In this document: in pieces, positions 1 through 64,000 of the stretch
Position numbering within the stretch: the first letter of the stretch is position 1
How the letters are laid out: the number at the start of each line of letters is the position of its first letter
Origin: Azotosporobacter soli
GTDB taxonomy: Bacteria > Bacillota > Negativicutes > SG130
Length of the DNA: 64,000 bases
Assembly (NCBI RefSeq): GCF_030542965.1
Contig: NZ_JAUAOA010000001.1
Coordinates: forward strand, 186,001-250,000
Reading direction: 5' to 3'
Program-made: the position numbers and the translations under genes
The notes under the pieces: model-generated
The model's input: only the letters and a program-made list of their open reading frames with translations
Database searches by the model: none
Told to the model about the DNA's origin: nothing

Positions 1-534
1 CGCAAGCGTCGCCTTCAAACAGTCGAGGTCATAGCGATGCCCGCGCGTGACGATGATCACGGCCGTATTCTTATCGATCGCAAGATCGCCTTTCAAGACG
101 CGCGTGAAGGATTCGCAGATGACCTTTTTCGCCCAGGGGAATCTCGCCGCGTTGGCAAACTCGGGGCGATCATCCACCACGGTTACGGCAAAATCCATCC
201 GCGAGAGAAACTCCACCAGCGGCAGGCTGATATGTCCTCCGCCAAAAACGAGCGCCCGTCGGCTGCTGCTATATTCTTCCCGGAAAAACTGACATGCGCT
301 GTTTTGCTCCAGCTGAAAAACCTCCGGTTTATCTGAGCTGACGCGACGTGTATATTCAATCACCTGGGCGGTGACCGTCGCATCAATCAATACGCCATCC
401 ACAGTACCATCGGGATAAAGGACGAGCGTTTGCCCCATTTGTTCGGCAAACTCGTTTGGACAGCCAATCAAAGTAATGACCTGTACAGGTATTCCCTCTT
501 TAGCGGCAGCAAGCATCTTAGCATAGTCCGTCAA
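1..534 (-). CDS. XdhC/CoxI-family molybdenum hydroxylase maturation factor (partial, runs off the window start)
   Basis: The minus strand is open from a TTG at 534 to the window edge (178 codons). The product shows the XdhC pattern: GGGHIS near residues 98-103 at the start of the C-terminal Rossmann-like domain, then VVDDRPEFAN, and TRGHRYD near residues 165-171. XdhC proteins bind and insert the molybdenum cofactor into xanthine-dehydrogenase-type enzymes in the cytoplasm. TTG is chosen because GGGGGAAGAAG lies directly before it and an in-frame stop occurs six codons further upstream. The true 3' end is outside the window, so any partner hydrolase genes downstream cannot be seen. The family is clear; which hydrolase it serves is unknown. 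Confidence 0.85.
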   Translation of the reverse strand, partial: MTDYAKMLAAAKEGIPVQVITLIGCPNEFAEQMGQTLVLYPDGTVDGVLIDATVTAQVIEYTRRVSSDKPEVFQLEQNSACQFFREEYSSSRRALVFGGGHISLPLVEFLSRMDFAVTVVDDRPEFANAARFPWAKKVICESFTRVLKGDLAIDKNTAVIIVTRGHRYDLDCLKATLA

Positions 535-639
535 ATCTTCTTCCCCCAGTCGCGCTCATTTTTCGCTGCGTTTTAACGCCCAGCGGCTTCGTAAAGACGT
601 TCCCCATGCGGCAAAAAAACTCCTGCCGGATTCATTTTA

Positions 640-678
640 AAAGAGTCCTTCGCCGTACTGTGCGAAGGACGCTTTTAA
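640..678. terminator. Hairpin in front of the XdhC-like gene
   Basis: A perfect 9-bp stem (645-653 with 662-670, GTCCTTCGC/GCGAAGGAC) has a short loop and is flanked by A- and T-rich runs on both sides, so it can act in either direction. It lies about 110 bp upstream of the XdhC start and downstream of the MCP gene, so it is either a second terminator after the MCP gene or an attenuator in the XdhC leader. Confidence 0.5.
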
Positions 679-721
679 CTGTCGACAGAACAAAATCAAG
701 TAGGATGTTTTTACACGAAGA

Positions 722-772
722 ATCGAAGAAGGGAAGCGGGTCGATCGTATCGGCCCGCTTCCCTTCTTCGTG
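722..772. terminator. Long hairpin after the MCP gene
   Basis: Arms at 724-740 and 754-770 form a 17-bp perfect GC-rich stem with a 13-base loop, starting about 60 bp beyond the MCP stop codon. There is no clean T-run on the minus strand, so the terminator call rests on stem strength and position. Confidence 0.6.
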
Positions 773-833
773 TTATCGTTTCCTTTTATCTTTCGGTTCC
801 TGCCCGTTCTTGCAGGCTTTTTTCCAAGTGACT

Positions 834-2549
834 TTAGATTTGGAAACGGTTCAGCGAACTGCGCAAGCCCATCGCCAGTTTAGCCAAAATCTGACTGGCC
901 GAAGCGATTTCCTGCATCGAGGCGGACTGCTCCTCACTCGCCGCCGATACCGTCTGCGCTTCGCCTGACGTATCCTTGCTCAGCCGGTCGATCTGGCTGA
1001 CGGAATCGACAATGGTTTTGCTGTTTTGCTCGACATGCGCGATCGCGTCCGAGATCGCCTGCGTCTGCGTGGTAACAAGTTTCACCATGCCGCCGATTTC
1101 GTGGAAGGCCTTGCCGGATGCATTCACGACATCGGTGCCGCGGTTCACTTCTTGATTGCCGCGATTCATTGCAAGGATCGCCTTTTCCGTATCCTGCTGA
1201 ATCTCGCCGATCATCCGCGTGATCTGCTCGGCCGCCTGCTGCGACTGTTCAGCCAGCTTGCGCACCTCTTCCGCGACGACCGCGAAACCGCGTCCGTGTT
1301 CACCGGCCCGCGCCGCTTCGATCGCGGCGTTCAGCGCCAGCAGGTTCGTCTGGCTGGAGATGCCCGCGATCGCATCGACGATCTGTCCGATCTCTTTCGA
1401 ACGTTCACCGAGCGTACCGATGACTTCGGCCGATTCGCGGATCGTCTTTTCCGCGAGCGACATTTGGTTCATCGCCTGATCCGCGAGTTCGATGCCTTCG
1501 CTGGCCTTCTTGTTCGCATCGGCCGACTTATGGTTCGCTTCCGATGCGCCGCTGACAACCTGCGTAATATTGAGCGACATTTCTTCGACCGAGGATCGCG
1601 CGCCGTCAACCGCGCCGAGTTGTTCGGCAGCGCCGCGCGCCACTTCGGTGATCGAATGGGCCACCTGATTGATCGCCTGCGCCGATTGATCCGCACTCGC
1701 GGTCATCTCCTCGGCAGAAGCCGCCAACTGTTCGGCTGACTGATGAATTTCCGTCATCAGACGGCGAAGCTCTGAACGCATTTCCGCCAGGGAATCGCCC
1801 ACATCGCCGAACTCGTCATGCCGTTTCACTTTGCGCGCTTTATCGCGAAAATCGCCGTCCGCCATCTCCTTGGCGAAGAGCACCATCGCAGCCAGCGGGC
1901 CCGTGATCATCCGCGTGACGTTCCAGCCGAAGAAGCAGAGCACCAGCAGCGAAGCGAGCACCGTCAGCGACATCATCTTGGCCGCGCTGCCCATCGCCTC
2001 GTGATTCTTTCGGTTCACTTCCGCCGCATCGTCTACCAGGACCTTCGATAATTCCTTGCATTTGAGCGCGGCGGCGTCGGCGAGCGGCGCCACCGAAACC
2101 GCGTAGATCGCATACGCTTCGGCATTCTTATTCTCCAAGGCCAGTTTGAGCACCGGCGCTCTTGCATCGCGGTATTTCGCAATGATTGCTTTCATCTCAT
2201 TTAGTTCCTTGCGCGCCTTTTCCGAAAGATTCGCCTTCTCGATCGCAGTCATGTTCTCATTGAATGCTTTTGCCCGCTCCGTCATGTCTTTTTCCAGCGC
2301 CGCATTGCGTGCATCATCAGTCGTCAGCATCAGTTCCAGGATATCCGCCGATACGCGATTGATATGCGCGCGGTTCTCATTGGCCAGTTCCGTCGGGATC
2401 AGGTTTTCGCTGTACATTCCACTTAAGCTGCTGTCGGCCTGCTGCAAATAATGGTAGCCGGTATAGCCGATCAAAGACGTGAAGAAGACTGCCAGTACAA
2501 TCAACAAACCGATTTTCTTTCCCACCTTGATATTGACCAAAAAATTCAT
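834..2549 (-). CDS. Methyl-accepting chemotaxis protein (four-helix-bundle sensor)
   Basis: A 571-residue transmembrane chemoreceptor that would relay a periplasmic or membrane signal to CheA/CheW and the flagellar motor. A first membrane segment lies at about residues 13-35. It is followed by a helical 4HB_MCP-type ligand region (about 36-190), a second membrane segment (about 191-213), a HAMP linker (about 214-265) and the long coiled-coil signalling domain. The signalling hairpin tip is intact ([20 protein letters not shown]). The ATG is preceded by AAAGGAGAGCATC. The gene stands alone, with hairpins downstream and no chemotaxis genes beside it. The ligand cannot be inferred. Confidence 0.95.
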
Positions 2550-2742
2550 GATGCTCTCCTTTCGCTTGCGCTCTTAGAATTTTCCGCTCAGCTCATCGAT
2601 CCGCTTGCTCTATCGTACGACAGCTTCGTGCCGTCTTATTTGTTTTTCCAAATAATCCCTTTTGTATTTTCACCTTTTCTCTAACGCAAGAGCGAATTCC
2701 TGCTTCTTTTTCGCTCATTTTTCCCCAAATAAAAAAAATAAA

Positions 2743-2768
2743 CGGACGCCATCTAAAAACGGCGTCCG
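2743..2768 (-). terminator. Rho-independent terminator of the MalY-like gene
   Basis: GGACGCC at 2744-2750 pairs with GGCGTCC at 2761-2767, and on the minus strand the stem is followed by a long T-rich tract. It sits 14 bp after the MalY-like stop. The rest of 2550-2743 holds only the upstream region of the MCP gene; I saw nothing else there. Confidence 0.85.
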
Positions 2769-2781
2769 CTCCTTCTTTTTT

Positions 2782-3981
2782 TCACTCCGCCTTGTTCAGC
2801 GCGGCGCAAATTCTTTTCAAGCCCTCTTCTAAAACAGCGCGCGGGCAGGCCAGATTGAGCCGGATAAAACCGTCTGAATTGGCGACAAACATATTTCCGC
2901 CTTCCAGCAAGACGCCAGCCTGATTGGCAAAGTAGAGCGGCATATTTTCTTCATCAGGCAGATATGCGCCGATATCCAGCCAGGCAAGATAGGTCGCTTC
3001 GGGAATACGAAAGACCGCTTTCGGCAAATGGCGCTCCAGATACTGCTTGAGAAACGCAAAGTTTCCGTCCAGATAAACCTTCAGCTGCTTCAGCCACGCT
3101 TCGCCGTGCTGGTAGGCCGCCTGCGCTGCCGCAATGCTGAGCGGATTTTCAAAGCTATAGTGACGTGCCCGCCAAATTTCCCTCAAATTTTCATTTGGGA
3201 TGATGATGTTTGAAAACATCAAGCCCGCCATGTTAAACGTTTTGCTCGGCGCCATGCAGGTAATGATCCGGTCCGTTTCCGGAAAAACTTTGGCCAGCGG
3301 CGTATGCACCTGACCGTTACGTAGCAAGTCGCAATGGATTTCATCGGAGATGATCCACAGATTGTTGCTAAGGCAAATCTCGCCGAACCGTTTCAATTCC
3401 TCCGGCGTCCAGACCCGCCCACTGGGATTGTGCGGATTGCAGAAAATACACAACGACACTTTCTCGTCTTGCGCTTTTTCCTCCAGATCCGCGAAATCCA
3501 TCGTGTAGTACCCCTGATCGTTCACTAAAGCGGAGCACACCAATTCAATCTTGTTATAGTCGGCGGCATGTTTGAAAAAAGCATAGGACGGTGTGACGAT
3601 CAAAATCTTTTCGTCCGGTTTGCAGATATATTCGACCAACTCATACAGCGCAGGAATAATGCCCGGCGAAGTGACGAGCTGCTCTTTGGCGAAACTCCAG
3701 TCATACTGGCGTTTTGTCCAATTAACGAAAGCCTGGTAGTACTCCGGATCAAACACCTTCGTATAACCAAAAATCCGTTTGTCCAAACGTTCTTTGATCG
3801 CACTAATAATTTCCGGCGGCGAAGCAAACTCCATGTCTGCAACCCACATGCGAACAAACTTGTCATCATCATAAGGAAACTGCATACTGGCAGGCGCTTG
3901 AAAAATATATTCCCTAAACCCATCGGTATTCATCGCATTGGTGTTTTTGCGGTCGATCATTTCATCAAAATTATACTGCAT
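2782..3981 (-). CDS. MalY/PatB family PLP-dependent C-S lyase or aminotransferase
   Basis: A 399-residue fold-type I PLP enzyme of the MalY/PatB group, whose members are cystathionine beta-lyases. The N-terminus (YNFDEMIDRKNTNAMNTDG) is typical of the group. FCNPHNPSGRVW, SDEIHCDLL (PLP-contacting Asp) and APSKTFNMAGL (Schiff-base Lys) are all present. Length matches the family (about 390). It is transcribed divergently from an XRE-family regulator at 4246, so that regulator is its most likely controller. A plausible promoter (TTGTTT, 17 bp, GATAAT) and a 13-bp dyad lie in the shared gap. Sulfur amino acid cleavage is the likely role; the exact substrate is unknown. Confidence 0.9.
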   Translation of the reverse strand: MQYNFDEMIDRKNTNAMNTDGFREYIFQAPASMQFPYDDDKFVRMWVADMEFASPPEIISAIKERLDKRIFGYTKVFDPEYYQAFVNWTKRQYDWSFAKEQLVTSPGIIPALYELVEYICKPDEKILIVTPSYAFFKHAADYNKIELVCSALVNDQGYYTMDFADLEEKAQDEKVSLCIFCNPHNPSGRVWTPEELKRFGEICLSNNLWIISDEIHCDLLRNGQVHTPLAKVFPETDRIITCMAPSKTFNMAGLMFSNIIIPNENLREIWRARHYSFENPLSIAAAQAAYQHGEAWLKQLKVYLDGNFAFLKQYLERHLPKAVFRIPEATYLAWLDIGAYLPDEENMPLYFANQAGVLLEGGNMFVANSDGFIRLNLACPRAVLEEGLKRICAALNKAE

Positions 3982-4023
3982 TGTTTTCTCCCCTTTTCTT
4001 TAAAAATAAGAACTGACAACCTC

Positions 4024-4052
4024 ATTATCCCATACGCATTCCTAGGAAACAA
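4024..4052 (-). promoter_or_regulatory. Candidate sigma-A promoter for the MalY-like gene
   Basis: On the minus strand TTGTTT (4052-4047) and GATAAT (4029-4024) are spaced by exactly 17 bp, placing the transcription start about 35 bp upstream of the ATG at 3981. Confidence 0.55.
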
Positions 4053-4066
4053 ACAACGTCTTTTCT

Positions 4067-4106
4067 ATTTTAAAGAAACTTTCACTCATATTTGTTTCTT
4101 TAAAAT
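4067..4106. promoter_or_regulatory. 13-bp inverted repeat, candidate operator of the XRE regulator
   Basis: ATTTTAAAGAAAC (4067-4079) and its exact reverse complement GTTTCTTTAAAAT (4094-4106) are separated by 14 bp, in the gap between the divergent MalY-like and XRE genes and immediately upstream of the candidate MalY -35 box. Position and symmetry fit a dimeric repressor site. Binding is inferred. Confidence 0.55.
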
Positions 4107-4245
4107 ATGCAAATAAGGCCAATCATGCTATGATCATAATAAATCTTATCAATCGCATCCTCATTTATGCTTTTTTCGTATTTTCACGAACCTTTTTCAT
4201 ACCTGCTCTGTTTTACAAATCAAATCCGCTTGGAGGAATCCGCCC

Positions 4246-4953
4246 GTGAGCAAGATAACGCAAGAGGTTGGACAAAAGATTAAAAGTTTCCGCAAATCCA
4301 AAGGCCTGACAATACAACAACTGGCCGATGCCATTTCGAAAAGCAAGGCTACTTTATCCAAATACGAAAGCGGCGACATCACACTCGATTTAGTCACGCT
4401 TTACAACCTTGCCGCCGTTTTAAACATCCAGGTGGAGCAACTTCTTTATCTGGAACCTCGCAAACCTTCTATCCTGGCAAACAATACGCCATCCACTTTC
4501 TTCAAAAATTCTACGCGCTTTTATTCGTATTTTTATGACGGCCGGAGCAACAAGCTGGTGCGCTGCATAATCGATATTGTAGCGCAGCCCGACACCAACC
4601 GTTATAAAACCGTACTGTATATGAACATCAAAGATTGGAAACATTATCAGGAATGTGAAAATACCTATTGGGGTTACACGGAACACTACGATACGCTCAC
4701 AACTATTCTTTTGAAAAATCAAGCCACTCCACTCGAAAACATTACCATTAACATTCTTGCTTCTTTCTTAGACTCCGAAAAAAAATGGGGTTTAATGTCC
4801 GGCGTTTCATTCCGCCCTTTTATGCCAATCGCCTTAAAAATGCTTTTCTCTAAGATTCCGTTAGAAGAAAACCTGGAATTGATCAATGAACTTAAAATTT
4901 CCAAAGACGATATCCGCACAATGAAGATTTATAATATGTTATCGGTTACGTAA
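4246..4953 (+). CDS. XRE-family transcriptional regulator with a C-terminal sensor region
   Basis: A 235-residue protein with an N-terminal lambda-Cro-type helix-turn-helix (about residues 8-63; LADAISKSKATLSKYESGD is the recognition region) and about 165 residues without a domain I recognise. GTG at 4246 is chosen because TGGAGGAATCC precedes it at good spacing. The C-terminal part is rich in aromatic and charged residues and resembles the variable regions that bind ligand or oligomerise. It is divergent from the MalY-like gene, with a 13-bp dyad between them, so it probably controls that gene and itself. Confidence 0.9.
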   Translation: MSKITQEVGQKIKSFRKSKGLTIQQLADAISKSKATLSKYESGDITLDLVTLYNLAAVLNIQVEQLLYLEPRKPSILANNTPSTFFKNSTRFYSYFYDGRSNKLVRCIIDIVAQPDTNRYKTVLYMNIKDWKHYQECENTYWGYTEHYDTLTTILLKNQATPLENITINILASFLDSEKKWGLMSGVSFRPFMPIALKMLFSKIPLEENLELINELKISKDDIRTMKIYNMLSVT

Positions 4954-4992
4954 AGCTCTTCCACAGATTCGCTTAAACGCTATATTGATCAA

Positions 4993-5032
4993 AAGCCGCC
5001 CCCTTCGACCGCTCGGACCGAATAGGACGGCT
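4993..5032. terminator. Dispersed palindrome, copy A (degenerate), after the XRE gene
   Basis: It begins with the shared arm AAGCCGCCCCCTTCGACCG and ends GGACGGCT, so the right arm has decayed compared with the copies at 29278 and 36047. It lies 40 bp after the XRE stop and just before the stop of the convergent small gene at 5040, so it could end both transcripts. Confidence 0.6.
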
Positions 5033-5039
5033 CACCCTA

Positions 5040-5309
5040 TTACGATCTTGCTTCAAGCATAAACTGCACCAACTGTTCGACATCCTGGGGACTATTGCAT
5101 TGCAATTTCAATTTAGGAATACTGCCGGACGGGTCCATCCAGGTCAAAAAATTCTGCGCCAGGAAATTGAAACGCAGGTCTTTTGCCTCGCCGTTGGGCA
5201 TGCGCAGCATAACCGGTGCAACGCAATGATTGATCCGGTTAAAAAAGCACGAAGCATCCTTAATGTCGAAGAACGTCAGACAAGTCATCTCTTTTTTCAT
5301 CTGAATCAT
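5040..5309 (-). CDS. Small protein of possible HPr-like fold
   Basis: An 89-residue protein with no motif I can name with certainty. The layout (an early helix SCFFNRINHCVAP, a central strand-like MLRMPN, a final IPKLKLQCNSPQDVEQLVQFML) resembles HPr-like beta-alpha folds without the GLHARP phosphorylation site. The same type of domain appears at the N-terminus of the sigma-54 regulator at 40845. Start choice is uncertain: ATG at 5309 has a poor ribosome site, and ATG at 5300 is equally possible. It is convergent with the XRE gene and divergent from the AraC gene. Confidence 0.5.
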   Translation of the reverse strand: MIQMKKEMTCLTFFDIKDASCFFNRINHCVAPVMLRMPNGEAKDLRFNFLAQNFLTWMDPSGSIPKLKLQCNSPQDVEQLVQFMLEARS

Positions 5310-5422
5310 CTCACTTTACACTTCGTTCGTTGTCATAATGATATCGCCGCCCATTCCTTGCAACAATAATAAAATCGCCATATACTATAATAAAAACGCC
5401 ATCTTCGACAAGGAGCCGTGCG

Positions 5423-6331
5423 ATGCTTATCCAAACATGTACGCTGACGTTAGCTTCCGACCGCCGCGAGTTGAAAGTGCGCGGCACGCCCATGTTCCCC
5501 TGCGGCGCTTATCTTTCGCAGATCGGTCATCATACGCCGGATCTACCCTGGCATTGGCATGAAGAACTCGAAGTACTCGTCGTATGCAGCGGTATTTTAC
5601 GCATAAGTTTGCCCGGCATGACGTTCACCTTAGAGCAAGGCGACGGCGCTTTCATCAACTCCAACATATTGCATTCCGCGCAGCTTGCCGCTGCTTCCGA
5701 CGCCGACTGCACTCTGGCCTCGCTGGTCTTTCATCCGAACCTGATCACAGGTGCGGCGGAAAGCATTTTTGAACAGCGCTATATCCGTCCTTTGCTCGAC
5801 TGCCGCCTTTTGCCCGGCGTTCCCTTCTACAGCAAAACCGAGTGGCACGCCGAAGCCGTGCAATGCATTCGCGCCGCCTACGAAGCCTACGCCGCAGAAA
5901 GTTTCGGCTATGAATTTCTTGTCCGCGAAAACCTGTCCCGCCTTTCCTATCTGCTTGTCACAACGCTGCAATCCGTTTTACTGCAACAACGCAGTGAAAA
6001 TCCCGACACGCTGCGCATCAAAAGCATGCTGGATTTTTTGCACCAGCACTATGCCGAGCCGCTGGAACTATCGCAAATTGCCGCGGCAGCCAGCATCAGC
6101 AGCCGCGAATGTCTGCGTTGTTTTAAAAAGAACATCGGCCTTGCGCCGATACAGTATCTGCTCAAACATCGAGTGTCGTTGGCCGCACGCCTTTTAACAG
6201 ACACCGCCGCGCCGATCACCGAAATTTGCAGTCGAACCGGTTTTGACAGTCCCAGTTATTTCGCCAAAACTTTCAAGCGCTTTTTGGACATCACGCCGAC
6301 AGCGTATCGAAAGCAGCAACAAAAAAACTAA
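5423..6331 (+). CDS. AraC-family transcriptional regulator
   Basis: A 302-residue regulator. The N-terminal part (to about residue 150) is an AraC-type cupin ligand pocket, with the HWHEELEVLVV pattern typical of these sensors. The C-terminal 100 residues hold two helix-turn-helix units (LSQIAAAASISSRECLRCFKK, then ITEICSRTGFDSPSYFAKTFKR). ATG at 5423 follows AAGGAGCC. It is divergent from the small gene at 5309 and has no operon partner, so its target is not evident; the convergent NRPS/MFS operon ends beyond the shared hairpin. Confidence 0.92.
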   Translation: MLIQTCTLTLASDRRELKVRGTPMFPCGAYLSQIGHHTPDLPWHWHEELEVLVVCSGILRISLPGMTFTLEQGDGAFINSNILHSAQLAAASDADCTLASLVFHPNLITGAAESIFEQRYIRPLLDCRLLPGVPFYSKTEWHAEAVQCIRAAYEAYAAESFGYEFLVRENLSRLSYLLVTTLQSVLLQQRSENPDTLRIKSMLDFLHQHYAEPLELSQIAAAASISSRECLRCFKKNIGLAPIQYLLKHRVSLAARLLTDTAAPITEICSRTGFDSPSYFAKTFKRFLDITPTAYRKQQQKN

Positions 6332-6395
6332 CATCACTCAAAAACAGCCAAGACAAAGTTATTTTACCCTGGATGTTTTTGAACGCCTATAAACA

Positions 6396-6455
6396 AAACA
6401 AGTGGGCCGTCTCAAAATAAGATTTCTCTTATTTTCGAGACAGCCCACTTGTTTG
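6396..6455. terminator. Long bidirectional terminator hairpin between AraC and MFS genes
   Basis: AAGTGGGCCGTCTC and the following AAAATAAGA pair almost perfectly with TCTTATTTTCGAGACAG and CCCACTT. It sits between convergent genes and has T-runs at either end. It belongs to the same GTCTCAA-type element as the hairpin at 54697. Confidence 0.85.
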
Positions 6456-6468
6456 TTCACGCGAACGT

Positions 6469-7749
6469 TCAATCTTCGTCCGGCAGTTCGACCTCGTTCC
6501 CATCATCGTCGTAGCCGATATGCTGGCGCACGCGCGGTATCGCAAGCACCACTCCGGCCAAGAGGAGCGCGCCGATGCCGCAGATCAGCAGCACTGCATC
6601 GACGGATGCATAATCGGCGGCAGTGCCGACGAAAAGGTACGAGAGCGGCGCCATGCCTGCGGCAATCGTGCTCATCAGTCCGAAGAAGCGTCCTTTCAAC
6701 TCCTGCGGCACGGTATGCTGAAAGAGCATGAAGGAAAATGACATCAGCGCGGCAAATGCCATGCCGATCACAAAGATCAGCGCGGTCATCAGATACTCGT
6801 CCTCCAGGCAGGCCAGCGCCGCCATCGCCAAACCGATTGCCGCCAGCCCGCTCGCGTAGAGCGGATAATAATTGCGATAACGCTGTCGGAAGCTCATCAG
6901 TACGGTCATCAGCACCGCACCGGCCGAAAGGGCGATTTCAAAAACCGCGACCCAGTTGACGCTTTCCGCCAGCACATAGCGAACCAGCATCGGAATCAAA
7001 ATGAAGATCGGCACGATCAGAAACGTTTCCAGCGCATAGATCAGCGCATACCAGCGCAGCGCCTTGAAATCCCAGACATAGCGCAATCCTTTTTTCAATT
7101 CCTGCAGGTAGCCTTCTTCTTCCTCACCTTCTTCCGCTTCTTCCGGCGAGAGATCGCTTTTGATCAGCAGCAAGAAGAAGATGCCGATGACATAGAGCGC
7201 CAGATTGACGTATACGGCCGAAAGGATTCCCGCAGCGGCAATGATGCTCGTACTGAGCGCGGCTGCGATGATGTTGGAAAATTCGATCGTCGAAGCCTGT
7301 ATCGTCGTCGCCCCGGAAAGATGTTCCTCATCGACGAGTTTGCCGACCGAAGCGCTCACCGCATCTTCAAACTGCGGCACAAAGCAGCTCATGCAAAAAC
7401 TCAAGGCAACGAGATAAACGAATTCCAATTTGCCGACCGCCATCAGATATGCGATCAACGAGACGAAGAAGAGTTGCATAAAGACGCCCATCAACATGCA
7501 GACCTTCTTATTATAGCGGTCGATCAACGGTCCGACGAACGGGCTTAGGCAAAGAATCGGAATTGCTTCGACCGCCATCAGCACGCCGAGCCACTTTCCG
7601 TTTTCCCCGTCCTGCGAAATGATCCACCAGGCAAAGGTGATCGCAAAGAAACGTTCGGCCACCGCCACCAGGATATCGCCGATGAAGAAATTGCGAAAAT
7701 CCGGGAAAAGCGCGAGCGGATGATCCTTCAATCTTGCAAGCAGCTTCAT
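6469..7749 (-). CDS. MFS transporter, probable exporter of the NRPS product
   Basis: A 426-residue, roughly 12-helix permease of the major facilitator superfamily, resembling the macrolide/siderophore-exporter type (MFS_3-like). SPFVGPLIDRYNKKVCMLMG is the loop 2-3 signature of the superfamily. A charged loop (EEAEEGEEEEGYLQELKKG) separates the two halves, and the C-terminus is acidic (DDDGNEVELPDED). It starts 21 bp after the NRPS stop with AAAGGAGTATGCT before the ATG, so it is co-transcribed with the NRPS and most simply exports, or gives immunity to, its peptide. Substrate assignment is by context only. Confidence 0.9.
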   Translation of the reverse strand: MKLLARLKDHPLALFPDFRNFFIGDILVAVAERFFAITFAWWIISQDGENGKWLGVLMAVEAIPILCLSPFVGPLIDRYNKKVCMLMGVFMQLFFVSLIAYLMAVGKLEFVYLVALSFCMSCFVPQFEDAVSASVGKLVDEEHLSGATTIQASTIEFSNIIAAALSTSIIAAAGILSAVYVNLALYVIGIFFLLLIKSDLSPEEAEEGEEEEGYLQELKKGLRYVWDFKALRWYALIYALETFLIVPIFILIPMLVRYVLAESVNWVAVFEIALSAGAVLMTVLMSFRQRYRNYYPLYASGLAAIGLAMAALACLEDEYLMTALIFVIGMAFAALMSFSFMLFQHTVPQELKGRFFGLMSTIAAGMAPLSYLFVGTAADYASVDAVLLICGIGALLLAGVVLAIPRVRQHIGYDDDGNEVELPDED

Positions 7750-7770
7750 AGCATACTCCTTTCTTTTCTT

Positions 7771-8178
7771 CTAGCTCATGCTGACGACCAGTTTTTCCAA
7801 GCGTCGTACCCGTTTGTGCATTTCCTGCAGCAGCGCGAACGCAGCAGCCGGATTGCTTTGCAGCCTTTCTTTCAACAGTTCGGCAGGTATCGCCAGCGCG
7901 ACCACGTCGCCCATCACGGCTTCTGCGGTAACGGCAGCATTTGCTTCGCCGAAAAGACTTTCTTCGCCGAGGAAATCCTTTTCGCCCGCGATGCGCAGCG
8001 TACCCGACCAACCGCCGGCCGAGCTGCGGCTGATTTCAGCAAACCCGTCGACAAGCAGATAGAACGTGTCGTTCGCATCCCCTTCCCAAACGAGGCTGCT
8101 TTCGTCGTCATAGAGCCGAAGCTGCGACTGTGCCGCAAGCCCGGCCGCCTCCGTCTCGGATAGGTCTTTGAAGAACGG
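7771..8178 (-). other. CAP-like (cyclic-nucleotide-binding fold) domain fused to the NRPS C-terminus
   Basis: The last 135 residues follow the CAP_ED pattern: FFKDLSETEAAGLAA entry helix, strands with EGDANDTFYLLVDGFAEI, the phosphate-cassette-like DFLGEESLFGEAN, and a C-terminal helix (MHKRVRRLEKLV). The Gly-Glu of the cassette is kept, but the Arg that binds the cyclic phosphate in CRP (RSA) is replaced by Ala, so cAMP or cGMP binding is doubtful. No DNA-binding domain follows; the protein ends after the helix. Confidence 0.75.
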
Positions 8179-11100
8179 CGTTTGCAGCAGGAATTCGCTG
8201 CGCTCCGTCAGCGCCCGGAAGATCATTTTCTGCAAAGCCGCGCTGTTCAGCTCCGCCCAGGCAAAGCCAAGTTTCTTCAACAGAAGCTCGGTTTTCTCTC
8301 CCCAGACAAGCAGCTTGGCCTCGCGCGTCTCTTCCGCCTTGTCGTCCGCCTCATCCATCCAGCCGAAGTGCAGCATGATCTGCTCGATATGCTTTTGGAA
8401 AGCGGCATTATCATAGCGGCGTTCCAGATAATCGATGAAAGCTTCGTAAGACAGGCTTTGCACCTGCAGCTTAAGCGCCGCATCGGTCAAAACTTCCTCC
8501 AGGAGCAGATTCTGCGTATTGTAGAGATGATGCGTCTCCTGGCGCAAGGCCGGACAAGAGGCCAAACGCACAATCGCTGCCGCCAGTTGGTCGACAAACG
8601 AGAATTCGACTTCGGTCCCTTCCGGCACGACGCCGAGATTGACGAAGGCTTTTACCTGCAGATAAAAGGCATTCTCCTCGATATTTTCCTGATAAACGCC
8701 GCTATCCGACTGGAAGACGATATTGCCGACCCGGTAGATGTTGGCGTTCAAGCCTCGTTCCCGCGCGGCGGCTACCGCCTTCTCCGCTTCCAACTTAGTC
8801 TTCAGGTAATAATTTTCCGGTTCCTGGCCGATATCGGTCTCGTATTCGCTGAACACCGCCGCTTCGCAGCCATCGATCCGCCCCTCACTGACCGAAATGG
8901 TGGAGATATGATGAAAGTCCTTCCTGTCTCCCTGCTCGGCCAAAGCGAGCAGCGCCAGCGTCGTTTCGACGTTGCTGCGCCGAAACTCCTCATAATGGCC
9001 GTAATGACGTACATTGGCGGCGCTGTGCAAAATGCAGTCGACCTTTCTGACAAGCGCTGCATACGCCTCCGGCGTCAGACCGAACTGCGCTTCCTGCAGA
9101 TCGGCAGGGATAACATCCAGCCGGTTTGAAGCCAGCGCGCGTTCGGCAAACGCTGCGCCGAAATAGTAGACCATTTTTTCCTGCAGACGCCGCTTCGCTT
9201 CCTCCTCGCTCGCCGCCCTGACCGGCAGGACGATTCCGCTCTTTGACGTCTCCAAAAGTTCGCGCAGCAGATGGCAGCCGAGATAGCCGGTCGCTCCGGT
9301 AAGCAGCACGTTCCGGTACTCTCTTTTCCCGCTCAGGTCGAGCGCTTCGTAACGCGCATTCGCGTTCCGGTACGCAGCCAGTTTTTTCTCAACCTCTTGG
9401 AGCGCACGCTCGCTCAGTTCCGGTTCTTGCTGGCGGAAACGCTCTTTCAATTGCGCCAGTCTTTGATTGCGCTTGTTCTGCTTGCTTTTGCAGTTCGCAG
9501 CGAGCGCTTCGACGGTCTGGTGCTCGAAGATCTGATTGATGTTGATTTCAAAATAAGGCTGCAGCTTTGCGGTCACGGTGATCGCCTTGATCGAGTTGCC
9601 GCCGATCTGGAAGAAATTATCCTGTACGCCGAGTTCCTCTTTGCCCAGCACCTCTTTCCATACCTTGAGCATCTGCGCCTCGCCCGGATTGGCCGCTGCC
9701 TGGTATGTAGCCCGGTTTTCCGTTTCGCCGCAGCTAAACGCGGGTTCAGGCAACGCGCGCCGGTCGATCTTGCCGTTGGCGGTAAGCGGTATCGCCGCGA
9801 CTTCCATGAAGCAGGACGGCAGCATATATTCCGGCAGATAGCGCAACAGGAACTCTTTTAACTCCTCCACCGCCGGGCGCGCTTCGCGCAGCACCAGATA
9901 CGCCGCAAGATAGTTCGCGCCGCTTGGGTCGAACGCCTCGATTACCACCGCATCCTCGACGCCGTCATGACGCAGGATCTGCTGCTCGATCTCACCGAGT
10001 TCGATCCGATAACCGCGTATCTTGACCTGTTGATCGATGCGACCCAAAAATTCGAGATTGCCGTCCGGCAGCCAGCGCACCAGGTCGCCGGTTCTGTAGA
10101 TTCTGGCGTTCTTCTCGCCCAGCGCAAACGGGTTCGGCGCGAATTTCTCCGCAGTCAGTTCCGGCTGGTTCAGATAGCCGCGCGCCACTTGACTGCCCGC
10201 GATGCAAAGTTCTCCCGCAACGCCCGGCGGCTGCAAGCGCAGCTTTTCATCCAGTACATAGAGCCAGGTATTGCTGAGCGCTTTGCCGATCGGAATATTG
10301 GCATATTCCCTGTCCACTTCGAAGACCGTGGCCGAGACCGTGCACTCGGTCGGGCCGTATTCGTTGACCAGCTTATATTTGCGCGGCCGGTAACTTTTCA
10401 GTTTGTCGCCGCCGGTGACCAGCGTCCGCAGCGACTCGTTGTCGACCAGCGCAATGAACTGCTCGCAAAACTGCGTCGGCAGATTGGTGATCGTGATCTG
10501 CTGCGCCTCGAAGTACTCGTTCAGTTCGAACGGCGAGAGGCGCAATTCGTCCGCGATGATGTGCAGCGTCGCGCCGCAGGTAATGAACGGCATCGTCTCC
10601 CAGACCGAAGCGTCGAAACCAAAGCCCGAATAGGCGGCCGCGTTGTCCGCCGCCGTAACCGCGTGATATTCCCTGTGCCAGTTGCAAAGATTGACCAGGT
10701 TGCGATGTTCGACCATGACGCCTTTGGGATTGCCGGTAGAACCGGAGGTATAAATGACATACGCCAGATCGCCCGGTTCGCTCTGGTTCTCGATCGCTGC
10801 CGCTTCGCCTGCGTACAGTTCCTCCTGCGTCAGATCCAGCCACTCGCCGGAAAACGTTTCGCATTTCTCCCGCAGCGCAGGCTGGCTCAGCACCCATTTC
10901 GCGCCGCAATCCCCGAGCATATAGGCGATTCGCTCCGGCGCGTAAGCGGGATCGATCGGCACATAAGCGCCGCCCGCCTTCAGCACCGCCAAAATCGCAA
11001 GCATGATCTCCGCCGAACGGTTCACGATGATCGCGACGCGGTCCTCGCGGCCTACGCCCTTGCTGCGCAAAAGCTGCGCCAGCCGGTCGGTCTTTTGATC

Positions 11101-14100
11101 CAGTTCACGATAACTGTAGCGCTCTTCTTTAAAGACAAGCGCCGCTTTCTCCGGGAATTGTCTGACCGTTCTGGCAAACAATTCTGTCACCGTATGCTGC
11201 GCCGAATGCAGCGACGTCGCATTGCCGAACTGTTGCAGCAACGCTTTTTGTTCGGCGGCGGTCATGACTTCGACCTCGCCGAGCAAGACCGCTTCGTTTG
11301 CCGCAAGCGCGCGCAGCAGATTGACGAAATGACGGCTCATGCGTTCGACCGTCTCACGCGCAAACAGGCTGACGCTGTATTCGAATTCCAACCGGATGCC
11401 GTTCTCTTCTTCCGCCGCTTCGAGCGTCAGGTCGAACTGCGCCGCACTTGCGCCGCCTTCATACGGCTGAAGCGTAAGCTCCGTCTTTTCATTTTGCGCC
11501 GACTCTTCCTTGCCGTTAAAGCTGAACATGACGTCAAAGAGCGGGTTGCGGCTCGGATCGCGCCGGATATTCAAGCGTTCGAGCAGCATTTCAAACGGAA
11601 ACTCCTGGTTATTCAGCGTTTCGAGACAGGTCTGCTTCACTTCTTTTAAAAACGTTTGGAACGTTTTCTCCGGCGACGGATAACTGCGGCAGGGCAGCGT
11701 ACTGACGAACATGCCGAGCATCTCGTTCAGATCGGCATGCGTTCTGCCGGAGGAGGGCGTACCGACGATAATGTCGTCCTGGCCGATGTATTTATGCAGC
11801 AAGACCTGGTACGCAGCCAGAAGGAGCATGAACAGCGTCGCCTGCTCCCGTTCCGCCAGAGCCTTGAGCGCCGCGCTGAGTTTCGCATCGAGCCCGAAGG
11901 AAACAACCTCGCCTTCGTAACTGCGCAGTGCAGGGCGCGGGTAGTCAAGCGGCAGATTGAGCACCGGCAATTCGCCGTCAAAGGCGCGCAGCCAATACTC
12001 TTCCTGCTTCCTGACCGCCGCCGACTGCAGCCTTGTTTCTTCCCAAAGCGCAAAATCGCCGTACTGCAGCTTTAGCGGCGGCAGCGTCTTGCCCTGATAG
12101 AGTTCCAGCAGTTCGCGCAGGAAGATGTCCAGCGAAATGCCGTCAAAGACGATATGATGCACATCGAGGAGCAGGACATGCTCCTGTTCGCTGACTTCGA
12201 GCAATTCGACGCGCAAAAGCGGCGGTTTGGCAAAGTCGAAGCGACGCGCAAACGCTTCCAGCCGGGCCTTGATCTCCTCCCGCTTCACCTGCGACAAGCT
12301 TTTTTTCAGATGCACCTTGTCCGCCACGCGCTGCATCGGCTGTCCGTCGACAAGCAGAATGCCGCTGCGCAGGACAGCATGGCGTTTCAGCAGTTCGTCA
12401 AACGCCGCGCTCAGCTTCGCCTTATCGAGACGCCCGTTCAGTATGAACGCGCTGGTGATATGGTACGACGTGCCGATGCCGCTCATTTGCTCCATGACAA
12501 AAATGCGTTTCTGTTTGGAGGACAGCGGATAGTATTCCCGCTCGCCAACGCAGGGAATCAGTTCTGCCGCGCCTTTTTCCTGGCGGCAGACCAGTTCGCT
12601 GAGCGCCCTGACGGTCGGACGGGCAAAGACTTCGTCATATTCGAGCGTCACCGCAAACGCCTTTTGAATCTTGGCGATCAGCAGCGTGACCTTGAGCGAG
12701 TGCCCGCCCAGTGCAAAAAAGTCGTCTTCGACGCCGATCTCAGCGACGCCGAGCACCTCCTGCCAGATCTGCACCATCCTGGCCTCTTCGTCGCTGCGCG
12801 GCGCTGCATAGGCAAGGCTGCGCAACGCCGGTTCCGGCAAGGCCCGCCGCTCGATCTTGCCGTTGGCATTCAGCGGAATGGCCGCCATGAAGATATAGTG
12901 CAGCGGCAGCATATACGCAGGCAGATCCAGACTCAGATACTCGTTCAGTTCTTTCGCGCTCGTATCCGGTTCGGCCACGACATAGGCGCAAAGGTATTTG
13001 CCGCCCAGCGCATCTTCCCGGTCAATGACCACATTGTCTTTGACCGCAGCATGCTTTTGCAAACGCTGTTCGATTTCGCCCAGTTCGATCCGGTAGCCGC
13101 GGATTTTCACCTGCTGGTCGATACGGCCTAGGAATTCAAGATTGCCGTCCGGCAGCCAGCGCACCAAATCGCCGGTCTTATAAAGGCGTGCATTTTCTTC
13201 GCCGGTCGCATACGGATTGGCGACGAATTTTTCCGCGGTCAGCTCCGCCCGCGCGTGATAGCCGCGCGCCAGCTGTTTTCCTGCGATGCAAAGTTCGCCC
13301 GGCACGCCGACCGGCTGCAAACGCGCCTCTTTGTCGAGCACATAAAGCCAGGTATTCGCCAGCGGTTTGCCGATCGGTATGTTTTCATACGCCCCGTCCA
13401 GCACGAACGCGGTCGCCGAAACCGTATACTCGGTCGGCCCGTATTCATTGACCAGACGGTACGGCTGCGGCCGGTAATATTTCAGTTTGTCGCCGCCGGT
13501 GACCAGTGTCTTCAGCGACCGGTTCTCCGTCATTTCCATAAACTGCTCGCAAAGCTGCGTCGGCAGATTGGTGATCGTGATGCCGTGCGTTTCAAAGTAA
13601 CGGTTCAGTTCCAGCGGCGCGAGCCGTATCGCATCCGGCAGGATATGAAGCTGCGCGCCCGCGAGCAGGAACGGATAGATTTCCCAGACCGAAGCATCGA
13701 AGCCGAAACCAGAATAGGCAGCCGCCCGGTCCTCTTCCGTCACGCCGTGAAAACGCAGATGCCAGAGGCAAAGATTGATCAGGTTCCGCTGTTCGATCAG
13801 CACGCCCTTCGGTTTCCCGGTCGAACCCGAGGTATAAATCAGATAAGCAAGGTTGTTTTCGTTGTTTAACGCATCCGGATTGCTGCCGTCTTTTTCTCTT
13901 TCATAAAGGGACGGGTCATCCAGCAGCAAGCGTTCGCCCTGATACGCGCCGCCCTTTTCATGCAAGCCTTGCTGCGTTAAGAGCAAGTGCGCGCCGCTGT
14001 CTTCGAGCAGATATTCGATTCTCTCTTCCGGATAGGCCGGATCGATCGGCAGATACGCGCCGCCTGCTTTCATCACGGCCAGCGAACCGAGCACGATTTC

Positions 14101-17100
14101 CGCGCCGCGTTCCACCATGATCGCCGCGACGCTGTCCGCTCCGATCCCTTTTGCGCGCAAGAGACGGGCCAGGCGATTCGTTTTTTCATTCAGCTGCGCA
14201 TACGTATAGCTTTCTTCTTTATAGACCAGCGCGATGCGCTCCGGATACCGCGCCGCCATTTCCTCAAACAAACGGTTTGCGGTCATCCCGTCCGGCAATG
14301 CCAGTCGCTCGCCGCAGAACGTTTCCAGCAGACGCTGCCGCTGCCGCGCAGGCAGAATTTCGATCCGCTTCACGGCCATTTGCGGCTCGGCCGCGACCTG
14401 TTCCAGCACCGTGAGCATCTGTTCCTGCATCTCTTCGATCAGCGCCGCCTTGACTGCCAGCGCATTGTAACTGAAACGGATCTCCATCTCCGGCCCCGGC
14501 ACGATTGCCAGACCGAACGGATAGCTGATCTGGTCGAAGCCGCCGACCTCGCTTACCTCGAGTCCGCTCTTGAAGCCTTCTCCGCCTTGCGGCAGATTCT
14601 GAAACGCAATCAGATGACTGATCAGCGCGCTGCGCAGCGTTGTCTGCGCCTGAATTTCGGCCAGCGGCAAATACTCGTAGCGTTCCGCCGCGAGCGAAGC
14701 CTCCTGCATTTCCTGCAGCACTTGCGCGAACGTCGCTTCCGGCGTACAGCGCACCCGCACCGGAATCGTGTTGATAAACAGGCCGACCATCTCTTCGGCC
14801 TCGCTCACTTCGGGCGTCCGTCCTGAGATGACCGCGCCGAAGACGACATCCTCCCGGTTGTTGTAGCGTTGCAGTAAAATACCCCAGACGGCCTGCAGGA
14901 TGATATTCAGCGTAACCTGCTCTTTTTGCGCGACTTCCTGCAGCCTTGCGGTCAGTCTCCGGTCCAGAAGGAGCAGACTTTCCTCGGGGCGATAGCCGTT
15001 CGCCGTGTTTTGCACCTGCGGCAATACGGTGGCGCTGTCGCAACCGGCCAGATATTGCCCCCAGTACGCCTTGGCCTCTTCCTGATCCTGCCGCTGCAGC
15101 CATTCGATATAGCGTCTGTACTGCGGCGCCGTTTCCGGCAGAGGCTCGCCGTAGCCGCCGAACAGATCTTGCGCGACGATGCTCATGCCCCAGCCGTCCA
15201 TGATGATGTGGTGAAAACTGAGCAGTGCGATATGGCGACGCTCGCCGGTTTTAAAAAGCGACAGCCTGAATAGCGGCTCCGCATCGAGACGGAACGTTTT
15301 TTTGCGTTCTTTTTCCTGATAGGCGGCAATCCGTTCCTCTTGCTGTGTCGCAGCCTGCTGCGAAAGATCTTCGTAATGGATGGTAATTTGCCGTTCGGCA
15401 AGCACCACCTGGCGGATGGCTTCCTCATGCACGAAAGCCGTGCGCAGCGCACCATGCTTTTTGACGACCGCGTTCAGATGCTGCTCAAAGCGCGCCGCGT
15501 CCAGTTCGCCACGGATCTCCATCAGCGATTGCTCAAAGTACGCTTCCGAATTCGGCTGGCTCAGCGCGATGAAGAGCATCCCCTGCTGCATTGCGCTGAG
15601 CGGATATACGGCCTCTATGTTCTCGCCGTAACGATCACGCAGGAGCTGCAGTTCTTCCAGCGTCAGCGTGACGTCGCCGAGATCCGACGGCGTGGCTTCG
15701 CTCTTTTTCCGGCTGACGCAATGTTCGAGCAGCGCAAGCAGCGCCCGTTCATAGCCCTGCAGCAAGCGGGCGATCGTCTCTGCGTCATAGTCGAGCCGGC
15801 TGTAGTTCAGCGAGACTTCGAGCGCCCCGTTCATGATGCCGCCGGAAACGATCAGCCTGAAATCGCGCGCTGAATCGGCGCTGACGTCTCTGCCGGCTTC
15901 GATCGCCGAGATACGGAACAAGCCGTTCTCGCTGCCGGCCGCATCGACCTGCCCCATGTAATTGAATTCGATTTCCGGCTGCAACTGGCGAATAAAACCG
16001 GGTTTTAACTCGTCCGGCGTCAGACGGCAGAGGATTTCATAACCGGCGCCCTTGTTCGGGATACGCCGGATCGTTTCCTTGACGCGCTTCAAGACAAGCC
16101 CCGGATCACGCTCTTTTCCGGCTTCGATCAACACCGGATAGGCCGCGGTAAACCAGCCGACCGTCCGGCTGACGTCAATGCCTTTTTGCATCTCCCCGCG
16201 TCCATGCCCTTCGAGCGTGACCGCGATTCGTTCCAGTCCCGCCCAGTTGCGCAGCGCCAGAGCCAGTCCGGCCAGCAGCAGATCCTCGACTTCGGTATTG
16301 TAAGCGCGGTTCGCCAGTTTCAGCAGCTCTTCGGTTTGTTTTGCGCCAAGCGAAAACGCGGCAGAGGCTTCATCGGCGACGGTGCTTTTTGCGTCCGGGT
16401 GGTCAAGCGGCAGCCTGTCGACCGGCCGCGCTTCGATCGCGCTCCAGTACGGCAGTTCACGCAGCAAATCCCGGCTTTTTGCATATTCGGCCAGGCTCTT
16501 TGCCCAAGCCTGATAGGAATCGGTCTTCGGCGGCAGTTGCAGCGGTCTGCCTTTTGCCGCCTGTTCATATGCGGTCGCAAAATCTTCGAGGATAAATTCC
16601 CAGGATAAGCTGTCGACCACCAGATGATGCGCGACGATCGCCAGATAGGACGCTGCGCCCTGCTGGACAAGCGTCGCCTTCAACAGCGGCCCTTCGGCAA
16701 GATCGAAGCTGCACTGCAGTTTTTCCCCTTCCTGGATCGCGATCTGCTTTGCATCCTCGTCTGCCAACGCGTGTCGCACCGTCAGCGTAAATAAGCTGCC
16801 CTCATCCGTTGCGCGGTTATATTGCCGCACCTTGCCGTCTGAAATCTGATACGTCATGCGCAACGCATCGTGATGTTCCACCACTTTAGCGAGCGCCTGC
16901 GCGGTGAATTCGGGCGCAAGCGCGTTTGCGGCATACAAAAGATTCGACTGGTTCCAGTGCTGCGGCTGCGCAAAATCGGCGGCAAAAAACCATTCCTGAA
17001 TCGGCGTCAGCAGTGTTTCGCCGCTCACGGGCCTGCGATCCTCGGTCTTTTCCAGTTTTCTTACCTGTTCGCTTAATTCGCTGATGCGCGGATATTTGAA

Positions 17101-20100
17101 AAGCTGCTTCATCTCCAGTTTGATTTGCTCGCGTCCCAGGCGTGAAATCACCTGAATCGCCTTGATCGAATCGCCGCCCAGATGAAAGAAATTGTCCTGC
17201 ACGCCGACGCGCTCGCAGCCGAGCACCTCCTGCCAGACGCGCGCCAGACATTCTTCCGTTTGATTGCGCGGCGCAAGATATGTCTCGCCGCTTTCCGCCT
17301 CGAAAACAGGCTCAGGCAACGCGCGCCGATCCACTTTGCCGTTGGCGGTGAGCGGAATCGCGGCAAGCTGCACGAAGCAGGACGGCACCATGTAGTCCGG
17401 AAGTTCTTTGCCTAAAAAAGCCTTTACCTCTTCCGGGCTGATTTCTTTTTCCGCCGTGAAGTAGGCGCAAAGATAGACGGCTCCCGCTGCACCGCTGCGG
17501 TCGATGACGATCGCATCCGTAACAACCGGATGGCTGAGCAGCTGCTGCTCGATTTCGCCAAGTTCAATCCGATAGCCGCGGATTTTCACCTGCTGGTCGA
17601 TGCGGCCCAAAAACTCGAGATTGCCGTCCGGCAGCCAGCGCACCAAATCGCCGGTCTTATAGAGCCGCGCATTCTCTTCGCCTGTCGCGTACGGATTTGC
17701 AACGAACTTCTCCGCGGTCAGTTCCGGCCGGTTCAGATAGCCTCGCGCCAGCTGCGCTCCGGCGATGCAAAGTTCGCCCGGCACGCCCTGCGGCTGCAGC
17801 TGCATTTGGCGGTCGAGCACATAGAGCCAGGTATTGGCCAGCGGTTTGCCGATTGGAATATTTTCATAAGCCTTGTCCAACAGGAACGCGGTTGCCGAAA
17901 TCGTATATTCGGTCGGGCCGTATTCATTGACCAGACGGTAATTGCGAGGCTTAAAGTTGCGCAGTTTGTCGCCGCCGGTGACCAGCGTTTTCAGCGACCG
18001 GTTCTCGGTCAATTCCATAAACTGCTCGCAAAACTGCGTCGGCAGATTGGTGATCGTGACGCCATTCGCTTCGAAATAGCGGTTCAACGCCTCCGGCGAA
18101 AGGCGGATATCTTCGGCAATAATATGCAGTTCCGCGCCGCAGGTGATAAAGGGGAAGATTTCCCACAGCGACGCGTCAAAGCCGAAGCCCGAATACGCGG
18201 CCGCGCAATCGTCGCTGCCGACCTGATGATAACGGTTCTGCCAGCAGCAAAGATTGACGAGACTGCGGTGTTCGATCAGCACGCCTTTCGGCTTTCCGGT
18301 CGAGCCGGAGGTATAGATGACGTAGGCCAGGTTGCGTGAGGAAACAGACGGCGCGGCAGCAATCGTCCCGTCCGCATAATTTTCTTCCTCTTCCAGTGCA
18401 AGAATCTTGCCGTCATAGTTTTGCGCTTTATCGCGCAGGCTCTTTTGCGTCAGCAGAGCCAATGCGCCGCTGTCTTCGAGCATATAGGCAATCCGCTCAT
18501 CGGGATACGCAGGATCGATCGGCAGATATGCGCCGCCCGCTTTCATCACCGCCAATGCCGCGACAACAAACACTTCCGAGCGCTCCAGCAGCAGCGCGGC
18601 AATTTTATCCGCTCCGATGCCGCAACCTACGAGCGTTTGCGCCAAACGATCCGCACGCGTGTTCAATTCACGGTAGCTATAACGTTTTTCCTTATAAACC
18701 AGTGCGGTCTTTTCCGGCCAAGCGAGCGCCGCTTCTTCAAAGAGCTGATGCACCGTCTTCTCGCTCGGATAAGGGGCAGCCGTACGATTGAACTCGACCA
18801 GCAGTCGTTCGCGCTCCTGATTGTCCAGGAAATTGAAACGTGCAAGCTCACATTGCGGCGCTTTGCAGACTTCTTCCAACAGCGCCAGATAATGCCGCGT
18901 CAAACGCTCAATCGTTTCCCGCTTGAAAAGACGCACGCAATACTCTACGACAAGTTCAAGCGACTGTTCGCGTTCCTCCGCTTCGAGCGTCAGATCGACC
19001 TGCGCATTGCTTCCCTGCAGCGGGAAAAAGCTGCCTTTCAGTTCCGCGCTTTGAAAATCGGCGTTGCCCGCATTTTGCATCACGAACATCGTATCGAAAA
19101 GCGGATTGCGGCTGAGATCGCGTAGAATGCCTTTTTTCTCCATCAACATCTGGAACGGATAATCCTGATGCTCCATCGCGCCGAGCACCGTTTCCCTGAC
19201 TTCGGTCAGCAAAGTCAAAAACGTTTTCTCGCCGGACGGATACGCGCGCAGGGGCAGCGTATTGACGAAGACGCCGATCATACCCGCCGCATCGGGGTGA
19301 CTCCTCCCGGCCGACGGCGCTCCGACAATGACGTCGTCCTGTCCGCTGTAGCGCGCCAGTAACGCGTAATACGCGCTGAGCAGGATCATATTCAGGCTGA
19401 CGTGCTGCTTCTCCGCCAAATCCTTTATTTTTTCGTACAACGCTTGCGGCAATTTGCATTCAATCCGGTCACCGGCAAAGCTCTGCTGCGCCGGGCGCGG
19501 ATAATCGGTCGTCAGTTGCAGTACCGGCAGTTCGCCGTTTAACTCGCGCAGCCAGAAATCTTCCTGCTCTTTGTGGCGCGGGGAACGCAGGAACTCGTTA
19601 TGCCAGGCCGCATAGTCCTTATATTGAAACGTCAATTTTTCCATTTTGACGCCGTCGTAAAACGCCGCCAGATCATGGAAGAAAAAGTCCAGCGACATGC
19701 CGTCAAAAATAATATGGTGCACTTCAATGAGGAAGATGTGCTCCTCTTCCGTCAGTCTGACTAAAACAGCGCGCAAGAGCGGCGTTTTCTCCAGATCGAA
19801 CGCCTGCCCCATACCGCCCTGCCGTAGCAGTTCCATGATCCGCGCCTGTCCGGCTGAAGCTTCCGCTTGCAGACAGACCAATTTCACCTTTACCTCTGGC
19901 GCGATACGCTGCAGTATTTCTCCGTCTTGAAAAAGAAACGACGTGCGCAGCGCTTCATGCCGTTCGACGACCTGATTCAACGCCGCTTCCAACCGCTTTG
20001 CCTCGACCCGCCCCGCAATGCGGTTGGCAATCGCCACATGGTAGCTCGCTCCGACATCTTCCGCCTGATGCAACAGATACATCGCCTTTTGCGCCAGCGA

Positions 20101-23100
20101 GACCGGATACGCCTCGGCCAGCGGCACCGCAACGAAACCGGCGGCTTCGCCGCTGCCGCCTTCGCGCCCGATCCGCTCCGCCAGCCTGCGAATTGTCGGC
20201 AGTTTGAACAGTTCGCCCAATGCAATTTTTACGCCGCAGCGCTTTTGCAGACGCGCCTGCAAGATGCCCGCTTTGAGCGAATGTCCGCCCAGTTCGAAGA
20301 AACTGTCGTCGATCCCGATCCGGCTGAGTCCCAGCACTTCTTGCCAGATTTCAACGAGCTGTTCCTCCAGTTCGTTGCGCGGCGCGGCATAGGCTCGCTC
20401 GCCCATGCCTTTCAATTCCGGTTCCGGCAGCGCCTTGCGATCCACCTTGCCGTTCGCGGTGAGCGGCAACGCATCCAGCATGATGAAATAAGGCGGGATC
20501 ATATAATCCGGCAAGTCAGCGGCCAAAAACGCATTCAGTTCTTCCGCGGCCAGCGTACCGGTCGTTACCAGATAGGCGCAGAGATACTTGTTGCCATCTT
20601 TGTCGTCACGGTCAATGACTGTGACGTCTCTGACTTTTTCATGTTGCATAATCTGCTGCTCGATTTCGCCAAGCTCAATGCGAAAACCGCGGATCTTGAC
20701 CTGATAGTCGATCCGCCCCAGGAATTCGACATTACCGTCGCGCAGCCAGCGCGCCGAATCGCCGGTGCGATACATTTTCTCGCCCGGACAGAACGGGTCT
20801 GCGACGAATTTTTCCGCGGTCAGATCGGGACGGTTCAGATAGCCGCGCGCCAGCTGCGCTCCGGCAATGCAAAGCTCGCCCGGCACGCCGAGCGGCTGCA
20901 GGTTCTGATGTCTGTCCAAAATATAGATTCTGGTGTTAGCCAGCGGTTTGCCGATCGGGATATTGTCATAAAAACGGTCGACCTCGAACGCGGTCGCCGA
21001 GATCGTATATTCGGTCGGCCCGTATTCATTGGTCAGGCTGTACGCACCGAGGCGGTAGCTTTTCAGTTTGTCGCCGCCGGTGACCAGACGACGCAGTGCA
21101 TTCGTTTCCGCCACATCCATGAACTGTTCGCAAAACTGCGTCGGCAGATCGGCAACCGTGATTTTTTGTTCCGCAAAATATTCATTGACCTGCAGCGGCG
21201 AAAGCCGCATCTCTTCCGGAATGATATGCACGGTCGCGCCGGCGGTCAGGAACGGAAAAATCTCCCAGACGCAGGCATCAAAACCAAAACCGGAATACAG
21301 CGCGGTACTGTCTTTCTCCGTCACATTATGATACTCGTTCTGCCAGGCGCACAGATTCAAGAGTGCGCGATGTTCGATCAGCACGCCCTTCGGTCTTCCG
21401 GTCGAACCGGACGTATAGATGACGTAGACAAGATTTTTCGCCGTCGCAGCGGAAACAACGTTTTCCGCACTACCTTCGTCTGCGTTGCAAACGGCAAGAT
21501 CAAGCCACTCGCCGCCAAAACCTTCGCTTTTCGCGCGTAATTCCGGCTGGCTGATCAAAACAGGCGCACCGCTGTCTGCGAGCATATAGGCGATGCGATC
21601 GTCCGGATACGCAGGATCGATCGGCAGATACGCTCCGCCCGCTTTTAAGATCGCCAGTGGTGCGACCAGCATATCGAGACAGCGGTTCAAGAGCACGCCG
21701 ACGATGCAGTCCGGCCCTACGCCTTTCTTTGCCAATAACGCCGCAAGCCGGTTCGCTTTTTCATTCAGTTCACGATAGCTGAGCGACTCGCCCTTGTAGA
21801 CGACCGCGTCCTTCTCCGGATATTGTTCCGCCTGCGCTTCAAACAGCGCATGGATCGTCGTGTCGAGATGATAAGCGGCCTGCGTCGCATTAAACGTCTC
21901 GCGCACCAGCCTCTCTTCTTCCGGCGGCAAAAGCGGCAGCCGCCGCACTTCGTTTTCCGGCTCCTGAAGCGCCGCTTCAAGCAGAACGGTTATGCCAGAA
22001 AGCATTTGCCGGATTTCCTCGGCTGAGAAAAGTTCCGCCTGGTACATCGCAATGATGCGCAGCGCACCGCCCGCATCCGCGCTCTGCTTTTCGAGATAAA
22101 AATTCAGCGGCGACGGTTCATGTTCGGGCTCGACGTTCCAAAAGCTGACTTCCTCGGTATCCTGCGGCACGATCTCGCTCACATTGACCGTGATCAACTC
22201 CGGTTGATTGCCGTTCTTTTCCTTCAAGTCAAAGACCAGCTGTTCGTACGGATAGGCGCTGTGCTCAATGACCGCCTTCATTTCGACATTGAGCAGCTTT
22301 AGCAGTCCGGCAAAGCTTTGCTCGTCTTCGATTGCAAGCCGGAGCGGCAAGGTGCGGACAAACATGCCTGCGGTTTCCGTCGCCTGGCTGTTCGCGCGTC
22401 CGTGGTACGGCACGCCCAGCACCAGATCCTCGTTCCCGCTGACGCGCCAGAGATAGGACGCAACGGCGGCAATGAACTGGCGAAAGACCGTCGTGCGCAG
22501 CGTCCGGCAGTTTTTCTTCAGCCGTTGCTCCAGTTCCGACGGCAGCGCAAATTCTTCGCGCCCGCAGCGCAGCGTCTCCGCCTTGCGCTTATTAAACTGC
22601 AGCTTCATTTCCTCCGGTAAAACCGCATATTTCTCCAGCCAGTATTCTTTATCGCGCAGACGTTCGTCTGACGCTTCATACTCTCGCTCATGTTCCAGGT
22701 ATTGCAGATAAGAATAGGCCGCTTTTTCCTCCTGCACATCCCCTTGCTGCAGGGAACGGTAGACGCGATTCACCTCGTGCGCCAGCCAGTTTAGCGTCCA
22801 ACCGTCGGTGATCAGATGATGCAGTTGCGCCATCAAGGCGTTCTCGCCGTCCTTTGTCTCAATGAAGCAAAAGCGATAGAGCGGCGACGCATAGAGAGGA
22901 AACGCAACGCGCGCCTTTTCCCTTACCCAGTCGAGGCATTCCTTTCGATCGGCCAAAACGACATGCTGCAGCGCTACGCTGTTGTCTGCACTGATGTATT
23001 GCCGCACCGCTTCGCTTTCGCTCTCCGTCTCTTTCATCTGCAGGCGAAACGCGTCATGCCGCGCGATAATCGCTTCCAGCGTCTTTTTTAAGAGCGCCTT

Positions 23101-23223
23101 TTCCATTTTCGCCGCAAACCAAAAGACGCAGGTATTGTTGGCAAAGCTGGTGTTAGGGGAAAACCGCTCCGTATACATGATCCGCTGTTGCGGGTGACTC
23201 AGCGAAAACGTGTTTTTTTCCAT
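7771..23223 (-). CDS. Four-module nonribosomal peptide synthetase with terminal reductase and CAP-like domain
   Basis: A single 5150-residue NRPS. Order with approximate residues: C1 6-430, A1 475-930, T1 near 979; C2 1042-1470, A2 1510-1970, T2 near 2016, E 2070-2500; C3 2540-2940, A3 3005-3460, T3 near 3506; C4 3570-3980, A4 4030-4490, T4 near 4541; R 4638-4990; CAP-like domain 5015-5150. Catalytic motifs are intact: HHLITDG, HHIIFDG, HHIIMDG and HHIVFDG in the C domains, HHLVVDS and EGHGRG in E, carrier serines in GGHSLK, GGDSIK, GGHSLK and GGNSIK, and GATGYLG in R. Initiating C plus terminal R predict an N-acylated tetrapeptide with a D residue at position 2, released as aldehyde or alcohol. 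ATG at 23223 follows AAAGGAGCG; an in-frame start at 23280 has no ribosome site. There is no thioesterase, and no phosphopantetheinyl transferase in the window. Confidence 0.97.
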   Translation of the reverse strand: MEKNTFSLSHPQQRIMYTERFSPNTSFANNTCVFWFAAKMEKALLKKTLEAIIARHDAFRLQMKETESESEAVRQYISADNSVALQHVVLADRKECLDWVREKARVAFPLYASPLYRFCFIETKDGENALMAQLHHLITDGWTLNWLAHEVNRVYRSLQQGDVQEEKAAYSYLQYLEHEREYEASDERLRDKEYWLEKYAVLPEEMKLQFNKRKAETLRCGREEFALPSELEQRLKKNCRTLRTTVFRQFIAAVASYLWRVSGNEDLVLGVPYHGRANSQATETAGMFVRTLPLRLAIEDEQSFAGLLKLLNVEMKAVIEHSAYPYEQLVFDLKEKNGNQPELITVNVSEIVPQDTEEVSFWNVEPEHEPSPLNFYLEKQSADAGGALRIIAMYQAELFSAEEIRQMLSGITVLLEAALQEPENEVRRLPLLPPEEERLVRETFNATQAAYHLDTTIHALFEAQAEQYPEKDAVVYKGESLSYRELNEKANRLAALLAKKGVGPDCIVGVLLNRCLDMLVAPLAILKAGGAYLPIDPAYPDDRIAYMLADSGAPVLISQPELRAKSEGFGGEWLDLAVCNADEGSAENVVSAATAKNLVYVIYTSGSTGRPKGVLIEHRALLNLCAWQNEYHNVTEKDSTALYSGFGFDACVWEIFPFLTAGATVHIIPEEMRLSPLQVNEYFAEQKITVADLPTQFCEQFMDVAETNALRRLVTGGDKLKSYRLGAYSLTNEYGPTEYTISATAFEVDRFYDNIPIGKPLANTRIYILDRHQNLQPLGVPGELCIAGAQLARGYLNRPDLTAEKFVADPFCPGEKMYRTGDSARWLRDGNVEFLGRIDYQVKIRGFRIELGEIEQQIMQHEKVRDVTVIDRDDKDGNKYLCAYLVTTGTLAAEELNAFLAADLPDYMIPPYFIMLDALPLTANGKVDRKALPEPELKGMGERAYAAPRNELEEQLVEIWQEVLGLSRIGIDDSFFELGGHSLKAGILQARLQKRCGVKIALGELFKLPTIRRLAERIGREGGSGEAAGFVAVPLAEAYPVSLAQKAMYLLHQAEDVGASYHVAIANRIAGRVEAKRLEAALNQVVERHEALRTSFLFQDGEILQRIAPEVKVKLVCLQAEASAGQARIMELLRQGGMGQAFDLEKTPLLRAVLVRLTEEEHIFLIEVHHIIFDGMSLDFFFHDLAAFYDGVKMEKLTFQYKDYAAWHNEFLRSPRHKEQEDFWLRELNGELPVLQLTTDYPRPAQQSFAGDRIECKLPQALYEKIKDLAEKQHVSLNMILLSAYYALLARYSGQDDVIVGAPSAGRSHPDAAGMIGVFVNTLPLRAYPSGEKTFLTLLTEVRETVLGAMEHQDYPFQMLMEKKGILRDLSRNPLFDTMFVMQNAGNADFQSAELKGSFFPLQGSNAQVDLTLEAEEREQSLELVVEYCVRLFKRETIERLTRHYLALLEEVCKAPQCELARFNFLDNQERERLLVEFNRTAAPYPSEKTVHQLFEEAALAWPEKTALVYKEKRYSYRELNTRADRLAQTLVGCGIGADKIAALLLERSEVFVVAALAVMKAGGAYLPIDPAYPDERIAYMLEDSGALALLTQKSLRDKAQNYDGKILALEEEENYADGTIAAAPSVSSRNLAYVIYTSGSTGKPKGVLIEHRSLVNLCCWQNRYHQVGSDDCAAAYSGFGFDASLWEIFPFITCGAELHIIAEDIRLSPEALNRYFEANGVTITNLPTQFCEQFMELTENRSLKTLVTGGDKLRNFKPRNYRLVNEYGPTEYTISATAFLLDKAYENIPIGKPLANTWLYVLDRQMQLQPQGVPGELCIAGAQLARGYLNRPELTAEKFVANPYATGEENARLYKTGDLVRWLPDGNLEFLGRIDQQVKIRGYRIELGEIEQQLLSHPVVTDAIVIDRSGAAGAVYLCAYFTAEKEISPEEVKAFLGKELPDYMVPSCFVQLAAIPLTANGKVDRRALPEPVFEAESGETYLAPRNQTEECLARVWQEVLGCERVGVQDNFFHLGGDSIKAIQVISRLGREQIKLEMKQLFKYPRISELSEQVRKLEKTEDRRPVSGETLLTPIQEWFFAADFAQPQHWNQSNLLYAANALAPEFTAQALAKVVEHHDALRMTYQISDGKVRQYNRATDEGSLFTLTVRHALADEDAKQIAIQEGEKLQCSFDLAEGPLLKATLVQQGAASYLAIVAHHLVVDSLSWEFILEDFATAYEQAAKGRPLQLPPKTDSYQAWAKSLAEYAKSRDLLRELPYWSAIEARPVDRLPLDHPDAKSTVADEASAAFSLGAKQTEELLKLANRAYNTEVEDLLLAGLALALRNWAGLERIAVTLEGHGRGEMQKGIDVSRTVGWFTAAYPVLIEAGKERDPGLVLKRVKETIRRIPNKGAGYEILCRLTPDELKPGFIRQLQPEIEFNYMGQVDAAGSENGLFRISAIEAGRDVSADSARDFRLIVSGGIMNGALEVSLNYSRLDYDAETIARLLQGYERALLALLEHCVSRKKSEATPSDLGDVTLTLEELQLLRDRYGENIEAVYPLSAMQQGMLFIALSQPNSEAYFEQSLMEIRGELDAARFEQHLNAVVKKHGALRTAFVHEEAIRQVVLAERQITIHYEDLSQQAATQQEERIAAYQEKERKKTFRLDAEPLFRLSLFKTGERRHIALLSFHHIIMDGWGMSIVAQDLFGGYGEPLPETAPQYRRYIEWLQRQDQEEAKAYWGQYLAGCDSATVLPQVQNTANGYRPEESLLLLDRRLTARLQEVAQKEQVTLNIILQAVWGILLQRYNNREDVVFGAVISGRTPEVSEAEEMVGLFINTIPVRVRCTPEATFAQVLQEMQEASLAAERYEYLPLAEIQAQTTLRSALISHLIAFQNLPQGGEGFKSGLEVSEVGGFDQISYPFGLAIVPGPEMEIRFSYNALAVKAALIEEMQEQMLTVLEQVAAEPQMAVKRIEILPARQRQRLLETFCGERLALPDGMTANRLFEEMAARYPERIALVYKEESYTYAQLNEKTNRLARLLRAKGIGADSVAAIMVERGAEIVLGSLAVMKAGGAYLPIDPAYPEERIEYLLEDSGAHLLLTQQGLHEKGGAYQGERLLLDDPSLYEREKDGSNPDALNNENNLAYLIYTSGSTGKPKGVLIEQRNLINLCLWHLRFHGVTEEDRAAAYSGFGFDASVWEIYPFLLAGAQLHILPDAIRLAPLELNRYFETHGITITNLPTQLCEQFMEMTENRSLKTLVTGGDKLKYYRPQPYRLVNEYGPTEYTVSATAFVLDGAYENIPIGKPLANTWLYVLDKEARLQPVGVPGELCIAGKQLARGYHARAELTAEKFVANPYATGEENARLYKTGDLVRWLPDGNLEFLGRIDQQVKIRGYRIELGEIEQRLQKHAAVKDNVVIDREDALGGKYLCAYVVAEPDTSAKELNEYLSLDLPAYMLPLHYIFMAAIPLNANGKIERRALPEPALRSLAYAAPRSDEEARMVQIWQEVLGVAEIGVEDDFFALGGHSLKVTLLIAKIQKAFAVTLEYDEVFARPTVRALSELVCRQEKGAAELIPCVGEREYYPLSSKQKRIFVMEQMSGIGTSYHITSAFILNGRLDKAKLSAAFDELLKRHAVLRSGILLVDGQPMQRVADKVHLKKSLSQVKREEIKARLEAFARRFDFAKPPLLRVELLEVSEQEHVLLLDVHHIVFDGISLDIFLRELLELYQGKTLPPLKLQYGDFALWEETRLQSAAVRKQEEYWLRAFDGELPVLNLPLDYPRPALRSYEGEVVSFGLDAKLSAALKALAEREQATLFMLLLAAYQVLLHKYIGQDDIIVGTPSSGRTHADLNEMLGMFVSTLPCRSYPSPEKTFQTFLKEVKQTCLETLNNQEFPFEMLLERLNIRRDPSRNPLFDVMFSFNGKEESAQNEKTELTLQPYEGGASAAQFDLTLEAAEEENGIRLEFEYSVSLFARETVERMSRHFVNLLRALAANEAVLLGEVEVMTAAEQKALLQQFGNATSLHSAQHTVTELFARTVRQFPEKAALVFKEERYSYRELDQKTDRLAQLLRSKGVGREDRVAIIVNRSAEIMLAILAVLKAGGAYVPIDPAYAPERIAYMLGDCGAKWVLSQPALREKCETFSGEWLDLTQEELYAGEAAAIENQSEPGDLAYVIYTSGSTGNPKGVMVEHRNLVNLCNWHREYHAVTAADNAAAYSGFGFDASVWETMPFITCGATLHIIADELRLSPFELNEYFEAQQITITNLPTQFCEQFIALVDNESLRTLVTGGDKLKSYRPRKYKLVNEYGPTECTVSATVFEVDREYANIPIGKALSNTWLYVLDEKLRLQPPGVAGELCIAGSQVARGYLNQPELTAEKFAPNPFALGEKNARIYRTGDLVRWLPDGNLEFLGRIDQQVKIRGYRIELGEIEQQILRHDGVEDAVVIEAFDPSGANYLAAYLVLREARPAVEELKEFLLRYLPEYMLPSCFMEVAAIPLTANGKIDRRALPEPAFSCGETENRATYQAAANPGEAQMLKVWKEVLGKEELGVQDNFFQIGGNSIKAITVTAKLQPYFEININQIFEHQTVEALAANCKSKQNKRNQRLAQLKERFRQQEPELSERALQEVEKKLAAYRNANARYEALDLSGKREYRNVLLTGATGYLGCHLLRELLETSKSGIVLPVRAASEEEAKRRLQEKMVYYFGAAFAERALASNRLDVIPADLQEAQFGLTPEAYAALVRKVDCILHSAANVRHYGHYEEFRRSNVETTLALLALAEQGDRKDFHHISTISVSEGRIDGCEAAVFSEYETDIGQEPENYYLKTKLEAEKAVAAARERGLNANIYRVGNIVFQSDSGVYQENIEENAFYLQVKAFVNLGVVPEGTEVEFSFVDQLAAAIVRLASCPALRQETHHLYNTQNLLLEEVLTDAALKLQVQSLSYEAFIDYLERRYDNAAFQKHIEQIMLHFGWMDEADDKAEETREAKLLVWGEKTELLLKKLGFAWAELNSAALQKMIFRALTERSEFLLQTPFFKDLSETEAAGLAAQSQLRLYDDESSLVWEGDANDTFYLLVDGFAEISRSSAGGWSGTLRIAGEKDFLGEESLFGEANAAVTAEAVMGDVVALAIPAELLKERLQSNPAAAFALLQEMHKRVRRLEKLVVSMS
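8180..12550 (-). other. NRPS module 4 with thioester reductase (C-A-T-R)
   Basis: The C domain keeps VHHIVFDG, the A signature is DAWNVGEVSK, and the carrier motif is IGGNSIK. The reductase (about 8230-9310) has the NAD(P)H-binding GATGYLG, the SAANVRHYG segment and the YLKTKLEAEKA catalytic Tyr/Lys, as in Lys2/MxaA-type terminal reductases. It would release the peptide as an aldehyde, or as an alcohol after a second reduction. Confidence 0.85.
12550..15650 (-). other. NRPS module 3 (C-A-T)
   Basis: The C domain keeps FHHIIMDGW. The A domain signature is DAWNVGEVSK. It shares an identical stretch (from YATGEENARLYKTGD through RIELGEIEQ) with module 2, which indicates recent duplication or gene conversion. 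The carrier motif is LGGHSLK. Confidence 0.85.
15650..20130 (-). other. NRPS module 2 (C-A-T-E)
   Basis: The C domain has VHHIIFDG. The A domain signature is DAWNVGEISK. The carrier motif is LGGDSIK, the D form usual before epimerases. The following domain has HHLVVDSLSW, EGHGRG and SRTVGWFTAAYPV, typical of epimerisation domains, and the next C domain begins AVYPLSAMQQGMLF like D-accepting condensation domains. Residue 2 is therefore predicted to be D. Confidence 0.85.
20130..23223 (-). other. NRPS module 1 (starter C-A-T)
   Basis: The N-terminal condensation domain begins SLSHPQQRIMYTERF, the style of lipoinitiating (starter) C domains, and keeps HHLITDGW near residue 131, so the first amino acid is probably acylated. 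The A domain reads DAWDVGEISK at the ten substrate-signature positions (my manual alignment to GrsA). The carrier serine is in LGGHSLK. Confidence 0.8.
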
Positions 23224-23395
23224 TCGCGCGCACGCTCCTTTTTTCGTTCCAATGCTTATCTGCAAACCGGCTAAGCACAAATAAATCTTCTATAGGCCTA
23301 TTCTATTTGTTTTCCGCCAAAACCTTCCTTAGTGCGCTTACGAGTTAAAACAGTCAAATCACACAGCGCTTATGTCTTTATTTTCCTACATAAAA

Positions 23396-23417
23396 AAGCG
23401 CCCCGTAGGGCGCTTGA
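23396..23417 (-). terminator. Terminator upstream of the NRPS gene
   Basis: AAGCGCCC (23397-23404) pairs with GGGCGCTT (23409-23416) around a CGTA loop. On the minus strand the stem is followed by TTTTTTATG. It ends the small gene at 23423, so the NRPS must start from its own promoter within 23224-23395. I saw no convincing -35/-10 pair there, only an ATAGGCCTAT palindrome at 23292-23301. Confidence 0.85.
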
Positions 23418-23422
23418 ACTGT

Positions 23423-23692
23423 CTATAAAATTCCCAGATGACAGAGAACCGATAAGCCTCTCGGCGTCACGTGCGCCGCAGCGAGCGAGTTCCAATCTTC
23501 TTGTCTCTCCGCCGCATCGCATTGTGCAGCGACCATCAAGCCATAATCCTGCAAATTTTGCACCGTCTCCGCAAGGCGAGGCCTGCCGACGCTATCGGCG
23601 ATCGTTTCGCCGACCTCCTTCAGATCCGCCCGCTTCGTTTGCTCTGCAAGATAAATCTGCTTCAACAATTCCGCGCCCAATTCACCAATCAT
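23423..23692 (-). CDS. Small winged-helix-like protein of unknown function
   Basis: An 89-residue protein. A helix-rich start (LGAELLKQIYLAEQ), a central helix-turn-helix-like part (TIADSVGRPRLAETVQNLQDYGLMVAA) and a final VTPRGLSVL resemble winged-helix domains, but I cannot assign a family. ATG at 23692 follows AAAGGAGATGGCGTA. It has its own terminator and lies between the C39-like gene and the NRPS on the same strand, so it could regulate the NRPS; this is inference from position. Confidence 0.7.
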   Translation of the reverse strand: MIGELGAELLKQIYLAEQTKRADLKEVGETIADSVGRPRLAETVQNLQDYGLMVAAQCDAAERQEDWNSLAAAHVTPRGLSVLCHLGIL

Positions 23693-23820
23693 TACGCCAT
23701 CTCCTTTTGCGTTTTTCTTTTGTTCAGTTTCGGCAATCGATTGAGAATCCCTGCACGATTTCCCCCGTCTCGCGCATGCATTCTGTATTCTTGCAGAGCG
23801 CGGCGTGCCTGCTTTTGAGC

Positions 23821-24603
23821 TTAGCGCGGTTTCGCGCTAAGCCATTGCTGCGTTTGTTGGCCTTTCGGCAGCATATGCGCGTCAAACCACATATAGTAAA
23901 ACTTCTCCGACGACTGCACCACATAGCCGTCCTGCTTGTGATCCCCCGTGTCATACGAATCCGCCATAATCAGCACATCATCCGCTAGCGTATCCGTTCC
24001 CATCGTGTCATAACCGATAATGACGCGCCAATGCCCGCTCCAGTCGATGTTCTCGACCATGATCGGAGTATTGTTGCGCAGGTTTTCCAAGACAAAATTC
24101 TTGAAGTCCTCCTCCTTGGCAAAGGATACGCCTTCTTTGTTGGCGCTTGTCAGACTCGACTTCACATCCCAGCCGATTGCCTTAAAAAAAGCGACCATCC
24201 CCTGCGTATCCGTACCGACCACCGCTTTCGTCGCCATAATCTTGGCGATCTCTTTCTCCTGCCAGCTCGTGTTGCCGAAATGATGCAGCACCGTCAGCGC
24301 CGCGGCGGGGCCGCAGGTGATCTCAGTCGTCTGCTGGTAGGTCTTGTAACGCGGCAGAATCGTCAGCGTCGCGGTGGGCTGCAGGTTGTACACGTCAAGC
24401 GAGGGGAAATACGGCGAGTTCTCCACATTGCCAATCCCGTTGTAGGAAGAGGCGCCCTCCTTCGTGGTATCATAACCGGCCGGGTACGCGATAACACGCC
24501 CGCCGGCCGCTTCGTCGCTTGAAGCGGCCAGCGCCGGGCCGCCCGCGACCAGCAGCGCGACAAAGAGCGGTAAAAAAAATTTCGCGGACATCTTTCTCAG
24601 CAT
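23821..24603 (-). CDS. Secreted C39-like cysteine peptidase family protein
   Basis: A 260-residue protein with an N-terminal signal peptide (hydrophobic FFLPLFVALLVAGGPALA, cleavage after ALA). The papain-like C39 triad is visible: Cys in QTTEITCGPAAALTVL, His in SGHWRVIIGYD, and Asp in MADSYD. C39-like proteins outside ABC transporters are usually extracellular hydrolases or wall-associated peptidases. The ATG follows AAAGGATGATTCTGC. It is divergent from the orphan coiled-coil gene at 24782. The substrate is unknown; a link to the NRPS is not shown. Confidence 0.85.
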   Translation of the reverse strand: MLRKMSAKFFLPLFVALLVAGGPALAASSDEAAGGRVIAYPAGYDTTKEGASSYNGIGNVENSPYFPSLDVYNLQPTATLTILPRYKTYQQTTEITCGPAAALTVLHHFGNTSWQEKEIAKIMATKAVVGTDTQGMVAFFKAIGWDVKSSLTSANKEGVSFAKEEDFKNFVLENLRNNTPIMVENIDWSGHWRVIIGYDTMGTDTLADDVLIMADSYDTGDHKQDGYVVQSSEKFYYMWFDAHMLPKGQQTQQWLSAKPR

Positions 24604-24781
24604 GCAGAATCATCCTTTCGTTTTTCAGACTCGTATCGTTTATCTATATTGAACAGACCAACGAAAGTTCCTTCCTGCGCGCTGAAAAATCCCCATTTCT
24701 TAAAATCTCCTTAAAATCCCCTTAACTTCTCTACCCTGCATGTCGATGAATTTATTGAGACTATTCGAAAGGGATGATCCT

Positions 24782-25891
24782 ATGTTCATCGTGTCCCCGC
24801 TTGACCGTCCAGTCAGCATGACGTCTCTCCCCCAGACAAGCCAAAAAGACGCGTCGGCTCCGGCCGTTGCGCTCGTCACTTCAGACTTGGCAAACTCCCC
24901 CGCTTTCCAAGTCAACCTAAGCAACCAGCCGCCGCGGGAAAATCCGTTTCTTGCCCGTTTCCGCACCGCAGTGAACGCATCGACCGCAGAAAACGCCGCA
25001 CATCCGGATCCTGCCGATGCTTCCTTCATTGAAGATTTCGCCCTCACCTACCGCAAATTATACGAAGAGATCCGCAGCGGCAAAAGCGACGGCAGCCTCG
25101 CCGAACTCGATGACGCTTACATTCAGGCGACCGAGCGCGCGGCCGATGCGCTTGCGCAGTCCTTTGTGCCGTATGTGCCCGATTCCTACGGCGCCGTGAA
25201 GACGCAGCTGCTCAATCTCAGCACCCGCGCGCTGGAAATAACGCTGCAGAATCCGACAAGCAGCGCGGCCGAGCTGAAGGGCATGATGGCCACCGAGCTG
25301 CAACAGGTAAAAAGCACGTTCAACGACAAACCGGTCAATCTGACCTACGGCGACGTCAAAGGCCTCTCCACGCTCATTCAGTCCCTGCAGCCGCTTTCGA
25401 TGGCCTACTCGCCCAACGAGACCGCGCAGACCGTCGCGCAGCAGATGGGACGCTGGTACGCCGCCTATAAGAAAGTCGAGAAGAGCCTCTCTCCCGCCGT
25501 CGCCGCGACAGCGCGCACCAATATTAATCTTCATCTGCAGACGTTCAAGCTGATGAAGGCGTTCCAGCACCGGACGAAGAACCTTGAATCCGCGTTGACC
25601 GAACTAAGCGAAAAACTCGACAAGCTCTCCAAACAATTCAAGAAACTGGAGAAAGACCTCAAGCCGATGTTGCAGGCCAAAGACAAGAACATGCAGCAGA
25701 TCAGCCGCCTCCTGAAGCAGCAGCAGGAATGCGCCGCCGAAATGGCCGCTTTGCGCGCGCAGATCAAGACCATATCCGATCAGCAAAGCGAACTGAACGA
25801 TCATCCGGAATCGATCAAGGACTCGGAGGAATACCAAGGCATCGACACCGCGTTCAAGACGATACAATCCGGTATCGATTACAATTCCTGA
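24782..25891 (+). CDS. Orphan protein with C-terminal coiled coil
   Basis: A 369-residue protein of no family I recognise. ATG at 24782 is chosen because AAAGGGATGATCCT precedes it; an in-frame start 42 bases earlier lacks a ribosome site. The N-terminal 75 residues are low-complexity (Ser, Pro, Ala, Asn) without a signal peptide. The middle is helical, with several Leu-rich amphipathic stretches. About residues 255-335 form a strongly charged heptad-like coiled coil (LSEKLDKLSKQFKKLEKDLK). Terminator copy B follows 20 bp after the stop, so it is transcribed alone. It could be a cytoplasmic structural or secretion-associated protein. Confidence 0.85.
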   Translation: MFIVSPLDRPVSMTSLPQTSQKDASAPAVALVTSDLANSPAFQVNLSNQPPRENPFLARFRTAVNASTAENAAHPDPADASFIEDFALTYRKLYEEIRSGKSDGSLAELDDAYIQATERAADALAQSFVPYVPDSYGAVKTQLLNLSTRALEITLQNPTSSAAELKGMMATELQQVKSTFNDKPVNLTYGDVKGLSTLIQSLQPLSMAYSPNETAQTVAQQMGRWYAAYKKVEKSLSPAVAATARTNINLHLQTFKLMKAFQHRTKNLESALTELSEKLDKLSKQFKKLEKDLKPMLQAKDKNMQQISRLLKQQQECAAEMAALRAQIKTISDQQSELNDHPESIKDSEEYQGIDTAFKTIQSGIDYNS

Positions 25892-25910
25892 TGCGCGTTG
25901 CAACGCATTA

Positions 25911-25953
25911 AGAAGCCGCCCCGCGACCCAACCGGTCGAAAGGGGCGGCTTCT
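25911..25953. terminator. Dispersed palindrome, copy B
   Basis: GAAGCCGCCCC and GGGGCGGCTTC arms surround a loop containing GGTCGAA. It is 20 bp after the orphan coiled-coil gene and is followed by a T-rich tract on the plus strand. Confidence 0.8.
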
Positions 25954-26040
25954 TCCTTTTCATGTGCCTGCCGTTTTCTTGTTGTTTACTGCTGTCATGC
26001 CTGGGCTTTCTCTTTTCAGCACATGATTTTTGGAGAAAAA

Positions 26041-26457
26041 TCAGCGCAATTGTTGGTACTCTGCGTCCGTAACCGGCTCCAGCCATTTTGCCGGTCCCTT
26101 CTGACAGTTGGTTTCAATCGAAAGGTGCGAAAACCAGCTGTCTTGCGCAGCGCCATGCCAGTGCTTCCTGTCAGACGGAATTTTAACGACATCACCGGCT
26201 CTGAGTTCGCGGGCCGCTTCGCCCTCTGCTTGATACCAGCCCCGGCCGCCCGTAACAAGCAGGATCTGCCCGCCCGGATGGCAGTGCCAACTGTTGCGGC
26301 ACCCCGGTTCGAACGTTACGTTGCCGATCGGGCAATTGAATTCATCGCCGCCTGTCGACAGCATGTTGAGATAAGCCTGCCCAATAAAGTTTTCACTATA
26401 CGGCTGCGGCATTTTATCGCCCTTGGAGAAAATCACGCTGTTCTTTAGATCGTTCAT
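26041..26457 (-). CDS. Single-domain cupin protein
   Basis: A 138-residue cupin. Motif 1 is visible as WHCHPGGQILLVTGGRG (two His and a Gln in the place of the usual Glu) and motif 2 as GDVVKIPSDRKHWHGA. Such proteins bind a divalent metal and often accompany carboxymuconolactone decarboxylase or quinone-related enzymes. It is the last gene of the MerR operon (22 bp after the lipoprotein gene). Its substrate is unknown. Confidence 0.88.
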   Translation of the reverse strand: MNDLKNSVIFSKGDKMPQPYSENFIGQAYLNMLSTGGDEFNCPIGNVTFEPGCRNSWHCHPGGQILLVTGGRGWYQAEGEAARELRAGDVVKIPSDRKHWHGAAQDSWFSHLSIETNCQKGPAKWLEPVTDAEYQQLR

Positions 26458-26479
26458 TTTAAATCGCCTCTTCTTTTCA

Positions 26480-26980
26480 TCATTCTATCTTTTCCATGCG
26501 AATGGTCGCAGCACCGCTGTCTGTGAGTTTTTCCAGACCGGATTCAATCTTGCCTAATGAAATCAGCCCGTTTGAGTAACCATACTCGTGATAAAACAGA
26601 GCTACATTCCCCCAAGGCGCAAAATAGGTAAAGTCACCCGCCTTAGGTTCCATGCCTGCCGGCGCAGCGTCAAGCGACAATTTTTTCGGCAGATAGGCAA
26701 TCTTTTCCCGCCCGGCATAGTCTTCCACCTTTATCGTCAATGGGAGTAATGTTAAAAAGTCTCTGCTCGTAGGATTATCATACATTTTCACGATGACTTC
26801 CGCATTGTTGAACTTCAGTTTTATTCTGCTATCGGCCTGTTTGGAGCTGGCGTTGTCTGCACGGCTATTTTGTCCGGCATCCGTATTTGCAGGCATCACG
26901 TTGTTTTTGCCGCTGCAAGCCGTGAGGCTAAATGACAGCAACAAGACAAAGACCAGTATGGCTCTTTTCTTCACCTGCAT
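26480..26980 (-). CDS. Lipoprotein with cyclophilin-like fold
   Basis: A 166-residue lipoprotein with signal peptide and lipobox (SLTAC, Cys near residue 22), an Asn/Ser/Ala spacer, then about 115 residues resembling the bacterial cyclophilin-like fold family (LTLLPLTIKVEDYAGREKIAYLP, then FTYFAPWGNVALFYHEYGYS, GLISLGKIESGLE). It would be anchored outside the cytoplasmic membrane. It is the third gene of the MerR operon; homologues commonly sit beside flavodoxin-like reductases, as here. Confidence 0.85.
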   Translation of the reverse strand: MQVKKRAILVFVLLLSFSLTACSGKNNVMPANTDAGQNSRADNASSKQADSRIKLKFNNAEVIVKMYDNPTSRDFLTLLPLTIKVEDYAGREKIAYLPKKLSLDAAPAGMEPKAGDFTYFAPWGNVALFYHEYGYSNGLISLGKIESGLEKLTDSGAATIRMEKIE

Positions 26981-27025
26981 CCCTCCCCTTAACGCGTCGC
27001 CGCGTCTCGCTCATCTTGCGCCGAG

Positions 27026-27562
27026 TTATACCTTTTTCCCCATAGCATACGCTTCTTCCATCGCTTTCGTGCCGACGATATCGCCTTTCTGCCATGCGCC
27101 GACGCCATAGACGACGCCTTTTTCTTTGGCTCCGTTCAAGCAATCGAGAAAACCGCGAAACCCGTCAATCGTCCTTTCCATCGCCGCCACGCTGCTGTCC
27201 GCCGCGGACACAATGAAATAGAACTCTTTATCCGTGATTTCCTCATAACGGGCTGCCGTTCGGTCGATCAGCGTTTTCAGCTGCGCATCCATCGTATAAA
27301 AATAAACCGGCGTCGCCATCACAATCACATCCGCCGCAACCATCTTTGCCAAAAGATCAGCCATGTCATCGTTTTGCATGCATGTATGCGTCGTATAGCA
27401 GGCTCCGCAGCCGCTGCAGTAACCGATCGTCTGCTCCCCCAGAAAAATCTTCTCTACCTGCTGGCCCGCCTCTTTTGCACCGCGCAAAAATTCCTCGCAT
27501 AAAAGATCGGAATTCCCTTGTTTTCTCGGACTGCCCGACAGGATCAACACTTTTTTACTCAT
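27026..27562 (-). CDS. Flavodoxin-fold NAD(P)H-dependent oxidoreductase / iron-sulfur flavoprotein type
   Basis: A 178-residue FMN-binding reductase. The phosphate loop is SGSPRKQGNSD, and the family's cysteine cluster is CSGCGACYTTHTCMQ, which may carry an iron-sulfur centre or act in redox. TPVYFYTMDAQLKTLIDR is the flavin-proximal segment. It begins 3 bp after the MerR stop, so the two are translationally close-coupled. It would reduce a quinone or small electrophile in the cytoplasm under MerR control. Confidence 0.9.
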   Translation of the reverse strand: MSKKVLILSGSPRKQGNSDLLCEEFLRGAKEAGQQVEKIFLGEQTIGYCSGCGACYTTHTCMQNDDMADLLAKMVAADVIVMATPVYFYTMDAQLKTLIDRTAARYEEITDKEFYFIVSAADSSVAAMERTIDGFRGFLDCLNGAKEKGVVYGVGAWQKGDIVGTKAMEEAYAMGKKV

Positions 27563-27565
27563 GCA

Positions 27566-27973
27566 TTACGCCTCCGCTTTGCTGTTTTTTTCTTTCGCTA
27601 TGCTTTCCACAGAATCCTCAAGTTGATCGTAATTTTCGATTTTGCAGGCCAAGCGTTCTTTTACCGCCTGCAAATCGACGATACGTTTCTCCAAGCGACG
27701 ATATTCCTCGCGCAACAGTTCTTTTCTGGCCTCGCGCGTTTCCCTTCCCTGTTGATAAAGCTGCACATACTCGACAAGCACTTCTACCGGAATCCCAGCT
27801 TTTCGCATACAATGGGCAAACTCGATCCAACCGCAGCTGTACGCGTCGTAGTCGCGCAGTCCGCTTGGCTTACGTTTGACCGGCGGGATAAGGCCGACCC
27901 TTTCGTAATAGCGCAGCGCATCCTGCGTTAAGCCGTACTTCTCACTCACTTCTGAAATAACCATCCGCTTCAC
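27566..27973 (-). CDS. MerR-family transcriptional regulator
   Basis: A 135-residue regulator. The N-terminal winged helix (ISEVSEKYGLTQDALRYYERVGLIPP) and a C-terminal coiled coil (YRRLEKRIVDLQAVKERL) are typical of the family, here of the YyaN/AdhR-like type without a metal-binding cysteine set. It leads the flavodoxin-lipoprotein-cupin operon and is divergent from a secreted hydrolase gene. Both promoters in the shared gap have 19-bp spacers centred on a GTTAAC dyad, the classic MerR arrangement in which the activator untwists an over-long spacer. Confidence 0.93.
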   Translation of the reverse strand: MKRMVISEVSEKYGLTQDALRYYERVGLIPPVKRKPSGLRDYDAYSCGWIEFAHCMRKAGIPVEVLVEYVQLYQQGRETREARKELLREEYRRLEKRIVDLQAVKERLACKIENYDQLEDSVESIAKEKNSKAEA

Positions 27974-28036
27974 TCCTTCTATCTTTCGGTTTAAAGCCTG
28001 TCTTCGTTACGCTTCACTCAGCTGCTCCTAATAAGA

Positions 28037-28067
28037 ACTCTATCATCTGGTGTTAACTCCAGGTCAA
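28037..28067 (-). promoter_or_regulatory. MerR-type promoter of the merR operon (19-bp spacer)
   Basis: On the minus strand TTGACC (28067-28062) and TAGAGT (28042-28037) are separated by exactly 19 bp. The spacer carries the dyad TGGAGTTAACACCA. It lies about 65 bp upstream of the MerR start codon, so the gene is probably autoregulated. Confidence 0.8.
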
Positions 28068-28141
28068 GCGTTATTTTTCAAAACAGTGTAAAGCAAACGT
28101 TGCTGCTTTTTGTCGTTCGCGATTCTTTTTTAAAAACCGTA

Positions 28142-28172
28142 TTGACATGGTGTTAACACCAGACTGTACGAT
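28142..28172 (+). promoter_or_regulatory. MerR-type promoter of the hydrolase gene (19-bp spacer)
   Basis: TTGACA (28142-28147) and TACGAT (28167-28172) are separated by 19 bp. The spacer begins with the perfect palindrome TGGTGTTAACACCA. It is the divergent twin of the promoter at 28037-28067. Confidence 0.85.
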
Positions 28173-28213
28173 GCAAGCAGAATTCTAAAAGAAAAGTAAG
28201 AGAGGTAAGAAAA

Positions 28214-29263
28214 ATGAAAAAGAAATCCATGATGACGCGCAGCTTTCAAATGCTCACCGCGCTGACGCTGGGCTTGGTCCTGTCTGCGAGCGGCGTTGCT
28301 TCGGCGGCGAACAATGCCGCAGCGGACAAAACCTTTCTGCCGAGTGACAAGGTAACCAGCGAAAAAATCACCTACAAGAATCGCTTCGGCATTACCATTG
28401 CCGCCGATTTGTATCTGCCGAAAGAGATCGACAAGACGAAGAAATACGCCGCGCTTGTCATCGGCACCCCATATGGCGGCGTAAAGGAACAAGGCGCGGG
28501 TCTTTATGCGCAGACAATGGCCGAACGCGGCTTTGTCGCCCTTGCCTTCGACGAATCTTTTAACGGTGAAAGCAGCGGCGAGCCAAGACATGTCTCTTCG
28601 CCGGACATTTTCACGGAAGACTTCAGTGCGGGCGTCGATTATTTGGGAACGCGCCCCTATGTGGACCGGGATAAAATCGGCGCGATCGGCATCTGCGGCA
28701 GCGGCGGCTTCGCGCTTACCGCCGCGCAGGTCGATCACCGCATCAAAGCGGTCGCAACCGCAAGCATGTACGATATGAGCCGCGTGAAACGCAATGGTTG
28801 GCAGGACAGCATGACCGATGAACAACGCAGCCAATATCTCGATCAATTAGGCGAACAGCGTTGGAAAGATTTCGCAAACGGTTCGCCTCAATTAACGCCG
28901 CAATTCCCGGCTGAAATTCCCAAGACTGGCGTTGACCCGATCACAAGTGAGTTCTTTGAATATTACGTAGCGCCGCGCGGGCACCACCCTAATTCGATTG
29001 GCGCATTTACGGTCACAAGCGATATGTCTTTTATCAATTTCCCCTTGCTGGCGCATATTGAATCGATTTCTCCCAGGCCCATCCTCTTCATCATGGGCGA
29101 AAACGCACATTCGCGCTATTTCACCGAGGATGCCTACAAGATGGCCGCCGAACCAAAAGAACTCCTGGTTGTTAAAGGCGCACGGCACATCGACCTCTAT
29201 GACAGAAAAGATAGCATCCCGTTCGACAGACTCGATTCCTTCTTTAGAGAAAATCTAAAATAG
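28214..29263 (+). CDS. Secreted alpha/beta hydrolase (dienelactone-hydrolase-like)
   Basis: A 349-residue alpha/beta hydrolase with an N-terminal signal peptide (LTALTLGLVLSASGVASA). The nucleophile elbow reads GICGSGGF, so the nucleophile is Cys as in dienelactone hydrolases. DESFNGESSGEPRH precedes it, and the late KGARHIDLYD carries the catalytic His. ATG at 28214 follows AAGTAAGAGAGGTAAG. It is expressed from a MerR-type promoter divergent from the MerR/flavodoxin operon, so it is probably part of the same response to an electrophile or aromatic compound. The substrate is unknown. Confidence 0.9.
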   Translation: MKKKSMMTRSFQMLTALTLGLVLSASGVASAANNAAADKTFLPSDKVTSEKITYKNRFGITIAADLYLPKEIDKTKKYAALVIGTPYGGVKEQGAGLYAQTMAERGFVALAFDESFNGESSGEPRHVSSPDIFTEDFSAGVDYLGTRPYVDRDKIGAIGICGSGGFALTAAQVDHRIKAVATASMYDMSRVKRNGWQDSMTDEQRSQYLDQLGEQRWKDFANGSPQLTPQFPAEIPKTGVDPITSEFFEYYVAPRGHHPNSIGAFTVTSDMSFINFPLLAHIESISPRPILFIMGENAHSRYFTEDAYKMAAEPKELLVVKGARHIDLYDRKDSIPFDRLDSFFRENLK

Positions 29264-29275
29264 AAGAAAAAACTG

Positions 29276-29322
29276 CAAAAAGCCGCCCCTTTCGACCGCT
29301 TGGCTCGAAGGGGGCGGCTTAT
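29276..29322. terminator. Dispersed palindrome, copy C
   Basis: AAGCCGCCCC and GGGGCGGCTT arms with the inner TTCGACCGCTTGGCTCGAA form an almost perfect hairpin 15 bp after the hydrolase stop. A-rich before and T-rich after, it can also end the convergent hybrid kinase gene. Confidence 0.85.
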
Positions 29323-29356
29323 CTTCTAGCATACGACAAGCAGTTTTCCTATCTTT

Positions 29357-32296
29357 TTACACGCCATTTTGGGAAATGATTTCTTTAATTTCGAGCAGCA
29401 CCTGCTTCAGCAGGACGATAAATTTTTTCTGCAGTTCGTCGATTGCCGCTGTCTCCGCATTGCCTAAGGCTTTTTGCAGCGCCGCCGCGACTTCATGCAA
29501 TTCTTTTGCGCCGATGCTGCCCGAACTGCTTTTTATCTTATGCACGATTTGTTCCGCTTCCGCATAGTCTTTCTTTTCCAAAGCCTGCTGCAAATGAAAC
29601 TCGGTCTCCTGGTTCTCGTTGTAATATTCTTTTAAGACCATGCGATACAGCTCCGCCTTGCCGCCGATGTGTCGGATGCCGTCTTCTTTATCCAATACCA
29701 TGTTCTCGCCTCCCGTTTCTCCGCTCTGCTTCGTTTCAAGCGACGCCATTTTCAGCCGCGTCTCTTCCTGCGCGGCTTTAACCACCTGCACAACCGTTTC
29801 GACAAATCTCTCGGGTTCAAACGGTTTACTGATGTAATGGTCGATGCCAATGCTTTTGCACTTTTCTTCCACGCCGACGATCGCATCGGCGGTCATCGCG
29901 ATGATCGGAATGTCCGCGTTCATTTTTCTGATCAGACTGGCTGATTCATAGCCGTTCATCACCGGCATATGAAGATCCATCAGGATCAGCGCCAGATCAC
30001 TTTGGTTTTTGCCGAAAGCTTCATAGCCTTCCAGCCCGTTATCCGCCAACGTGACTTTGAAGCCCACCTCGCTCAGAATCGATTGGGCAATGAATTGATT
30101 GGTCTTATTGTCTTCCACAATTAAAACGTGATAGGGGTGTTCCAGCCTGAAACTCTCTTCTTTGTTCATCGACGCCGAGCGATCATGCTCCGCCAGAACG
30201 TTAAGCTTGAAAATATCGACGATCTCATTATAGAGGATCGACGGTATGATCGGTTTGATTATGCCGAATTCCAATCCGGCGGCCTCGACATTCTCAAGCA
30301 GCATTTCTTTCGCCACGGGAATCATTACGATGAATTTGGGCGTTTCTTTGAGCCAGGACAGCTCTTTTACGCTGCTGCAGAATTTAATGCCGCCTTCCTG
30401 CGGCGTTTCCAGATCGACGATTAATAAATTATAGGGTGTTCCCTTGTCGCTTGCCGCCGCTTGCATAAGTTCCAAAGCGCGTTCTCCAGAAACGGCAAAT
30501 TCGGCCACCAAGCCGAAAGACTGCAGGTAGTTTTTCAATACGTTCCGATAAAACGGATTTTTTTCCACGACCAGCACCCGAATGTTGCGGAAATAAAGCG
30601 AAGCGGCCTTTTTCTTTTCTTCATAGGCTATGTTGCGATCCGCTTCCAACGTCAGCAAGACGTTAAAGGTGGAGCCTTCGTTGACCGCGCTATACGCCTC
30701 GATCTGGCCGTCCATCAATTCGACCAGACTTTTGACAATCGACAGCCCCAGTCCGGTGCCGCCAAACCTCCGACTGATGCTGGAATCCCCCTGACTAAAA
30801 GGCGTGAAAACCTCGACCAGTTGCTCGCTGGTCATGCCGATGCCGGTATCCTTGACGCTGAACTCGATGCGATAGGCATCCTTGACCTTGGCCACGAGAC
30901 GGATCGAAAGCGAAACCGTGCCATCCTTGCTGAACTTGACCGCGTTGTTCACTAAATTAAGTAAGACCTGCTGTATCCGATTGGGATCGCCGAAGAAGAA
31001 GACCGGCAACGCCGGATCGCGCTCCAGCGAAAAATCGATGTTTTGCTCCTCGACCTTAAAGGCTGCGATGCTGACCAACTGCTGCAGAACCTCGTCCAGA
31101 TTGAACGAGATTCGCTCGATGTCGATCTTGCCCGCTTCTATTTTTGAGAAGTCCAGGATGTCGTTGATGATGCCCAGCATATCGCGCGCGGCCCGCGTTA
31201 TCTTCTCCAGATAGTTCTTTTGCGTGATCGATACCTCTGTTTTTTTGATCATATACGCCATGCCGCTGATCGCATTCAGCGGCGTTCTGATTTCATGCGA
31301 CATGCGCGCCAAAAAAGCGGATTTGATGTGATTGGCATATTCCGCCTCCTCCTTGGCGACCTTCAGCGCCGCCTCGATCCGCTTGCGCGCTTCGACCTCG
31401 CGCCGCAATTTGACGAGCCAATAGAAGGACACGCCGAAGATGAGAACGATCACCGCGCCGATCATACTGGCGATCTTGATGACCTCAGTATAATCGACCT
31501 TGTTTTCCACGCCGATCCAACGATTGTTGATCGCGATTTTTTCTTCTTCATTTATATCGGCCAACGCTTTATTCAAGATGCTGACCAGGAGCGGCCAATC
31601 GTTTCTTACCGCAAAATACAGGAACTGCTTTTCATCGACTTCCATCTTCACATACTTCAAATTCGTTATACCGTTTGCCTTGGCCAGATAACTCGAAGTC
31701 GCCAGATTGCCGACAAACGCTTCTTCTTTTCCGTCGGCAACCGCTTTGAGTCCCTCTTCAACGGTGGAGTAAAGACTGAGCGTAATGCTCGGTACGAAGC
31801 TCTGCATAAAACTGTGATGCGAGCTGTTCATCTGCACCGCCACCGTGTGCCGCCTTAAATCGTCGAGACTCTTGACGCTGGTATTGTTTTGACTGATAAA
31901 AATAACGCGCTGGAACGAATAATACGGCTCCGTATAGATAAAATAGCGTTCTCGTTCCTTTGTCTTGCCCACGCAGGGTAAGGCGTCCAGTTCTTTCAAC
32001 ACGCCTTTTTCGTAAGCCTTGGCCCAGGTAAGGTCTTTTTCGACCACCAACTGCAGGCCGGTCCGTTCACTGATCAGCTTGATGTAATCGGCGGCGATTC
32101 CCTTATATACGCCGTCCGAATCGACAAATTCGTAGGGAATGAATTTAGGATCAACGCCGAGCCGGATCACCGGATGTTCCCTGATAAACGCCTGCTCTTC
32201 CGGCGAGAGCTTATTGTCCAAGGATGCCGCCGAACAAAACGAGAGAAAGAGCGGCAACAAAACGATGCTGAAGAAAAAACCGCGCAGCGCGTTCAT
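29357..32296 (-). CDS. BvgS-like hybrid sensor histidine kinase
   Basis: A 979-residue membrane kinase. Signal peptide, then a family-3 solute-binding sensor domain (about 30-260; IRLGVDPKFIPYEFVDSDG), membrane segment (about 272-295), HisKA with MSHEIRTPLN, HATPase with VKDTGIGM and GTGLGL. Next comes a first receiver that is degenerate (VEKNP replaces the acidic pair, though the phosphoacceptor-like Asp in LIVDLETP remains), then an intact receiver (VEDNKTN, LMDLHMP, SKPF), and a C-terminal HPt domain (HKIKSSSGSIG). The signal probably passes from kinase to second receiver to HPt. It is last in a four-gene operon, 12 bp after the HD-GYP gene, with AGGAGGAGAAGCG before the ATG. Confidence 0.95.
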   Translation of the reverse strand: MNALRGFFFSIVLLPLFLSFCSAASLDNKLSPEEQAFIREHPVIRLGVDPKFIPYEFVDSDGVYKGIAADYIKLISERTGLQLVVEKDLTWAKAYEKGVLKELDALPCVGKTKERERYFIYTEPYYSFQRVIFISQNNTSVKSLDDLRRHTVAVQMNSSHHSFMQSFVPSITLSLYSTVEEGLKAVADGKEEAFVGNLATSSYLAKANGITNLKYVKMEVDEKQFLYFAVRNDWPLLVSILNKALADINEEEKIAINNRWIGVENKVDYTEVIKIASMIGAVIVLIFGVSFYWLVKLRREVEARKRIEAALKVAKEEAEYANHIKSAFLARMSHEIRTPLNAISGMAYMIKKTEVSITQKNYLEKITRAARDMLGIINDILDFSKIEAGKIDIERISFNLDEVLQQLVSIAAFKVEEQNIDFSLERDPALPVFFFGDPNRIQQVLLNLVNNAVKFSKDGTVSLSIRLVAKVKDAYRIEFSVKDTGIGMTSEQLVEVFTPFSQGDSSISRRFGGTGLGLSIVKSLVELMDGQIEAYSAVNEGSTFNVLLTLEADRNIAYEEKKKAASLYFRNIRVLVVEKNPFYRNVLKNYLQSFGLVAEFAVSGERALELMQAAASDKGTPYNLLIVDLETPQEGGIKFCSSVKELSWLKETPKFIVMIPVAKEMLLENVEAAGLEFGIIKPIIPSILYNEIVDIFKLNVLAEHDRSASMNKEESFRLEHPYHVLIVEDNKTNQFIAQSILSEVGFKVTLADNGLEGYEAFGKNQSDLALILMDLHMPVMNGYESASLIRKMNADIPIIAMTADAIVGVEEKCKSIGIDHYISKPFEPERFVETVVQVVKAAQEETRLKMASLETKQSGETGGENMVLDKEDGIRHIGGKAELYRMVLKEYYNENQETEFHLQQALEKKDYAEAEQIVHKIKSSSGSIGAKELHEVAAALQKALGNAETAAIDELQKKFIVLLKQVLLEIKEIISQNGV

Positions 32297-32308
32297 CGCT
32301 TCTCCTCC

Positions 32309-33388
32309 TTACTGTTCCTGATGGGAATATTCCGTGGCGATTTCTTTGATTCTGTCTGCTATCGCCAGGAAAGCGTCCACGATAGCCGGGTCAAAATGTT
32401 TTCCCCGCTCTTCCTTTATCATCAGCAGCGCTGTTTCATGCGTGAACGCCGGTTTATAAACCCGTTTGCTGATCAGCGCATCATAGACGTCGACAATCGC
32501 CATCACTCTGCCCGGCAGAGGAATGGCCTCGCCCTTCAAGCCATACGGATATCCTGTGCCGTCATATTTTTCATGATGCCCGGCAATGCATTCGATCGCC
32601 GTCTTGATAAAAGAGGGAATCTGTCCCTCGGCCACCTCATAGCGCAGCGCATCGACCCCGTAAATCGCATGTTTCTTCATGATTTCGTACTCTTCAATCG
32701 TTAGTTTTCCCGGCTTCAAGAGAATGTTGTCCGGTATGCCGACTTTTCCGATGTCATGCAGCGGCGCCGTTTCAAACAATTCCTTGATGTAGCTCTCCGA
32801 CAGCAATTTATGATAAGCCTCCTGGGTGCGAAGCTGTTCACAAAGCGCTTTCACCATCCATTGCGTCCGCCTGGTATGGTTGCTCGACTCAATGTCGCGT
32901 ATCTCGAGCAAACCGACCAAAGCATGAATGGTGATATTGCGGGTTAAAACCAGCTCCTGCGTTCTTTGCGCGACCGTCTGCTCTAGCATTGCATTGTTCT
33001 GTTCCAAGGCTTTTGTGGCATTTTTCAATTTCACATGTATCTCGATCCTCTTGCGTAACGATTCTAGATTCAATGGTTTGCGAATGTAATCTACCGCCCC
33101 CAGGCTCAAACCGCGTATCTCATTTTCCGCTTCGTCATAGTTAGTCAGAATTAATGTGATGATCTTCTGATAGGCAGGCTCCGCCTGGATAGCTTCTAAA
33201 ACCTCAAAACCATTCATGCGCGGCATCTTCAAATCCAGAATCATCAAATCGATCTCCGGTTCGCGTGCGATCACTTCCATCGCTTCCACGCCGTCATTGG
33301 CGAACAATAACTGATAATCATCCAAAATGTTCTTAATCATGATCATATCCGCTTTTGAATCATCGACGACCAATATGGTGACACCCAT
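32309..33388 (-). CDS. Response regulator with HD-GYP c-di-GMP phosphodiesterase domain
   Basis: A 359-residue protein: receiver (residues about 3-120; VVDDSKAD, LILDLKMPRMNG, KPLN) joined by a coiled coil to an HD-GYP domain. The metal and catalytic residues are present: HDIGKVGIPD, then GHHEKYDGTGYPYGL and DVYDAL. HD-GYP enzymes hydrolyse cyclic di-GMP. ATG at 33388 follows AAAGGGTGAGTAG and overlaps the upstream kinase gene. The receiver is very similar to that of the next gene upstream, indicating duplication. Confidence 0.93.
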   Translation of the reverse strand: MGVTILVVDDSKADMIMIKNILDDYQLLFANDGVEAMEVIAREPEIDLMILDLKMPRMNGFEVLEAIQAEPAYQKIITLILTNYDEAENEIRGLSLGAVDYIRKPLNLESLRKRIEIHVKLKNATKALEQNNAMLEQTVAQRTQELVLTRNITIHALVGLLEIRDIESSNHTRRTQWMVKALCEQLRTQEAYHKLLSESYIKELFETAPLHDIGKVGIPDNILLKPGKLTIEEYEIMKKHAIYGVDALRYEVAEGQIPSFIKTAIECIAGHHEKYDGTGYPYGLKGEAIPLPGRVMAIVDVYDALISKRVYKPAFTHETALLMIKEERGKHFDPAIVDAFLAIADRIKEIATEYSHQEQ

Positions 33389-33393
33389 TCTAC

Positions 33394-34491
33394 TCACCCT
33401 TTCTTGTTGCAAGCTTCGATTTTAAAATAAAAAGTGCTTCCCTTTTCGACTTCGCTTTCCGCCCAGATCGTTCCCTTATGCCGTTTGATAATGCGATCCA
33501 CGATCGTAAGGCCTACCCCGGTACCTTCAAAGGCATCCTGCGCGTGCAGTCGTTTTATCTTTTTGAAAAGCTCTCCTGCATTCTTCATCTCAAACCCTGC
33601 GCCGTCATCTCTGACGAAATATACAACGCCGTCCGCTTGCTTTAGCGCGCCAAACTCGATGCACGCCTGGCTATGTCTGGAGGTATATTTCCAGGCGTTT
33701 TGCAGCAAGTTGAACATCGCCATTTCCATCAGACGGCTGTCCGCATCGGCAAACAGCTCCGGTTCGCAAAGAAACTCGACCTGACGCTCCGGCTGCAAGA
33801 TGCGCAGTTTTTCGATAATGCCTTTCGCCAGTTCACTGAGATTGATCGGGCGGTAGTTTATTTCATACTGGCCGACCTTGGCCAATTGCAGGATATCGTC
33901 AATAAGCTGCGCCATACGCTGGCAGGAGTCTTTAATCATCGCGATATCGTCTAGGCCCTCCGCGTCTTCTTTTGCCGCAAGGTTTTTTTCGAGAAACTCA
34001 CTGTAGGTCTTGATAATATGCAACGGTACTTTTAAGTCGTGCGAGACCGAATAAGAAAACGCTTCCAACTCTTCATTGATCCAGGTCAATTCACTTTTCT
34101 GCTTTTCCAGCAGGTCGCGCTGCAATTTTAATTTCAAATGCGTGTTCACTCTCGTCTTAACGACTGCACTATTGATCGGTTTCGTTATATAATCGATCGC
34201 ACCGAGCTCCAGACCGCGTATCTCGTTTTTCGGTTCATCATAATTCGTCAAAATCAACGTCGCAATTTTTTTGTGTTCAGGATGGCGTTGCATCGCTTCC
34301 AACACTTCAAAGCCGTTCATCTGCGGCATGTTCAGATCCAAAATCACCATATCGATATCCTGTTCGCGCGCAAGGATTTCCATCGCTTCTTTGCCATTTT
34401 CCGCCAGCAGCAACTGATGCTCCGCGAGAAAATTTTGAATCATTGCCCGATCTGTTTTCGAGTCATCGACAATCAGGATCTTAACCGTCAT
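33394..34491 (-). CDS. Soluble receiver-histidine kinase
   Basis: A 365-residue cytoplasmic protein with no membrane segment. A receiver (IVDDSKTD, VILDLNMPQMNG, TKPIN) is followed by a phytochrome-type HisKA (SHDLKVPLHIIKTYSEFLE) and an ATPase domain (NLLQNAWKYT, DDGAGF, GTGVGL). ATG at 34491 with AAAAGGAGCG upstream fits the receiver start; the longer in-frame extension overlaps the binding-protein gene and lacks a ribosome site. It probably takes phosphate from one kinase and passes it on, a bacteriophytochrome-pathway-like arrangement. Confidence 0.93.
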   Translation of the reverse strand: MTVKILIVDDSKTDRAMIQNFLAEHQLLLAENGKEAMEILAREQDIDMVILDLNMPQMNGFEVLEAMQRHPEHKKIATLILTNYDEPKNEIRGLELGAIDYITKPINSAVVKTRVNTHLKLKLQRDLLEKQKSELTWINEELEAFSYSVSHDLKVPLHIIKTYSEFLEKNLAAKEDAEGLDDIAMIKDSCQRMAQLIDDILQLAKVGQYEINYRPINLSELAKGIIEKLRILQPERQVEFLCEPELFADADSRLMEMAMFNLLQNAWKYTSRHSQACIEFGALKQADGVVYFVRDDGAGFEMKNAGELFKKIKRLHAQDAFEGTGVGLTIVDRIIKRHKGTIWAESEVEKGSTFYFKIEACNKKG

Positions 34492-34517
34492 TTCAGCGTC
34501 ACGCTCCTTTTCAATCG

Positions 34518-35828
34518 CTATGGTTGCCGCAAGATTTCGTTGCCTTTGCTTTCGATCCGCTTTAAAAAATCCTCGATCGAAACTTCGCCCGTCATCACCT
34601 GATGCAGGCCGGGCGCATAGTATTCGTCCTTGATGATTTGCCACTTCGGCGTCGGCACATCGATACTGGGACGCTTAAAAGCGCTTAAAAACGGCAAATA
34701 CTGCGGGTATTTCACCGTCATCACGCTGTCGGCCAAATCCTGACGCACAGGGATGCGGAAAGGATAATAGGCATCATGTTCCGGGCTGTATTCGCCCTCC
34801 ATTATTTTTAGCTGCGCTTCTTTTGAAATCATGAATTTTATAAAAGCTAGCGCGCTTTTCTTTTTTTCACGGCTCATGCTGCCGGGTATCGACAACATCA
34901 TCGGTCCGACTTCCGAATAGAGTCCGATGTCTTCCAACCTTATGATGCCGACGTCGAACGGGTGGCCGTTTTTTTCAATATCGGTAATCCCCCAAACGCC
35001 CTGGAATTCAAAGGCGATTTTCTTTTTTCTAAAATGCTCCATTACCTCAAGGCCGCTGTCGTCAATCCACGAAGGCTGCGCGTGCGGCCCTAAAACATCA
35101 CGATAAAAGTGAAGCGCCGCTTTTGTCTCGGGTGTATTCACCGCAACGCGCATACCGCTTTGCTCCACCAACCGCCCGCCATAACCATAAACAAACTGAT
35201 TGACCATCCAGGAAACATCGTTGTGATTGGCGCCGACCAGGCCAATTCCTCTAACGCCGTTTTTTGCTTCAACCGCTTCCAACGCTTTCACCAAGGAAGG
35301 CAAATCCCGAATCGCAGCGACATCGACAGCCGCTTTTGCCAAAAGTTCTTTATTATAAATCAGGCCGATCGAATGTCCCAGCCAGGGAATGCCGTACATG
35401 CGTCCGTTCACTTGTCCCAGTCGCCACAGTTCCGGGTAGAACCAACCTTCTTCTTCGGTAAAATAATCCGCCAGATCTTCCAAATACCCTTTGGCGGCAA
35501 AATATTTAACAAATCGATAAGGCAACACATGAATCGTTGCCGCCTCCGGCTCGGTCAAACGTTTTTCAATCGCATTACGGTCTTCATCGCCGTCGACTAG
35601 CGTGATTTCAAATGCGTCACTGTTCTCGGCATTATACAAATTCACGATGCGTTGAATCGCTTCGCCCCGCCCCGAATAAGCCGGCCAGGTGATTTGAAAA
35701 AGCAACGGCGCTTTCTTACTGCTTTTTTCCTCCAGCGACGGCCGGTTGTCGATGTTTCGTGCAACAAGCATGACCGCAGCCAAAATGATCAGGCTCAGCA
35801 ACAAGTCTATGCTTTTACTGCGTTTCAT
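34518..35828 (-). CDS. Family-1 extracellular solute-binding protein with membrane anchor
   Basis: A 436-residue sugar-type ABC binding protein (SBP_bac_1/8 style) with an uncleaved-looking N-terminal hydrophobic segment (IDLLLSLIILAAVMLVA) and no lipobox. GMRVAVNTPETKAALHFYRD and the EFQGVWGITDIEKNGHPFDVGI region are typical of the family's ligand cleft. ATG at 35828 has AGAGGTG upstream. No ABC permease is nearby; instead it heads an operon of three signalling proteins, so it is more likely a sensory binding protein presenting a carbohydrate signal than a transport component. Confidence 0.9.
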   Translation of the reverse strand: MKRSKSIDLLLSLIILAAVMLVARNIDNRPSLEEKSSKKAPLLFQITWPAYSGRGEAIQRIVNLYNAENSDAFEITLVDGDEDRNAIEKRLTEPEAATIHVLPYRFVKYFAAKGYLEDLADYFTEEEGWFYPELWRLGQVNGRMYGIPWLGHSIGLIYNKELLAKAAVDVAAIRDLPSLVKALEAVEAKNGVRGIGLVGANHNDVSWMVNQFVYGYGGRLVEQSGMRVAVNTPETKAALHFYRDVLGPHAQPSWIDDSGLEVMEHFRKKKIAFEFQGVWGITDIEKNGHPFDVGIIRLEDIGLYSEVGPMMLSIPGSMSREKKKSALAFIKFMISKEAQLKIMEGEYSPEHDAYYPFRIPVRQDLADSVMTVKYPQYLPFLSAFKRPSIDVPTPKWQIIKDEYYAPGLHQVMTGEVSIEDFLKRIESKGNEILRQP

Positions 35829-36044
35829 CTTCGCCGCACCTCTCTTCGCAGACGCATGTAAACTATAATCATTGCAGCCACTTGTCTGAGCAACACGGGA
35901 TACACATGTGCATGCATTCGCATACGACAGTTTGTGTTTCAAACGTCAAAAGCAAAAAACTGTCATATTCTCCTATTATTCCTAATTTCGATTTCACTAT
36001 AAAAAAAACCTCTAGCGCTTGCAATATTCAGTAAAACAATGGCA

Positions 36045-36089
36045 AGAAGCCGCCCCCTTTGATCGCTTGGATCGAAGGGAGCGGCTTGC
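36045..36089. terminator. Dispersed palindrome, copy D
   Basis: AAGCCGCCCCCTTTGATCG pairs with CGAAGGGAGCGGCTT (36047-36087). It lies 60 bp beyond the aminotransferase stop at 36148 and has an A-rich flank on one side and TTATTTTTT on the other. The remaining 36090-36147 and 35829-36044 hold only leader sequence. Confidence 0.8.
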
Positions 36090-36147
36090 GTTATTTTTTA
36101 CCCGACAGCAAGTTCTTGCCTTGCAACATCAAACGCCGGAATGTTTT

Positions 36148-37344
36148 TTATTTGCCTGCATACTCTTTTGCCAGTTTTTCAAAGAGCGGCAGCGCGCGCC
36201 GGACCGTTTCCGTCTGCACGCAGTAGGAGATGCGCATATGCCCCGGAGCGCCAAAATCCGTACCGGGCACAAGCAGCAGATCATACTTTTTAGCGCGTTC
36301 GCAAAAAGCGTAGTCGTCCGCTTCCAACGTCTGCGGAAAGAGATAAAACGCGCCTTCCGGCTCGATGCACTTGTAACCGAACGCGGCCAGACCTTCTAAG
36401 AGCAGCTTACGATTTTCCGCATAAATGGAAAGATCGGCCGTATCGGCCGCGCAGCGGGCGATGACCTGCTGAAAGAGAGCCGGTGCGCAGACATAGCCGA
36501 GCACGCGCCCCGCGCCGCAAACCGCCGCGTACACATCGTCGAACGATTCGACCGTATTCGGCACCAGCACATAACCGATGCGTTCACCAGGCAGCGAGAG
36601 CGACTTGGAATACGAATAGCAAACCAAGGTGTTCTTGTACTTCGGCGCAATGAACGGAATCTCTCTTGTTCCGTAAATGATCTCACGGTACGGCTCATCG
36701 GAAATCAGATAGATCGGATGACCATATTCCGCCGCTTTTTTGTTAAGCAACGCGGTCAAGCGGTCAATGGTTGCCTCCGAATAAACGACGCCGGACGGAT
36801 TGTTCGGCGAATTGATCAGAACGCCTTTCGTGTGCGGATTCAACTTGCGTTCAAACGCTTCGAAGTTAATCTGAAAGTCTTCGATCTGCGCGGGAACGAT
36901 CACGCACTTCGCGCCTGCTCCCTGTTCGATAAAGACCTGATACTCGGGAAAATGCGGCGCGAAAATGATGAACTCATCCTCGGGCGACGCGGTCAGCGCT
37001 TTCAAACAGATCGAAAGAGAAGCGGCCGCCCCCACCGTAAGATAGAGATTCTTAGCCGCATAATCGGTTCCGAAACGCGCATTCAAAGACGCGGCAATCG
37101 CGTTGCGGCTGTCTTCCCGCCCCTGCGCCGACGTATAGCCGTGAACCGCCGCCGGATTTTGGTTGGTAACGATATCGCAGATCGCCTCCTGCACCGAATC
37201 CGGCGCAGGCACATTGGGGTTGCCGATCGAAAAATCAAAGACATTTTCCCGACCGATGACTTTTGCACGCTGGTTGCCAAATTCAAAAATTTCACGAATG
37301 GTCGAGCGCTTCTTGCCGAGCGCCAGCATGTTTTGGTTCAACAT
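36148..37344 (-). CDS. Aspartate-type PLP-dependent aminotransferase
   Basis: A 398-residue class I aminotransferase. FDFSIGNPNVPAP and VHGYTSAQG are the substrate-binding start, NSPNNPSGVVY and SDEPYREIIY the PLP pyridine contacts, and SYSKSLSLPGERIG carries the Schiff-base Lys. Family members use aspartate, glutamate or aromatic amino acids with 2-oxoglutarate in the cytoplasm. ATG is preceded by GGAGGTGTTCGTTT. It is monocistronic: terminator D follows it, and a separate gene ends 140 bp upstream. Substrate range is not readable from the sequence. Confidence 0.92.
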   Translation of the reverse strand: MLNQNMLALGKKRSTIREIFEFGNQRAKVIGRENVFDFSIGNPNVPAPDSVQEAICDIVTNQNPAAVHGYTSAQGREDSRNAIAASLNARFGTDYAAKNLYLTVGAAASLSICLKALTASPEDEFIIFAPHFPEYQVFIEQGAGAKCVIVPAQIEDFQINFEAFERKLNPHTKGVLINSPNNPSGVVYSEATIDRLTALLNKKAAEYGHPIYLISDEPYREIIYGTREIPFIAPKYKNTLVCYSYSKSLSLPGERIGYVLVPNTVESFDDVYAAVCGAGRVLGYVCAPALFQQVIARCAADTADLSIYAENRKLLLEGLAAFGYKCIEPEGAFYLFPQTLEADDYAFCERAKKYDLLLVPGTDFGAPGHMRISYCVQTETVRRALPLFEKLAKEYAGK

Positions 37345-37483
37345 AAACGAACACCTCCAGCAAATTCACCTTAACGTTTCCCCTGCGCGCCTACGCTAAA
37401 AACGTTTTCGGCGTAACATAATCAATGCTATTATTCTACCACAAACTTTACCGCCGAAGGGAAGAATGTTCCGGACTGGAAAG

Positions 37484-38290
37484 TTAACTCCGCTCTTCGC
37501 TACGCAGATCGCGAAGCGAAAGCAAGTCATCCACCGTAAGTGCAAACGAGAAGCGATAGCCTGCAAGAACAGACGTCGGCCGCAAGTCAGGCAGCTCGAT
37601 GTAGGGATGCTCGAAAATCGACATCGACGCTTCCCCTTTCCAGATTGGCGATACGGCGATATCGCGCGATTTAAGCTGCACCAGTTCATGCACCGCCGGT
37701 TTGTCGTGTTTCCCTGCCGCAAGTTCAGGAAAATAGCGGACATTGACCGCTTTGGCAAAATTAGGCGCAGGCAGCGAATCGGTCAGCTCGCGCAGCGTGA
37801 CTTGCGCTTCCGCCAAACGGCGCTCTTTAACCGCTAACGTAGCACCAAATTTCCCGCCCGCTCCGACAACGGGGCTCGCTTTCGACGGCAAATCATAGGC
37901 GCGCGTGATCCAGGTCGATCCCATTTGTTTCGGCCAGCCCTGTGCAAGGCCGCGCATTAACGAAACATCCTGATCCACCCAGATAAAAGGGCAATATGAT
38001 ACGGGCGTCCCCTCAAATTCAGCCGACAACAAGATAATCGTTTCCCGATATTGGCTGCGCACAGGGTCTAAATATTCTTCTCCCGTTTCGCTGCAGTATT
38101 GCCATTCAATAAAATAGACCGCACAACGACCGGAAGCCAGCTCGAGTCCCTGCGGCAAAAAGCTGGCCGCTGCCAGCGGATTTGCTTCATACTCCACGGC
38201 AAGCGCATTACCAACATAATGCCACGGCGGCTCCGGCGCAAGACTCGATGTCCCGCGCGGCGTCCTTGGCAGCGTATAGCCTTTCAACAT
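37484..38290 (-). CDS. Acetoacetate decarboxylase superfamily protein
   Basis: A 268-residue protein of the acetoacetate decarboxylase fold. YFIEWQYCSETGEEYLDPVRSQYRETI and GLAQGWPKQMGSTWITRAY match the family; the Lys in GWPKQ is in the place of the Schiff-base Lys, but the second Lys of the classical PKK pair is Gln. That change is seen in family members that are not simple decarboxylases, so I keep the name at superfamily level. The ATG is preceded by AGGAGAGGATC. It is monocistronic. Confidence 0.85.
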   Translation of the reverse strand: MLKGYTLPRTPRGTSSLAPEPPWHYVGNALAVEYEANPLAAASFLPQGLELASGRCAVYFIEWQYCSETGEEYLDPVRSQYRETIILLSAEFEGTPVSYCPFIWVDQDVSLMRGLAQGWPKQMGSTWITRAYDLPSKASPVVGAGGKFGATLAVKERRLAEAQVTLRELTDSLPAPNFAKAVNVRYFPELAAGKHDKPAVHELVQLKSRDIAVSPIWKGEASMSIFEHPYIELPDLRPTSVLAGYRFSFALTVDDLLSLRDLRSEERS

Positions 38291-38370
38291 GATCCTCTCC
38301 TCCTCAAATTTATTGTAGCTTTCGTCTCCTTTTTTCTTTTATCTTAGCAACGCATGCCGTCTCTGTATTG

Positions 38371-38411
38371 TAAAAAATTGACGCCGCTGGATTAGCGGCG
38401 TCAATTTTGGC
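38371..38411 (-). terminator. Terminator of the DUF3089 gene
   Basis: A perfect 15-bp stem (38374-38388 with 38394-38408, core GACGCCGCT/AGCGGCGTC) is followed by a run of T on the minus strand. It starts 20 bp after the stop. Confidence 0.9.
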
Positions 38412-38427
38412 GCATGGGACGATTTAA

Positions 38428-39417
38428 TTATTTCCCCAAGAATTTTGCCGCACGAAGCGCGGCGTTTTCTCTGATGTTATAGTAATAAAACGGATAATCA
38501 TACGGGTGGTACACGCCTTTGGGAAAAATCGCATTGCCCGGCGACAGCGCCTCGACATCCGCTGTGCTGCAGATGACGACGCCTCTCGTTTTATCAACCC
38601 GCGCATCGGCATACTGCGCAACCGCCGTCCATTCCTGTTGCTCATTTAAGAGCAGTGAGCCATAGCTTTCCTCCGCGGTCGCTAGAGTCTCCTCCCTCGT
38701 CCAGCTGATCGGATTGATCGCTATCGCGCCCGGCAGCAGAACCGGATTGTTTCCGCTAACGCCCGGCGCTTCGGTATTATACGAAATAATGACGCCCGTA
38801 TCGTCCGCGCCTTGCGCAAATTTCAAGTGCGGATTGCGGGCGAGATACTCTCCGGTCACCGAATAACCGATCACATACGCGGCGATCATCCGCTGATATA
38901 CCTCCGGGTGTTCCTTCATATAATCCGCCAGCAGATAGAGCATCACATTCGAGCCTTGCGAGTGCGAAGCCAGGATAAACGGTCTGCCCTGATTGTAATG
39001 CTTGATGTAATAGTCAAATGCGGCAAACGCATCCTCTCTCGGCGTGCCCGCAATAATTGCGGCCTGTTTTTCCGGCGGCAGCGTCAAGACAGCACCGATG
39101 TCCGCCTGCCTATAGTACGGAGCATAGACGTTTCCGATCGGTTCGAATGCGGTCGCCGTTTTCGCGTACGCCATTTTCGAACCCTTCATCATCGACGCAT
39201 TATCGATGCCGCAGATGTCCGGTTCCTTTGCATCCGCTTTTTGCCAGGCGGTTGGATAGAGATAAAATACATCCACGTTCTTGTCATTGGCTGTCGGCAG
39301 CGCCAGCCATCGTGCCGGATCGGCATAATCGACGGCGCTCGCCGCACCGGCCTGTCCGGAAAAAGCGACGCTTAAACAGAGCACGAGCATGACCAACATG
39401 ATTTTCTTTACGTTCAT
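38428..39417 (-). CDS. DUF3089 alpha/beta hydrolase, secreted
   Basis: A 329-residue protein with a signal peptide (MLVMLVLCLSVAFSGQAGA). VDVFYLYPTAW opens the DUF3089 region. The nucleophile elbow is ASHSQGSNVML (Ser), and CSTADVEALSPGNAIFPKGVYHPYDYPFYYYNIRENA is the family's C-terminal part with a candidate catalytic His. DUF3089 proteins are lipase-like hydrolases of unknown substrate. ATG at 39417 has AGGGGGAGAGAAG upstream; the longer frame extends into the FosX end without a ribosome site. It follows FosX by 88 bp on the same strand and may be co-transcribed. Confidence 0.88.
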   Translation of the reverse strand: MNVKKIMLVMLVLCLSVAFSGQAGAASAVDYADPARWLALPTANDKNVDVFYLYPTAWQKADAKEPDICGIDNASMMKGSKMAYAKTATAFEPIGNVYAPYYRQADIGAVLTLPPEKQAAIIAGTPREDAFAAFDYYIKHYNQGRPFILASHSQGSNVMLYLLADYMKEHPEVYQRMIAAYVIGYSVTGEYLARNPHLKFAQGADDTGVIISYNTEAPGVSGNNPVLLPGAIAINPISWTREETLATAEESYGSLLLNEQQEWTAVAQYADARVDKTRGVVICSTADVEALSPGNAIFPKGVYHPYDYPFYYYNIRENAALRAAKFLGK

Positions 39418-39505
39418 CTTCTCTCCCCCTTGCCGTTTGCTTCTCACCCGTCCTATTCGGCTTCCGACGAGGCAATTCCTGCCGCTGTCGTTCACGCACA
39501 TTTTT

Positions 39506-39907
39506 TCACTTCGCGTATCGTTCTAACCTTTTTTCCAACGTTCCGGTATGTAATTCGAAGAGATGATTATCAAAATCATAAAAATAAAGCGATCTTCCTT
39601 CGCCATCCACACGCGAGCGCGGTCGCTTCCGTTCGATCCCCAAAGCCACGATCCTTTCTTCATAGCGCGCAAAATCATCCTCAGCGATTTGAAACGCGAC
39701 ATGATGATAGCTGCGTTCCTTCAACGGATCGCCTTCCATCAGCGCGATCCATTGTCCGCCGATTACGAAAAAGCGTTCTTTGCTCAGCGAGAATGTCTTT
39801 TCGCCGCTCGCATACACCTCTTTCGCGTCAAAGACGTCTTTGAAAAACTTTGCCGCTCTTTCCAAATCGGCCACGATGAACGTGATATGACTGATGCCCT
39901 GAATCAT
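39506..39907 (-). CDS. fosX: FosX fosfomycin hydrolase
   Basis: A 133-residue vicinal-oxygen-chelate enzyme that looks like FosX throughout: ISHITFIVADLERA at the start, ASGEKTFSLSKERFFV, then SYHHVAFQI, RPRSRVDGEGRSLYFYDFD and HLFELHTGTLEKRL. The metal ligands (His in SHIT, His in HHVAF, Glu in LFELH) are all present. FosX uses Mn2+ to open the epoxide of fosfomycin with water in the cytoplasm. ATG at 39907 is preferred over 39913 because AGGAG lies 9 bases before it, only 3 from the other. In Listeria the gene is chromosomal, and nothing mobile surrounds it here. Confidence 0.93.
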   Translation of the reverse strand: MIQGISHITFIVADLERAAKFFKDVFDAKEVYASGEKTFSLSKERFFVIGGQWIALMEGDPLKERSYHHVAFQIAEDDFARYEERIVALGIERKRPRSRVDGEGRSLYFYDFDNHLFELHTGTLEKRLERYAK

Positions 39908-40000
39908 CTTCATCCACTCCTCTTACTGCTCTTTCGCCTTATTCTACTTCGCTCTTTCCCGGCTTGCCATATCGCGGGCGTAATGTTTGCATCACAAATT

Positions 40001-40036
40001 GCAAAAAGCTCTGAGAAAACCTCAGAGCTTTTCGTT
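40001..40036 (-). terminator. Terminator of the glycerol facilitator operon
   Basis: AAAAGCTCTGAG (40004-40015) and CTCAGAGCTTTT (40021-40032) form a perfect 12-bp stem followed by T-rich sequence on the minus strand, about 60 bp beyond the facilitator stop. Confidence 0.85.
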
Positions 40037-40094
40037 TTAGCCAGCCGCTTATCCTTGCCACTTTACTTTCATATACCATTCTCTGACCGGAACA

Positions 40095-40820
40095 TCAAAT
40101 CAGTTCCGTAGCCCGGGCAATGGCAAATCCGAGCAGACCGCCCAGCATCGGACCGAGAACGGGAATCCATGCATAATTCCAGTCCGAATCTCCCTTGCCT
40201 TGGATCGGCAGCAATGCATGCGCAATGCGCGGGCCTAAATCACGCGCCGGGTTTAGTGCATAACCGGTGGTGCCGCCTAAGCTCAAGCCAATGGCCCAAA
40301 TCAATATGCCCACCGACCACGGTCCGAATCCCGGAGCAAGAATACCGACATTTTTCGAATAGATCGCGAATACTGGTACGACCAGCATGGCCGTACCGAT
40401 GATTTCCGACGCAATGTTTGCCACGTTGTGGCGAATCGCCGGTCCGGTAGAAAACGCCGCTAAAATCAAGTCGCAATCGTCCGTCTCCGCCCAATGCGGC
40501 CAAAAATGAATCCACACGACACAAGCCCCGACAAAAGCGCCAAGCAATTGGCAGACCATCGTGATTGCCGCCTGAGCAGGAGAGTACATTCCCATCAGCG
40601 TCTTCACCAATGTCATGACCGGATTAATATCGGCATTTTGCGCCCCAGTCGCAATCGCGCAAAACACACCGATGATGACGGCAAACGTCCAACCCGCGGT
40701 CACGACCAGCCAACCGCCGCCTTCTGCTTTTGTACCGCGCAACGCGACATTCGCCATCACGCCGTTGCCTAAAACAATCAAAACCATTGTACCAAAAAAT
40801 TCGCCAAAATAACTTGTCAT
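40095..40820 (-). CDS. glpF: MIP-family channel, glycerol facilitator type
   Basis: A 241-residue, six-helix aquaglyceroporin of the cytoplasmic membrane. The second half-helix motif is LNPARDLGPR; the Asp after NPAR is the glycerol-facilitator signature. The first motif is DINPVMT, so the usual NPA is NPV, a change near the pore. Length is slightly short of E. coli GlpF (281). ATG is preceded by CAGGAGTAT. It starts 24 bp after the sigma-54 regulator, so it is co-transcribed with it. Glycerol or a similar small polyol is the expected solute; no glycerol kinase is in the window. Confidence 0.9.
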   Translation of the reverse strand: MTSYFGEFFGTMVLIVLGNGVMANVALRGTKAEGGGWLVVTAGWTFAVIIGVFCAIATGAQNADINPVMTLVKTLMGMYSPAQAAITMVCQLLGAFVGACVVWIHFWPHWAETDDCDLILAAFSTGPAIRHNVANIASEIIGTAMLVVPVFAIYSKNVGILAPGFGPWSVGILIWAIGLSLGGTTGYALNPARDLGPRIAHALLPIQGKGDSDWNYAWIPVLGPMLGGLLGFAIARATELI

Positions 40821-40844
40821 ATACTCCTGCGACTCCTTTCAATC

Positions 40845-42335
40845 TCACTCGGCCCTATCCAGGCCGTCTATGCCGTATTTGTGCGCTTTAGCCGCAACCG
40901 TCTTATGCGTGATGCCAAGCACTTTTCCAGCCGCCGTATAGCTGCCGTGCTTTTCCAATGCAGCCCGGATGATCTGCTTTTCGTATTCCGCCAGCGGAAA
41001 TAATTCTCCAGCCTTGATGATGCTGTCGTCAGGCGGCTTCATTCTTTCCGCCATGCAGCACGCAGGGATGTCTTCCAAACCGATATAGGAATTATCGGTA
41101 AGCGCAACCATCCTTTCGACAATATTGCGTAGCTCGCGTGTATTTCCCGGCCAATCGTAATTAACTAAAGCCTCCATCGCCTCATTCTTGATCCCCAGTA
41201 TCTTCTTCCCAAGATCCTGACTGAACTTTTTCATGAAATGATCCAACAGCAGCGGAATATCCTGTTTGCGATCGGTCAGCGACGGCAAATAGATCGGAAT
41301 TACATTGAGCCGGTAATACAAATCAGCGCGAAAACGATTTTCTTTCACCAGCCGTTCCATATTCTGATTCGTCGCAGCAATAATGCGTACGTCGACTTCG
41401 ATCGTCTCCTCTCCGCCGACCCTTTCAAATTGGCTGTTCTGTAAGACACGCAACAGTTTCGCTTGCATGTTCAATTCCATCTCGCCGATCTCATCTAAAA
41501 AAATCGTACCGCAGTGAGCCAATTCGAACTTTCCTAATTTTCGTTTGATGGCGCCGCTAAACGAACCTTTTTCATGACCGAACAACTCACTCTCCAAAAG
41601 ATTTTCCGGAATGGCCGCGCAATTTATTTTAACCAGCGGTCCTTGTGCGCGCGGACTGGCTTGGTGAATGCCTTCCGCAATCAATTCCTTTCCCGTACCG
41701 CTCGCGCCGCAAAGCAAAACAGTAGACTGCACCTTAGCAGCTTTGGCCGCCAGCGCTAACAGTTCTAGCACCGTTTGGTTCACACCGATAAAACGTTCGA
41801 AGGCCTTGCCTGCTTTTAAGCTTCGCAGCATTTTTTGTTCTTGCGACTCACTCTTTAAGCGTCCCGTATGCCAACTTGCCTCTTTCATTTGTCTGGACTT
41901 CTTTTCAAGAAACTCGACCTTACGGTACGACAATTCCAGTTCTTCTTTCAACTGGCGAACCTGCTCCTCCAACGAGACATCGCTTGGCAGAGAGGCCAAA
42001 ACCAGTTGTTGCGTCAATGTTTGTATGTCTTGCGCCAGTTTATACGTATCCTCACTCGCGTCTTCCCTCTGCAACCGTTCTTCCATATATTCTGACATGA
42101 GTTGCAAAACAATATCGGCCTGCTGTCCATCACTCTTTATCCGCACCACTTGGCTTTGCTTGGCGAGCAAAGAAAAAACCGTAAAAAAATCAGTGGCCGC
42201 CGCCATGATTTGTTCCGCATCATAAAAAAACAGCGGCGTATGATATTGCCGCTCCAGGGCATAGGCTTTTTGTGCAATATCGACTGCTAGTCGCAGTGTA
42301 AATGAACCTCCATTTGTCGGTACTGCTTTTTCCAT
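40845..42335 (-). CDS. Sigma-54-dependent regulator with N-terminal HPr-like domain
   Basis: A 496-residue activator. About residues 10-90 look like an HPr fold ([20 protein letters not shown] to [14 protein letters not shown]) lacking the phosphorylatable GLHARP histidine. A coiled-coil linker follows, then the AAA+ domain with Walker [11 protein letters not shown], the sigma-54 contact loop GSFSGA in place of GAFTGA, Walker [12 protein letters not shown], and a C-terminal Fis-type helix-turn-helix ([23 protein letters not shown]). It would activate sigma-54 promoters. The glycerol facilitator follows 24 bp downstream. The ribosome site (GGGGG, 12 bases away) is weak. Confidence 0.9.
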
Positions 42336-42583
42336 AACTAAATAATACCCCCATCAAATCTACATACCCCAGCAAGCATGCAGCAAAAACAAGCTCACAA
42401 CCAATCCTAAGCTTTTAGGCTTTTTAAGATGCCGTGTTTAATCATTAGCCCATCTGAGATATTCTTCATAGGCCCTCAAACGCAGCAACTCTTAGGCTTT
42501 TCAAAACGCCACAATAAAATAACATTCAAGAAACATTTCTCAAATCCTCCCACTTCTTCAAGTCTTAGGAGATGATGACAAAG
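42336..42583. other. Regulatory gap upstream of the sigma-54 regulator
   Basis: About 250 bases without a gene. Two similar 22-base stretches, at 42412-42433 and 42490-42511, share TTAGGCTTTT followed by AA and GCC, and a weaker TTAGGA occurs near 42565. They could be binding sites for the regulator. I could not find a convincing sigma-54 promoter in the gap. Confidence 0.3.
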
Positions 42584-42618
42584 AACAAGCCGCCCCACTC
42601 AACATAGGGCAGCTTGTT
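42584..42618 (-). terminator. Terminator of the acyltransferase gene
   Basis: AACAAGC-GCCC pairs with GGGC-GCTTGTT around a loop 28 bp after the stop, followed by CTTTGTC on the minus strand. The arms resemble the dispersed palindromes but the inner core is absent. Confidence 0.7.
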
Positions 42619-42645
42619 AACGCTTTCTCTTTACTCATTTTCAGA

Positions 42646-43788
42646 CTAAAGAATTCGCTTTAAAAGCGGCAAACGCCGCAGGACAAAATGTGCCAGCGCA
42701 AAGCAAAGCGGCAGCGCCAAGACCGACAGCAATGCAAACTTCAAGAGCGGCCAGAATTGCAGATCGCGTAGCAGCAGCGTCAGTGTGATGATAATGGGCG
42801 CATGAAAGACATACACGGCAAACGAATTATCTGCCAGCGTTTGCCAAAAGCGGCTTTGCCGATTGCACTTTTCTTTGAACAACGCCAACAGACCAATGGA
42901 CATGCCTACGCCGAAGAACGACTCCAGCAGCGCATAACAGGCAGCTTGCCACTGCCAGCCGCCTGTTATGACATCAATGCTTTGCATTCTTAAAACGCCG
43001 CCGCCGATCACTACCGCGATCCAGCATGGAATCCCCAAGAACAAGACCGCCTTCAGCCATTTCAAACCGTACTCATAGCGCAGCTCGGCAAGCCACTGAT
43101 TGCGGCTTGCCGCAATACCCGCCGCAAACAAAAAGACGTATTCGGAAAAAAAGCAAAACTGCATGTTCAAAATTGACGTACCGATCGGCTGCACCAGACG
43201 AATCGCAAAGGCGACAATGGCAATCAGCAAAATCAGTCCGATGCAGTACCGGGTCGTAAGCGGACACAACGGTCTGCTTCCATTCGCTTCTCCCTCCAGT
43301 AAACGAAAGAGAGCGTAGAAGAGTGAAAAAATCAGCAGCGCCACGGCAAACCAGAGCGGGCCGGAGCCGCCAAGAAAAGCGAACGAACTGACGTATCTCG
43401 CATACCAAGCAAAAAAATCCGCTTGCTGCCATACTCCGGCAGTCCGCAGTATATAGAGATTCAGCGGCTGCACCAGCAGCATATAAAACAAAGCCGGAAC
43501 GCCCAAGCGCAAAAAGCGATCCGCAGTAAAGCGCCAAAAACCTTTCCGGTCATATGCGCCCGGAACAAAGCAGCCCGCGATAAAAAACAGCAATCCCATG
43601 AAATACGATTGATTGAACGAATTGAAAAATAAAAATACCGTTTGCTGCACCGGCCCCAGCGCCGCTTTTTCTACGTAGTACCAACTGCCAATGCCGCTAT
43701 ACGTAACGGACAAATGCTGCATGACGACAAGCCCGATCAGCAGCAAGCGCAGATAGTCGATATACACTTCCCGTTTCACCGCTCCCAT
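42646..43788 (-). CDS. Membrane acyltransferase family 3
   Basis: A 380-residue integral membrane protein with about ten hydrophobic segments. YIDYLRLLLIGLVVMQHLSV near the N-terminus carries the family's conserved His, and FNQSYFMGLLFFIAGCFVPG and FRFTADRFLRLGVPALFYM-like segments follow the OafA/YrhL pattern. These enzymes move acyl groups onto extracellular sugars or lipids. It follows the binding lipoprotein by 110 bp and may be separately transcribed. A role in acylating the NRPS product is possible but unsupported. Confidence 0.88.
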   Translation of the reverse strand: MGAVKREVYIDYLRLLLIGLVVMQHLSVTYSGIGSWYYVEKAALGPVQQTVFLFFNSFNQSYFMGLLFFIAGCFVPGAYDRKGFWRFTADRFLRLGVPALFYMLLVQPLNLYILRTAGVWQQADFFAWYARYVSSFAFLGGSGPLWFAVALLIFSLFYALFRLLEGEANGSRPLCPLTTRYCIGLILLIAIVAFAIRLVQPIGTSILNMQFCFFSEYVFLFAAGIAASRNQWLAELRYEYGLKWLKAVLFLGIPCWIAVVIGGGVLRMQSIDVITGGWQWQAACYALLESFFGVGMSIGLLALFKEKCNRQSRFWQTLADNSFAVYVFHAPIIITLTLLLRDLQFWPLLKFALLSVLALPLCFALAHFVLRRLPLLKRIL

Positions 43789-43897
43789 GCCGTTCCTCCT
43801 ATTCGATCGCTTCTTTATTTTCGCCGCAATAATCTACAACATTTTTCTGCTCGGCTACGCCCCAAACGCTTTTGAACGCGCGCGTTCCCAATTTTCG

Positions 43898-44710
43898 CTA
43901 CCGTGTGTAACTGTCGATGATCCGCTGTTGCGTTCCGTCTTTTTTCATTTCTGCCAGCGCTGCATCAAACTTATCACGCACCGCGCCAAGCTCTCGTTTC
44001 TTAGCAAAACCCAAATAGACATCCGTTTCGTTGACCGCCGGACGCAAACTTTTCACACGATACATTTTGCCTGCTTTCTTTAATTCATGCAAAATGACGT
44101 ATTCGCCTTCCACATAGATATCAATTCTGTCGCTCAACAATTTCTCAATGTTATTCTCCACTTCAACCGCTTCCTCAACCTTGATCGTTCCTTCTTTTAC
44201 GGCCGCGTCAAAAGGAGCCCCATAACTGAAGCCATTGATCACGCCGATGCGATATTGACTTAACTTGCTCAGATCACCGTCAAAGGTTATTGCCGATTCT
44301 TTTTTTACCGTTATCAGTTGCCGATCTGTCGCTATTGCCTGCGAATAATCGATGAAAGCTTCCCGCTCCGGCGTCTTCCAAACCGTAAATATGGCATCGA
44401 CGTCGCCGCTTTCGATCATTTTCAAAGCCCTGGCCCAAGGATAAATCGTAATTGTCGCTGTGTAACCGGCCCGCCGCAACCCTTCTCTGACGATCTCCAC
44501 AGACAGCCCCACGGCCTCTCCATTCGCTTCATATTCATAGGGCGGGTACACATCACAAACCAGCGTTAGGTTTTTTCCCGCCCTTACCGAAGGCGGCGCT
44601 ACTTGTTGCGGCTCCGCCTCCGGTTTAGCCATCTGGTTAAAACAGCCGAAATTCAGCAACGATAAACCCACTACCAAGAGTAGCTTCATCCGACCGCACC
44701 GCATCATCAT
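43898..44710 (-). CDS. Family-3 solute-binding lipoprotein
   Basis: A 270-residue periplasmic-binding-type protein with a lipobox (LLNFGC) after a short hydrophobic stretch. VCDVYPPYEYEANGEAVGLSVEIV is the polar amino-acid-binding start, and YPWARALKMIESGDVDAIF and FAKKRELGAVRDKFDAALAEMKKDG complete the family pattern. Three ATGs in tandem begin the frame after GGAGGGGAGAACG. It begins 17 bp after the kinase stop, so the pair is an operon and the protein may feed the kinase's signal; no permease is present. Confidence 0.9.
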   Translation of the reverse strand: MMMRCGRMKLLLVVGLSLLNFGCFNQMAKPEAEPQQVAPPSVRAGKNLTLVCDVYPPYEYEANGEAVGLSVEIVREGLRRAGYTATITIYPWARALKMIESGDVDAIFTVWKTPEREAFIDYSQAIATDRQLITVKKESAITFDGDLSKLSQYRIGVINGFSYGAPFDAAVKEGTIKVEEAVEVENNIEKLLSDRIDIYVEGEYVILHELKKAGKMYRVKSLRPAVNETDVYLGFAKKRELGAVRDKFDAALAEMKKDGTQQRIIDSYTR

Positions 44711-44727
44711 CGTTCTCCCCTCCCCGA

Positions 44728-46704
44728 TTATCCTTCGGATAGTTGATTCCCTTCCAGCACCCCATTAGGCAGACGAATCACTACCTGAATTCCGTGACCA
44801 ACTTCGCTGCGGCATTCGATGCTCCCTTTAAAGAGCTGGGTTACAATATTGTATATCACATACATGCCCAAGCCCGTACTGCCGCCGCCTCGATTCGTAG
44901 TGTAAAACGGTTCGAATATCTTCGCGAGTACACTGCCATCCATCCCCTTGCCGTCATCGCGATAGCTAAGCACAAAATGATCGTCCGTCTGTTCCCCGTT
45001 GATTTGAATCATACCGGCCGCCCCAGCTTCATAGCCATGCAACAACGAATTCATTACCAGGTTCGTAATAATCTGACCAAATCCGCCTGGATAAGCATCC
45101 AACTCGCAGTTTTCATCACAGTCCACGATCACTTCGATCCGGGTATGTTTCAATTTAGGATGCAACGTCAGCAAAATGCCATCCAGATACTCTCGCACCT
45201 TGAAGACGCGCCGGATTTCACTGGCCTGATCTACCGAGATTTGCTTGAAATTTTGCACCAATTTTGCCGCCCGTTCCAGATTCCGCTCCAGCATTTCATC
45301 AATCTCTTTACTCTCTTGCAGATAGTTCTTTAAGGCATTCCGGCTTAATCGACCATTTTCATATTTGCCTTCCAGATCCCGGTTCAGTTCGCCCCAACGC
45401 GACGCCAAAGTCACGCCAAGCCCAAGCGGCGTATTGATTTCATGCGCAATTCCGGCAACCAGCGTACCCATGGCGGCCATTTTCTCCGATTGAATCAGTT
45501 TATCCTGCGTTTGATTCAGTTGTTCCAACGTATGAATCAATTCCTGGTTTATCGCCGTCAATTCTTCATTCATCGCCGTCAACTCTTGCGTCCGAACCTC
45601 CACTTTGACTTCCAGTTCATCTCTCGCTTGGCGCACTTGTTCCTCCGCCATCTTTCGTTCGCTAATGTCATGCCAGGCAAACAGGACGCAACCTTCACCG
45701 CCAATTTCGATGACCTCCGCCGAATAGACGCCGCTTCGCACCGAGCGATCTTTCGTCAGCCAAGCGCCTTCGCGCTGCCGGACTGCGCCACTGACACGCA
45801 ACTCTTCATACAACTCTTCATAGTCCTGCCGCTCTTTCCACAGCCCAAATTCAAGCGAGCGTCGTCCAATTATTTCTTCCCGCTGATAACCAAGCATCCG
45901 AAAAAAGCTCTCACTCACATCGATATATTTTCTATCCGCCAGGCGGACGATGCCCACCACATCGGCAATATGATGAAAAGCCTTGCGAAACCGCTCTTCC
46001 GATTCCGCCAGCGCCGCTTGCGTCCGTTCACGTTCTTGCTGCATCCACTCGAGACGCTCCAGCATATAATTGAAACGCTCCGCTAATACGCCAATCTCAT
46101 CTTGGGACAAAACAGGAAGTCGCTTTTCTAAATTGCCGCGAGCAATTTCATCGGTTCCTTTGCTCAAAGCCTCAATCGGTTTTATCACCGACCGCGAAAC
46201 AAAGAGGATCATCAACCATAGAATCCCCAGCACCACTATTATTCCTGCGACAGCTTGGCCTATTTCCCTTTGAATATCACGCTGCCGATAATGCGTGGTA
46301 ATCCCAACATTCAAGGTACCAATCACGCTTTCATCTTTATAGACAGGTTCGTGTACCGTCACGATTTTATCGGTCTGATATTCGTCCCCTTCCTTGCCCT
46401 TATGATAAATGACCTTGGCTCCTTCCGCTTCGATCGTGACCCAACCAATTTCTTTGTTTTGCATCAAGGCATCGCCAACGCTGTTAATGCCTCTGCGATT
46501 ATAATCCCAGATCGGATTAACCAGCGCCAACGCCGCTAAACGATTCAGTTTCTCGGCCTTTTCCTGCCATTCTTCATGAATCGTACTCGTGATAAAAACG
46601 GTACGCGCTAAGCCGAACAATGACATCACGACAAATACGGTTACTAACAGATACAACATCAAGCGTTGGCGAATGGATTTCAGCGCCCATTTCTTTTCCG
46701 CCAT
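44728..46704 (-). CDS. Sensor histidine kinase (HAMP-PAS)
   Basis: A 658-residue membrane kinase. Membrane segments at about 17-37 and 150-172 frame an extracytoplasmic sensor; a HAMP domain (IKPIEALSKGTDEIARG), a PAS domain (FRKAFHHIADVVGIVRLADRK to FAWHDISERK), a coiled coil, a HisKA with MGTLVAGIAHEINTPLG and an ATPase with NLVMNSLLHGYE, DDGKGMD and STGLGMYV follow. ATG at 46704 has AAGGAGGCAAT upstream; the longer frame lacks one. There is no cognate regulator beside it. Confidence 0.92.
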   Translation of the reverse strand: MAEKKWALKSIRQRLMLYLLVTVFVVMSLFGLARTVFITSTIHEEWQEKAEKLNRLAALALVNPIWDYNRRGINSVGDALMQNKEIGWVTIEAEGAKVIYHKGKEGDEYQTDKIVTVHEPVYKDESVIGTLNVGITTHYRQRDIQREIGQAVAGIIVVLGILWLMILFVSRSVIKPIEALSKGTDEIARGNLEKRLPVLSQDEIGVLAERFNYMLERLEWMQQERERTQAALAESEERFRKAFHHIADVVGIVRLADRKYIDVSESFFRMLGYQREEIIGRRSLEFGLWKERQDYEELYEELRVSGAVRQREGAWLTKDRSVRSGVYSAEVIEIGGEGCVLFAWHDISERKMAEEQVRQARDELEVKVEVRTQELTAMNEELTAINQELIHTLEQLNQTQDKLIQSEKMAAMGTLVAGIAHEINTPLGLGVTLASRWGELNRDLEGKYENGRLSRNALKNYLQESKEIDEMLERNLERAAKLVQNFKQISVDQASEIRRVFKVREYLDGILLTLHPKLKHTRIEVIVDCDENCELDAYPGGFGQIITNLVMNSLLHGYEAGAAGMIQINGEQTDDHFVLSYRDDGKGMDGSVLAKIFEPFYTTNRGGGSTGLGMYVIYNIVTQLFKGSIECRSEVGHGIQVVIRLPNGVLEGNQLSEG

Positions 46705-46872
46705 ATTGCCTCCTTCTGCAGCATGCCGCACCTTGCTCATTTGTCATTGTTAAGGCTACTTTCACATCCGACAATTCTTCAGCAATACTTCGCCGAAATC
46801 GCTCTCACTTCCTGCTATTTTTTCCCATCTCTCTGCTGTTATGAGAAAGTGGATCCTTTTATGAAACGGAAG

Positions 46873-46912
46873 AAAAACCGCCAGACTCGATTATTTCAAT
46901 CGCCTCTGGCGG
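46873..46912 (-). terminator. Minus-strand terminator upstream of the kinase gene
   Basis: CCGCCAGA (46878-46885) pairs with TCTGGCGG (46905-46912); on the minus strand TTTTT follows directly. It lies upstream of both flanking annotated genes, so something must be transcribed leftward into it; the small frame at 46986-47123 fits. Confidence 0.75.
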
Positions 46913-46985
46913 CTTGCTATGTTTAGAATTCTAGAGTTTAAAGCGATTTGTTTTTCGCAAATTTTTTCCAGGTTTTCAGAGTTAT

Positions 46986-47123
46986 TCACGCCAGCCCAGG
47001 GGAAAGATAAGTGTCTGCTTTACAAAGGAATCCGCCGCCAGCCATAGAATAGCAAAGATAAAGCGCACCAGTAATTATAGCAGCTGCAAAAATTCCGCCC
47101 CGCTCTTCGAACCCATTTTTCAT
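46986..47123 (-). CDS. Candidate 45-residue membrane protein
   Basis: A short minus-strand frame (ATG at 47123, or GTG at 47126) encoding a charged start (MKNGFEERGG), one hydrophobic segment (IFAAAIITGALYLCYSMAGG) and a short polar tail. A terminator with a T-run on the same strand follows 74 bp after its stop, and no other gene explains that terminator. The ribosome site is weak (AAGAAAAGATT). I know no family for it. Confidence 0.35.
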   Translation of the reverse strand: MKNGFEERGGIFAAAIITGALYLCYSMAGGGFLCKADTYLSPGLA

Positions 47124-47168
47124 CACAATCTTTTCTTGGTGCAGACAAGCAACTAGGAGCGATGCTTA

Positions 47169-48455
47169 ATGAAAAAGGAACTCCCTTCTTATCCCGTTTT
47201 TTCCCAAGATGTTTTCAACTATCTCAGCGCCAAATATTTTGCAAACAACCAACTCAGCTATGTAATCAAACTCAACGGCAGAATAAATGAGACGCTTCTG
47301 CGCGATGCCCTGACGCAATCCTTGGCCGCCGAACCCGTTTTAGGTTGTCGGTTCATCGAAAGGGATGAGCAAGCGATTTGGCTGCAGCACCCGGATCTTA
47401 AGCGTCTAGAATTATGCTCTGTCGTCGAAACGGACAACAGTGAAAAAGAAGTACAACAATTCATTGCTTCTCCCCATGATTTCGAGCGCGATTGCCAGAT
47501 AAAAGCCACAATAATCCGTTCCGTTACAGACACCTTGTGCATCAAGGTCAACCATGCCTGTTGCGATGCGGGCGGTTTCAAACGCTATCTCACCCTTTTG
47601 TTATCCATTTACGAACATCTTTACCAGGGCCGCCAGTACTTCATCCCCCCCAATCCGTCCGCCAACCGCAGCCAGGAGCCGATCTTTCAATCCCCCGCTA
47701 TTGCCGCCTGGCTTAAAACCGCGAATACCGAAATCGACATGATGCCGACCGTCGCGCTCCCCTTCACGCCCGGAAAAGACGAAGCGCCTTTCGCCGCGGT
47801 GGGACAAACGACGCCCGCACAGTTCGAGCGCCTCAAAAAACAAGCACATGCCCATAGCGTCACGATCAATGACCTTCTCTTGACCGCGTATTTACGAACG
47901 CTTGGCGTTATTGCCGAAGCGCCGCAAAAAACAATTGCCGTATGCAACTCCGTCGATTTGCGGCGTTACCTGCCTGACCAGACCATAAGCGCCGTCAGCA
48001 ATCTTTCCGGGATGAACCTGATTAGGGGCAGCTGCGCTCCGGCGGAATCTTTCGCCGCTACACTGCGTAAGGTCGCAGCAGAAACAACCCACATGAAAAA
48101 TAATCAACCGGGCATAAACATGGCGTTGTTTATTGCTACCCATGGAAGCATGCCGTTTAAAGACGCCGATTTGCAATGGCAAGGGTTCAAAGAGATGTCG
48201 GCTCAGACCAATTTATGCAACCCCTGGCTTTCCAACGTTGGAATCCTTGCCGAAAAACCCGTCTCCTTTGGCTCTGCAACGGCCATCGATTGCTATATGA
48301 TCGGCCCCGCTTTCTTTGCCCCTGCTTTTATGCTGCTCACCAGCACCTATAACAACGTTTTAACCTTATCGATAAACTTTTTCCAATCGACTCTTAAAAA
48401 AGCGGTTGCCGAGCAGATCATCCACTCGATCTTGGATGACCTGCAGAACTGTTAA
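47169..48455 (+). CDS. Stand-alone condensation/acetyltransferase-like protein
   Basis: A 428-residue protein of the chloramphenicol-acetyltransferase-like fold shared by NRPS condensation domains and alcohol acetyltransferases. The HHxxxDG catalytic motif appears as NHACCDAGG (about residues 129-137): the second His and the Asp are kept, the first His is Asn. DLRRYLP and SNLSG in the second half resemble the latch and floor regions. ATG at 47169 follows AGGAG at 9 bases. It is monocistronic with palindrome copy E after it. It could acylate an alcohol, sugar or peptide; partnership with the NRPS is speculative. Confidence 0.8.
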   Translation: MKKELPSYPVFSQDVFNYLSAKYFANNQLSYVIKLNGRINETLLRDALTQSLAAEPVLGCRFIERDEQAIWLQHPDLKRLELCSVVETDNSEKEVQQFIASPHDFERDCQIKATIIRSVTDTLCIKVNHACCDAGGFKRYLTLLLSIYEHLYQGRQYFIPPNPSANRSQEPIFQSPAIAAWLKTANTEIDMMPTVALPFTPGKDEAPFAAVGQTTPAQFERLKKQAHAHSVTINDLLLTAYLRTLGVIAEAPQKTIAVCNSVDLRRYLPDQTISAVSNLSGMNLIRGSCAPAESFAATLRKVAAETTHMKNNQPGINMALFIATHGSMPFKDADLQWQGFKEMSAQTNLCNPWLSNVGILAEKPVSFGSATAIDCYMIGPAFFAPAFMLLTSTYNNVLTLSINFFQSTLKKAVAEQIIHSILDDLQNC

Positions 48456-48476
48456 GAGATAGCCTTACTTCATCAC

Positions 48477-48525
48477 AAAACTCCGCCCGTTTCGGTCACT
48501 TTGATCGAAGCGGGCGGAGTTTTCT
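48477..48525. terminator. Dispersed palindrome, copy E
   Basis: AAAACTCCGCCCG and CGGGCGGAGTTTT arms with inner TTTCGGTCACTTTGATCGAA. It lies 24 bp after the acyltransferase-like gene, between it and the convergent GH13 gene, so it can end both. Confidence 0.85.
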
Positions 48526-48615
48526 ATGGGGATGCAAAGCCTCAACTAAAATAACAAGTCTTTAAAAAAGCCGGAGTCATCTAAAAAGCCCCGCCCTCCT
48601 GAAAAACAATCTAGC

Positions 48616-50547
48616 TCAATCCACTTTTTCATAAATGACAAAACCATGGGCAGGAACGGTAAGTTGTACTGCGTTTCGAGCATTGAGGGAAACTACTGAC
48701 AGAGCCTCCGGTACGACGGATGGATCGGATGCATAGATACACCGCAACTGATTACCGGGACTGTGCAAATCGGAATCGATAGTAGTCCAGGCCATTTGAT
48801 GATTGGATGTATCCGTATTGATAGCCAGCAAGATTTCAGTTTGGTTAAAGATGCGGGACCAAGGGATAATCGAGAGCATCTTTTGGCCCAAAAACTGCGG
48901 ATAACCAAACGTTATGCCGTCACCGGAAATTTCGCGCAAATACTGTCTGCCTCGGCGCAATGTGATTTTGTCGCTGCGTACGGCTAATATTTTTGCCAGC
49001 TCTATATAAAGTGGATGATTTTCGTTGAAAAAGTGTCGGTCACGGCTTCGAAAAGCGCCGAAGGCGCCGCCAAACATCGCTTCCCGCAGATAACGATCGT
49101 TGTCGCCTGCACCGTCAAAGCCCTGCTCACTACCGTAGTAAATACAAGGAATCCCCAACGTTGTCGCATTGAGCGCAAACGCATTGAGAATCAATTTTTT
49201 CCCGTCTGGCGTTGCAGAGAAACGGGCTTTATTATTTCCTTTGCGTACTTCATCATGATCTTCAAACAAGGTTACGATCTTGTTGTTAAACCAGGTATGC
49301 GCGCCTTTGTTTACCAGCAGTGAGTTGCGAAACAAAGAAAAATAGTCATCTGGATTGCACTCTCCTTTTACGAGAGCTTCCAGTCGGTCTGGCGTGTCAT
49401 CGATTCCCAGCGCTGCACTGATGCCCGTTTCCTCCACTGATTGATAAGCCTGATCACGTCCGCCAGTGATTTCGCCAATGATGTAGAAATTTTCTTTGCC
49501 AATGCTTTGCGCAAATTCACGGATAGTGTTAGTGAAAAAGCGGGTAGCGCCCAGTTCCATATGTTTTACGGTGTCGAGGCGAAAGCCATCGAGATCTGCG
49601 AAAGCAATCCAGAACTTATAAACTTCGCACAGATGCAAAAGCGCAGCGGAAGGGACAAAGGCCGCTGCATTATTCGAATCAACATACGGCTGCTTCAGTT
49701 CGATGTCCTTCAGGTTAAAAAAATCTCCTTCCAGATATTCTGGATAGTTATCCCAGCCTCTGATGAAGCCTTTCTGCGTAAAACTGGCAGGAGCCTGAAG
49801 TTCCACCGGCCAGATGGCATGACAGATGGCTTGCGTTTTATCTGGCTCAAACGGAACGCTCGGTTTCCCACTCTTGTCATGATAGGCCGCCGCACGATAG
49901 CAACCTCCATCCCAGAAAAAATCTGGTTGACCATCTACTGTATGATGGCGGGCAGAATCTGGAGTATAGGAAAAGACATTGCCGGAATGATTGATGATGA
50001 TGTCGAGAATTACATAGATACCATGTTCATGTGCCGTGGCGACCATATCCTGAAAATCTTCGCGGCTGCCGAAGTGAGGATCGACATCAAGATAATTTTG
50101 AATCGCATAGCCATGGTAGGTATCCTGATAATAGACTTGCTTTAAGAGCGGACTTACCCAGATGGCAGTAACGCCGAGCCGTTTCAGGTAACCGATTTTG
50201 CTTTTCAACCCTTTTAATGTACCACCGACCCAAGTGCCGCCTGAATTTCTCCAGGCAGCTGCCTCTTCCGGCGTTCGGATCGCATTGCCGTTGTCTGCAG
50301 CATCTTGAAAAAGCGGAGTCGTGCCCGATTTATCGAGCATGCCGTTGTTGTCGAGAAACTCAGCCTCAGCGCCGTCAGAAAACCGATCTAGCATCAAGAA
50401 GTAAAGCACTTGATCCTCCCAAGCTGACGGGGATGGATGCATTTTACGCTTGCACAACTTATTAAAATTAATTTCAGATAGACTTCGTTCCACCTCACGA
50501 TCATACAGTTCTTCCATGTTGGAAACAGGTTTGATTTTCTTCGCCAT
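48616..50547 (-). CDS. GH13 alpha-amylase family glycoside hydrolase
   Basis: A 643-residue TIM-barrel glycosidase without a signal peptide, so probably cytoplasmic. The GH13 conserved regions are present: VILDIIINHSGNVF, GFRLDTVKHMELG (nucleophile Asp), FYIIGEITGG (acid/base Glu) and FEDHDEVRKG (transition-state Asp). About 90 residues precede the barrel, and a beta domain ends the protein (VSLNARNAVQLTVPAHGFVIYEKVD). It would act on alpha-glucans or oligosaccharides. The ATG follows AAAGGAGGTGTAATC. It is monocistronic, with a good sigma-A promoter at 50648-50677. Precise specificity is not readable. Confidence 0.93.
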   Translation of the reverse strand: MAKKIKPVSNMEELYDREVERSLSEINFNKLCKRKMHPSPSAWEDQVLYFLMLDRFSDGAEAEFLDNNGMLDKSGTTPLFQDAADNGNAIRTPEEAAAWRNSGGTWVGGTLKGLKSKIGYLKRLGVTAIWVSPLLKQVYYQDTYHGYAIQNYLDVDPHFGSREDFQDMVATAHEHGIYVILDIIINHSGNVFSYTPDSARHHTVDGQPDFFWDGGCYRAAAYHDKSGKPSVPFEPDKTQAICHAIWPVELQAPASFTQKGFIRGWDNYPEYLEGDFFNLKDIELKQPYVDSNNAAAFVPSAALLHLCEVYKFWIAFADLDGFRLDTVKHMELGATRFFTNTIREFAQSIGKENFYIIGEITGGRDQAYQSVEETGISAALGIDDTPDRLEALVKGECNPDDYFSLFRNSLLVNKGAHTWFNNKIVTLFEDHDEVRKGNNKARFSATPDGKKLILNAFALNATTLGIPCIYYGSEQGFDGAGDNDRYLREAMFGGAFGAFRSRDRHFFNENHPLYIELAKILAVRSDKITLRRGRQYLREISGDGITFGYPQFLGQKMLSIIPWSRIFNQTEILLAINTDTSNHQMAWTTIDSDLHSPGNQLRCIYASDPSVVPEALSVVSLNARNAVQLTVPAHGFVIYEKVD

Positions 50548-50612
50548 GATTACACCTCCTTTTTTATGGCCCAGGGTGCAAAGGTCACTTTAAAAAGACA
50601 TGAACAATAGCG

Positions 50613-50627
50613 CAATATCGAATATTG
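50613..50627. promoter_or_regulatory. Small dyad in the GH13 leader
   Basis: CAATAT-CGA-ATATTG lies between the -10 box and the start codon, the position of a repressor site. Weak, since it is short and AT-rich. Confidence 0.3.
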
Positions 50628-50647
50628 AAGCAAATCAGGCCATCCCC

Positions 50648-50677
50648 ATCGTAGCATAAATAAATTTACACTGTCAA
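50648..50677 (-). promoter_or_regulatory. Sigma-A promoter of the GH13 gene
   Basis: On the minus strand TTGACA (50677-50672) and TACGAT (50653-50648) are separated by 18 bp, about 100 bp upstream of the start codon. Confidence 0.65.
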
Positions 50678-50709
50678 TTTTTGCCAAGTCAAAACAGGAA
50701 GTTTTCTAT

Positions 50710-51816
50710 CTATCCTCGTTCAATCGATTCAACGACTTGAAGCAATTTTTCGATATCACTAGGAATCCTCAAACGCACCGCATTTTTCCCTACACCGATA
50801 AAATCCTTGCCGGCTTCTGTAATTACGTTGTTTTTCAGAAAGAGGCGTTGAAGATCGACGCTTTCATCCGGATGCTCCAAGACCAGAATCGGAACAGAGC
50901 TGTGCGTATGCCACGCCTTGATTTTCTTGCAACCGTTCTGAAGTCTGGTTTTCGCTCTTCGAATTTTATTTACGGAATCCTCGATAAAGGCAGTATCGTC
51001 TAGCGCGCTTTGCAGGATTCGGCAGCCAAGGTCGGAAACAGCGAATGGCGTGTCGACTTTTTTGTAATACGGCATCAGCGTTTTGCTGCAGACCAAATAG
51101 CCGAGACGCATTCCGGCAAGACCAAAGCCTTTGGAAAAAGATCGCACGACGAACAAATTTTCGAAGGCATCCACTAACCGAACCGCCGAATTGCTTTTGT
51201 CCATAAAATCGCCATACGCCTCATCGACAATGACGCAGCAGCCCATGCCTTCGGCTTTTTCAACAATCGCCCGTATTTCGGACAACGGCAGAATCTGACC
51301 GGTGGGATTGTTCGGGTTGTCTATATAAATTAGTTGCGTCCTCTGCTTCATACGCGCCATGAACGCATCCGCATCAAATCTGAAATTGCGTTCCCGGCGC
51401 AACCGAACGTAAGCGTACTCTCCGCCAAGGCATTGGACTTCTGAGATATACTCCGTAAATTGCGGCGCATACCCTAACACAGCGGTCTTCTCTGCAACCA
51501 GCATCTTGTTTATGGTACTGAGGATGCCCATCGATCCACAGCCAAGGCGAATGGCTTCCATACTAATATCGGCCTCCGCTTTCCAGAACGCGGCGATATG
51601 TCGCCGCGCCTCGGCGTACGGATATTGCGGGTACTGGTTCAGCTCTTGCGAAAAAATCTCCCGCACCCAAGCCACTTTATCGGAATATCCGTATGGGTTT
51701 GTGCCATAGGCGCAATCCAGCATGCCTTGCGCTGTACCGACCGTTTCTTCCTCAGAAACGTAACTGGCACGTTGATAATTCATCAAATGGGACTTCACAG
51801 CATATTTTGCGTTCAT
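50710..51816 (-). CDS. Histidinol-phosphate-aminotransferase-like PLP enzyme
   Basis: A 368-residue class I/II aminotransferase of the HisC/CobD type. YGTNPYGYS begins the substrate region, LIYIDNPNNPTGQIL and VIVDEAYGDFMD bind PLP, RSFSKGFGLAGMRLGYLV carries the Schiff-base Lys, and VRLRIPSDIEKLLQVV is the C-terminal Arg region. ATG at 51816 follows GGAGGAATTTG. It has a sigma-54 promoter at 51852-51867, unlike housekeeping hisC genes, and the PAS-type sigma-54 activator lies directly upstream. A conditional catabolic or biosynthetic role is likely; the substrate is unknown. Confidence 0.9.
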   Translation of the reverse strand: MNAKYAVKSHLMNYQRASYVSEEETVGTAQGMLDCAYGTNPYGYSDKVAWVREIFSQELNQYPQYPYAEARRHIAAFWKAEADISMEAIRLGCGSMGILSTINKMLVAEKTAVLGYAPQFTEYISEVQCLGGEYAYVRLRRERNFRFDADAFMARMKQRTQLIYIDNPNNPTGQILPLSEIRAIVEKAEGMGCCVIVDEAYGDFMDKSNSAVRLVDAFENLFVVRSFSKGFGLAGMRLGYLVCSKTLMPYYKKVDTPFAVSDLGCRILQSALDDTAFIEDSVNKIRRAKTRLQNGCKKIKAWHTHSSVPILVLEHPDESVDLQRLFLKNNVITEAGKDFIGVGKNAVRLRIPSDIEKLLQVVESIERG

Positions 51817-51851
51817 CAAATTCCTCCAATCGAATAACTGCTTATCCCTTT

Positions 51852-51867
51852 AGCAAAAAGCGCGCCA
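51852..51867 (-). promoter_or_regulatory. Sigma-54 (-24/-12) promoter of the aminotransferase gene
   Basis: The minus strand reads TGGCGCG-CTTT-TTGCT, with exactly 10 bp between the GG of the -24 element and the GC of the -12 element. The predicted start, near 51841, is about 25 bp before the ATG. Confidence 0.8.
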
Positions 51868-51925
51868 AAGCGTTGCAACCGCCATTAAGCGGCGAATTTA
51901 AAGGGCTGCACAAAGCTACTTGCAG

Positions 51926-51979
51926 AAAACAGAAGAACGGTTTGTGTAAATATATTTACACAAACCGTTCTTCTGTTTT
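51926..51979. promoter_or_regulatory. 54-bp perfect palindrome, probable enhancer site
   Basis: Two perfect 27-base arms meet with no spacer (left 51926-51952, right 51953-51979; centre TGTGTAAATATATTTACACA). It lies 85-140 bp upstream of the predicted sigma-54 transcription start, the usual place for an activator site. A second imperfect dyad, TGTGTAAAACGGTTTACATG, is at 52047-52066, and TTTACACA recurs near 52075. It could also work as a terminator for the activator gene, but the arms are AT-rich. Confidence 0.7.
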
Positions 51980-52107
51980 TAATTTCCGCCCTACTCCTTC
52001 GCTGCAAGCTCTTACCGCGCAAGAACTCAGCAGCATCGGCACTCATGTGTAAAACGGTTTACATGTAACTCTTTTTACACAGGCTCCGCTAGCAAGCATC
52101 GGCATAA

Positions 52108-53424
52108 TTATTTTCGTTTCAGAAGTTTGTAAAGCGTCGGCCGCGAAATCCCTAACGCCTCAGCGGTCTTCTTCTTATTCCCGCCTAGGCGTTGCAGCAC
52201 GTCCTGCACTTGACTGGCATCCAATTGCACTGGAGCACAAAGCCGCTTGCATGGTTGCTGCAAACCGGCCAGCTTCAGAACCGCTTCCGTAATATATTCT
52301 CCTTCACAAATGACCAAAGCGCGTGTGATAACATTTTCTAATTCCCTCACATTGCCGGGCCAAGTATGTTCGACTAGCAACCGCTTTGCCGTTTCATCAA
52401 GGCCCATGACATCGCTGTGAATCTTTTGCCTCAGTTTTTTTACAAAATGATCGGCCAAAAGAATAATATCGCTCTCACGTTCCCGCAGCGGCGGGATATC
52501 CAGATAGAGTACCTTCAAGCGATAATAAAGATCCTTTCTGAAATGCCCTTCGCGAATCCGCTCTTCCAGATCTCTGTTCGTAGCGGCAATAATTTTCACA
52601 TCGACATGAACCGGTTTGGAACTTCCAATTCGGCTGATGCTAAGAGTTTCAATCACCCGCAGCAATTTTGCCTGCAGGTGGATAGGCATTTCTCCGATTT
52701 CATCCAGAAACAGAGTGCCGCCGTCAGCCGCTTCGAACTTGCCCATTTTCCCTTTTTTTGAAGCGCCGGTAAAAGCGCCTTCTTCATAGCCGAACAACTC
52801 GCTGTCGATCAGATCGTTTGGGAAATTCGCGCAGTTTAGTGCAATGAACGGCGCTCCCGCTCGTTTGCTGTGATTGTGGATGGACTGCGCAAACAGCTCT
52901 TTCCCCGTACCGCTCTCGCCTACAATCAACACGTTTTCGTTATTTCTGGAATATGCTTTAGCCAGCTTAACGACGCTCTTGATTTTCGCGCTGTTTCCGA
53001 TAATCTGGTCAAACGTAAAAAGAGCCGAATAACCCGCAATCGTATCGGCTAATTTTAAAGAGCGTTGCATGCCGCGAAAGATATCGATGGCTCCAATGAT
53101 TTCTCCGCTCTCGTCCGTGACCGGATAACCCGAATTGATCAAATGGACGGTCTTCCCCTTAAAATCGAGAAAATACTCGATATCAATAATCGGTTTCTTT
53201 TTTTCGAGAATCTTAACCAGCAACGGCGTGCCCTTCGTCAATCGATCCACCTTTTGGTGGAGCACGTCCTCTCGCTTAGCGCCCATAATCGTATAGGCCG
53301 CCCGGTTTGCGTAGCGGATGTATCCCTCCTTATCGATCATCGTGATCCCTTCCTGCACGGAATCCAATGCCTGAAACAGCATGTCGCTGTCGTCACTCTT
53401 TCTCAAAAGCCGCTCTTTACTCAT
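52108..53424 (-). CDS. PAS-containing sigma-54-dependent activator
   Basis: A 438-residue activator. An N-terminal PAS domain (residues about 12-125; [21 protein letters not shown]) senses a small molecule or redox state. The AAA+ domain follows with [12 protein letters not shown], the intact sigma-54 contact loop GAFTGA, and [12 protein letters not shown]. The C-terminal Fis-type helix-turn-helix ([19 protein letters not shown]) binds DNA. The ATG follows GAAAGGGAAAAACGG. The gene ends about 240 bp upstream of the aminotransferase's sigma-54 promoter, with the TTTACACA dyads between them, so it very likely drives that promoter. Confidence 0.95.
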
Positions 53425-53546
53425 CCGTTTTTCCCTTTCTGACCGCTCCGCTCTGACGCCTGCTGCCGCTTTGAATCGAGCTCAGTCTCTCGCTGCTTCA
53501 GCGTTACGGCTTATTTGCCGCGATTACTTTGCCTTCGATTATTCTG

Positions 53547-54443
53547 CTATTCTACCCACGCTTGCACAATATGAGCATACTTACGGCCTTGCGAATAACG
53601 TTTTTGGATATCTGCCTGATCCAAATCTTCCTGAAGTCGAAAGCCTGCACTTGCAAGATCAGCAGCTAGTGTCGATGGATCAAGGGCCGTTTGCATGGGT
53701 TCACCTGCCTGTTGTGCTCGCGCCATCTCTTCCTGCATTTGCAAATCTACTTTTTGCGGATCAAATATATCCAGATCAAAATAATCAAAAACGATTGCGC
53801 TGCCCGACGGAACAATGTCGGCAATCGCACGCAGCGTCTTGAATACGTCCTCACGGGTCAAGTACATGGTGACGCCAAGCCAACTAAAAAAACTTTTAAC
53901 CTTTGGATCATACGAAGATTCTTTCAGCACAACTGCCAGATCTTCTTGCGTAAAATCCATTGAAATAAAATTCAGTTGTTCTGGAACAGCCCAGCCTAGT
54001 TCCGCAATACGATCTGTTTTGAAACATTGCGTAGCCGGATGATCAAGCTCAAATACGCGAAGTTTGTCCAACATATCCCGACGACGAAAAGCGAACGTAT
54101 CCAGTCCCGCCCCAAGGATTACATACTGCCGCGTCCCTTCCTTTACCGCAGCTTCAAGAGCATCTTCCGTATAGCGTGAGCGCCCTAAAAGATTAGAGCG
54201 GCTGTTCATCGTTTCTGTTATCCGCTTCAGAGCGGTCGCCTTGTCAGGAAAGGCCGCACTATGTTCCGGCGCTTTTAGTTGAAGATACTGGATCAAGCCT
54301 TCTTCAATGCGCAAGCGATTCTCCTCCGGAATCAATTGCTCCGCCAGAAAATCGTCAAAAATCTTGGGTTCGCCATGCTTGGCATGGGCGGCACGAAGAT
54401 AGGCGCACATCATTGCCGTAAGACTGAATTGCTTTTCTTTCAC
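53547..54443 (-). CDS. LCMT-type SAM-dependent methyltransferase
   Basis: A 298-residue methyltransferase of the leucine carboxyl methyltransferase/TIGR00027 family. QYVILGAGLDTFAFR is the SAM-binding glycine loop, LRVFELDHPATQ the acidic ribose contact, and SFFSWLGVTMYLTREDV the post-core region. GTG at 54443 is chosen because GGGAGGTCAGTCAA stands before it; upstream in-frame ATGs have no ribosome site. Such enzymes methylate carboxyl or hydroxyl groups of small molecules, often polyketides or peptides. It stands alone; any link to the NRPS 30 kb away is speculative. Confidence 0.9.
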   Translation of the reverse strand: MKEKQFSLTAMMCAYLRAAHAKHGEPKIFDDFLAEQLIPEENRLRIEEGLIQYLQLKAPEHSAAFPDKATALKRITETMNSRSNLLGRSRYTEDALEAAVKEGTRQYVILGAGLDTFAFRRRDMLDKLRVFELDHPATQCFKTDRIAELGWAVPEQLNFISMDFTQEDLAVVLKESSYDPKVKSFFSWLGVTMYLTREDVFKTLRAIADIVPSGSAIVFDYFDLDIFDPQKVDLQMQEEMARAQQAGEPMQTALDPSTLAADLASAGFRLQEDLDQADIQKRYSQGRKYAHIVQAWVE

Positions 54444-54696
54444 TTGACTGACCTCCCTCATAAACACATAAAGACTAACTTCAAGAAACCGTTTCCAAAT
54501 CCTTTTTAATTTACCATCGCTCAGCGGATAGATGAATGTCTTTTTGCGCTCTAAAACCTTGTCACTTTCAGGTGCATCCGATAAGCATCGACCTGTAGGA
54601 AGCCTTTTAAACTATCGTAATCTTTCTCTGTTCCTCTTATACAACAACTTTTCATCCCCACAGTTGCGAATTAGTCGTGTAAAACAAAACTTTTAA

Positions 54697-54743
54697 GGGG
54701 CTGCCTCAATCAGGCTTTTTACTTCCTGCCTTGAGACAGCCCC
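54697..54743. terminator. Terminator of the M20/DUF3100 operon (GTCTCAA-type hairpin)
   Basis: GGGGCTGCCTCAA and TTGAGACAGCCCC form a 13-bp stem with one mismatch; the inner AGGC/GCC also pairs. It lies 14 bp after the M20 stop and resembles the hairpin at 6396. Upstream, 54444-54696 holds only the methyltransferase leader; I saw no other gene. Confidence 0.8.
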
Positions 54744-54756
54744 CAATATGAACTTG

Positions 54757-56073
54757 CTATGCGTCGCTGCTAAACGAATCCAAGAATTTCAGATACTCTG
54801 CCTTTGTCAGCAGCGGTTTGTCGGCAGCAATAATGTCCTGCGCGGTTTCACCTTCGCCATACAGCAAATCAATCACCGTCAGCGCCATCGCCTGCGCCGT
54901 CTTGATATAACCCGCCTCCACATCGGCCACGCAATAATCCGCGCTGTGCAGCGCGCCATGCACACAACCAATCCACGGATGAATCGTCGGCATGATGTGC
55001 GAAAGATCGCCAGTATCGGTGCTGCCGGCTTCGTGCGGTCCCACGTTCACCTGTTCTGCTCCATACAGTAGCGCGGCGTTTTCACGAAACACTGCATTTA
55101 ACGCCGAATTATTGCATAGCGGCAGATAGCCCGGCAAATCTTGAATTTTCACTTCGGCTCCGACCGCATCGGCACCCGCCTGCAGCGCACGGTTTATTTT
55201 CGTATTACTTGTCAGCAGAGCCGACACATTGGCCGCTCGGACATAACTTTCCATCCGCACATCATCGGGAACCACATTGACCAAATCGCCGCCCTGCGTA
55301 ATAATCGGATGAAACCGGACATAGTCCTGTTCACGAAAAGTTTCCCGTTGCGCATGAACGCCCATGATGCCAAGCATCGCCGCATTCAGCGCATTGATCC
55401 CTTCCTCCGGCGCCATCGCCGCATGCGCGGCCCGGCCTTGATAATGGACTAATTTTCCGATAAATCCATTGCTGGTGCTGCCGAGTCTGACAAAACTGTC
55501 TCCCTCCGGCTTAGTAGCCAAATGGATCTGCAGCGCCATATCAATATCGTCAAAAGCCCCAAGACGAATCAATTCCGCTTTGCCGCCCAAATATTTGATC
55601 GACCCAGCCTTGCGCAGTTTATCACGATAGGTGATTTCAACATATTCCTCCGCCGGCACCGCAAAGAACACCACATCGCCAGCCAACTGCTCCATCGCAC
55701 CGCTGTCGATCAGTCCCATCGCCACAGCCGCCATCGCCGCAATCTGCGCATCATGGCCGCAGCAATGGGCCGCGCCGGTCAACGGATCGGCATCCGGATG
55801 CCCCGCGCAAATCACTGCATCCATTTCGCCGAGCACCGCAACCGTCTGCTTCGACTGCCTCCCCTTCAAGCGTCCCTTTACGCCAGTGACCGCTAAGCCC
55901 GTTTCATGCGCAATCCCAAGACTGCGAAACAACGCCGCTACCTTAGCGGCTGTTTTTGTCTCTTTAAAGCCAAGCTCCGGTTCCTGATAAATTGCGTTCC
56001 GTAATTGCATGATATCACTGCGTCTGTCTGCAATCGCTTGACAGACCTTGCTTTTCAATTCTTCTTTTGTCAT
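54757..56073 (-). CDS. M20D-family amidohydrolase (AbgB/IAA-amino-acid-hydrolase type)
   Basis: A 438-residue metallopeptidase-like hydrolase. QEPELGFKETKTAA, LGEMDAV, the Cys-Gly-His metal motif in HCCGHDAQIAAM, VPAEEYVE, and HATRAH-like RAAHAAMAPEEGINAL are the family's conserved points, with the late His in HPWIGCVHGALHS. Members split N-acyl amino acids or p-aminobenzoyl-glutamate-like amides. The ATG follows GGGGAGGTAAAA. It is the last gene in an operon with two membrane proteins that probably import its substrate, as AbgT does for AbgAB. Confidence 0.92.
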   Translation of the reverse strand: MTKEELKSKVCQAIADRRSDIMQLRNAIYQEPELGFKETKTAAKVAALFRSLGIAHETGLAVTGVKGRLKGRQSKQTVAVLGEMDAVICAGHPDADPLTGAAHCCGHDAQIAAMAAVAMGLIDSGAMEQLAGDVVFFAVPAEEYVEITYRDKLRKAGSIKYLGGKAELIRLGAFDDIDMALQIHLATKPEGDSFVRLGSTSNGFIGKLVHYQGRAAHAAMAPEEGINALNAAMLGIMGVHAQRETFREQDYVRFHPIITQGGDLVNVVPDDVRMESYVRAANVSALLTSNTKINRALQAGADAVGAEVKIQDLPGYLPLCNNSALNAVFRENAALLYGAEQVNVGPHEAGSTDTGDLSHIMPTIHPWIGCVHGALHSADYCVADVEAGYIKTAQAMALTVIDLLYGEGETAQDIIAADKPLLTKAEYLKFLDSFSSDA

Positions 56074-56107
56074 TTTTACCTCCCCAGTCCGTCATCCATT
56101 CTCCGGC

Positions 56108-56566
56108 TTACTTGATTACTCCTTCCCAACGCAGCGTAAATTGTGCAATCAGCGTGGCAAAGAGGAACGTCCCCGCACACACCGCCAGCGCGACCGGAAC
56201 GATGCGCCATGACAATTTTTTAAACAATTCCATATCCTTGCCCAACGACAAACCGGCATACGCCAGAATCGGCGTTGCAATCGCCAAGAACTGTACCTTC
56301 TTCGTCACATCGATGATCCAGGCACTGCCGGGAAAAACCGGCAATGAAGCAATAACCGCGACAATTGAGACCCAAAACACCATCGGCAATCTTTTCAAAA
56401 CCGGCAACTGACTTAGGATCGCGCCGATAAGCCCCAGTCCAATAATGACAGCAACGCCAACTAGCGAACTGGCCCAGTCGATCTTATAGCCGATCCAATT
56501 GGCCAGCGCTACAAAGAGTCCCGTCAGCAAAAATGTTCCCGCCAAATCCATCAACTTGTTCATCAT
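56108..56566 (-). CDS. Small membrane partner of the DUF3100 protein
   Basis: A 152-residue integral membrane protein with four or five hydrophobic segments (FLLTGLFVALANWIGYKI, LVGVAVIIGLGLIGAIL, VFWVSIVAVIASLPVF, IVPVALAVCAGTFLFATL). Its start overlaps the DUF3100 stop by four bases (ATGA), with GGAGGTAGC before it, so the two are translated together and probably form one transporter. The LSLGKDMELF segment also suggests a relation to the DUF3100 partner. I know no more specific family. Confidence 0.85.
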   Translation of the reverse strand: MMNKLMDLAGTFLLTGLFVALANWIGYKIDWASSLVGVAVIIGLGLIGAILSQLPVLKRLPMVFWVSIVAVIASLPVFPGSAWIIDVTKKVQFLAIATPILAYAGLSLGKDMELFKKLSWRIVPVALAVCAGTFLFATLIAQFTLRWEGVIK

Positions 56567-57357
56567 GCTACCTCCCGACCAGCAGCTTTGCGCCCCGCCA
56601 GTTTATTCAGCAAAACATATAGCCGATTGGCAATCGGCAACGACAGGAACAGGCTTACATAGATGCCCAATATCGTCGACATCAAATTAGCAGCACCGGC
56701 ATACGCTCTGATTTGCTGCTCCTGTTCAGGATATATCGCAATAATAGAGCCCACCGAAGCGGCCATCATGCTGCCGCTGCCGATTCCCGCCCCCATGGCC
56801 AACGCATAGGGATGAAACAAATCAAGCTTTGCAACCGCGCCAGCCAAAACCGCCATCCAAACCGCGCCGAACAGCGTACCGCACACATACATCGCCATAA
56901 CGCCGCGCCCTTCCGGCGAATCAAGTCCATATTTTTCCGCAATAATGGCAATGTTCGGTTCCCGAGCAATTGAATAGGTCGCTCCGACCGCTTCGCGCCC
57001 CATGTTCAGCAAGACGGCAATCGGCAAGCCCAGCAATACCGTTCCTAAGAAATGGCCTATTTCCTGGAGCAGCAACGCACCTTTGGAATGCAGCAGCATC
57101 GAAATATTCGGCCCGATATCAAGACCGATCTTCACCAACAGCAACATCATCGCCATCGGCAAAATAGCCGCCGCCCTCTCCATTTGCGACCGCGTCAACA
57201 GATTAAGCCGCGGATAACTCACCACGCCGCCCAAAACCATCGCATGCAATAGCGGCAACAAAATCAGTAGACCATACTTGATCATGCCAATTTTTTCCGC
57301 AGCAACAACAATTAACAATACAAATAGATGTAGTTTTATTTTACGAAAAAAATCCAT
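56563..57357 (-). CDS. DUF3100 membrane protein
   Basis: A 264-residue, roughly seven-helix membrane protein of the DUF3100 type. MGAGIGSGSMMAASVGSIIAIYPEQ and LLLVKIGLDIGPNISMLLHSKG are conserved-looking loops. The ATG follows AGGAGGAAAAAGG. With the overlapping small membrane protein and the M20D amidohydrolase it makes a compact operon. DUF3100 proteins have no proven function that I know of; uptake of the amidohydrolase substrate is the natural inference. Confidence 0.88.
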   Translation of the reverse strand: MDFFRKIKLHLFVLLIVVAAEKIGMIKYGLLILLPLLHAMVLGGVVSYPRLNLLTRSQMERAAAILPMAMMLLLVKIGLDIGPNISMLLHSKGALLLQEIGHFLGTVLLGLPIAVLLNMGREAVGATYSIAREPNIAIIAEKYGLDSPEGRGVMAMYVCGTLFGAVWMAVLAGAVAKLDLFHPYALAMGAGIGSGSMMAASVGSIIAIYPEQEQQIRAYAGAANLMSTILGIYVSLFLSLPIANRLYVLLNKLAGRKAAGREVA

Positions 57358-57426
57358 TCCTTTTTCCTCCTGTCAGCTATTTCAATTTTTCGCATTCACA
57401 CCCGACTCGTTCGACTAGCCTCCTTT

Positions 57427-57472
57427 TATTATTTAGTGAACACTAATGGAACTTTTCCACAATTAAATAATA
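57427..57472. promoter_or_regulatory. Nested dyads upstream of the DUF3100 operon
   Basis: TATTATTTA (57427-57435) and TAAATAATA (57464-57472) form an outer pair. TTAGTG-AA-CACTAA (57433-57446) and an approximate GGAACTTTTCC lie inside. They are about 80 bp upstream of the DUF3100 start, a likely target for the regulator encoded just upstream. Confidence 0.45.
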
Positions 57473-57550
57473 TGGGCCAACCGCATCTTTGTCAATCGTT
57501 TTTGCGTCATCTTTACACGACACGTCTTGTCGAAAAGAACTTTTGTCATT

Positions 57551-57596
57551 AAAAAGCAGTTGCTGTAAAAGTTTCCTTTCACAGCAACTGCTTTAA
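57551..57596 (-). terminator. Terminator overlapping the end of the regulator gene
   Basis: AAAGCAGTTGCTGT (57553-57566) pairs exactly with ACAGCAACTGCTTT (57581-57594), with TTTTT following on the minus strand. The upstream arm reaches the regulator's stop codon. Confidence 0.88.
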
Positions 57597-58903
57597 CCTG
57601 GGAGTCGATAGATTTTGCTGGGTCTTCCGCGCGAAGGCGCAGCTTCCTCACCTTCAACTTCGATCAGGCCCACATTCTGCAGACCTGATACGATACGCCT
57701 GACATTGCGCTCCGTCACCGACAACTGCGCTGCCAATTGGGAGACCGTAAAACGTAACCAGCCAAGCCGACGGATTGTACTTTCGATTTTACGATACGTC
57801 TTGATGCCAACTTCAGCTTGATGGAGTTTGGCTAGCAACGCTTCATCATTGCTCTGATAATCATAGCGAACGCTCTGTTCTTCCATAGCTTCGACAATAA
57901 CGCCGTCATCCTGAACAATGATAATTTGCCTCGCCTCGCTGCCCCGTGCATTATGCAAACCACGATTGGCGTTGATTTCCGCGGCAAAAACGGTTCCGGC
58001 AAACCCGATTCCCGCTGCAATGGGAACATCAAACGCCAGAACCTCGGCCATTTCATCAATTACCGCACGCAGCATCGCAAGCTCCTGCTCCACTGCGCCG
58101 CGCGAACTGAAGATTTCATAGACGCCCAGCCCTTTTTCCAATAGATAGCCGTCGACTTTCTGGCAAAAGGGCAATAGTACCTGCTTCAACTTTAGTTCGG
58201 CATACTGCAAGGCATACGGCGTTTTCGATTTTGCAGCAACTTCGTCATAACGTCCGATTTCTAACAAGATCGAGGCCACTTGCGTATTTTTAAAATAAGA
58301 AGAGCGCACCTTTTCAACAATCATTTGTAACGACTGCTGAATTTCCTGTTTTGTTAGCGTAAGATGATAGACCGGTACGCCTTGGCGCTGCAAATGATAA
58401 AACACGCTTCGCAGCGGCGTAACGACGCCGTCAATTTTTCCCGCTTCCCATAACTGAAGATGAAAACGATTTACTTCTTCAGCATCATAATGTTGCGCAT
58501 ATTTCTTGATATAGACTTCATCCCAGCCCAGCCCGCTTTCTTCCAGCATATTTTCAATATCCATCGCGCCTTCAAACACATCCACCGAAAATCGCCGCAA
58601 TATCCCACCATGCCGATGGGCAACCTGGAGACAAGCCATATAGAATCCTGCGCCCAGCGACTTGCAATAATCTACCGCATCATCCGCCGCCAAGTGATCC
58701 TTGGCAATCAAATACGTCACAGGCCCGGAAAAAAGCCAGCCACGCACCAGTCCTTTGTTTTTCTGCAAAATAGAGGCGATTTCACATTCATCTTCATACG
58801 GAAAAGGCACAAATTCAATGCCCGCGACATCCACCACTTGAGCAACCGACAATATTCGTTCAATCGACGGTCCTGGCCCGATTATGCCAATTCTATGCGT
58901 CAT
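57593..58903 (-). CDS. Regulator with cyclase-like fold and C-terminal winged helix
   Basis: A 436-residue protein. The N-terminal 120 residues begin IGIIGPGPSIERILSVAQ and look like a ligand-sensing alpha/beta domain. About residues 215-345 (ELKLKQVLLPFCQKVDGYL to GIGFAGTVFAAEINANRGL and QIIIVQDDGVIV) resemble the nucleotide-cyclase/GGDEF/GTP-cyclohydrolase-III fold without a GGDEF active site. The last 60 residues form a winged helix (FTVSQLAAQLSVTERNVRRIVSGLQNVGLIEV). ATG at 58903 follows GAGGGTGACT. It is upstream of the DUF3100/M20D operon on the same strand, with a terminator between them, and probably controls it. Confidence 0.85.
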   Translation of the reverse strand: MTHRIGIIGPGPSIERILSVAQVVDVAGIEFVPFPYEDECEIASILQKNKGLVRGWLFSGPVTYLIAKDHLAADDAVDYCKSLGAGFYMACLQVAHRHGGILRRFSVDVFEGAMDIENMLEESGLGWDEVYIKKYAQHYDAEEVNRFHLQLWEAGKIDGVVTPLRSVFYHLQRQGVPVYHLTLTKQEIQQSLQMIVEKVRSSYFKNTQVASILLEIGRYDEVAAKSKTPYALQYAELKLKQVLLPFCQKVDGYLLEKGLGVYEIFSSRGAVEQELAMLRAVIDEMAEVLAFDVPIAAGIGFAGTVFAAEINANRGLHNARGSEARQIIIVQDDGVIVEAMEEQSVRYDYQSNDEALLAKLHQAEVGIKTYRKIESTIRRLGWLRFTVSQLAAQLSVTERNVRRIVSGLQNVGLIEVEGEEAAPSRGRPSKIYRLPG

Positions 58904-59069
58904 AGTCACCCTCATTCCCGCTCATTACTCACCGTCCGCTCTCACATTGCCGACAGTTTTAGTTATTCCAGAAAAAAAGACAACCTCCTGCCATTAGACA
59001 GAAGATTGCCGCCATCCGCTGTACTTTTCATTTTGCTAAAGTCTTGCTTTCTATCATTTAACTCTTTCC

Positions 59070-59843
59070 TCAGATTTTCATTTCACCCATCGCGTATAAA
59101 ACCGCATGACCGCGCAAAGCCACTCTGTCCCCTTTATCCTCGCAATAAAGCGTCCCCCCGCGCGCTGACGCTTGACGCGCGACCAGCTTGCGCTTGTTCA
59201 ATCGCTTAGACCAGAAAGGTATGATATGGCAGTGCCCAGAGCCGCAGACTGGATCTTCTTTCACGCCAAGCTTCGGGGCAAAGCTGCGCGACACGCAGTC
59301 AAATTCCGTCCCTTTTGCCGTCATGTGAACCAACAGTCCCTCTAACTCGAGTAATTTATTGGAATCGGGATTTGCATCCATGACCTGCCGCTCATTTTCC
59401 ATGACGCAGAGCAAGTCGCGTCCTACATAAGCCTCCAGCGGACGGAAGTGCAGCGCTTCCGCCATTGCATCGGTAACAGCCACTGGTTTTAACTCGTAGC
59501 TCGGAAAATCGAGTTCGTACAGGTCAGCCTCTTTTCTTACGCTTAACACACCGCTCAGCGTATCGAACTGAACGCTTGTTGCATCCGGTTCGACGAAATT
59601 CGTGATGATATAAGCAGTCGCCAGCGTAGCGTGACCGCACAAATCAATTTCCTCACTTGGCGTAAACCAGCGCAAGTGATAACGACTTCCCTCTTTTACA
59701 GCAAAAGCCGTTTCCGAAAGATTGTTCTCCATTGCTATTTTCTGCATTACCCCATCCGGCAACCACTCTTCCATCACGCACACCGCAGCCGGGTTCCCTT
59801 CAAATACCTTGTCGCTAAAAGCATCGACAATATAATATCGCAT
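59070..59843 (-). CDS. PhzF-family isomerase-like protein
   Basis: A 257-residue PhzF/diaminopimelate-epimerase-fold protein. VDAFSDKVFEGNPAAVC and ETAF near residue 45 (catalytic Glu) open the family, WFTPSEEIDLCGHATLA and EDPVCGSGHCHIIPFW follow. Members isomerise or bind small hydroxy- or amino-acids. The ATG follows AGGAGGGACTGCG. It is monocistronic and there are no phenazine genes here, so the substrate is unknown. Confidence 0.92.
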   Translation of the reverse strand: MRYYIVDAFSDKVFEGNPAAVCVMEEWLPDGVMQKIAMENNLSETAFAVKEGSRYHLRWFTPSEEIDLCGHATLATAYIITNFVEPDATSVQFDTLSGVLSVRKEADLYELDFPSYELKPVAVTDAMAEALHFRPLEAYVGRDLLCVMENERQVMDANPDSNKLLELEGLLVHMTAKGTEFDCVSRSFAPKLGVKEDPVCGSGHCHIIPFWSKRLNKRKLVARQASARGGTLYCEDKGDRVALRGHAVLYAMGEMKI

Positions 59844-59970
59844 CGCAGTCCCTCCTGTGCATCGACTCTATAGCGGCATTTTAACACGAAGGCTGTTTTT
59901 CAAACAATCATAGAATCGTATGACAGACAATTTGCTCTTCCAAAAAACTTCTAAGCGCTTCGACTTCACT

Positions 59971-60363
59971 TTATACGCTTTCCGCTTCCGTATTTTTGCG
60001 ACTGTGCTCTTCTGCCGCCTCGATCGCAGCAACACCGCTTTTGCACATGACATTAATCCCTTTGACAATCGTCACGATGTTAAACGCCTCGACCAGCTCC
60101 TGCACCGTCAAGCCCGCGTCAATCGCCGCGATCGCATGCGCCTTCGCCCCGGCTGTTTCATCGTCCAGACTATCCAGTATCGTAAAGAGCAGCTCAACTG
60201 TCTTGCGCGGCAGAGCGCCCTCATTCACCGCTTGGCGCATTCCAAGATACCCTTCCAACGCCTTGGGCGTATATTTCCCCATCGCCTCTGCGAACGGCGG
60301 ATTCCATTTCAGTTCTTCCCGGTAATAACGTAATAAGTCGCTCGAAGATTCTTTGTCTTTCAT
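59971..60363 (-). CDS. Carboxymuconolactone decarboxylase (AhpD-like) family protein
   Basis: A 130-residue helical protein of the CMD family: YTPKALEGYLGMRQAV, LPRKTVELLFTILDSLDDE and AGAKAHAIAAIDAGLTVQELVEAFNIV. The CxxxH redox motif of AhpD is missing (the place reads AKAHA), so peroxidase function is unlikely; it may be a decarboxylase or isomerase-like protein. ATG at 60363 follows GGGAGGATCTTAAA; the longer frame has a weaker site. Confidence 0.88.
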   Translation of the reverse strand: MKDKESSSDLLRYYREELKWNPPFAEAMGKYTPKALEGYLGMRQAVNEGALPRKTVELLFTILDSLDDETAGAKAHAIAAIDAGLTVQELVEAFNIVTIVKGINVMCKSGVAAIEAAEEHSRKNTEAESV

Positions 60364-60534
60364 TTTAAGATCCTCCCTGCTTTTCATTTCGTATTCGGCC
60401 ATTTATCTCTTTGCGTATTTAAGACGATAAAAAGATATCACTCTTATCTTACTGCTCATTTTTCTTGGCTGGCAAGAAATTTCCGCTTAGCTATGGTACA
60501 CTTACAATGATAGTGATTTCAAGGACGTGATGAT

Positions 60535-61491
60535 GTGATATTTTGCAAAGAACAGTCGTTATACATCAGCGGCGAATGTGAACGGTGCGGTAGCCTCCTA
60601 AAAGCGTACTGGCATCAACTCTCCGAAACGGCTGAAGGCTATAGACTTAAAACCACGCTCCAGTGCAACTGCGGCAGGCTCCACGGACATATCGAAGGCA
60701 AAGAACGTATTGCTAAGCCAAAACCCGCACGAAACACTCCGGTCAAGCGCACGTCGCGCAGCTCCCGTAGCGCTCGCAATGCACGCCCTTCACGCAAGCG
60801 GCGCGCGCAGCATGGGCCGCGCGAACTGCATGCGTCGAGCGCGGTCTATGCCGCACGTGAGGTCGCTGCGACCTCGCTCACGTCGTCGCCCGAACCGGCC
60901 AAACCGAGCGCTCGCTCCAAGCGCCTTATCATCGCAGTCGCCGCCTTATTCCTCTTCGCGGTCGGCTGGCGCATCGTCGATTGGCACTCGGCTTCTTCGA
61001 CCGCGCAGTCGAGTGCCAGCGCTACGGCAGCCGCGCAGGAAGCCGAGTCGCCGAAGACAGAGCCCTCCTTGCTGCAGGAATTGGACACGCAACTCGACAT
61101 TTATCAGGCGTCCGCCGCGGCTTGGGATCAGACCTTCGAGCAACTTTCCAGCGGCGAGATCAGCCGCGCCCTTGCCCATAGCCGACTGAAACTGCTGCGC
61201 AGCCGCCTGGCGCAAAACAGTCTCGAATTCTCGCGCTACGTCCCGCCAAGACAGCTGAGCAAAGAACAGCAAGACAAGCTTTATGACGCTGCGCGTAAAA
61301 TGGCCAGCGCCGCCGAACGTCGCAGCGAAGCGGCCTCGGCCGCGATCGACTGGATCGATGCGCCAAACGCCGCCAACGAACAACAATTCCGCAGCGCAAT
61401 CGCGGACAGCACTTCTTTCTCTCTCGCCGCGACACCTCTGATCACGCAGGTACGCGCCGAATTGCCGCCTCCGAAGAGCGCAAAAAACTGA
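60535..61491 (+). CDS. Zinc-ribbon, single-pass membrane protein of unknown function
   Basis: A 318-residue protein. An N-terminal zinc-ribbon-like pair (CERCG near residue 15 and CNCG near residue 44) is followed by a very basic Arg/Ser linker, a single membrane segment (LIIAVAALFLFAVGWRIV, near residue 130) and an Ala/Ser/Glu-rich, helical outer part. GTG at 60535 follows AAGGA at about 9 bases. The Ala bias and basic linker differ from neighbours. It is divergent from the AhpD-like gene. I recognise no family; a membrane-tethered regulator or wall-associated protein would fit. Confidence 0.82.
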   Translation: MIFCKEQSLYISGECERCGSLLKAYWHQLSETAEGYRLKTTLQCNCGRLHGHIEGKERIAKPKPARNTPVKRTSRSSRSARNARPSRKRRAQHGPRELHASSAVYAAREVAATSLTSSPEPAKPSARSKRLIIAVAALFLFAVGWRIVDWHSASSTAQSSASATAAAQEAESPKTEPSLLQELDTQLDIYQASAAAWDQTFEQLSSGEISRALAHSRLKLLRSRLAQNSLEFSRYVPPRQLSKEQQDKLYDAARKMASAAERRSEAASAAIDWIDAPNAANEQQFRSAIADSTSFSLAATPLITQVRAELPPPKSAKN

Positions 61492-61493
61492 CA

Positions 61494-61529
61494 AACCGCC
61501 CCCGGCCAAAGCCGGAGGCGGTTCTTTTC
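61494..61529 (+). terminator. Terminator of the zinc-ribbon gene
   Basis: AACCGCC-CCGGC pairs with GCCGG-GGCGGTT around CAAA, followed by TTCTTTT on the plus strand, 3 bp after the stop. The remaining bases to 61619 hold nothing else. Confidence 0.88.
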
Positions 61530-61619
61530 GTTTAAGCAGCAGCCACTTTCTAAAACTTGCAAGCATTGTATTCTAGCAGAAGCGCCCCGCGCTTTTTTAT
61601 GATAGCCGCGAAACATCTC

Positions 61620-62915
61620 TCATAGCGGCAGAAAAATATTAAATGCAGTACCGCCGTCCGGCCGAGAAGCCACTTCAATTTCTCCGCCGTGAGCCTCGAC
61701 AATCCAGCGGGCAATCGGAAGCCCTAGGCCAAAACCGCCGTCGACGCGGGAACGTGTCTTATCGGCACGGTAAAATCTTTCGAAAATAAGCGGCAGGTCA
61801 GCGGCGGCAATGCCACTGCCGGTGTCCCGAACCACGATGCTTATGCCCGGAGTTTTTTTGTCTGCAGCCGCGGCGATTGACAGCGTGACGCAACCGCCCG
61901 GCGGCGTATACTTGATGCCATTGTCAAGCAGCAGAAAAAACAGCTGAGACAGTCGATCCCGATCGGCGTGAATCAGCATCTCTGACGGTGCATCCAGAAC
62001 CAGTGCGATGTCTTTGGGGCGCGCGATATGCTGCAAAGAGCGTATCACATGCTCAGCCACGGGACGCAAAGCAAACTCCGTTCTCAGAATTTCCAGCGCA
62101 CCGGAATCCGCACGGGCCAGCGTAAGCAGGTCGCCGACCAAACGACTCATGCGACGGACTTCATCTTTGGCATCCGCTAGGATTTGCTGGGACAGGCCGG
62201 AAATACGGCTGCCCTCCTCCTGCTCCAACACGTCCAGAGAGGCCTGGATGACGCTGAGCGGCGTGCGCAATTCGTGCGATGCGTCAGCAACGAACTGCCG
62301 CTGCGCAGCGAAGGATTTGCGGATTGGTATTAACGCCCGCCCGGCGGCGACATGGCCTGCCAGAGCGGCAACCAGCAAGAAAACCAGCGACGCCGCGCTC
62401 AAACTCTGCAGCAACAGACGCTGAAAGTGCGCATAAGCAGACAAATCTTTGGCCATAATAAGCTGCCCGGAAACACGCTCTTCACTATTGACCGGCACGC
62501 TGGCCAACATCAGCGAAAGTTCCCGCCCATCCTCCAGGGAAAATTTCACGCTCTCGGCGCGGCCAGGCAGTTGGCTGGCCGCTCGCGCCAAAATGTCGGC
62601 GCGCAGGGATGGAACGGGTTCGTTGCCGCCCAGCAATTGACCGTCCTTCGTTAGAAGATAATAAAAATTGTCGCCGCTCACGGTAACAAGCGGGGAACGT
62701 TTGCCCTTAGCCTCCGAACGCGAATGCTCGGCCTTTTCCAACAACTCGTGATAGACAAGCAATTGACGTTTGGCGAGTTCGATAGTAGCCTGCTCCTCTT
62801 CGCGTAACAGCAGCGAGGATAATCCGAAATAGAACAACAGCGCGAAGCCCAGCAATGAACAGGCGGTAAGCAGAGTATACAGCAAGGTCAGCTGGTTGCG
62901 AATGCGGCTAAACAT
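61620..62915 (-). CDS. Sensor histidine kinase of an OmpR-type two-component system
   Basis: A 431-residue kinase. Membrane segments at about 13-35 and 165-187 frame an extracytoplasmic sensor. HisKA with DASHELRTPLSVIQ, then the ATPase motifs LLLDNGIKYTPPGG, VRDTGSGI and GGFGLGLPIARWIVEAHGG. It overlaps the response regulator stop by one base (TAATG), with GGAGATATA before the ATG. The signal is unknown; the ferric-reductase-like gene just upstream suggests redox or metal stress. Confidence 0.94.
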   Translation of the reverse strand: MFSRIRNQLTLLYTLLTACSLLGFALLFYFGLSSLLLREEEQATIELAKRQLLVYHELLEKAEHSRSEAKGKRSPLVTVSGDNFYYLLTKDGQLLGGNEPVPSLRADILARAASQLPGRAESVKFSLEDGRELSLMLASVPVNSEERVSGQLIMAKDLSAYAHFQRLLLQSLSAASLVFLLVAALAGHVAAGRALIPIRKSFAAQRQFVADASHELRTPLSVIQASLDVLEQEEGSRISGLSQQILADAKDEVRRMSRLVGDLLTLARADSGALEILRTEFALRPVAEHVIRSLQHIARPKDIALVLDAPSEMLIHADRDRLSQLFFLLLDNGIKYTPPGGCVTLSIAAAADKKTPGISIVVRDTGSGIAAADLPLIFERFYRADKTRSRVDGGFGLGLPIARWIVEAHGGEIEVASRPDGGTAFNIFLPL

Positions 62916-63589
62916 TATATCTCCACCTTGTAGCCGATGCCGCGAACGGTCTGAATCAAAGTTGCACCGCCCGGCTCATCGATTTTTTTTCGCAACAGAC
63001 GAATATAGGCATCCAGATTATTGTCGGAGACCTCGCTGCCCAGTCCCCAGATCCGGTCGAGAATCACTTCGCGCGGCAGTACCTGCCCGGAGTTTTGCAC
63101 CAGAAAATCGAGAAGTTGGAATTCGCGAGCCGTAAGCTGTACTTGCCGTCCGTTGCATTCGACAGTCCGTGCGCTCCGGTTCAAGGTCAACGGCCCCCGA
63201 CTGACGATTTCCTCCTGAAGCGGCGTTTCGCCGCGCCGGGTCAACGCCCTGATGCGAGCGAACAATTCGCTGAACTCGAAAGGCTTTACCAGATAGTCGT
63301 CTGCGCCAGCATCCAAGCCGGATACGCGGTCAGCAACGGCGTCTTTGGCCGTCAGCATCAGAATCGGTTTTTGATAACGTTGTTCGCGCAGCTGTCGGCA
63401 GAGCGCCGCCCCTTCCAGTACAGGTATCATCCAGTCCAGAATGATAACGTCATAGACAAAGTCTGAGGCCAGAGCAAGCGCCTCATCGCCCCGTATCGCC
63501 CACTTGACGCGATAGCCTTCGTGTTCCAGCATATGTTTGACCAGTTTTCCCAGCCGTTGATCATCTTCCACGAGCAGTATCTGCATCAT
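62915..63589 (-). CDS. OmpR-family response regulator
   Basis: A 224-residue regulator with receiver (LVEDDQRLGK, VIILDWMIPVLEG, VKPFEF) and OmpR-type winged helix (LTAREFQLLDFLVQNSGQVLPREVI to DAYIRLLRKKIDE). It overlaps the end of the upstream ferric-reductase-like gene by 29 bases and the kinase start by one, so the three genes form one operon. Confidence 0.95.
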   Translation of the reverse strand: MMQILLVEDDQRLGKLVKHMLEHEGYRVKWAIRGDEALALASDFVYDVIILDWMIPVLEGAALCRQLREQRYQKPILMLTAKDAVADRVSGLDAGADDYLVKPFEFSELFARIRALTRRGETPLQEEIVSRGPLTLNRSARTVECNGRQVQLTAREFQLLDFLVQNSGQVLPREVILDRIWGLGSEVSDNNLDAYIRLLRKKIDEPGGATLIQTVRGIGYKVEI

Positions 63590-64000
63590 AATAGCCCCTC
63601 TTTTTCAAAGAGTATCCGATTCGGAGTAAAGTCAGGCAAGCGGTCAGACCGCCGGTAACCGCATAGAGAGCCAAAACAAATTTGTTGCCGCTGTCCGAAC
63701 CCAGCGTAAAGCCGTGATACAGGGCCAGCCAATAAGCGGGGAAAGCCAGATAGTGAGCATACCGCCACAGTTTTGCCCCGGATAGTTTTATTATAGCCGG
63801 AACAGTGGTGATTGCGATAGTCAGCAGGGCATAAAAAGCCAGAATGCCCAGCGCCAGCGGCCAGGAATAGGCATCTGACCAATACGGAATAAGAACGTCC
63901 GCCAGAGAAAAAGACACGTGTTTGTCAAACAAGAGAATCAAAGCGTGCAACAAAGTAAACAGCAGCAATGAATACAGTGATTTTTGGTGAAGTCTGGCCA
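63561..64000 (-). CDS. Ferric-reductase-like (MsrQ-type) transmembrane protein, partial
   Basis: The frame is open from the right window edge to a stop at 63561, so only the C-terminal 145 codons are visible. Several hydrophobic segments with LLFTLLHALILLFDKH, LAFYALLTIAITTVPAII, KLWRYAHYLAFPAYWLALYHGF and a last segment before LKKRGYYD match the haem-binding ferric reductase-like transmembrane domain; His in LLHA, YAHY and LYHG are the likely haem ligands. The true start is beyond the window. It is the first visible gene of the operon with the two-component system. Confidence 0.8.
   Translation of the reverse strand, partial: ARLHQKSLYSLLLFTLLHALILLFDKHVSFSLADVLIPYWSDAYSWPLALGILAFYALLTIAITTVPAIIKLSGAKLWRYAHYLAFPAYWLALYHGFTLGSDSGNKFVLALYAVTGGLTACLTLLRIGYSLKKRGYYDADTARGR

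Follow-up and report, generated by a model that had tools for sequence, protein, structure and literature searches.

The 288-bp gap between a bEBP gene and an aminotransferase gene in the 64-kb stretch of DNA analyzed here (the window) is likely to hold the control elements of a local sigma-54 unit. In this unit, the bEBP would bind three sites, and a 54-bp palindrome would serve mainly as a terminator-type hairpin whose apex is one of these sites, UAS1. Read along the minus strand in the order of transcription, the locus consists of the bEBP gene (53424-52108), the gap, and the aminotransferase gene (from its ATG at 51816 to 50710). The original prediction had described a self-contained unit for one aminotransferase; the sequence supports local, probably self-contained sigma-54/bEBP control of this single gene.

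The bEBP gene (52108-53424, minus strand) encodes a 438-aa protein with PAS, AAA+ (Sigma54_activat, AAA_lid), and Fis-type HTH regions (Pfam PF00158, 4.8e-71; PAS_4, 3.2e-10; HTH_8, 1.6e-08). Both the ESELFG and the GAFTGA motifs are present in the translation, and it is the Sigma54_activat domain with its GAFTGA loop, together with the Fis-type HTH, that places the protein among the bEBPs. It is the probable cognate activator of the unit. The best NCBIfam model was PrdR (NF041552), at 382.5 bits against an equivalog cut-off of 795. This score, the lack of an N-terminal CBS domain (Pfam gave no CBS match in the protein, which starts at its PAS domain), and an aminotransferase rather than a prd gene as neighbor ruled out PrdR itself.

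The downstream gene (50710-51816, minus strand) encodes a HisC-like, fold-type I PLP aminotransferase (Aminotran_1_2, 2.4e-50). Pfam thus bore out both gene calls made earlier from the sequence, a PAS-GAFTGA activator upstream and a HisC-like gene downstream. The start was placed at the ATG at 51816, which has GGAGG six bases ahead of it; the open reading frame list gives an in-frame TTG at 51819. The protein is closest to the HisC and CobD models and falls under the cut-off of both. Its score with the hisC model TIGR01141 (205 bits; equivalog cut-off, 276.55) ruled out histidinol-phosphate transaminase, and another gene, on contig C9, scores as a true HisC (327.5 bits, over the same cut-off). 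Because the genome has this separate HisC, the window aminotransferase is probably a paralogue of other function. As to its role and substrate, we infer that it perhaps acts in amino acid catabolism, in line with the targets of many EBPs that control small regulons. The following minus-strand gene carries its own promoter-like sequence (TTGACA-18-TACGAT, 50677-50648), so the unit may cover the aminotransferase gene only. Searches of the 64-kb window against Rfam gave no match.

Elsewhere in the window, genes for a DUF3100 membrane protein and a small membrane protein (56108-57357, minus strand) adjoin an M20 amidohydrolase gene (54757-56073), and the three possibly form an uptake and hydrolysis cassette. 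The gene at 57593-58915 (minus strand) encodes a 440-aa protein without a Pfam match; its C terminus weakly matches the anti-phage family model NF053860, far under the cut-off, and, judging by its sequence, it may be a regulator carrying a winged helix at the C terminus.

The candidate sigma-54 promoter (TGGCGCGCTTTTTGCT, 51867-51852 on the minus strand) reads TGGCGCG-CTTT-TTGCT, with the GG of the −24 element and the GC of the −12 element 10 bp apart, and conforms to the TGGCRCG-N4-TTGCW-like consensus. The earlier call of TGGCGCG-N4-TTGCT with correct spacing was therefore accurate, on the minus strand. Counting from the −12 GC, transcription is predicted to start near 51841. The strict pattern TGGCNCGN4TTGCW matched the genome 10 times, compared to 2 matches for a reversed control pattern. 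The nine other matches lie on contigs C1, C2, C3, C6, C9, C13, and C15 (L056 and L058 to L065), and no bEBP gene was found within about 1.5 kb of any of them. The genome encodes rpoN (PF04552, 4.1e-57; contig C2) and about 20 strong bEBP genes. Under this layout, expression of the aminotransferase would depend on RpoN, and the unit would be inducible.

Upstream of this promoter, a single operator occurs three times: at the center of the palindrome, in a second dyad, and in a third copy that abuts the second. The operator has the form TGTAAM-N4-TTTACA (TGT-N10-ACA, the NifA/PrdR type), and the three sites are versions of TGTGTAAA-N4-TTTACACA. UAS1 (TGTGTAAATATATTTACACA, 51943-51962; core, 51945-51960) is the palindrome center, has no mismatches, and lies at about −111 from the predicted start. 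UAS2 (TGTGTAAAACGGTTTACATG, 52046-52065; core TGTAAAACGGTTTACA, 52048-52063) matches TGTAAAN4TTTACA without mismatch at about −214. The weakest copy, UAS3 (CATGTAACTCTTTTTACACA, 52062-52081; core TGTAACTCTTTTTACA, 52064-52079), lies at about −230 and has three mismatches to TGTGTAAA-N4-TTTACACA, one mismatch in its 16-bp core, and five of eight symmetric pairs; its core adjoins that of UAS2 with zero gap. The second dyad had been predicted at 52047-52066, and it is real although the coordinate was one base off. The third copy, and the operator that the second dyad shares with the palindrome center, had both been missed.

Within the 64 kb, only these three sites match TGTGTAAA-N4-TTTACACA at three or fewer mismatches (0.2 expected by chance). 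A genome search for the dyad, which the original prediction had proposed as a check, found the exact 16-bp core TGTAAA-N4-TTTACA twice in 3.78 Mb, as UAS1 and UAS2, both in the 288-bp gap; the remaining one-mismatch core matches are scattered, with their symmetry broken. The generic form, TGT-N10-ACA with seven or more of its eight pairs symmetric, was found at two places in the window, both in this gap, and was absent from 300 kb sampled elsewhere in the genome. A larger regulon was ruled out, the other matches with one to three mismatches being asymmetric and no commoner than those of a control. From core to core, the sites are 16 and 103 bp apart; the nearest site lies about 75 bp upstream of the sigma-54 promoter and the close pair about 180 to 215 bp upstream.

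This arrangement can be set beside the UAS motifs that Nie et al. reconstructed in 2019 for the EBPs of Clostridiales (PMC6615313). In 15 EBP groups, PrdR included, these motifs are inverted repeats of TGT and ACA, 10 to 12 bp apart; UASs usually come in several copies, most of them 100 to 250 bp ahead of the promoter and near the gene for the EBP (PMC6615313). The three sites of the window follow this pattern in dyad, interval, copy number, and position, and the bEBP of the adjacent gene probably binds them. Spacing and terminal triplets also match the NifA-type UAS in all three sites, whereas our sites differ in their AAM-N4-TTT core and in the gene linked to them, and nif context is absent. 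In CdsR-cdsB and MdeR-mdeA/metT of Clostridiales (PMC6615313), as in the window, a local EBP whose regulon is very small serves one amino acid enzyme or operon through UASs and a sigma-54 promoter; these systems differ from ours in organism class and enzyme family, and no ortholog of the window pair was found.

The closest likeness is to the PrdR/prd loci of Clostridia, in which PrdR is the sigma-54 activator of D-proline reductase. Three PrdR-type loci, recovered via sequence similarity, have their sites at 5404, 5424, and 5516 (Caloramator, L011), at 5380, 5400, and 5491 (Caloramator, L013), and at 5370, 5389, and 5491 (Lutispora, L014). As in the window, the bEBP gene is directly upstream of the target, and behind it come three TGT-N10-ACA sites, a close pair (centers 19 to 20 bp apart in these loci) and a third about 91 to 102 bp on. 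Past the sites lie a TTGGCAN-type sigma-54 promoter and then the target gene, which reads as PrdC-like. The window differs in a bEBP without CBS domains and below the PrdR cut-off (382 versus 795), in its aminotransferase target, and in having one site inside a hairpin. In Lutispora, a separate hairpin with 21-nt arms (5578-5627) lies between the UASs and the promoter, which it may insulate from bEBP transcription; the locus thus has a set of parts equal to that of the window without the overlap of site and hairpin. In the Caloramator loci, such a hairpin is absent from the stretch between sites and promoter. The enhancer reading is supported because exact copies are confined to the gap and because PrdR-type loci have a matching layout.

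An orthologous bEBP-aminotransferase unit was not found in 380 genomes of the class and 398 genomes sampled from the phylum. No bEBP is encoded in the fetched flanks of aminotransferase relatives (37 to 45% identity), and relatives of the bEBP (40 to 46% identity) have no such aminotransferase adjoining. Only the site layout is shared, with the PrdR-type loci. A palindrome with 18- to 19-nt arms is common to two genomes from one other family of the class (L021, 1491-1530; L022, 1490-1531), where it separates a gene for a CBS-domain protein from a cation-efflux gene. Its 20-bp center fits TGTGTAAA-N4-TTTACACA as UAS1 does, its outer arms are unrelated to those in the window, and no bEBP is present in the fetched 3 kb.

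The palindrome of the window (51926-51979) lies between the bEBP gene and the sigma-54 promoter. As predicted, it has two 27-nt arms, 100% complementary and with zero spacer. It has an A4 edge and ends in T4 on the minus strand and in T5AATTT on the plus strand, and a terminator scan found a short T-tract on both strands, the minus-strand U-tract being only four long. The RNA of the surrounding minus-strand region (51905-51999) folds at −41.9 kcal/mol (z, −8.0). The element has the form of an intrinsic terminator, in which a stable hairpin and then a U-tract come after a gene, with the qualification that the U-tract is four (minus strand) and that the bEBP stop codon is 129 nt away, farther than any other sampled hairpin is from a gene end. 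An origin as a repeat element was ruled out, the arm sequence ACAGAAGAACGGTTTG being found exactly only in this palindrome genome-wide.

A palindrome this long had been called unusual, a view that the genome itself contradicts. A 300-kb random sample contained 15 perfect hairpins whose arms reach 14 nt or more; in 7 of these the arms measure 20 nt or longer and in 2 they measure 25 nt or longer, and one zero-spacer palindrome has 24-nt arms; a control of shuffled sequence gave no such hairpins in 60 kb. Another fetched locus contains a hairpin with 29-nt arms. On a simple open reading frame map, almost every hairpin in the sample falls no more than a few tens of bases from the 3′ end of a gene, and many are flanked by convergent genes. 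Examples of long perfect gene-end hairpins (20- to 29-bp stems) are L118 10603-10650, L118 14343-14404, L120 389-445, and L047 837-897. This sample ruled out length as a mark of special function. The palindrome shares with the gene-end hairpins a long perfect stem, A- or T-rich edges, a short apical loop, and a comparable folding energy (−35.4 kcal/mol, within the ordinary range of −18.9 to −43.4 kcal/mol). It differs from them in its distance from the upstream stop codon and in an AT-rich apex identical to a UAS. This apex, an exact UAS core, is what falls outside the routine; none of the other hairpins checked has a TGT-N10-ACA center repeated nearby. The palindrome is therefore best read as a routine terminator-type hairpin behind the bEBP gene, with its apical 20 bp doubling as the enhancer site UAS1.

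The original prediction had taken the palindrome for a probable enhancer. Its center stands as one of three probable activator sites, and only these inner 16 to 20 bp match the other sites. That the entire 54 bp forms an extended high-affinity enhancer operator with no terminator role is unlikely, even though the center is the best UAS copy and the element lies 129 nt beyond the bEBP stop rather than directly behind it. The outer arms (AAAACAGAAGAACGGT...) match neither UAS2 nor UAS3 beyond an 8-nt common word, do not recur exactly in the genome, and are shaped like its routine gene-end hairpins; moreover, Lutispora keeps UASs and hairpin separate. We find it very doubtful, too, that the palindrome is a terminator only, with a UAS-like center by coincidence and the pair at 52046-52081 as the whole enhancer. 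That pair could suffice as UAS, long perfect gene-end hairpins are routine in this genome, and the unrelated palindromes of L021 and L022 have a matching 20-bp center with no bEBP in the fetched loci. Coincidence would, however, have to explain why the center is one of two exact TGTAAAN4TTTACA copies in 3.78 Mb, the other being 103 bp away, why three other loci have a third site about 91 to 102 bp past a close pair, and why such a center, repeated nearby, is peculiar to this hairpin among those checked. Enhancer and terminator, set out earlier as alternatives, probably each apply to a different part of the element.

The dyads might instead serve a different regulator, of the Rex, TyrR-like, or CRP/FNR type, as operators and not the adjacent bEBP, which we consider very improbable. 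Rex-type operators are AA-N4-TT dyads and the TyrR box is TGTAAA-N6-TTTACA, and the sites resemble the former in their dyads and the latter in their TGTAAA/TTTACA halves. However, the spacer is N4 and not N6 in all three sites, which ruled out a TyrR box. Many sites would be expected for a global regulator, and confinement of the motif to this one gap ruled out a Rex operator. Their position upstream of a sigma-54 promoter and beside a bEBP gene fits the published UAS rules (PMC6615313).

Sequence analysis supplies the elements of the local sigma-54 unit that we favor: a match to the promoter consensus, a dyad in three copies that is confined to the locus, the identities of the two genes, the class of the hairpin, and the same arrangement at distant PrdR-type loci. 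Along the minus strand, the order is bEBP gene, UAS3/UAS2 pair, hairpin with UAS1, −24/−12 promoter, and aminotransferase gene. Dimers of the PAS-AAA+-Fis bEBP would occupy the three TGT-N10-ACA sites. On sensing a signal through its PAS domain, the bEBP would oligomerize, loop to the sigma-54 holoenzyme at 51867-51852, and use ATP to open the promoter of the adjacent gene, with transcription starting near 51841. The palindrome hairpin would end the bEBP transcript and shield the promoter from read-through, while its apical 20 bp would also act as UAS1. It is conceivable, if quite unlikely, that the bEBP on UAS1 changes termination at this hairpin or keeps its own transcript from reading through, so that activation would be coupled to insulation or autoregulation. 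Literature searches found no precedent for a sigma-54 promoter at which an enhancer site and an intrinsic terminator overlap.

A candidate operator (TGTGTAAA-N4-TTTACACA), a promoter, and a single target can now be assigned to an undescribed bEBP, whose lineage has no close relative among the genomes compared. The close pair with a third site about 100 bp on is an arrangement that recurs across distant bEBP loci. The locus is an on-switch of known type, and its curious part is the single terminator-enhancer overlap. If this overlap is functional, one short element would be both an enhancer and a transcription stop; otherwise, the locus is ordinary.
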